Below are positions 1 to 20,449 of a stretch of 20,449 nt of DNA, piece by piece. The notes beneath the pieces are model-generated. The model had not been told where the DNA came from. It searched no databases and worked only from the letters and a program-made list of their open reading frames with translations. Within the stretch, counting starts at the first letter, position 1. The number at the start of each line of letters is the position of its first letter. The translations under genes were made by a program, and so were the position numbers. Location of the stretch: the IMG/VR virus record IMGVR_UViG_3300033571_001859, positions 1 to 20,449 of that record; one strand, 5' to 3'. The DNA comes from a virus.

Positions 1-1
1 T

Positions 2-157
2 ATAGACTGCTCCAGTCTATTTTCAGACTTTGAAAGAACAGCAGGACGCAAGACCAACAATTGGTCAAATTGGTTTTACCAAGGAGTCAAGGGTGATATG
101 TGTTTTGACAAATCAGGTTGGGTAGGACAAACAGAGTTCAAATGGGGAAGATTGTAA
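2..157 (+). CDS. 3' end of an unrecognised, probably tail-associated gene (partial)
   Basis: An open frame enters from the left edge and ends at TAA 155-157, giving the last 51 residues of a protein whose start lies outside the window. The fragment is rich in Trp, Asn, Gly and aromatic residues (for example NNWSNWFYQG and ending KWGRL), which suits a beta-rich virion protein. The stop is one base before the next ATG, so it belongs to the same transcription unit as the acetyltransferase and tail tip genes. In many siphovirus maps this slot holds small minor tail or tail-assembly genes. That role is inferred from position only; I do not recognise the family. Confidence 0.6.
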   Translation: MDCSSLFSDFERTAGRKTNNWSNWFYQGVKGDMCFDKSGWVGQTEFKWGRL

Positions 158-158
158 G

Positions 159-626
159 ATGATCGTTAGACAAATGCAACCTCAAGAGTTTGACAGCACC
201 ATAATCTGCTTTCAATACTATCGTGATGAAGCCATTGAGAGTTTGCCACGCATTGCAGAAGAGTATGATGAGAATTCAGTATTGAAAACCATCAAGAACT
301 TTGCCACCAAATGGGACCATTGTTGGTTCAATGCCTATGAAGGACAACGAGTGGTTGGATTCATTGCAGGATACGCAAGCGAATGCCCTTGGAATAGCCA
401 AATCATAGATGCCAACATTGCCTTCATTTTCATGCTGGATTCACACAAAAATATGGACAATTTCCGTCAATTAATGGTGAAATTTGAGGAGTGGGCAAAA
501 ACCATCAAAGCCAGCAATATCACAGCAGGCGACATTGGCATTGATCCTGAACGCACACGAAAACTTTATGAACACTTTGACTTCAAGCCAGGTGTATGGA
601 TGAACAAGGAGTTGATCAATGAGTAA
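159..626 (+). CDS. GNAT-family N-acetyltransferase-like protein
   Basis: The product is 155 residues, a normal size for one GNAT domain. The C-terminal part, around residues 125-150, has the pattern PERTRKLYEHFDFKPG then a hydrophobic strand (VWMNKEL), typical of the last helix and strand of GNAT enzymes. A hydrophobic strand RVVGFIAGYA near residues 63-73 fits the central beta-4 strand. GNATs move an acyl group from acetyl-CoA to an amine; the substrate here is unknown. The gene starts one base after the upstream stop and its last 8 bases overlap the tail tip gene, so it is translationally coupled inside the tail operon. This suggests modification of a virion or host surface component, but that is inference. 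The classic Q/RxxGxG/A loop is not clear, so it could be a degenerate, structural GNAT. Confidence 0.65.
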   Translation: MIVRQMQPQEFDSTIICFQYYRDEAIESLPRIAEEYDENSVLKTIKNFATKWDHCWFNAYEGQRVVGFIAGYASECPWNSQIIDANIAFIFMLDSHKNMDNFRQLMVKFEEWAKTIKASNITAGDIGIDPERTRKLYEHFDFKPGVWMNKELINE

Positions 627-3600
627 GGTCTTTAAAGCCATTGGCAATGCAGTCAGTTCAGTTGTCAAGGCAGTAGTCAATGTAGTTTCAAGTGTAGTCA
701 AGGCCGTTGTCAATGTTGTTGCTTCAGTGGTCAACTTTGTGGCACAACCATTTATGGGCTTGCTGGGAGGTATGCCCGACATACCCTCTGCTCAGGCTGA
801 GGCCGCAAGACAGCAAGGTGTTCTATTACAGCGTGAAGGCAGTGATCAACAGATACCTGTGGTCTATGGCTATCGCAAGGTTGGCGGCACGGTGGCATTT
901 GCTGAAACAGGTTCAGACAATAACAAATATCTCTATGTGATCTATGTGTTTGCAGAAGGCGTAGTAGAAGGACTTCGTGAAGTGTTCATTGATGACTGGC
1001 AACTACCAGTTAATCTAACTGCTAACCTCAATGCAGGTCAATTAGTCACAGTCAACACTGACAGATACAAAGACAGAGTCACAATGATTTGGAATCCAGG
1101 TGTCTATTATGCAAATCCTGCATCAAGTCCTGTTGGCACCTATCTTAAAAACAATCTATTTGGACCAGCACCTAGTTTTACTTCATCAATGAACTTTAAC
1201 GGATTGGCAGCATTGGCAGTTCGTTATGAATGGCGTGAAATCAAAACTCAAGCAGATGCTGACAACAATCCATTTACAGGAAATATTCCACAGGTTCAAG
1301 TGTGTATGTTGGGCAAGCGTGTGGCGCCAATCAACAGCCAAACCAGCGGCTTTAGTTATGATAGTGCTCCAGTGCGTTATTCCACAAACCCAGCAGAGAT
1401 ACTCTTAGACTACCTACGCAATCCCAGATATGGTAAAGGTCTAAGCAATGACGATATAGATTTTGATTCATGGATCAAGACTACCAACAAGTGCAATACC
1501 ATTGTGAACTATGTGACTGGACAGAGTTATGCTGGTCCAATACTAACTTCAAACTTTGTGCTAGATACCAGTCAGACCATATTAGCCAACACTAAGACAC
1601 TTTTAATGGGTTTTAGAGCCTATATGCCCTATGTTCAAGGCAAATACAAACTGCGTATTGAAGATGCCGGCAATGAACTAGACATTCTAAGTGGTGTTGC
1701 ACAAGTGGTTATGACTGCTACCACAAAGCCCTATCCTAAGAATCAATTTGTGGGCAATGTCTGTGATATTGTGGGCGACATCACCTACACGGGCATTGAC
1801 AAGAGCAACAAGTATACTTCAGTGGTGGTAAACTATGTGGATCCAGATCAGAAATGGAGTCCGCAACAGGTAGTATGGCCTGAAACAGAAACAGAGCGTC
1901 AAGAGTATGTGATCAAAGACGGTGGCAGAGAAAACAAACTAGAAGCCACATTCCCCACAATCACCAACTATGCCATTGCCAAAGACATGGCCAAACTGTT
2001 GTTCCTTAAATCACGCAGACAAGAAACTCTAAGCATTACGGTTACTGGTGAAGGTATGGAACTAGAGCCAGGTGATAACATTCGTGTTGAAGGCAACATT
2101 CTAAACTTCAACACAGGCAGTCTAATTGTGCCTTGGCGTGTGGTATCAGTCAAACTCAATGACAACATGACTGTGACATTGGGCTTGGTTAAAAATCCAG
2201 ATGACATTTACCCACACGCTCGCTACAATGAAGAAGATATGGTGGATGCAGTCTATGTGCCCAAAGGCAGTGATATCTATTATCCATCCAGTGTAAACAG
2301 AACAGCACCTGTTGGTCTAGTGCCGCCCAATGCCGCACCGTTTCCTCCAGTGGTTCCGCCAAACTTACCACCACAGGTTCCACCTCCACCATTCCAACCA
2401 GTAGTGCCATTTGTGCCGCCAGGGGGAACTCCTGTGACCCCTACTGATCCTGCTGATACAACTCCTGTGCCAGTGGCTCCGCCTGCACCATTTGCAGCCT
2501 TCTTGACTCTAAAGTCTAGTAGAGCCACACTGATAACCAGCAACACCTATTCTTATAATTTGGTGTTTACACAGCCCAATGATGGACTTTACAGTTATAG
2601 TATATTCTACTGGAGACTGAATGCCAATAGCCCTTGGCAAGAAATCCGTTTGACAACCATACCAGGTGTTGGTGGCGATATCCCAGTTAGTTTTGTCTGC
2701 ACATTTGGTCTATTTGATTTTTATGTAAGATCATTTGCCACAGATGGCCGAGCCAGTAATCGTGTGGTGCAAGGACAGATTGTATTCAGACAGAATACAT
2801 TTGAACAGAATCCTGCACTCACAAACATTGCCAATGTAGTTCAAGTTCAAACAGTCACAGAAGGTTGGACCTTGCCACCAAGTCGAGTAGATGCAAATCC
2901 TCGATACAATGACTACATCTATGACTTTGCCATACTGCCACAGACCAGTGGCGGACAGCCCCTAGTTCGTAGAAAGGTCTCAGTGCGTATGACGCAGTTG
3001 GTTGACACAGTTAACCAAACTCCAAACAACCTAATCAAAGGTGTTCGTATCTACTATAAGAATTCAGCAGATACCTACTATGCTTTTGAAGACAAGTTCT
3101 TTGATGACATCCCTGGATATAGCCCTTACAACCAAATTGAATACAATCTCAACGGAGACTTTGGTGCTCGCTTTGCTGGACAAGAGCGTTATGACTTTGT
3201 GGCCAAGTTAATTTATAGAGATGGTGGCAATGCTACCAAATATCTAGCACCTGGACAGGGTCGTGTTGAAACAAATGGTCTTGGTTTATTTTCAGGATTT
3301 ATTATCTATGGCACAAGTCCATATGCCACTGCCAGTGTAAGATATCAAGACATACCCGCAGGTTGGACAATTCAAACACTGGATCAAGCGCCACAAGGTC
3401 CAAAGCAAGGCAGTGAGATTGTGCCTAGTATCAAAAGAATTATTCCCCTAAGCAATACCTTGAATAGACTTGGTTGGGAATTTAGGCCTCCTCAAAGCAC
3501 CAAGTTCATGGGCTTTAAGATTCGCTTCCGTGAAATAGTTCCTGGAACTGATCCTGGCTTTACCACTGTAGAAGTGGGTGCTGCCATTAGACCAGCAGAA

Positions 3601-4758
3601 CTAGACATTTATTATGAGTTGATAGACGGTGGCTTTAGATTAAACACCTATTATGACTGGGTAGTGACTGCACAATATTGGGATCCAATAACAGCCAGCA
3701 CACTTGAAAGTGATAACAGCCTAGTATGCCGTGCCGTTGTGCCTGTGAATATTAGATTGCAATATACTGATCTAATGAACAATGTTTTTGATTTTGTAGT
3801 TCAGAATACCAAAACAGCACTTGATGCACTAGATGCTCCGTTTGCCGCAACACCAACACCTGGTATGAGAACTTGGATCAAGCGTCAAACTAAACAATAT
3901 GATATCTATGGTGGATTTGTCAATGGTGGCACACAGATAGTTTCTACCAGTGCTCGACAAGTAGAAGCCAGTGCAACAAAAACCGCAGGCCAAGTAAGTG
4001 CTATCAAATTGGCCACTTACTACAAGTTGACATTTACCACTCCCAATGACACATTTGACAATATTACAGTTTGGCGTAGATTGTTTAATAGAACAGCAGC
4101 CGCTGGCACTCAAACGGGTGTGGCAAAATATTATGGACTAGGTGCTTGGGAAAAGGTTGAAATACCTAGAACATCAATGACCAAAGCCAATGGTGTTTAC
4201 ACACTGAATCTGCGTGGTCCTTTACATCCAGAATTATTTGATCCCTACTACGAACTTCAGGCAGGTAAAGTCTTGTATGACCCTGGCTATGGTCCTAGCG
4301 GCAACTGGCCCACAGCGGGACAACCTGTTATCAATTCAGTCTATCCCTATTATGGTGCTGGTAATACCAATTTTTCTGTATCCACTAATGTTACTAAGGT
4401 AGAATTTCTAATAGCCATTAAAGATGCTGGTGTGCTCAGTGCTAGAGCCGCATACCTCACAGACTTTAATACCGCAGGCGATGGTGCAGAATACACATAT
4501 GAAAAAGATGGATTCATTTCAGGTAATGTTGATAAACTAGCAACGGTAGCACTAAGTGATTATAACGGATTTGTTGCAGGCTATGGCAGAAACTTAAATG
4601 AAGCCATAACCAGTATCAGCCTAAGCAACTTGGTAGTGCCAGGCGGTCGTTCAGGTGGACATTATGGATTTAGTGGCGCACCCTACAGATTTTCATATTC
4701 AACACCTTCAGCCAGTTGGATTAGATTGAGTGGCCCGGACGGCGACACGGTATATTAA
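619..4758 (+). CDS. Tail tip / central tail hub protein, lambda J-like host-specificity protein
   Basis: This 1379-residue protein is the largest in the window. Residues 1-45 are Val-rich imperfect 11-residue repeats (SVVKAVVNVV type). Residues 70-120 (QIPVVYGYRKVGGTVAFAET, then a KYLYVIYVFAEG strand and VFIDD) match the hub N-terminus of J-like tail tip proteins. Around residues 255-285 the NPAEILLDYLRNPRYGKGL segment is a typical J-family signature. Residues about 480-505 (ETLSITVTGEGMELEPGD) resemble the gp27-like hub fold. A proline-rich linker covers roughly residues 560-625, followed by fibronectin-III-like beta domains to the C-terminus, where receptor contact is expected. It should close the tail tube and determine host recognition. 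It overlaps the acetyltransferase gene by 8 bases. The assignment rests on motif recognition, not a search. Confidence 0.85.
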   Translation: MSKVFKAIGNAVSSVVKAVVNVVSSVVKAVVNVVASVVNFVAQPFMGLLGGMPDIPSAQAEAARQQGVLLQREGSDQQIPVVYGYRKVGGTVAFAETGSDNNKYLYVIYVFAEGVVEGLREVFIDDWQLPVNLTANLNAGQLVTVNTDRYKDRVTMIWNPGVYYANPASSPVGTYLKNNLFGPAPSFTSSMNFNGLAALAVRYEWREIKTQADADNNPFTGNIPQVQVCMLGKRVAPINSQTSGFSYDSAPVRYSTNPAEILLDYLRNPRYGKGLSNDDIDFDSWIKTTNKCNTIVNYVTGQSYAGPILTSNFVLDTSQTILANTKTLLMGFRAYMPYVQGKYKLRIEDAGNELDILSGVAQVVMTATTKPYPKNQFVGNVCDIVGDITYTGIDKSNKYTSVVVNYVDPDQKWSPQQVVWPETETERQEYVIKDGGRENKLEATFPTITNYAIAKDMAKLLFLKSRRQETLSITVTGEGMELEPGDNIRVEGNILNFNTGSLIVPWRVVSVKLNDNMTVTLGLVKNPDDIYPHARYNEEDMVDAVYVPKGSDIYYPSSVNRTAPVGLVPPNAAPFPPVVPPNLPPQVPPPPFQPVVPFVPPGGTPVTPTDPADTTPVPVAPPAPFAAFLTLKSSRATLITSNTYSYNLVFTQPNDGLYSYSIFYWRLNANSPWQEIRLTTIPGVGGDIPVSFVCTFGLFDFYVRSFATDGRASNRVVQGQIVFRQNTFEQNPALTNIANVVQVQTVTEGWTLPPSRVDANPRYNDYIYDFAILPQTSGGQPLVRRKVSVRMTQLVDTVNQTPNNLIKGVRIYYKNSADTYYAFEDKFFDDIPGYSPYNQIEYNLNGDFGARFAGQERYDFVAKLIYRDGGNATKYLAPGQGRVETNGLGLFSGFIIYGTSPYATASVRYQDIPAGWTIQTLDQAPQGPKQGSEIVPSIKRIIPLSNTLNRLGWEFRPPQSTKFMGFKIRFREIVPGTDPGFTTVEVGAAIRPAELDIYYELIDGGFRLNTYYDWVVTAQYWDPITASTLESDNSLVCRAVVPVNIRLQYTDLMNNVFDFVVQNTKTALDALDAPFAATPTPGMRTWIKRQTKQYDIYGGFVNGGTQIVSTSARQVEASATKTAGQVSAIKLATYYKLTFTTPNDTFDNITVWRRLFNRTAAAGTQTGVAKYYGLGAWEKVEIPRTSMTKANGVYTLNLRGPLHPELFDPYYELQAGKVLYDPGYGPSGNWPTAGQPVINSVYPYYGAGNTNFSVSTNVTKVEFLIAIKDAGVLSARAAYLTDFNTAGDGAEYTYEKDGFISGNVDKLATVALSDYNGFVAGYGRNLNEAITSISLSNLVVPGGRSGGHYGFSGAPYRFSYSTPSASWIRLSGPDGDTVY
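655..738 (+). repeat. 33-nt in-frame tandem repeat encoding a Val-rich N-terminal helix or strand
   Basis: Residues 13-23, 24-34 and 35-40 of the tail tip protein repeat the pattern SSVVKAVVNVV, SSVVKAVVNVV, ASVVNFV. At DNA level the units have diverged at codon third positions, so selection has kept the protein repeat while the bases drifted. The segment is hydrophobic with regularly spaced Lys and Asn, which could pack into the tail hub or touch a membrane. Confidence 0.7.
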
Positions 4759-4767
4759 GGATAGAAT

Positions 4768-5664
4768 ATGGCAACTCAAACAGGCGCAGCCGCACTACAA
4801 ACCACAGCAACATTAACCTGTCAAGCCAGAGGCGGCAAAACGCTGGCCACAGGCTCTTTGACATCAGCATTTACATTCTTGCCAGTCACAGGCTTTATAC
4901 CCTACACACAGGGTATTTTAGATCCTATATCAAACACAATCAAAGCACAAGGTGTTGGTCGTTGGGGCAGTTTGCTAGGTAGTAAATGGAGCACATTCAA
5001 TTCCTATGTGAACACATTCTTGCCCATCCGTTGGACCAGCAGTCTAATTGACACAGGTGAAGTGGCCTATTTCAACATTGCTATTTCAAGTGAATTTGAA
5101 GGTAGTGTATTCTATAGAATCTATGTTAGCGAAACAGGTGAGTTTACAGGTGAAGAAACTGAATACCTCATTCAAGACGGCAACACTAACATTGCCGCTT
5201 TCTATGGCAGATTCCTGTATGTAACTGCGGAGTGTTCAGGACTGGAACTTGCCAAAATGTCAATCACCACTGACAAAGAAGTTGTGGAGTTTACCTATAG
5301 AGATTTGAACACAGCCACACTGAGTGGTTCTAGTTCATTAAGAACACTAAACTTAGACAATCCCATTTCATTAATCACTGAAATGGTTATAACCCCTAGA
5401 GCCCCAACTGCCTATGCAGTGGATCTTTATGTCAGCAATACAGCAACCAGCACCCTACTAATACCAATTGTGGTTAGCAAGGCAGCAGGAGGAGTTTACA
5501 TAACCAATGATTACATAGCCAGTGATTATTTTGCCAGTTCATTTGGTGCTAGTTTTGCACTCTACGGCATAGACAATCAACCTCGTGATGGAATAGTGGA
5601 TATTTCATTGAAGGGCTTGCCAAGACAGGTGATGGCAGGCGGTAATCTTGTGGTTATCAAATAA
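4768..5664 (+). CDS. Putative minor tail / virion structural protein (298 aa)
   Basis: It starts at ATG 4768 behind AAGGA (4756-4760) and follows the tail tip gene after 9 bases. The product has no obvious enzyme motif, signal peptide or membrane segment. It is rich in Thr, Ser, Gly and alternating beta-strand patterns such as SVFYRIYVSETGEF and FYGRFLYVTAE, as in phage tail-tip accessory or baseplate proteins. Its position directly after the J-like gene supports a role at the tail tip. I do not recognise a named family. Confidence 0.6.
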   Translation: MATQTGAAALQTTATLTCQARGGKTLATGSLTSAFTFLPVTGFIPYTQGILDPISNTIKAQGVGRWGSLLGSKWSTFNSYVNTFLPIRWTSSLIDTGEVAYFNIAISSEFEGSVFYRIYVSETGEFTGEETEYLIQDGNTNIAAFYGRFLYVTAECSGLELAKMSITTDKEVVEFTYRDLNTATLSGSSSLRTLNLDNPISLITEMVITPRAPTAYAVDLYVSNTATSTLLIPIVVSKAAGGVYITNDYIASDYFASSFGASFALYGIDNQPRDGIVDISLKGLPRQVMAGGNLVVIK

Positions 5665-5668
5665 CACT

Positions 5669-5676
5669 AATAAATA
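5669..5676 (+). promoter_or_regulatory. Weak late-promoter-like box AATAAATA
   Basis: The gap before the 160-residue gene holds AATAAATA, 7 of 8 matches to the T4-type late promoter TATAAATA. The next gene starts 16 bases downstream with GAGAGGA as ribosome binding site. A start site between them would leave almost no leader, so this may be only AT-rich spacer. Confidence 0.2.
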
Positions 5677-5692
5677 TTGAGAGGAACAAACA

Positions 5693-6175
5693 ATGACATT
5701 TCCAACAGGAACAGTAATATCAACAGACAATGTGGATAGCCCGGATGATGATCCCAGTCTAGCCCGTGGTGATATCTACAATCTAATCGTAGCAGTAAAT
5801 CAACTGATTGCTTCAGTGAATGCCGCAAATGGTGTCCTCTCTCTAGATGGTGGTGGCAAGGTCAGCACTAGTTTTATTCCTGGAACTATCACAGTAACTG
5901 GAGATCAAACCATATCACCAACTACAGGTGTTGTTAGTCTGCGTAATGTTCTGCGTATGCGACAGATCCAGTTTGTGCAATTGGGTTCAATGGCGGGCAC
6001 TGCTTCACCTAGTTCAGGAGATATTGTTTACCTAACAGACGGTGATGCAGGCAATCCCTGTCTAGCAGTTTACAATGGCAGTCAGTGGCGCACTATTAGA
6101 CTAGGCACATTGGTTGGTCCAAGTGGTGCTGCCTTATCATCAGCATTTACCATAACTGCAACGGCGGACGCTTAA
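5693..6175 (+). CDS. Putative tail-fibre-type virion protein (160 aa)
   Basis: It starts at ATG 5693 with GAGAGGA about 7 bases upstream. The N-terminus (TGTVISTDNVDSPDDDPSLA, then an RGDIYNLIVAVNQLI helix) is the helix-first style of phage fibre and collar proteins. It is followed by a Gly/Thr/Ser-rich beta region and SGDIVYLTDGDAGNPCLAVY with GSQWRTIRLG, resembling the small C-terminal module of fibre proteins that show a value, then a tryptophan. It sits between tail tip and holin-like genes. The structural role is likely; its exact place in the virion is unknown. Confidence 0.6.
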   Translation: MTFPTGTVISTDNVDSPDDDPSLARGDIYNLIVAVNQLIASVNAANGVLSLDGGGKVSTSFIPGTITVTGDQTISPTTGVVSLRNVLRMRQIQFVQLGSMAGTASPSSGDIVYLTDGDAGNPCLAVYNGSQWRTIRLGTLVGPSGAALSSAFTITATADA

Positions 6176-6176
6176 A

Positions 6177-6365
6177 ATGACACTCAAAGACCTAGCCAAA
6201 GAAATTGAAATAATCAAAAGCAATCACCTTGCCCACATGGCAGAAGACATTGACCGCATTGAGAAGCGGGTAGAGAAAATGGATGCCAGAGTCTGGGCCA
6301 TTCTACTCTTATTAGTAGGTGCAGTTGTCTTACCAGCAGTTGTGGCTTTTGTCAAGAACATTTAA
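6177..6365 (+). CDS. XhlA-like small membrane protein, candidate holin or holin partner
   Basis: The 62-residue product has a charged amphipathic N-terminal half (residues about 1-40, with IDRIEKRVEKMDARVW heptad spacing) and one hydrophobic segment, WAILLLLVGAVVLPAVVAFV, near the C-terminus. A coiled coil followed by one transmembrane helix is the architecture of the haemolysin XhlA family, which works with holins in phage lysis. The start codon is one base after the previous stop, so it is the last gene of the tail operon. No endolysin is seen next to it, which leaves the lysis role open. Confidence 0.6.
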   Translation: MTLKDLAKEIEIIKSNHLAHMAEDIDRIEKRVEKMDARVWAILLLLVGAVVLPAVVAFVKNI

Positions 6366-6412
6366 GACGAAAATGGCTCGCATTTGCCAGGATAAGGCCC
6401 CTTCCTGCTACC

Positions 6413-6547
6413 CTACCCACCACATGACAAAAGGGCCTCTAAAACACCATATTTTTCAGCGTTTGCGGCGCCGCTATGCATGGTGTCAGGCAGTTTTTTC
6501 CTAAGATTTTGAATTTTCTCCTCTAAGATTTCTATTTTTTGACGCAT
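6413..6547 (-). CDS. Possible small minus-strand coiled-coil ORF (44 aa)
   Basis: On the minus strand an ATG at 6547 opens a 44-codon frame ending in TAG at 6413-6415. Its first half, MRQKIEILEEKIQNLRKKL, is a good heptad-type coiled coil. No clear ribosome binding site precedes it, and its Leu codons (TTA, CTT, CTG, TTG) differ from the CTA preference of surrounding genes. It lies in the gap between the holin candidate and the zinc-finger gene. It could be a real small gene or chance. Confidence 0.2.
   Translation of the reverse strand: MRQKIEILEEKIQNLRKKLPDTMHSGAANAEKYGVLEALLSCGG
6444..6499 (+). terminator. Candidate terminator after the tail operon
   Basis: An inverted repeat ACACCAT (6444-6450) / ATGGTGT (6480-6486) encloses a nested AGCG/CGCT stem around the GC palindrome GCGGCGCCGC (6465-6474). 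A run of six T follows at 6494-6499. The T tract is 7 bases from the outer stem, which is long for an intrinsic terminator, so the call is tentative. Its place just after the last tail-operon gene fits. Confidence 0.35.
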
Positions 6548-6596
6548 ATCTGTGTCATACTTTCTGTATTTTACTACAAACAGCCAATTTTACACA

Positions 6597-7166
6597 ATGC
6601 TAAATCCAGTCAAAATAACTAGCAGTATGCTAACCAAAGAACAACTCAATCTCAAACTGTCAGAAGTGGCAGAGTTTCGTATGCCCAAACTCACACCCAG
6701 TGAGATCAAAATCTCTAAACAGAGGGCCAGAGGCAAAGGGCGTCCCACAAAAGAATCTCTATATCAAGAAGAACACGAAGAAGTGTTTCTTGATATGTTT
6801 CAAGGCATCAATCCCACACACACTCCTGAATTGGTTAAACTGCATATCAAGCCCGTGGACTGCGAAGACTGCGGTCGTCATTGTGAGAATGGTCGTAGAC
6901 AGGAAATCAAGTTTTACAAAAAGGCTCCCAATCATATTGCACATTGGCGCCATCGCTGTCTGACCTGCAACCGGTATAGAGATCCAAATACTGGAGAATA
7001 CACACTACCACAGGGTCCTGCTTGCCAAGTGTTTCTAAATTGGGCCAAGGCACAGTTTACGGCCAAAAATAAACAGGCACGAGCAGAAGCCAAACCTAAA
7101 TTGGAATTTCCCGATGATGACAATATTGTAATCAGAAAATACCCTGATACTGCCGATCCTTTATAA
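6597..7166 (+). CDS. Zinc-finger protein of unknown function
   Basis: The frame opens further upstream only with a GTG at 6552, so I chose ATG 6597 (189 residues); ATG 6627 is also possible and neither has a strong ribosome binding site. Around residues 90-130 there is CEDCGRHCENGRR, then HWRHRCLTCNRYRDP. Two CxxC pairs about 30 residues apart fit a four-cysteine zinc ribbon. A basic stretch, KQRARGKGRPTKE near residue 40, has an AT-hook-like GRP core. Together these suggest a nucleic-acid-binding protein, perhaps a regulator. The family is not recognised. The gene is flanked on both sides by non-coding DNA, unlike most genes here. Confidence 0.65.
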   Translation: MLNPVKITSSMLTKEQLNLKLSEVAEFRMPKLTPSEIKISKQRARGKGRPTKESLYQEEHEEVFLDMFQGINPTHTPELVKLHIKPVDCEDCGRHCENGRRQEIKFYKKAPNHIAHWRHRCLTCNRYRDPNTGEYTLPQGPACQVFLNWAKAQFTAKNKQARAEAKPKLEFPDDDNIVIRKYPDTADPL

Positions 7167-7169
7167 ATA
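7162..7169 (+). promoter_or_regulatory. TATAAATA late-promoter-like box
   Basis: An exact TATAAATA overlaps the stop codon of the zinc-finger gene. This octamer is the T4 late promoter consensus recognised by the gp55 sigma factor. Transcription would start around 7175, at the 5' edge of the structured RNA candidate. Only one other exact copy was noticed on the plus strand (12661), also in an intergenic leader. A T4-type sigma factor has not been seen, so the assignment is by sequence likeness only. Confidence 0.4.
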
Positions 7170-7171
7170 AA

Positions 7172-7294
7172 TTTAGCAGAGCACTATTCTCCATAATAGA
7201 TTGTCAGGCTGACATTAAAAAAATTGGGTGAAAGTTACTGCCATTACATAACCCAAATTGCTCTGTTAGAAAGCCCCTTTTCTCAGGGGCTTTC
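7172..7294 (+). ncRNA. Candidate structured RNA: closed multi-stem junction ending in a terminator
   Basis: Reading by eye gives a closing stem P1 of 11 pairs with two G-U (7172-7182 with 7260-7270), P2 (CTATT 7184-7188 with AATAG 7195-7199), P3 (TGTCA 7202-7206 with TGACA 7210-7214) and P4 (7222-7229 with 7251-7259, one bulged A, 21-nt loop). Junction linkers are only 1, 2, 7 and 0 bases. The terminator hairpin follows at once, sharing two bases with P1. A TATAAATA box lies just upstream. The cloverleaf-like outline is not a tRNA: there is no TTCRA loop and stem lengths are wrong. It could be a phage small RNA, or a leader or 3'-end structure of the flanking mRNAs. No folding program or alignment was available. 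Confidence 0.4.
7269..7294 (+). terminator. Intrinsic terminator
   Basis: A perfect 9-bp stem, GAAAGCCCC / GGGGCTTTC, with the 8-base loop TTTTCTCA is followed by CGTTTGAG. The AAAGCCCC-GGGGCTTT form is typical of Rho-independent terminators. The downstream T tract is short, so strength on the plus strand is uncertain. It separates the structured RNA candidate from the operon starting at 7372. Confidence 0.75.
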
Positions 7295-7334
7295 GTTTGA
7301 GTGCTAAATCTCTTTACAAGGTGATTATTTTGTG

Positions 7335-7357
7335 TTAGACTAAATACATTAGTCTAA
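7335..7357. promoter_or_regulatory. 9-bp palindrome, operator-like or 5'-leader hairpin
   Basis: TTAGACTAA (7335-7343) and TTAGTCTAA (7349-7357) are perfect inverted repeats around ATACA. The palindrome ends 5 bases before the GGAGA ribosome binding site of the gene at 7372. It may be an operator bound by a dimeric repressor, or an mRNA hairpin that affects ribosome access. No repressor gene is visible in the window. Confidence 0.5.
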
Positions 7358-7371
7358 ATATGGAGAAACTA

Positions 7372-7800
7372 ATGGCAAAGACATTTTACTATCAAAACAC
7401 GCATAGTATGGAGGCTAGGCCTGGCACCAACTATGCTACCACCTACTACAAACAAACCCTGGAACAGCGTAAGCAGTTGAGTAAACATATCTTTAGGTGT
7501 TCTAGAGAAGTTGTTGAAGCACTGGACCGAGATCCAGACCTAATGCAATGGGCTACTACACATCCTCTTAAAGGATTTCCTAAAACTGCCAAACAGCCAA
7601 ATAGAACCGTTTGGGAAATACTAGAAGACATTGTTGGCGAAAGCAAAGGTGTCAAAAAGAATGGTGATCCCAAAGACTATGCTGCCGCACCCATTGAGCG
7701 TTGGAACAAACTGTTTGCAGGCACTGAATATGAATTCCGCATGGAGCAAAATGCAGGCACAAAGAAAACCACTTTTGAATCACTTTGGGAAGTAGCATAA
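7372..7800 (+). CDS. Unrecognised phage protein (142 aa), first gene of the accessory operon
   Basis: I chose ATG 7372 rather than the in-frame ATG 7360, because GGAGA at 7362-7366 then lies at proper spacing upstream. The product is soluble and charged, with no signal peptide, membrane segment or known motif. It contains LKGFPKTAKQPNRTVWEIL and several aromatic residues. Its stop overlaps the next start (TAATG). A terminator and a palindrome lie just upstream, so a new transcription unit probably begins here. Function unknown. Confidence 0.65.
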   Translation: MAKTFYYQNTHSMEARPGTNYATTYYKQTLEQRKQLSKHIFRCSREVVEALDRDPDLMQWATTHPLKGFPKTAKQPNRTVWEILEDIVGESKGVKKNGDPKDYAAAPIERWNKLFAGTEYEFRMEQNAGTKKTTFESLWEVA

Positions 7801-8078
7801 TGGATATTGAAAAAATCTTTAATGAAGAATTTACCCTGTATCTGTTAAAGCACGGATGGCCCAATTTAAGCGAAAGCAAACACATAGACCTATTTGAATC
7901 TATGATTCCCAGAGTTTATGCTAGATCTCAACAATTAGGTTATGGGTATCGCAAAACTCTAAGATTATTAAGAAGTATGCACCTAGCAGATAATTTTACC
8001 GGACGCTACATTTGTTTTCTATCTCTGAGTCAAAGAGGTGTTGAACTCAAAAATCAAATACTTAAGGAGATAGAATAA
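7800..8078 (+). CDS. Unrecognised small phage protein (92 aa)
   Basis: It starts at ATG 7800 in a TAATG overlap with the preceding stop and ends in the same kind of overlap with the next gene, which points to coupled translation. The product is mainly helical with a basic middle (YGYRKTLRLLRSMHLADN) and ends in an acidic ILKEIE tail. No family is recognised. An upstream in-frame TTG was rejected because the overlap start is the house style of this genome. Confidence 0.6.
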   Translation: MDIEKIFNEEFTLYLLKHGWPNLSESKHIDLFESMIPRVYARSQQLGYGYRKTLRLLRSMHLADNFTGRYICFLSLSQRGVELKNQILKEIE

Positions 8079-8812
8079 TGGATCCAAAAGCACAAAAAAT
8101 ACTTGATCAAATCCGTTTAGGCCGCGAAAATAATATTAGAACACTAAACACTATAGATACTATGATACTAGATACCATGAATACTAGAACATTTAATACC
8201 AATAGCATTTCGCGGCCTTCAGCCGCAGTAAATGGACTGGCTACTTCGTCTAGTTCGTCTGGCCAGAAAGTCATAGGTGATGTAGTGGCTTTAGAGGGGA
8301 ACGATAGTTCTCAAGTTTGCACCGCACCTTCCAAAATCGTCTATGCCTGTGCCAGTCTCAAAGCACCCAATGGCAATCGTAGAACATTGAATATTGATTT
8401 TAGATTGGATACTTCTGAAGCAGGCAAGTTCAATAAGGTTGTGTTTAACCTCAGTGATCGCCATAGAGAGTTTTTTAATAACATTCCGGATGAATGGAGA
8501 CTTTTGCCTGCATATGAAAAGGCCTGGGAATACTATCATACACTAGATGTCAAAAAAGAAATGAAATGGATTGGCAAAGGTCGTTTGAGAGGTAGATTCC
8601 AAGAAGGCAAAACTCCAGATAAGAAAATCAAAAAGTCAGTCACTTGTGTGTTAGAACAAACCCAAACGGGTTATATTGCACATATCTGGATTGAGAAGTT
8701 TCATTTAGATCTAGAACTTCGTGTATCTACAAACAAACAATATCCATTTAAGAGTGAAATGATTGATGATAACACCACTATGAAATATGATGACGAGGGA
8801 GGTTGGGTATGA
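8078..8812 (+). CDS. Unrecognised phage protein (244 aa)
   Basis: It starts at ATG 8078 overlapping the previous stop. Residues 1-60 are Asn/Thr-rich with a TMILDTMNTRTFNT repeat-like stretch, then a Ser-rich linker (ATSSSSSG). Residues about 85-230 form a folded domain with mixed charged and aromatic residues, including KEMKWIGKGRLRGRF and YIAHIWIEKFHLDLELRV. The serine linker suggests a two-domain protein. No catalytic motif can be named. It precedes another unknown gene and two methyltransferases in one operon. Confidence 0.6.
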   Translation: MDPKAQKILDQIRLGRENNIRTLNTIDTMILDTMNTRTFNTNSISRPSAAVNGLATSSSSSGQKVIGDVVALEGNDSSQVCTAPSKIVYACASLKAPNGNRRTLNIDFRLDTSEAGKFNKVVFNLSDRHREFFNNIPDEWRLLPAYEKAWEYYHTLDVKKEMKWIGKGRLRGRFQEGKTPDKKIKKSVTCVLEQTQTGYIAHIWIEKFHLDLELRVSTNKQYPFKSEMIDDNTTMKYDDEGGWV

Positions 8813-9417
8813 ACAAACTAGATCTAGAACAATACTCTGACAGCCTTGATTGGGAAATGCGATTATATCAGCAGAGCCAAGGTTATCAATTAAACAAGCC
8901 AATGATACATCAAGATCATAATTGGCAGGCTCTTAAACAAGAAAGATCTCAGCCGTTTGTTCCACAAGCCTCTATTGAAAAAGTCAGCAATATCAGTCTA
9001 ATGCTATTTGCCAATAGTGAATATCAAAAAGGCAATCTGCAATGTGATATCTACAAAGAAGGAGTTAAACAGCCATACACAAAGAATCTAATCTTTGAAG
9101 TCCGTCCTGAACTTACTCCTCGCCAATATAAAGTATGGGATTTGTTGATTACTATGTGTCAAATAGATCTAGAGGGATGCAAACCTCGTCGTGCAAAAAT
9201 ATTTGATGCAGGCAATGCAGAAAGTTATTCAGCGGAGTTTGCCTATTTTGAAATATGGCGTAATCAAGAACTAGTATGGGCTTGCCTACTAGTTGAAGAT
9301 TGGTTATTGCCATTGAATATCAAACTAGATCTATATCAAGATAAAGGAGACCTTCGAATGAGTTGTGCCTGGCGTAATCGCATAGCCATTGATAATTGGT
9401 ATAAAGATAATCTATGA
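8809..9417 (+). CDS. Unrecognised phage protein (202 aa)
   Basis: ATG 8809 is preferred over TTG 8803, since GGGAGG at 8798-8803 is well spaced from it and the ATGA overlaps the previous stop. The protein is acidic, aromatic-rich and Trp-rich, with ELTPRQYKVWDLLITMCQID near the middle and WACLLVEDWLLPLNIKLDLY later, suggesting a compact globular domain. The 3' end overlaps the first methyltransferase (ATGA at 9414-9417), so it may be co-translated with it. Function unknown. Confidence 0.6.
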   Translation: MNKLDLEQYSDSLDWEMRLYQQSQGYQLNKPMIHQDHNWQALKQERSQPFVPQASIEKVSNISLMLFANSEYQKGNLQCDIYKEGVKQPYTKNLIFEVRPELTPRQYKVWDLLITMCQIDLEGCKPRRAKIFDAGNAESYSAEFAYFEIWRNQELVWACLLVEDWLLPLNIKLDLYQDKGDLRMSCAWRNRIAIDNWYKDNL

Positions 9418-10148
9418 CCTACACCCTACACCAACAAGACTGCCTTGACTGGATGAAACAACAAGCAGACAACAGCATAGATACAATTCTATTTTCGCCT
9501 CCTTATAACAAAAAAGGTTTTAGAGGTGGGCAAAGAACATCAACTAAACTATGGAACAAAGCCAATATTGATTACGCTACCTATGATGACAATATGCCAG
9601 AAGCAGACTATCAAGCGTGGCAAATAAACATTATGAATGAATGCTATAGAATAATCAAACCTACCGGCAGTATATTTTATCAACATAAAATACGCAACTG
9701 GGCCCGCAAAGGTAGTCATCCCATGGAATGGCTGAGTAAAGTTCGGGCTCAATTCTATCAAGAAATAGTTTGGCATAGAAAAAACACTATGGCCATGGAT
9801 GAACGCTATCTGTTTAGCACCACAGAAAGAATATATTGGTTTTGTAAAGATAAACCCAATGTATATAAACAACAACTTGCAGAAGAATATAAAAGCGATG
9901 TATGGGTTATAACACCGCAAAGACAGCAAGGACATCCAGCACCATTCCCAGAACAACTAGCAGAAAATTGTATTCTACTAACAACACAGCCTGACGATAT
10001 TGTTTATGATCCGTTCGCAGGCAGTGGCACCACATTGGCAGTGGCAGAGAGATTGAGGAGAACAAGTGTAGGCACAGAAATAGATCCTGCTTATATTGCA
10101 TTAGCCACAAAAAGATTAAATCAACCCTCAATAAGGTTATTTGAATAA
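9414..10148 (+). CDS. DNA methyltransferase, N4-cytosine/N6-adenine family (copy 1)
   Basis: The 244-residue protein has catalytic motif IV as SPPY (residues 28-31) near the N-terminus and the S-adenosylmethionine-binding motif I as DPFAGSGTT (199-207) near the C-terminus, followed by VGTEIDPAYIALATKRL. The order IV before I is that of beta-class amino-methyltransferases. SPPY rather than DPPY is more common in N4-cytosine enzymes, but base choice cannot be fixed from this. No restriction enzyme gene is next to it, so it is an orphan that may protect phage DNA from host nucleases or affect packaging or gene control. The stop overlaps the start of its paralogue. Confidence 0.88.
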   Translation: MTYTLHQQDCLDWMKQQADNSIDTILFSPPYNKKGFRGGQRTSTKLWNKANIDYATYDDNMPEADYQAWQINIMNECYRIIKPTGSIFYQHKIRNWARKGSHPMEWLSKVRAQFYQEIVWHRKNTMAMDERYLFSTTERIYWFCKDKPNVYKQQLAEEYKSDVWVITPQRQQGHPAPFPEQLAENCILLTTQPDDIVYDPFAGSGTTLAVAERLRRTSVGTEIDPAYIALATKRLNQPSIRLFE

Positions 10149-10927
10149 TGACCTACACACTACATCAACAGGACTGCCTAGCGTGGTTAAAAACACAACC
10201 AGATGATTCAGTAGACATCTGTGTTTCAAGCCCTCCCTATAACATTGGCATAGGCTATAACAAATACAAAGACCGACGCAAAGATTACCTTGCTTGGCAA
10301 GAGGAAATATGGCGTGAAGTATGTCGTGTGCTTAAACCCACTGGACACTTGTTCTTAAACATAGCACCTACCAAACGAGAACCATTCTTGCCTTGGCTAG
10401 TGGCTGCTAATGTGCCCTGGAAGGTGCAGAATCAAATCATATGGGCCAAGAGCATTGAATTCCAAGGGCATATACACGGCAGAAGCACCGTGAACATCAA
10501 CAGCCAATATGCACTACCTAATGGATGGGAAATGGTTTGGCATTTCACACACAAAGGCAAAACACCAATCAGTCTCCAACAATCAAGTGTTCCATACCGT
10601 CCTGAGTATGCAGAAGAAAATACAAGACGCACTGGCAGAACACATCGCCCAACTACCACTGCTTGGCATATTGGTTATGAAACAACAGGATCATGGGGAC
10701 AAGCATCAGCCGCAGTCAAAGGCACTACAAAACATCCAGCCATATTCCCCCGTGAACTAGTGCGTCATTGTCTTAATGTAGCAGGAGCACAACCTGGACA
10801 TACGATATTTGATCCATTTGCAGGCACAGGCACTACACTATTAGTAGCCAAAGAAATGGGCATAGACAGCATCGGCTGTGAAATAGATCCTGACTATGCT
10901 GCCTTTATACATCAAAGGCTATTATGA
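10148..10927 (+). CDS. DNA methyltransferase, N4-cytosine/N6-adenine family (copy 2)
   Basis: This 259-residue protein starts with the same MTYTLHQQDCL as copy 1 and has SPPY at residues 28-31 and DPFAGTGTT at 222-230, then IGCEIDPDY. The middle part, residues about 60-200, differs strongly from copy 1. As target recognition in this class usually lies between the two motifs, the pair may recognise different sequences. The shared N-terminus and tandem overlapping arrangement suggest duplication and divergence. The SHIGYETTGSW-like region is Trp-rich, as in cell-cycle or phage orphan enzymes. Specificity cannot be read from the sequence. Confidence 0.88.
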   Translation: MTYTLHQQDCLAWLKTQPDDSVDICVSSPPYNIGIGYNKYKDRRKDYLAWQEEIWREVCRVLKPTGHLFLNIAPTKREPFLPWLVAANVPWKVQNQIIWAKSIEFQGHIHGRSTVNINSQYALPNGWEMVWHFTHKGKTPISLQQSSVPYRPEYAEENTRRTGRTHRPTTTAWHIGYETTGSWGQASAAVKGTTKHPAIFPRELVRHCLNVAGAQPGHTIFDPFAGTGTTLLVAKEMGIDSIGCEIDPDYAAFIHQRLL

Positions 10928-11094
10928 AAATATCAGTGTCAATGTCAGATGAAGAATTTGATCGTATTAAAAAATACATCAACTGTAGGCAATGGGGCAA
11001 TCCCATGCAAGATGAATTTGTATTCTATGACCCAGCACCCCAATTTTTAACCATGTTAACCCTGTTTGATATCACCTATTACAAAGAAGAGTAA
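10924..11094 (+). CDS. Small unrecognised protein (56 aa)
   Basis: A 56-codon frame starts at ATG 10924, in an ATGA overlap with the stop of methyltransferase copy 2, and ends at TAA 11092-11094. It is acidic (MSDEEFDRIKKYINC start, YYKEE end) with no membrane segment. The coupled start and the tight fit between two neighbours argue that it is real. Function unknown. Confidence 0.6.
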   Translation: MKISVSMSDEEFDRIKKYINCRQWGNPMQDEFVFYDPAPQFLTMLTLFDITYYKEE

Positions 11095-11102
11095 ATAATA
11101 CT

Positions 11103-11450
11103 ATGCCAAGATCAGGACCAAGACCCCATTGTAGAAAATATCCAGATGAGATAGACAACAAACTTTTTACGGACTGTATGAAAGCCAGAGCACAGGCTTG
11201 GTATATGGGACAAGAATGGACCATAACTGAAGATGAATACATTGAGTTATGGCGCATTAATGACAGATACAAACGCAAAGGTCGCGGCAACGATGAATAT
11301 TGCCTAGTGCGTCGAGACTATGATCTAGGTTGGCATTTGAACAATGTAGAAATAGTCACTAGACTAGAGCACTATCAAATCTGTTCAAGAGAAAAGATTG
11401 GCAAGTTTGCAGAAAGAAAACGCAAAAAGGAGAGTGTAAAAAATGTTTGA
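11103..11450 (+). CDS. Small basic phage protein, distantly HNH-like pattern without clear catalytic site
   Basis: The 115-residue protein starts at ATG 11103, 8 bases after the previous stop. Its C-terminal half has YCLVRRDYDLGWHLNNVEIVTR followed by LEHYQ. This resembles the 'R-D-x-x-x-GW-x-x-x-NV-x-x-x-TR-x-EH' stretch of some phage His-Me finger or HNH-like proteins. The paired catalytic histidines of an active HNH nuclease are not evident. It ends in a strongly basic tail (RKRKKESVKNV), which suits nucleic acid binding. The family assignment is weak. Confidence 0.55.
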   Translation: MPRSGPRPHCRKYPDEIDNKLFTDCMKARAQAWYMGQEWTITEDEYIELWRINDRYKRKGRGNDEYCLVRRDYDLGWHLNNVEIVTRLEHYQICSREKIGKFAERKRKKESVKNV

Positions 11451-11685
11451 CCCTAACTTCTCACCATATGATGCACTACAAATACTCAACAACAATGTTA
11501 ATCAATTGGACAATAATCTAGCCAAGTTGATAGCCGCCCACAACAGCCTAGCCAAACGAGTTGAAGAACAAGGTGAAACCATAGATGCACTCACAATGGG
11601 CCTAAACAATGCCAATAAAGCAAATCAAATATTAATGAGTGATATGATTTCAACAATGACGGACAAATTAAAGGATATAAGATAA
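11443..11685 (+). CDS. Small coiled-coil protein (80 aa)
   Basis: It starts at ATG 11443, overlapping the previous gene by 8 bases, and its stop overlaps the start of the fibre gene (TAATG). After a short N-terminus (MFDPNFSPYDALQ) almost all of it is heptad-patterned helix (LNNNVNQLDNNLAKLI, LAKRVEEQGETIDALTMGL). Genes of this type just before fibres may be trimerising or chaperone proteins. The role is inferred from position and the coiled coil. Confidence 0.6.
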   Translation: MFDPNFSPYDALQILNNNVNQLDNNLAKLIAAHNSLAKRVEEQGETIDALTMGLNNANKANQILMSDMISTMTDKLKDIR

Positions 11686-12626
11686 TGGCCAAACCCGCAA
11701 TTACCACCAGAGCAGGCAAAGGCGCTGCCTTGACCTACACAGAACTAGACAATAACTTTTCAAATATCAAAGATGCCACTATCACTATCACAGGTGGCAG
11801 CACCGCAGTCAGTGCTGATTTAAATGGCAACATCACACTGGTTGCTGGAACCAATGTCACAATCACTGGCAACAACACATCAAAAGAAATTACCATAAGT
11901 GCTACATCAGGTGGAGGTGGAGGCACAATGAGTGGATTTACTGTTAGTGGTGATAGTGGCACAGCACAAAATATTGCAGATGCTGATAATCTAACAATTA
12001 GTGGAGGCACTGGTCTATCCAGTGTTGCATCGGCAACAGATACCATTACCCTAAATTTAGATAACACCGCAGTCACAGCAGGCTCATATACTCTTGCTTC
12101 AATTACGGTGGATGCACAGGGCCGCATTACTGCCGCAAGCAATGGCACGGCCACTGGCACAGTTAATTCAGGAACCTCAGGAAATCTAGCCTACTATCCC
12201 AGCACTGGCACCACATTAGATGACATACCCTTAAATTATTCAACCAGTTTAGGAGCAGTCACTTTAACCAGTAATTCAAGCAATGGGTCAATCCAACTAA
12301 ACTCAAATAATGGCGGTAGTTCTTTAACATTGCTGAATTCTTCCACACTTACGCTAGTAGCATCAACAGAGGTAAAAACTACAACATCAAGTTTTTTATT
12401 AAATCCTAGTTCTCCTACTGCCAGTTCAGGAACAATAATTTCTCCAGAGGTGTCAGGAGGAGACTTTGTTTGTGGTATAAGAATTGGAGGAAGATTTTTG
12501 TCAATACCTTCAAGAACAACAACACAAAGAAATGCGTTGACTGCTGTCAATGGTATGATGTTGTATAATTCTACCACAGATAAATTTCAAGGCTATGCAG
12601 GCGGCACCTGGGTTGATCTCCACTAA
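11685..12626 (+). CDS. Tail-fibre-type protein (313 aa), copy 1
   Basis: The N-terminus MAKPAITTRAGKGAALTYTE followed by LDNNFSNI is a recurrent start of phage fibre proteins. The body is Thr/Ser/Gly-rich beta repeat, with a 54-residue block (residues 103-156) shared with the fibre at 13230. A glycine hinge (SGGGGG) lies near residue 75. The C-terminus, with SRTTTQRNALTAVNGMMLYN then a GGTWVDLH end, is a common small C-terminal fibre module. It should sit on the virion surface and help adsorption. Translation starts in a TAATG overlap with the coiled-coil gene. Confidence 0.75.
   Translation: MAKPAITTRAGKGAALTYTELDNNFSNIKDATITITGGSTAVSADLNGNITLVAGTNVTITGNNTSKEITISATSGGGGGTMSGFTVSGDSGTAQNIADADNLTISGGTGLSSVASATDTITLNLDNTAVTAGSYTLASITVDAQGRITAASNGTATGTVNSGTSGNLAYYPSTGTTLDDIPLNYSTSLGAVTLTSNSSNGSIQLNSNNGGSSLTLLNSSTLTLVASTEVKTTTSSFLLNPSSPTASSGTIISPEVSGGDFVCGIRIGGRFLSIPSRTTTQRNALTAVNGMMLYNSTTDKFQGYAGGTWVDLH
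11991..12152 (+). repeat. Paralogous 54-residue fibre module, copy 1
   Basis: The block beginning LTISGGTGLSSVASATDT and ending ITAASNGTA is nearly identical in protein to 13380-13541, with scattered mainly silent DNA differences. It covers a VDAQGRIT unit known from many phage fibres. Confidence 0.75.
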
Positions 12627-12660
12627 ATTTCAAAGTTTTTTAGGTCTTTTGAAAGTTTTC

Positions 12661-12668
12661 TATAAATA
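12661..12668 (+). promoter_or_regulatory. TATAAATA late-promoter-like box
   Basis: An exact TATAAATA lies in the 118-base gap upstream of the 12745 gene, giving a predicted leader of about 70 bases. It matches the T4 late consensus, as does the box at 7162. The upstream 34 bases are T-rich with no clear -35 element, which also fits a T4-type late promoter. Confidence 0.45.
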
Positions 12669-12689
12669 GTTGTAGTCCAACACGGACAC

Positions 12690-12726
12690 CAGACAACCAT
12701 ATGTTGTCTGCTCAAAGACAACATAT
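12690..12726 (+). promoter_or_regulatory. Two mutually exclusive leader hairpins (switch-like 5' UTR)
   Basis: CAGACAAC (12690-12697) can pair with GTTGTCTG (12703-12710). Alternatively ATATGTTGTCT (12699-12709) can pair with AGACAACATAT (12716-12726). The central GTTGTCT segment is shared, so only one hairpin can form at once: 8 pairs with a 5-base loop, or 11 pairs with a 6-base loop. The longer one ends 7 bases before AGGAG (12734-12738) of the downstream gene. It may protect the mRNA 5' end, tune translation or act as a protein site. Confidence 0.5.
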
Positions 12727-12744
12727 TTCAAACAGGAGACCAAT

Positions 12745-13170
12745 ATGTCCGCAGCCTCAAATTATTTAGAAAACAAACTATTAGACCATACCCTTCGTTA
12801 TGCCACAGCACCATACACTGGTGTCAGCACATTGTATTTGGCCTTATTCAACAACACATCAGGCAATGCCGCTACTAACCTAGAAGCAGGCACACTAACT
12901 GACGAAGTGACGACTTCCAGTTCAGCCTATGCTCGCAAAGCAGTAACCTTTGCAGCCGCTTCAAGTGGTTCTAGTGCAAGTTCTGCCACTGTGACATTTG
13001 ACACAGCCACTGCATCATGGGGATCAATTACTCATATTGCTGTGATGGATGGTGGCACAGCAGGTGCTGGGAATGTGCTCTTTTATGGCGCAGTAACAAC
13101 TGCAAAGACCATTGACACTGGCGATACTTTCCAAGTATCCAGCGGTAATTTAACCATCGCATTAGCCTAA
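12745..13170 (+). CDS. Small virion protein of marine-phage type (141 aa), separately transcribed
   Basis: It starts at ATG 12745 behind AGGAG. The start MSAASNYLENKLLDHTLR, the middle STLYLALFNNT and the end GDTFQVSSGNLTIALA, with SYARKAVTF-like and TASWGSITHIAVMD segments between, match a small protein often found in structural modules of uncultured marine phages and usually annotated as tail-fibre or virion protein. It has its own promoter-like box and structured leader upstream and a strong terminator downstream. Such isolation suggests high or specially timed expression, as for a decoration or major tail component. The assignment is from memory of the family pattern. Confidence 0.65.
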   Translation: MSAASNYLENKLLDHTLRYATAPYTGVSTLYLALFNNTSGNAATNLEAGTLTDEVTTSSSAYARKAVTFAAASSGSSASSATVTFDTATASWGSITHIAVMDGGTAGAGNVLFYGAVTTAKTIDTGDTFQVSSGNLTIALA

Positions 13171-13179
13171 TAGGCCTCT

Positions 13180-13209
13180 GAGGGTGTTAGTGTTCTAGCA
13201 CCCTCTTTT
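13180..13209 (+). terminator. Strong intrinsic terminator
   Basis: GAGGGTGTTAG (13180-13190) pairs with CTAGCACCCTC (13195-13205) around TGTT: 11 pairs including one G-U. TTTT follows at 13206-13209. It ends the 12745 transcription unit. The next gene has its own ribosome binding site AAGGA. Confidence 0.85.
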
Positions 13210-13229
13210 ACTTACAAAAGGATAATACT

Positions 13230-14072
13230 ATGGCTAAGCCAACAATCGTAACCAGAGCAGGCAAAGGCTCAGCACTCACTTTCGTTGAAGGCGATGCAAA
13301 CTTTACCAACCTGCGTGATGCTACTATCACGGTGGCTGCAGATAGTGGCACCAGTCAGGTATTAGATCTCAATGACACCCTAACCATTGTTGGTGGAACT
13401 GGCCTAAGTTCAGTAGCATCAGCAACAGATACTGTCACACTTAATTTAGATAACACCGCAGTATCAGCAGGATCATATACACTAAGCAATATCACAGTTG
13501 ATGCACAGGGTCGAATTACTTCTGCAGCCAACGGCACAGCCTCAGTGGCTATCAGCACTGGAGTCACAGGATTAGGCACAGGCGTTGCCACATTCTTGGC
13601 CACACCTAGTTCTACTAACCTTATATCTGCAATTACAGACGAAACAGGCACAGGTAGTTTGGTGTTTGCTACTTCACCAACATTAACAACTCCAATACTA
13701 GGCACACCCACAAGTGGCAACTTGTCAAACTGCACAGCAGATGGCACCAATAGTGTAGGCTTTAGAAGCATACCAAGTGCTGGTAGTGAAAAGACTAGTT
13801 CATACACATTGGCCACTAGTGATCGTGCTGAATTTGTTCAGGTAGGTAGTGGTGGTAGCATCACAGTTCCTAATTCAACATTTGCCGCTGGCGATGTTGT
13901 GGTAGTCTATAACAACCACACAGCCGCTATCACAATCACACTGTCAACAACCAATGCCTACATTGCTGGCACCAACACCAACAAGACTTCAGTGAGTCTA
14001 GCCACTCGTGGTGTTTGCAATATATTGTTTGTTTCAGCAACCGTGGCAATCTTAACAGGGAACATTACATAA
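13230..14072 (+). CDS. Tail-fibre-type protein (280 aa), copy 2
   Basis: It starts MAKPTIVTRAGKGSALTFVE, parallel to the 11685 fibre, and shares the 54-residue module at residues 51-104. The rest differs: SPTLTTPILGTPTSGNLSNC is a known phage fibre repeat type, and the C-terminal half (residues about 180-280, with VQVGSGGSITVPNSTFAAGD) is a beta domain often found at fibre ends. It probably forms a second fibre or an alternative adhesin. AAGGATAATACT upstream of ATG 13230 is this genome's usual ribosome binding site. The stop overlaps the next start. Confidence 0.75.
   Translation: MAKPTIVTRAGKGSALTFVEGDANFTNLRDATITVAADSGTSQVLDLNDTLTIVGGTGLSSVASATDTVTLNLDNTAVSAGSYTLSNITVDAQGRITSAANGTASVAISTGVTGLGTGVATFLATPSSTNLISAITDETGTGSLVFATSPTLTTPILGTPTSGNLSNCTADGTNSVGFRSIPSAGSEKTSSYTLATSDRAEFVQVGSGGSITVPNSTFAAGDVVVVYNNHTAAITITLSTTNAYIAGTNTNKTSVSLATRGVCNILFVSATVAILTGNIT
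13380..13541 (+). repeat. Paralogous 54-residue fibre module, copy 2
   Basis: This is the second copy of the module at 11991-12152. Positions line up without gaps over 54 codons. Confidence 0.75.
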
Positions 14073-14839
14073 TGGCCGGCGTCCTATGTTCAATGGTTGG
14101 TGCTACATTTGCGGCGGCCGCGGCTAGTAGAACTGCGGTGCCAATTACGGCTTTTGGTAATGCACAGGTATCTACCACGCAATCAAAATTTGGTGGTGCC
14201 AGTTTCTTTACCAATACAACCAATGGCGGAACAGCCAGTTATCTAAATGGTGTTTACAATAATGCCACCGTGCAGACTATCACTAATATGCCTAACTATA
14301 CCAACTATACTGTTGAATTTTGGCTGTATGTTCCTTCAAGCCCTGGCTTTACCAATTTACAAGACGGAGATAGCCCATTTTCAGTTTGTATAGGATTGCA
14401 GAGTCCTAATGATTATCCTGGTTCGTGGTCGTTTGGGGTTTTGAACAATGGCACAGTTCGTTTTGCCTATTTGTATAATTCCAGTTATTCTAATTATGCT
14501 TCAATTACATCATCTAATACATTATCATCAAATACTTGGTATCATTTGGCTTTTGTTAAAACAGGCACTGGTATAAAAATCTACATTGATGGCACAGAAA
14601 GAGCCTCAGGCACACTAACAGGCACAATGTGGATTCAGAATCACGGATTGAATATGGGATCATATTATCGTGCTCGTCCTAGTATCTATATGGATGAGAT
14701 CCGTATTTCGTCCACTAATCGTTATACCGCAGGATTTACTCCATCAGCATCTGCTTTTACCAATGATGCTGATACCTTAATGCTGTTGCATTGCAATGGC
14801 ACCAATGCATCAACAACATTCACAGACGACAACGCATAA
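14072..14839 (+). CDS. LamG / concanavalin A-like lectin-fold virion protein (255 aa)
   Basis: I chose ATG 14072, in a TAATG overlap with the previous stop, over an upstream in-frame alternative. After an Ala-rich N-terminus with two Cys/Met hydrophobic turns (GVLCSMVGATFAAAAASRT), the protein has the hallmarks of a laminin-G-type jelly roll: YTVEFWLYVP, then NTWYHLAFVKTGTGIKIYID, then YMDEIRISSTNRY and DTLMLLHCNGTN. Such domains bind glycans or act as structural adhesin modules. The hydrophobic N-terminus could be mistaken for a signal peptide, but the fibre context makes a virion role more likely. Confidence 0.75.
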   Translation: MAGVLCSMVGATFAAAAASRTAVPITAFGNAQVSTTQSKFGGASFFTNTTNGGTASYLNGVYNNATVQTITNMPNYTNYTVEFWLYVPSSPGFTNLQDGDSPFSVCIGLQSPNDYPGSWSFGVLNNGTVRFAYLYNSSYSNYASITSSNTLSSNTWYHLAFVKTGTGIKIYIDGTERASGTLTGTMWIQNHGLNMGSYYRARPSIYMDEIRISSTNRYTAGFTPSASAFTNDADTLMLLHCNGTNASTTFTDDNA

Positions 14840-14849
14840 GGAGCCTTGA

Positions 14850-17120
14850 GTGGACCAACTATACTTCGAAGATGGCTACTACGAAGGCAAATACTTTGTG
14901 TATACTGCTGATGTCATTGTGGGGTTCACACCCTACATTGCAGAAGGCTATCTAAACCAAGACTTCTTTGAAGATAGAGGTAGTAGAGCCACACTAACTG
15001 CTGAACTAACTGAGGTTGTGGCCAAAGAGTTTGATGCGGCATTTACATCAGCATTTACCACTGCCACTAGCAGTCAAAAGACAGCAAGAAGTTCAATAAC
15101 GCTGTCAACTATTGCGGACCTATCTGCACAGGCAGCAAGAACACGAGCCACAACTCAATCAATTGCTGTGGCTGCAACGGCTTCAGCAACAGCACTAATA
15201 TTTAGAACCACATCCGCCTCGCTCTCATCAGCCACAACGCAAACAACCCAAACACAAAAAACAGCCCGTGCCACAATAGGGTTAACCTCAGCATTTGCAC
15301 CCGTAATCACAGCCAACGCCAGTGTCAGCAACGGCAGTGATCTAACTGCCACTTTTACATTTACAGCGTTAACGGCAGCAACCAAATCTTTTGCAACACC
15401 TTCTATCAGTGGTGTGCAGATGATAAAACCAAATTGGGTGCAGTATACTAATTCTATAACAGGTGGTCTTAATAGTAATACGCTGATATCATTCTGGGCT
15501 AGAAAACTTGGATCAACCTCAGGTAAGTTTATTTGGAATAGAGAAAGATCCTTTGAACTATTTGAACTAGGTGAACCCCCAGGCGGTAATTGGAATTACA
15601 ATAGATATGAACATACCTATGGATTCCAAAACAAAACCACTTTCTTTTTTAGTGGTTATAATGAGTCTGGACCTGCGGGTAATGCCGCCATTAGCCTAAA
15701 TTTCAACAATGCTATACCAGATAATGATGAATGGCACCATTATGGTATATTCTGGCAAAAGTTTGACCCCACAGGTGATGCCACTGGTTATAGTCTTCGT
15801 CTTTACATAGATGGCAGCCTAGTAGGCACAAGAACATTGAGTTCAGTGCCCGCTAATCAACGCATTACAGGAGGTTGGTTTTCGCCATTAGATCTAGGCT
15901 ATGATACCAAAGTTGAAATGGGCCAATTGGCTGTTTGGGCCAGTGCCAGCACACTGGTCAGCCCAGATTATAGCACAGTTGACACAGATCTTTATAATGC
16001 AGGTTATGTAGAATTAGGCAGCACAGGCACAGTTAATGGCCTTACACCCTACATCTATGACAGACTAGACTATCCCTATTCTAACAATGTTAGAGGAGTG
16101 TTAAACTACACTCTAAATGATCCTAGAAACGAAAGTTATTACACACTGACTGCTGCCAATCAAGCAGATTCGCCTTTGCATGGTATTGTTGGTAGATTTA
16201 GATTTATTGTTGATGGTGTTCTTGTAACAGAAACCACTGCCACATTTGCAACTACTGCCACACTGACAGCCACACTTACAAGAGTTCTATTAGGTTTTGC
16301 AAATTTAAATGTAGTCAGCACACAGTCAGCCCTTGCGGTCAAAACAGCCCGTGTAAGTCCTAGTTTAACCTCAGTGTTTACTGCCACTACATCAGCAGAT
16401 AAACTGAGATTAACTAGTGCCAGTTTAACCAGCCTGTCCACATTCACAGCCACAGCCTTTAAGGTCAAACAGTTTGAGAGTGCAATCACTGCCACAGCCA
16501 CACAGTCTGCCACAGCCACTAGAACAAGAGGCATAACATCTACACTAACTGCTCATGCCACACAGTCAGCCAATGCAGTTAAGCGTTTAACCGCACAGGC
16601 AGCACTAACAGCCAATTTTACCACCACTGCTAGAATCAATAATATTGGCAGTGGAATTGCGTTAAATGCAGGTGCTTTCACTCTAAACATTGTTTACACT
16701 AGAGTGAAATTTGGTGCTGGTGCAATCACAGCCGCAGCCACAACTAGCACTGCCGCTAGAACAATTGGTCGAGCAGTAGGCACTTTATCATCACAATTTA
16801 CACAGACTGCAGATGCACAAAAGGTTGTGATAACCGTAGGTAATTTCACTGCAAGATTTACCATTGCCTCTACAGTATTCCGTGCCATAATTGGACAGGC
16901 AGCACTATCAGCCAATGGCTTTGTGCTCACACAAGGGGATATTTTAAACTTTGATCCCTGTAGAGAAATACGGGTTGATGAGGAAACTAGATTGGCTCGT
17001 TTGCTACCAGAGTCAAGACTTCTAATAGTAGATTCAGAAACAAGAACACTGAGGGTTCCACAAGAAACCCGTGTATTGAAGGTGGATTATGAAACTAGAG
17101 TAAATATAATTAAATGCTAA
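14850..17120 (+). CDS. Large repeat-rich adhesin-like virion protein with LamG domain and C-terminal nonapeptide repeats (756 aa)
   Basis: Start is GTG 14850, since AAGGAG at 14838-14843 is correctly spaced and no ATG lies nearby. Residues about 1-45 are aromatic and acidic (YFEDGYYEGKYFVYTADV). Residues 45-185 and 445-680 are Ala/Thr/Ser-rich repeats of about 25 residues with a LTATFTxTAxAxKTAR pattern. Residues about 190-420 form a LamG-like domain (TLISFWARKLGSTSGKF, EWHHYGIFWQKFD, YSLRLYIDGSLVGTRTL). The last 45 residues are five 9-residue ETR repeats. This looks like a long stalk carrying a lectin-like head, with a C-terminal docking tail. It lies between the fibre and packaging genes. 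Confidence 0.7.
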   Translation: MDQLYFEDGYYEGKYFVYTADVIVGFTPYIAEGYLNQDFFEDRGSRATLTAELTEVVAKEFDAAFTSAFTTATSSQKTARSSITLSTIADLSAQAARTRATTQSIAVAATASATALIFRTTSASLSSATTQTTQTQKTARATIGLTSAFAPVITANASVSNGSDLTATFTFTALTAATKSFATPSISGVQMIKPNWVQYTNSITGGLNSNTLISFWARKLGSTSGKFIWNRERSFELFELGEPPGGNWNYNRYEHTYGFQNKTTFFFSGYNESGPAGNAAISLNFNNAIPDNDEWHHYGIFWQKFDPTGDATGYSLRLYIDGSLVGTRTLSSVPANQRITGGWFSPLDLGYDTKVEMGQLAVWASASTLVSPDYSTVDTDLYNAGYVELGSTGTVNGLTPYIYDRLDYPYSNNVRGVLNYTLNDPRNESYYTLTAANQADSPLHGIVGRFRFIVDGVLVTETTATFATTATLTATLTRVLLGFANLNVVSTQSALAVKTARVSPSLTSVFTATTSADKLRLTSASLTSLSTFTATAFKVKQFESAITATATQSATATRTRGITSTLTAHATQSANAVKRLTAQAALTANFTTTARINNIGSGIALNAGAFTLNIVYTRVKFGAGAITAAATTSTAARTIGRAVGTLSSQFTQTADAQKVVITVGNFTARFTIASTVFRAIIGQAALSANGFVLTQGDILNFDPCREIRVDEETRLARLLPESRLLIVDSETRTLRVPQETRVLKVDYETRVNIIKC
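16983..17117 (+). repeat. Five tandem 27-nt repeats encoding E(T/S)RxLxVxx
   Basis: The last 45 codons split exactly into ETRLARLLP, ESRLLIVDS, ETRTLRVPQ, ETRVLKVDY and ETRVNIIKC. The DNA units have diverged while Glu, Arg and the hydrophobic positions are kept. Alternating hydrophobic residues suggest beta-strands, possibly a solenoid or a strand-swapped docking site. Confidence 0.85.
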
Positions 17121-17130
17121 GGACAACGAC

Positions 17131-17466
17131 ATGAGCACTATAACCGGATACAAATACGACACTGAAGGTGCCTACATTGAAAAAGATCGCCTGGCCACAC
17201 TGACCTACACAATAGATTGGACAGATTGGTTGGCAGCGGGTGAAACTATCTCCGCAGTCTCATACACAATAACAGCACCTACCTATAACCCAACGCCATT
17301 GACCATATCAACCAGTGGCATAACTGGCGCTAACAAGATCACCTATGTGACTTTGGCAGCAGGCACAGTCAACAAGGTCTATACTGTAACTGCACAGATC
17401 ACCACAGATGGTTCAGCAGTTGATCGTAGAAACTTCAGAGTAAAAGTAGAGAATCGTTCACTATAA
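17131..17466 (+). CDS. Small beta-rich virion or decoration-like protein (111 aa)
   Basis: It starts at ATG 17131 behind AAGGACAACGAC, a leader also used before the portal gene. The sequence has an immunoglobulin-like strand pattern: LATLTYTIDWTDWLAAGETI, then AVSYTITAPTYN, then VYTVTAQITTDG and RRNFRVKVENR. Short phage proteins with a TIDWTDWL-type N-terminal segment are common just before terminase genes and are thought to be head or fibre decoration proteins. That role is inferred. Confidence 0.6.
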   Translation: MSTITGYKYDTEGAYIEKDRLATLTYTIDWTDWLAAGETISAVSYTITAPTYNPTPLTISTSGITGANKITYVTLAAGTVNKVYTVTAQITTDGSAVDRRNFRVKVENRSL

Positions 17467-17467
17467 T

Positions 17468-17941
17468 ATGACGCCTGAACAAGCACTAGAACTAGGGCTA
17501 GAACCCGCCACACCTGAAACTGAAGGCACTCAAGAAACCTTTGAGATTATTCCCTATAAGGAAGAAGCCAGAGATCCCTCCAAAACAGGACCTAGCCCCA
17601 AGAAGTTAGTAGCAGTAGAAGTTCTAGGTTATGAAGTGGGCAGAGGGCTACGCAAGAAGGTTGTGAGCCCAGAAGATGTTTACAAACTAGCCGCATTAGG
17701 CATGAGCAATAGAGAAATTGCCCGTTGGTTTGACATAGATCATCAGGTGGTAAACTACAATTTTCAAACAATCATAGATAAAGGCCGTGAGGACATGAAA
17801 ACCAGTCTTCGCCGTGCTATGTTGAAGAATGCCTTGAGTGGCAATGCCGCACTACAGATCTTTCTAGCCAAGAACATGCTGGGCATGAGCGATAATCCAC
17901 ATACTTCAGAAGATAACAAAATACTTCCGTGGAATGATTAG
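17468..17941 (+). CDS. terS: Terminase small subunit (TerS)
   Basis: The 157-residue protein has a flexible acidic N-terminus (residues 1-40). A helix-turn-helix follows at about residues 75-105 (VYKLAALGMSNREIARWFDID, quoted minus its last contact residues). A helical oligomerisation region comes next (KTSLRRAMLKNALSGNAALQ, IFLAKNMLGMSDNP). This arrangement is typical of small terminases that bind the packaging site and hand DNA to TerL. Its place before TerL and portal supports the call. Its stop codon overlaps by 4 bases the stop of the minus-strand endonuclease, so the insertion there kept TerS intact. The gene has seven CTAG tetranucleotides. Confidence 0.82.
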   Translation: MTPEQALELGLEPATPETEGTQETFEIIPYKEEARDPSKTGPSPKKLVAVEVLGYEVGRGLRKKVVSPEDVYKLAALGMSNREIARWFDIDHQVVNYNFQTIIDKGREDMKTSLRRAMLKNALSGNAALQIFLAKNMLGMSDNPHTSEDNKILPWND

Positions 17942-18441
17942 ATGTGTTTATATAATTCACCACGAGCAATGCGTCTAACAAGTTCTACCTTGCAACCATA
18001 TTTGGCTGCTACTTCTTTGAGATTAGAACCATTGTTATATCCCACACGATGGCCTACTTGTGCTTCTGCTTTGATTTTGCGAGCAATGTCATCTGTAATA
18101 GAAGCGTGGGCTTGTTTCTCACCTTTTGGAGCCCGTGCCCTACCTTTTAACAACTTGTCAAGATTATTGTCAGCAGGAGTTCCTATAAACAAATGCTCAG
18201 GATTCACACAACTGGGATTGTCGCAACAATGACAAACAACATAACCCTTGGGAATTGTGTGCCCTGTGATCATCAAGATAAAGCGATGAGCACCAGTTTG
18301 TTTATAACTATTAGAGTCTTCCAATTTATAAGAGAATTTATGATAGCCATCTCTATCTTTAGATCCTTGAAAAGCCCAGCATCCAGATTGCCTAATTACT
18401 TTAGACCAAAAGAGGTCAATAGATTGTTTTCGTATAAGCAT
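17938..18441 (-). CDS. HNH homing endonuclease inserted between terS and terL
   Basis: This is the only well-supported minus-strand gene. The 167-residue product has the HNH_3-type core: GCWAFQG (20-26), AHR (51-53), then VVCHCCDNPSCVNPEHLFIG, with candidate catalytic H71, N80 and H83 and zinc-type cysteines, and DNNLDKLLKGR. Residues about 112-164 look like a helix-turn-helix DNA-binding tail (NLKEVAAKYGCKVELVRRIA). Such enzymes cut intron- or endonuclease-free alleles near their own gene and spread by repair. It fits tail-to-tail against terS (4-base overlap) and starts 14 bases from the terL start on the other strand. It has no CTAG site in 504 bases, unlike its neighbours, suggesting recent acquisition. 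Confidence 0.88.
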   Translation of the reverse strand: MLIRKQSIDLFWSKVIRQSGCWAFQGSKDRDGYHKFSYKLEDSNSYKQTGAHRFILMITGHTIPKGYVVCHCCDNPSCVNPEHLFIGTPADNNLDKLLKGRARAPKGEKQAHASITDDIARKIKAEAQVGHRVGYNNGSNLKEVAAKYGCKVELVRRIARGELYKHI

Positions 18442-18455
18442 AAGGATATTATACT

Positions 18456-19697
18456 ATGCCTTTAAGCACAGCACAACTACAAATCGCTCAAAGCGAAAGG
18501 AGATTCAGGACGGCCATTTGTGGCCGTCGCTGACTACGATTTGGCAAAACCTATCTAGCCATTAGAGAACTGGCTCGCTTTGCCCGTTTTCCCAACTCTG
18601 TCTGCTGGTATATTGCACCTACTCGTATGCAGGGCAAAGGCATTGTGTGGGAAGAACTCAAAGACAGACTAGGCAAACTCAACTGGATTGCCAAAACCAA
18701 TGAATCAGAACTCACAATCACACTGATCAATGGCAGTGAAATCACAGTTAAGTCAGCAGATAGTTATGATCGTATGCGTGGATTCTCAGTGAACTTCTGT
18801 GTGTTTGATGAGTTTGCAGACATGGACCCAGAAGTATGGACTGTGGTCCGCCCAACACTATCTGACACACAGGGTCACGCTTTCTTTATCGGCACACCCA
18901 AAGGTGGTCGTAGTAGTTGGGCCTATGACATCTACACCGCTGAGATCAAGAACCCAGATGCGTGGCAGTCATGGACATTTACCACACTGGACGGTGGTCG
19001 TGTATTACCAGAAGAAATAGAAGCAGCCAAAGCAGATATGGACGAGCGTATGTTCCGCCAGGAGTATATGGCTACTTGGGAAGAATCAGCAGGGCAGGTC
19101 TATTACGCATTCAGCCGTGAACACAATGTGAAAACACCAGAGTATCTAAACACTGATGCCATATACATTGGGGCCGATTTTAATATTACGCCTCTATGTG
19201 CGGCTGTGGCTGTGCGCCAAGGAGAAACGCTCTATGTCATCGATGAAATCACGCTCTATTCCTCAAATACTGATGAACTCGCAGATGAGATTAAGAGTAG
19301 ATACCCAAATTCAAAAGTGTTCCTCTACCCAGATCCAGCAGGGTCTGCCCGCTCTACTAAAAGCGGAGGCCGCAGTGATCACACCATCTTGGCCAACGCA
19401 GGATTCATTGTCAAAGCCCCACGCAGCCACACCCCAATCAGAGACAGAGTGAATGCTGTCAACAGCCGTTTATGTTCAGCAACAGGCATTAGAAGTCTCT
19501 ATATCAGCCCTAAGTGTAAATACACGATACAATGCCTAGAGCGTCAGGTCTATAAAGAAGGTTCAACTGCCATTCCAGAGAAAGGTGAGTTTGATCACAT
19601 GAATGATGCCTTGGGCTATATGGTAGATTACCTATGGCCCGTTAAGCGTGATAGAGAATACCAACCGCCAGGAAGATGGACACATCAAATTGGCTAA
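18456..19697 (+). CDS. terL: Terminase large subunit (TerL), interrupted by an in-frame TGA in Walker A; possible translational bypass
   Basis: ATG 18456 follows AAGGA (18442-18446). The frame reads 25 codons to ...FRTAICGRR, then TGA (18531-18533), CTA, CGA, then FGKTYLAIREL and on without further stops to TAA 19697. Without the 9 bases TGA-CTA-CGA the product is 410 residues with an intact Walker A (GRR-FGKT), Walker B (VNFCVFDEFADM) and nuclease acidic residues (YIGADFN, LYPDPAG, FDHMNDALGY). TerL is the packaging ATPase and nuclease and is essential. The sequence after the stop shows no decay. If translation restarted, the first ATG (18627) would give 356 residues without Walker A. I favour bypass from CGC to CGA; readthrough, a pseudogene or an error are alternatives. 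Portal follows after 15 bases. Confidence 0.85.
18496..18539 (+). other. Putative minimal translational bypass element in terL
   Basis: Order of parts: AAAGGAGA (18496-18503), a Shine-Dalgarno-like stretch; a hairpin with perfect 8-bp stem GACGGCCA (18509-18516) / TGGCCGTC (18521-18528) and loop TTTG; a possible 4-bp extension TCAG (18505-18508) with CTGA (18530-18533) across one bulged G; proposed take-off codon CGC (18528-18530); stop TGA; CTA; proposed landing codon CGA (18537-18539); resumption at TTT. CGC and CGA are both read by bacterial tRNA-Arg with anticodon ICG, so the same peptidyl-tRNA could re-pair after skipping. T4 gene 60 has the same logic with GGA codons, a stop after take-off and an upstream stem-loop. 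Confidence 0.5.
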
Positions 19698-19712
19698 TCA
19701 AGGACAACGAAA

Positions 19713-20449
19713 ATGATTCAGACACTAACGGAACAATACCTAGAAGTAGTTTCCACAAATCAATTATACATTAGAAACAGAGATCATTGGCAATATCTGT
19801 TAGAAAGTTATATGGGTGGCATTGATTACGCCAATGGACAACACCTTACAAAATATGTAAATGAAACTGCTGGTGAGTATGCTGCCAGACTTAAGAGCAC
19901 ACACCTAGAAAATCACTGCCAATCAGTGGTTTCTACCTATATGAGTTTCTTGTTCCGTGAAGAACCCGACAGAGATTTTGAGGGCCTAGAACTAGATCCT
20001 ATGGTAGAAGACTTCTTAAAAGATGCTGATCTAGATGGACGCAGCCTAGATGCGTTTATGAAAGAAGTGGCCATATGGTCATCAGTGTTTGGACATTGTT
20101 GGGTGTTGATAGTCAAGCCCAATGTAGGTGCTGAGACCAAAGGTGATGAACTGGCCTTGGGTGTTAGACCCTATGTAAACCTAATCACACCACTCACAGT
20201 CAGCGATTGGCGTTGGAGACGCAATGCCAATGGCCGTTATGATCTAGAATACCTCAAGTATATTGAAGAAGGCAATGACACCATCTCAACTATTCGTGAG
20301 TGGTTTACCAATGAAATCCACACCTACATTGTAGATCATCAAAGCAAGAAAGTATTAGAGCACATTGTGGAACCTAATCCATTGGGCACAATTCCTGCAA
20401 TATGTGCCTACAGTCGCAAGAGCCCTGTGCGTGGTGTTGGAGTCAGTGA
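19713..20449 (+). CDS. Portal protein, N-terminal part (partial, cut by the window edge)
   Basis: ATG 19713 follows AAGGACAACGA. The frame stays open for 245 codons to the right edge. Features fit a DUF4055-like or related portal: an N-terminal helix RNRDHWQYLLESYMGG, then KYVNETAGEYAARLKSTHLE and a VVSTYMSFLFREEP segment, then LDGRSLDAFMKEVAIWSSVF leading to GHCWVLI and the VRPYVNLITPLTVSDWRW strand region. Portal forms the dodecameric channel at the capsid vertex to which TerL docks. Gene order TerS-TerL-portal supports this. Fold-family naming is tentative because the C-terminus is missing. Confidence 0.78.
   Translation, partial: MIQTLTEQYLEVVSTNQLYIRNRDHWQYLLESYMGGIDYANGQHLTKYVNETAGEYAARLKSTHLENHCQSVVSTYMSFLFREEPDRDFEGLELDPMVEDFLKDADLDGRSLDAFMKEVAIWSSVFGHCWVLIVKPNVGAETKGDELALGVRPYVNLITPLTVSDWRWRRNANGRYDLEYLKYIEEGNDTISTIREWFTNEIHTYIVDHQSKKVLEHIVEPNPLGTIPAICAYSRKSPVRGVGVS

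Follow-up and report, generated by a model that had tools for sequence, protein, structure and literature searches.

Near the right-hand end of the window, as we call the whole 20,449-nucleotide stretch of viral DNA analysed here, the gene for the large terminase subunit (terL) follows a small-subunit-like gene (terS) and a homing-type endonuclease gene and precedes the portal gene, and it is interrupted by an in-frame stop codon (Table 1). Read from the ATG at 18456, the frame is MPLSTAQLQIAQSERRFRTAICGRR*LRFGKTYLAIREL, with a short surplus, beginning at the stop, that separates CGRR from FGKT of the Walker A motif. Downstream of the TGA the frame remains open to 19697 and matches terminase families. 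In the automatic listing of open reading frames the gene starts only at 18627, the first in-frame start after the TGA, which lies past Walker A. The original prediction had been made from these letters alone, and its description of the site holds: frame translation confirms a TGA at terL codon 26 between GRR and FGKT (18531-18533), and the AAGGAG element (18497-18502) and the 8-bp stem (18509-18516/18521-18528) that ends at the take-off codon are both present as described.

Table 1. Features of the interrupted terL gene and its surroundings, in window coordinates
Feature	Position	Strand	Basis
Terminase small subunit-like gene	17468..17941	+	PHROG 309 terminase small subunit, E 5e-5
HNH_3 homing-type endonuclease gene between terS and terL	17938..18441	-	Pfam HNH_3, E 4.7e-9; PHROGs HNH
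Putative foreign, co-conversion-like tract (HNH gene, terL 5' end and surplus), stopping at the surplus	17938..18539	.	Identity to close relatives
terL, large terminase subunit, with in-frame TGA at codon 26	18456..19697	+	Pfam Terminase_6N; PHROG terminase large subunit
terL codons 1-25, MPLSTAQLQIAQSERRFRTAICGRR, the last being the take-off codon	18456..18530	+	Homologous to relatives' N-termini
41-base tract identical in the distant relative L015	18489..18529	+	Alignment
Internal Shine-Dalgarno-like AAGGAG, just 5' of the stem-loop	18497..18502	+	Sequence
Stem-loop 5' of take-off, GACGGCCA-TTTG-TGGCCGTC	18509..18528	+	Folding
Putative take-off codon CGC (Arg25)	18528..18530	+	Sequence, codon statistics
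Surplus TGA CTA CGA, 9 bases, within Walker A	18531..18539	+	Comparison with relatives
Stop codon TGA, in frame (codon 26)	18531..18533	+	Frame translation
Putative landing codon CGA; decoding would restart at TTT 18540	18537..18539	+	Sequence; matched CGH codons in all six lineages
Portal gene, running past the window end	19713..20447	+	PHROG portal, E 1e-34

The surplus stands out against an otherwise constant motif. Comparison with 70-odd TerL relatives in which the N-terminus is covered confirmed the predicted nine extra bases, TGA CTA CGA: these relatives have no surplus and a motif that is [C/A]GRRFGKT or close to it, save for L001 and L015. The first has the same allele as the window in a separate IMG/VR contig, identical across 3,081 bases and differing at 13 bases in the portal gene, so that the allele has been assembled more than once, perhaps from one population. 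The second carries a sense surplus of 6 bases (CGA CGG CGA). Pattern scans of IMG/VR for the stop-hop layout, with 6-base and 9-base TGA patterns, revealed four further TGA lineages (C to F) in 9 contigs. The site reads GGG CGG CGC TGA CGA TTT in lineage C (L100, L105), GGG CGA CGC TGA CGA TTT in lineage D (L101, L103, L104) and GGG CGG CGT TGA CGA TGG in lineage E (L117), where the landing codon precedes Trp. Lineage F has GGG CGT CGA TGA ATA CGA TTT in L145 and GGG CGT CGT TGA ATA CGC TTT in L153 and L160. Each pattern gave 29 matches; the TerL genes among them were the known ones and L117 only for the 6-base pattern, and L082 (the L001 contig), L145, L153 and L160 only for the 9-base pattern. 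In all six lineages the surplus occupies the identical position within Walker A, and every lineage retains FGKT or WGKT and a full-length downstream frame; the codon directly after take-off is TGA in five of them and CGG in L015. In a phylogeny of 79 TerL proteins, for which only the region after the surplus was used, genes with a surplus are scattered over six positions between relatives without one, and the supported branches require six changes. Alignment with close relatives, which the original prediction had proposed as a check, finds the surplus real, and it recurs in five TGA lineages and, in sense form, in L015.

Other searches define the reach of this pattern. Beyond the window allele and L015, all matches to a gapped Walker A scan of the CGRR type were normal genes in another frame. 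A protein search of GTDB genome contigs found no TerL relative, and the three matches to the stop-hop pattern there were all chance; cultured phages yielded no close relative, at the DNA level, of the sites in the window, L100, L103 or L117. All contigs concerned are metagenomic, which would favour an artefact of assembly or sequencing, but the surplus lies at the same codon in 11 other contigs, from six lineages and at least 10 IMG data sets, and we regard the chance of such an error as negligible.

Recurrence need not mean six independent inventions. The window and L015 share the 41 identical bases at 18489-18529 and are about 71% identical in the rest of the 5' region and beyond the surplus; judging from this contrast, the two probably exchanged a short tract, and part of the recurrence may reflect such transfer. 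Exchange within this gene is also seen elsewhere. The TerL C-termini of L117 and L103 (DAASYCVDFLFPLVKERIEDPYAASTWGHALA) are identical and their portals nearly so, with 60% identity in the remaining TerL, a pattern that on alignment is a recombination boundary inside terL. Upstream of terS, L015 (1205-2086) and L104 (776-1489) contain weakly similar ORFs of 294 and 238 aa with no Pfam match, each preceded by an AAA+-like ORF; both phages carry a surplus.

Is the interrupted gene still expressed as a whole? Two pairs of TGA-bearing genes have diverged enough to address this. L103 and L104 differ at 48 terL bases with a dN/dS of 0.088, and L145 and L160, both with the TGA and 9 bases, differ at 286 bases (dS about 1.1) with a dN/dS of 0.141. 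From these substitution patterns, terL in both pairs is under purifying selection through the TGA. The original prediction had named decayed downstream terL frames in relatives as a refuting observation; the frames are instead full-length and constrained. A terL killed by a lethal insert that homing or replication slippage left behind, in a defective phage, would suit the window pair taken singly, since the window and L001 show zero terL substitutions and selection on the window allele itself is not measurable. It is at odds with the purifying selection on the same layout in L103/L104 and L145/L160 and with the FGKT or WGKT and full-length downstream frames kept in all lineages, and we consider it very unlikely. 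Given recurrence in six lineages and selection in two pairs, neither error nor a non-functional allele, both offered originally as alternatives, is borne out.

Several ways of tolerating a stop codon could be set aside. In the interval from the TGA to the first in-frame restart codon, L103 and L104 show 5 synonymous and 0 nonsynonymous changes, and L145 and L160 show 4 and 0; restart cannot account for this conservation of the P-loop stretch, and internal restart, which in the window would begin past Walker A, was ruled out. The code is not reassigned to read TGA as sense, because 4 of the window's 20 long ORFs and 3 of the 16 in L100 end in TGA, and long ORFs are open under table 11. Selenocysteine was dropped for want of a rationale for Sec in a P-loop, as was RNA splicing, 6 or 9 bases being no intron.

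The RNA upstream of the stop is structured in most of these genes. In the window the 3' arm of the perfect 8-bp stem ends on base 1 of the take-off CGC, and 3 further pairs (CAG/CTG, 18506-18508/18530-18532) can form outside it. Shuffling of dinucleotides gives it a z score of -4.6 and shuffling of synonymous codons one of -2.7 (2 of 500 equally stable), so that by itself it is only moderately unusual. Across lineages, with synonymous shuffles, z ranges from -2.2 to -5.7 in the window, L015, L100, L103, L104 and L117, as against a mean of 0.07 (sd 1.05) in 44 relatives, and in the same six genes the last base of the 3' arm is the first or second of the take-off codon. A hairpin adjoining take-off is thus a feature of the sense lineage and of four of the five TGA lineages, and not of surplus-free relatives; in lineage F (L145, L160) a 54-base test found none. 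Of the 16 pairs in the L103 fold, 13-16 form in L100, L103 and L117 and 5-8 in surplus-free relatives, and one stem pair is altered on both sides between L100 and L103. A Shine-Dalgarno-like AGGAG, AAGGA or GGAGG lies upstream in 5 of 7 surplus genes tested versus 4 of 44 surplus-free relatives. The hairpins may also bear on where the extra bases came from. The surplus in L015 creates a 12-base palindrome, GCCGTCGACGGC (2896-2915), and the extra CTG of the window lengthens its hairpin by the CAG/CTG pairs; both look as if the adjoining hairpin had served as template, which hints at an origin by quasi-palindrome mutagenesis.

The codons on either side of the gap are equally regular. Take-off and landing codons are CGT, CGC or CGA (CGH) in all six lineages, every surplus containing a second CGH arginine codon, whereas the homologous arginine codon of surplus-free relatives is CGH in 28 of 68 (41%) and CGA in 2 of 68; the original claim of matched codons at the two ends is upheld. 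In bacteria CGT, CGC and CGA are read by one tRNA-Arg(ICG), presumably so here as well. The surplus is 6 or 9 bases long, and both lengths give the same wild-type P-loop only if they are skipped. The length of this loop is invariant among TerL relatives and equals that of the solved P74-26 terminase (GRQSGKS).

These last features bear on the main rival, programmed UGA readthrough by a near-cognate or suppressor tRNA, which would lengthen the P-loop by two or three residues. In each case the surplus keeps the reading frame, a C follows the TGA in the window, L100, L103 and L117, and TGA followed by C is a leaky context; purifying selection through the stop fits readthrough equally well. L015 also speaks for it and counts against a hop, in that it has a sense CGG where the others have TGA and could simply be translated with two extra Arg. 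Readthrough leaves the constant second CGH codon unexplained, however, and would yield P-loops 2 or 3 residues longer in a family in which, as in P74-26, the length does not vary. Lineage F has TGA-A rather than TGA-C, and no tRNA gene was found in the window. On balance we think readthrough improbable.

The original reading of the site as a bypass held up in every comparison made here. Programmed in-frame translational bypass, or stop-hopping, is in our view the best explanation and a probable one, supported by the recurrence, the selection through the TGA, the matched CGH codons, a product that does not depend on the length of the gap, and the stem-loop. On the comparative evidence the terL site is a real, recurrent and selected recoding site, and we propose the following model for the window allele. 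The ribosome would stall when CGC occupies the P site and UGA the A site. Its peptidyl-tRNA-Arg, presumably with anticodon ICG, would then release CGC, and the stem-loop, with its 3' arm ending on the take-off codon, may zip up and help to pull the mRNA along. Re-pairing of the tRNA with CGA 9 bases on would allow decoding to resume at UUU, and the product would be a terminase with the normal P-loop CGRRFGKT.

How did the surplus come to lie in the P-loop codons? In the window, terL nucleotides 1-75 share only 62-66% identity with close relatives, against 78-85% for these relatives compared with one another, whereas downstream of the surplus the gene is a normal member of its group at 84% identity; a foreign tract therefore spans the HNH gene to the surplus. 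Homing with a cut in the P-loop codons would be expected to leave just such a tract, and the window module probably arrived with the HNH gene through homing-type co-conversion. It is possible, though we hold this only tentatively, that the surplus originated as a resistance cassette that breaks the cleavage site of the endonuclease in the P-loop codons and travels with the HNH gene, a proposal complementary to hopping, which would keep TerL functional, as in T4 mobA/gene 60. The foreign tract that ends at the surplus and the 41 bases common to the window and L015 are consistent with this, as is the restriction of an HNH gene at the terS-terL junction to the window, L001 and L073, whose homologue is 35% identical. 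On the other hand, this junction lacks an HNH gene in lineages C (L100), D (L103), E (L117) and F (L145), and HNH relatives near terL in L073 (at the junction) and L048 (just after terL) accompany a normal Walker A. An endonuclease gene adjoining the interrupted gene together with a co-converted tract occurs in the window and L001 only, and L001 also provides the only close relative of the window HNH gene found in IMG/VR. A homing origin is thus likely for the window surplus and, with no HNH gene at the junction in lineages C to F, for the window only.

The junction itself is variable. In most relatives terS abuts terL with no HNH gene there; methyltransferase-like genes are found in between in L005, L007, L010, L011, L013 and L028, and HNH genes in the window and L073. 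As far as gene order can tell, it is a repeated insertion place for accessory genes.

More broadly, very small hop modules, each consisting of a 5' stem-loop, a CGH take-off codon, UGA and a CGH landing codon, may have settled repeatedly in the P-loop codons of phage terL. There they would shield the gene from a homing or defence nuclease directed at these conserved codons, with in-frame stop-hopping keeping the protein as it was. Natural in-frame stop-hops would then be known for the first time, with at least six acquisitions, partly mobile between phages. We offer this generalisation as speculation that may well prove wrong.

The best-known precedent is T4 gene 60, in which 50 nt are bypassed with matched GGA codons, a UAG, a 5' stem-loop, a nascent-peptide signal and a linked homing endonuclease (PMC5009743). 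The present sites share take-off and landing codons read by one tRNA, a stop or slow codon after take-off and, except in lineage F, a 5' stem-loop, and the window resembles T4 mobA/gene 60 in its HNH gene and its foreign terL 5' tract ending at the surplus. Unlike gene 60, the gap is 6 or 9 bases and in frame, the stop is UGA, and the Shine-Dalgarno-like element is 5' of take-off. A T4-type nascent-peptide signal 25-30 residues upstream was not found: only 25 codons precede take-off, with no KKYK, and T4 needs a longer nascent peptide.

Closer in scale is the terminase of the Streptomyces phage phiHau3 and StrepC.1, for which a likely bypass has been proposed (PMC5009743). In phiHau3 terL a 10-base surplus beginning with TTA lies in Walker A, GGC[TTACTCCGGT]AAG, between KGWG and KDP, and a second 10-base surplus lies near Walker B, where a hairpin ends on base 1 of the take-off codon. 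The Walker A surplus occurs in three cultured phages (phiHau3, GreenWeasel and BroPlease) and is absent in Yosif; both TTA-initial surpluses are present in phiHau3 (L098) and GreenWeasel (L163) and only the first in BroPlease (L161). GenBank annotates terL of these three phages as split or as a misc_feature. The likeness to the window extends to a short surplus in the large-terminase Walker A, take-off and landing codons for the same amino acid, and an HNH gene nearby. In contrast to the window, with its in-frame gap and UGA, phiHau3 has a rare sense codon, UUA, in the A site and a frame-changing gap; its TerL belongs to another family (actinophage), uses Gly and Ser take-off codons and has been explained by UUA regulation. 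The description of the window gap as far shorter than known cases does not survive, since the 10-base terminase bypass of phiHau3 had already been proposed (PMC5009743).

Two further systems invite comparison. In synthetic stop-hops a single amino acid corresponds to 9 nt (Weiss et al. 1987, as cited in PMC5009743). The same arrangement, 9 nt for one residue with matched codons around the stop, is exact in L100, L103 and L117, and is 12 nt in the window, one codon more; unlike the synthetic cases, the present sites are natural and recurrent and have a 5' stem-loop. The byps of Magnusiomyces mitochondria are likewise short inserts with translational bypass, and differ in being mitochondrial, present in many genes, associated with an unused A-site codon and largely context independent (PMC5009743). 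According to a 2016 review, no natural in-frame stop-hop is known, and such sites might hide among supposed readthrough cases (PMC5009743); our own literature searches covered open-access papers, so that a later report may have escaped them.

What is known of programmed bypassing in bacteria and their phages comes almost entirely from a single 50-base case. If our interpretation is true, the sites in several unrelated uncultivated phages would provide the first known natural in-frame stop-hop and possibly a second case of a homing endonuclease coupled to bypass. With five natural TGA lineages of an essential gene at hand, which differ in gap length (6 or 9 bases) and in codons, and with relatives that lack the surplus as controls, the rules of hopping can be tested directly. 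There is also a practical side, as terL is a standard phage marker and may be annotated as split or truncated owing to real recoding.

Elsewhere in the window, at 9414-10927, two neighbouring N6_N4_Mtase DNA methyltransferase genes, whose products both start with MTYTLHQQDCL, form an apparent duplicated pair.
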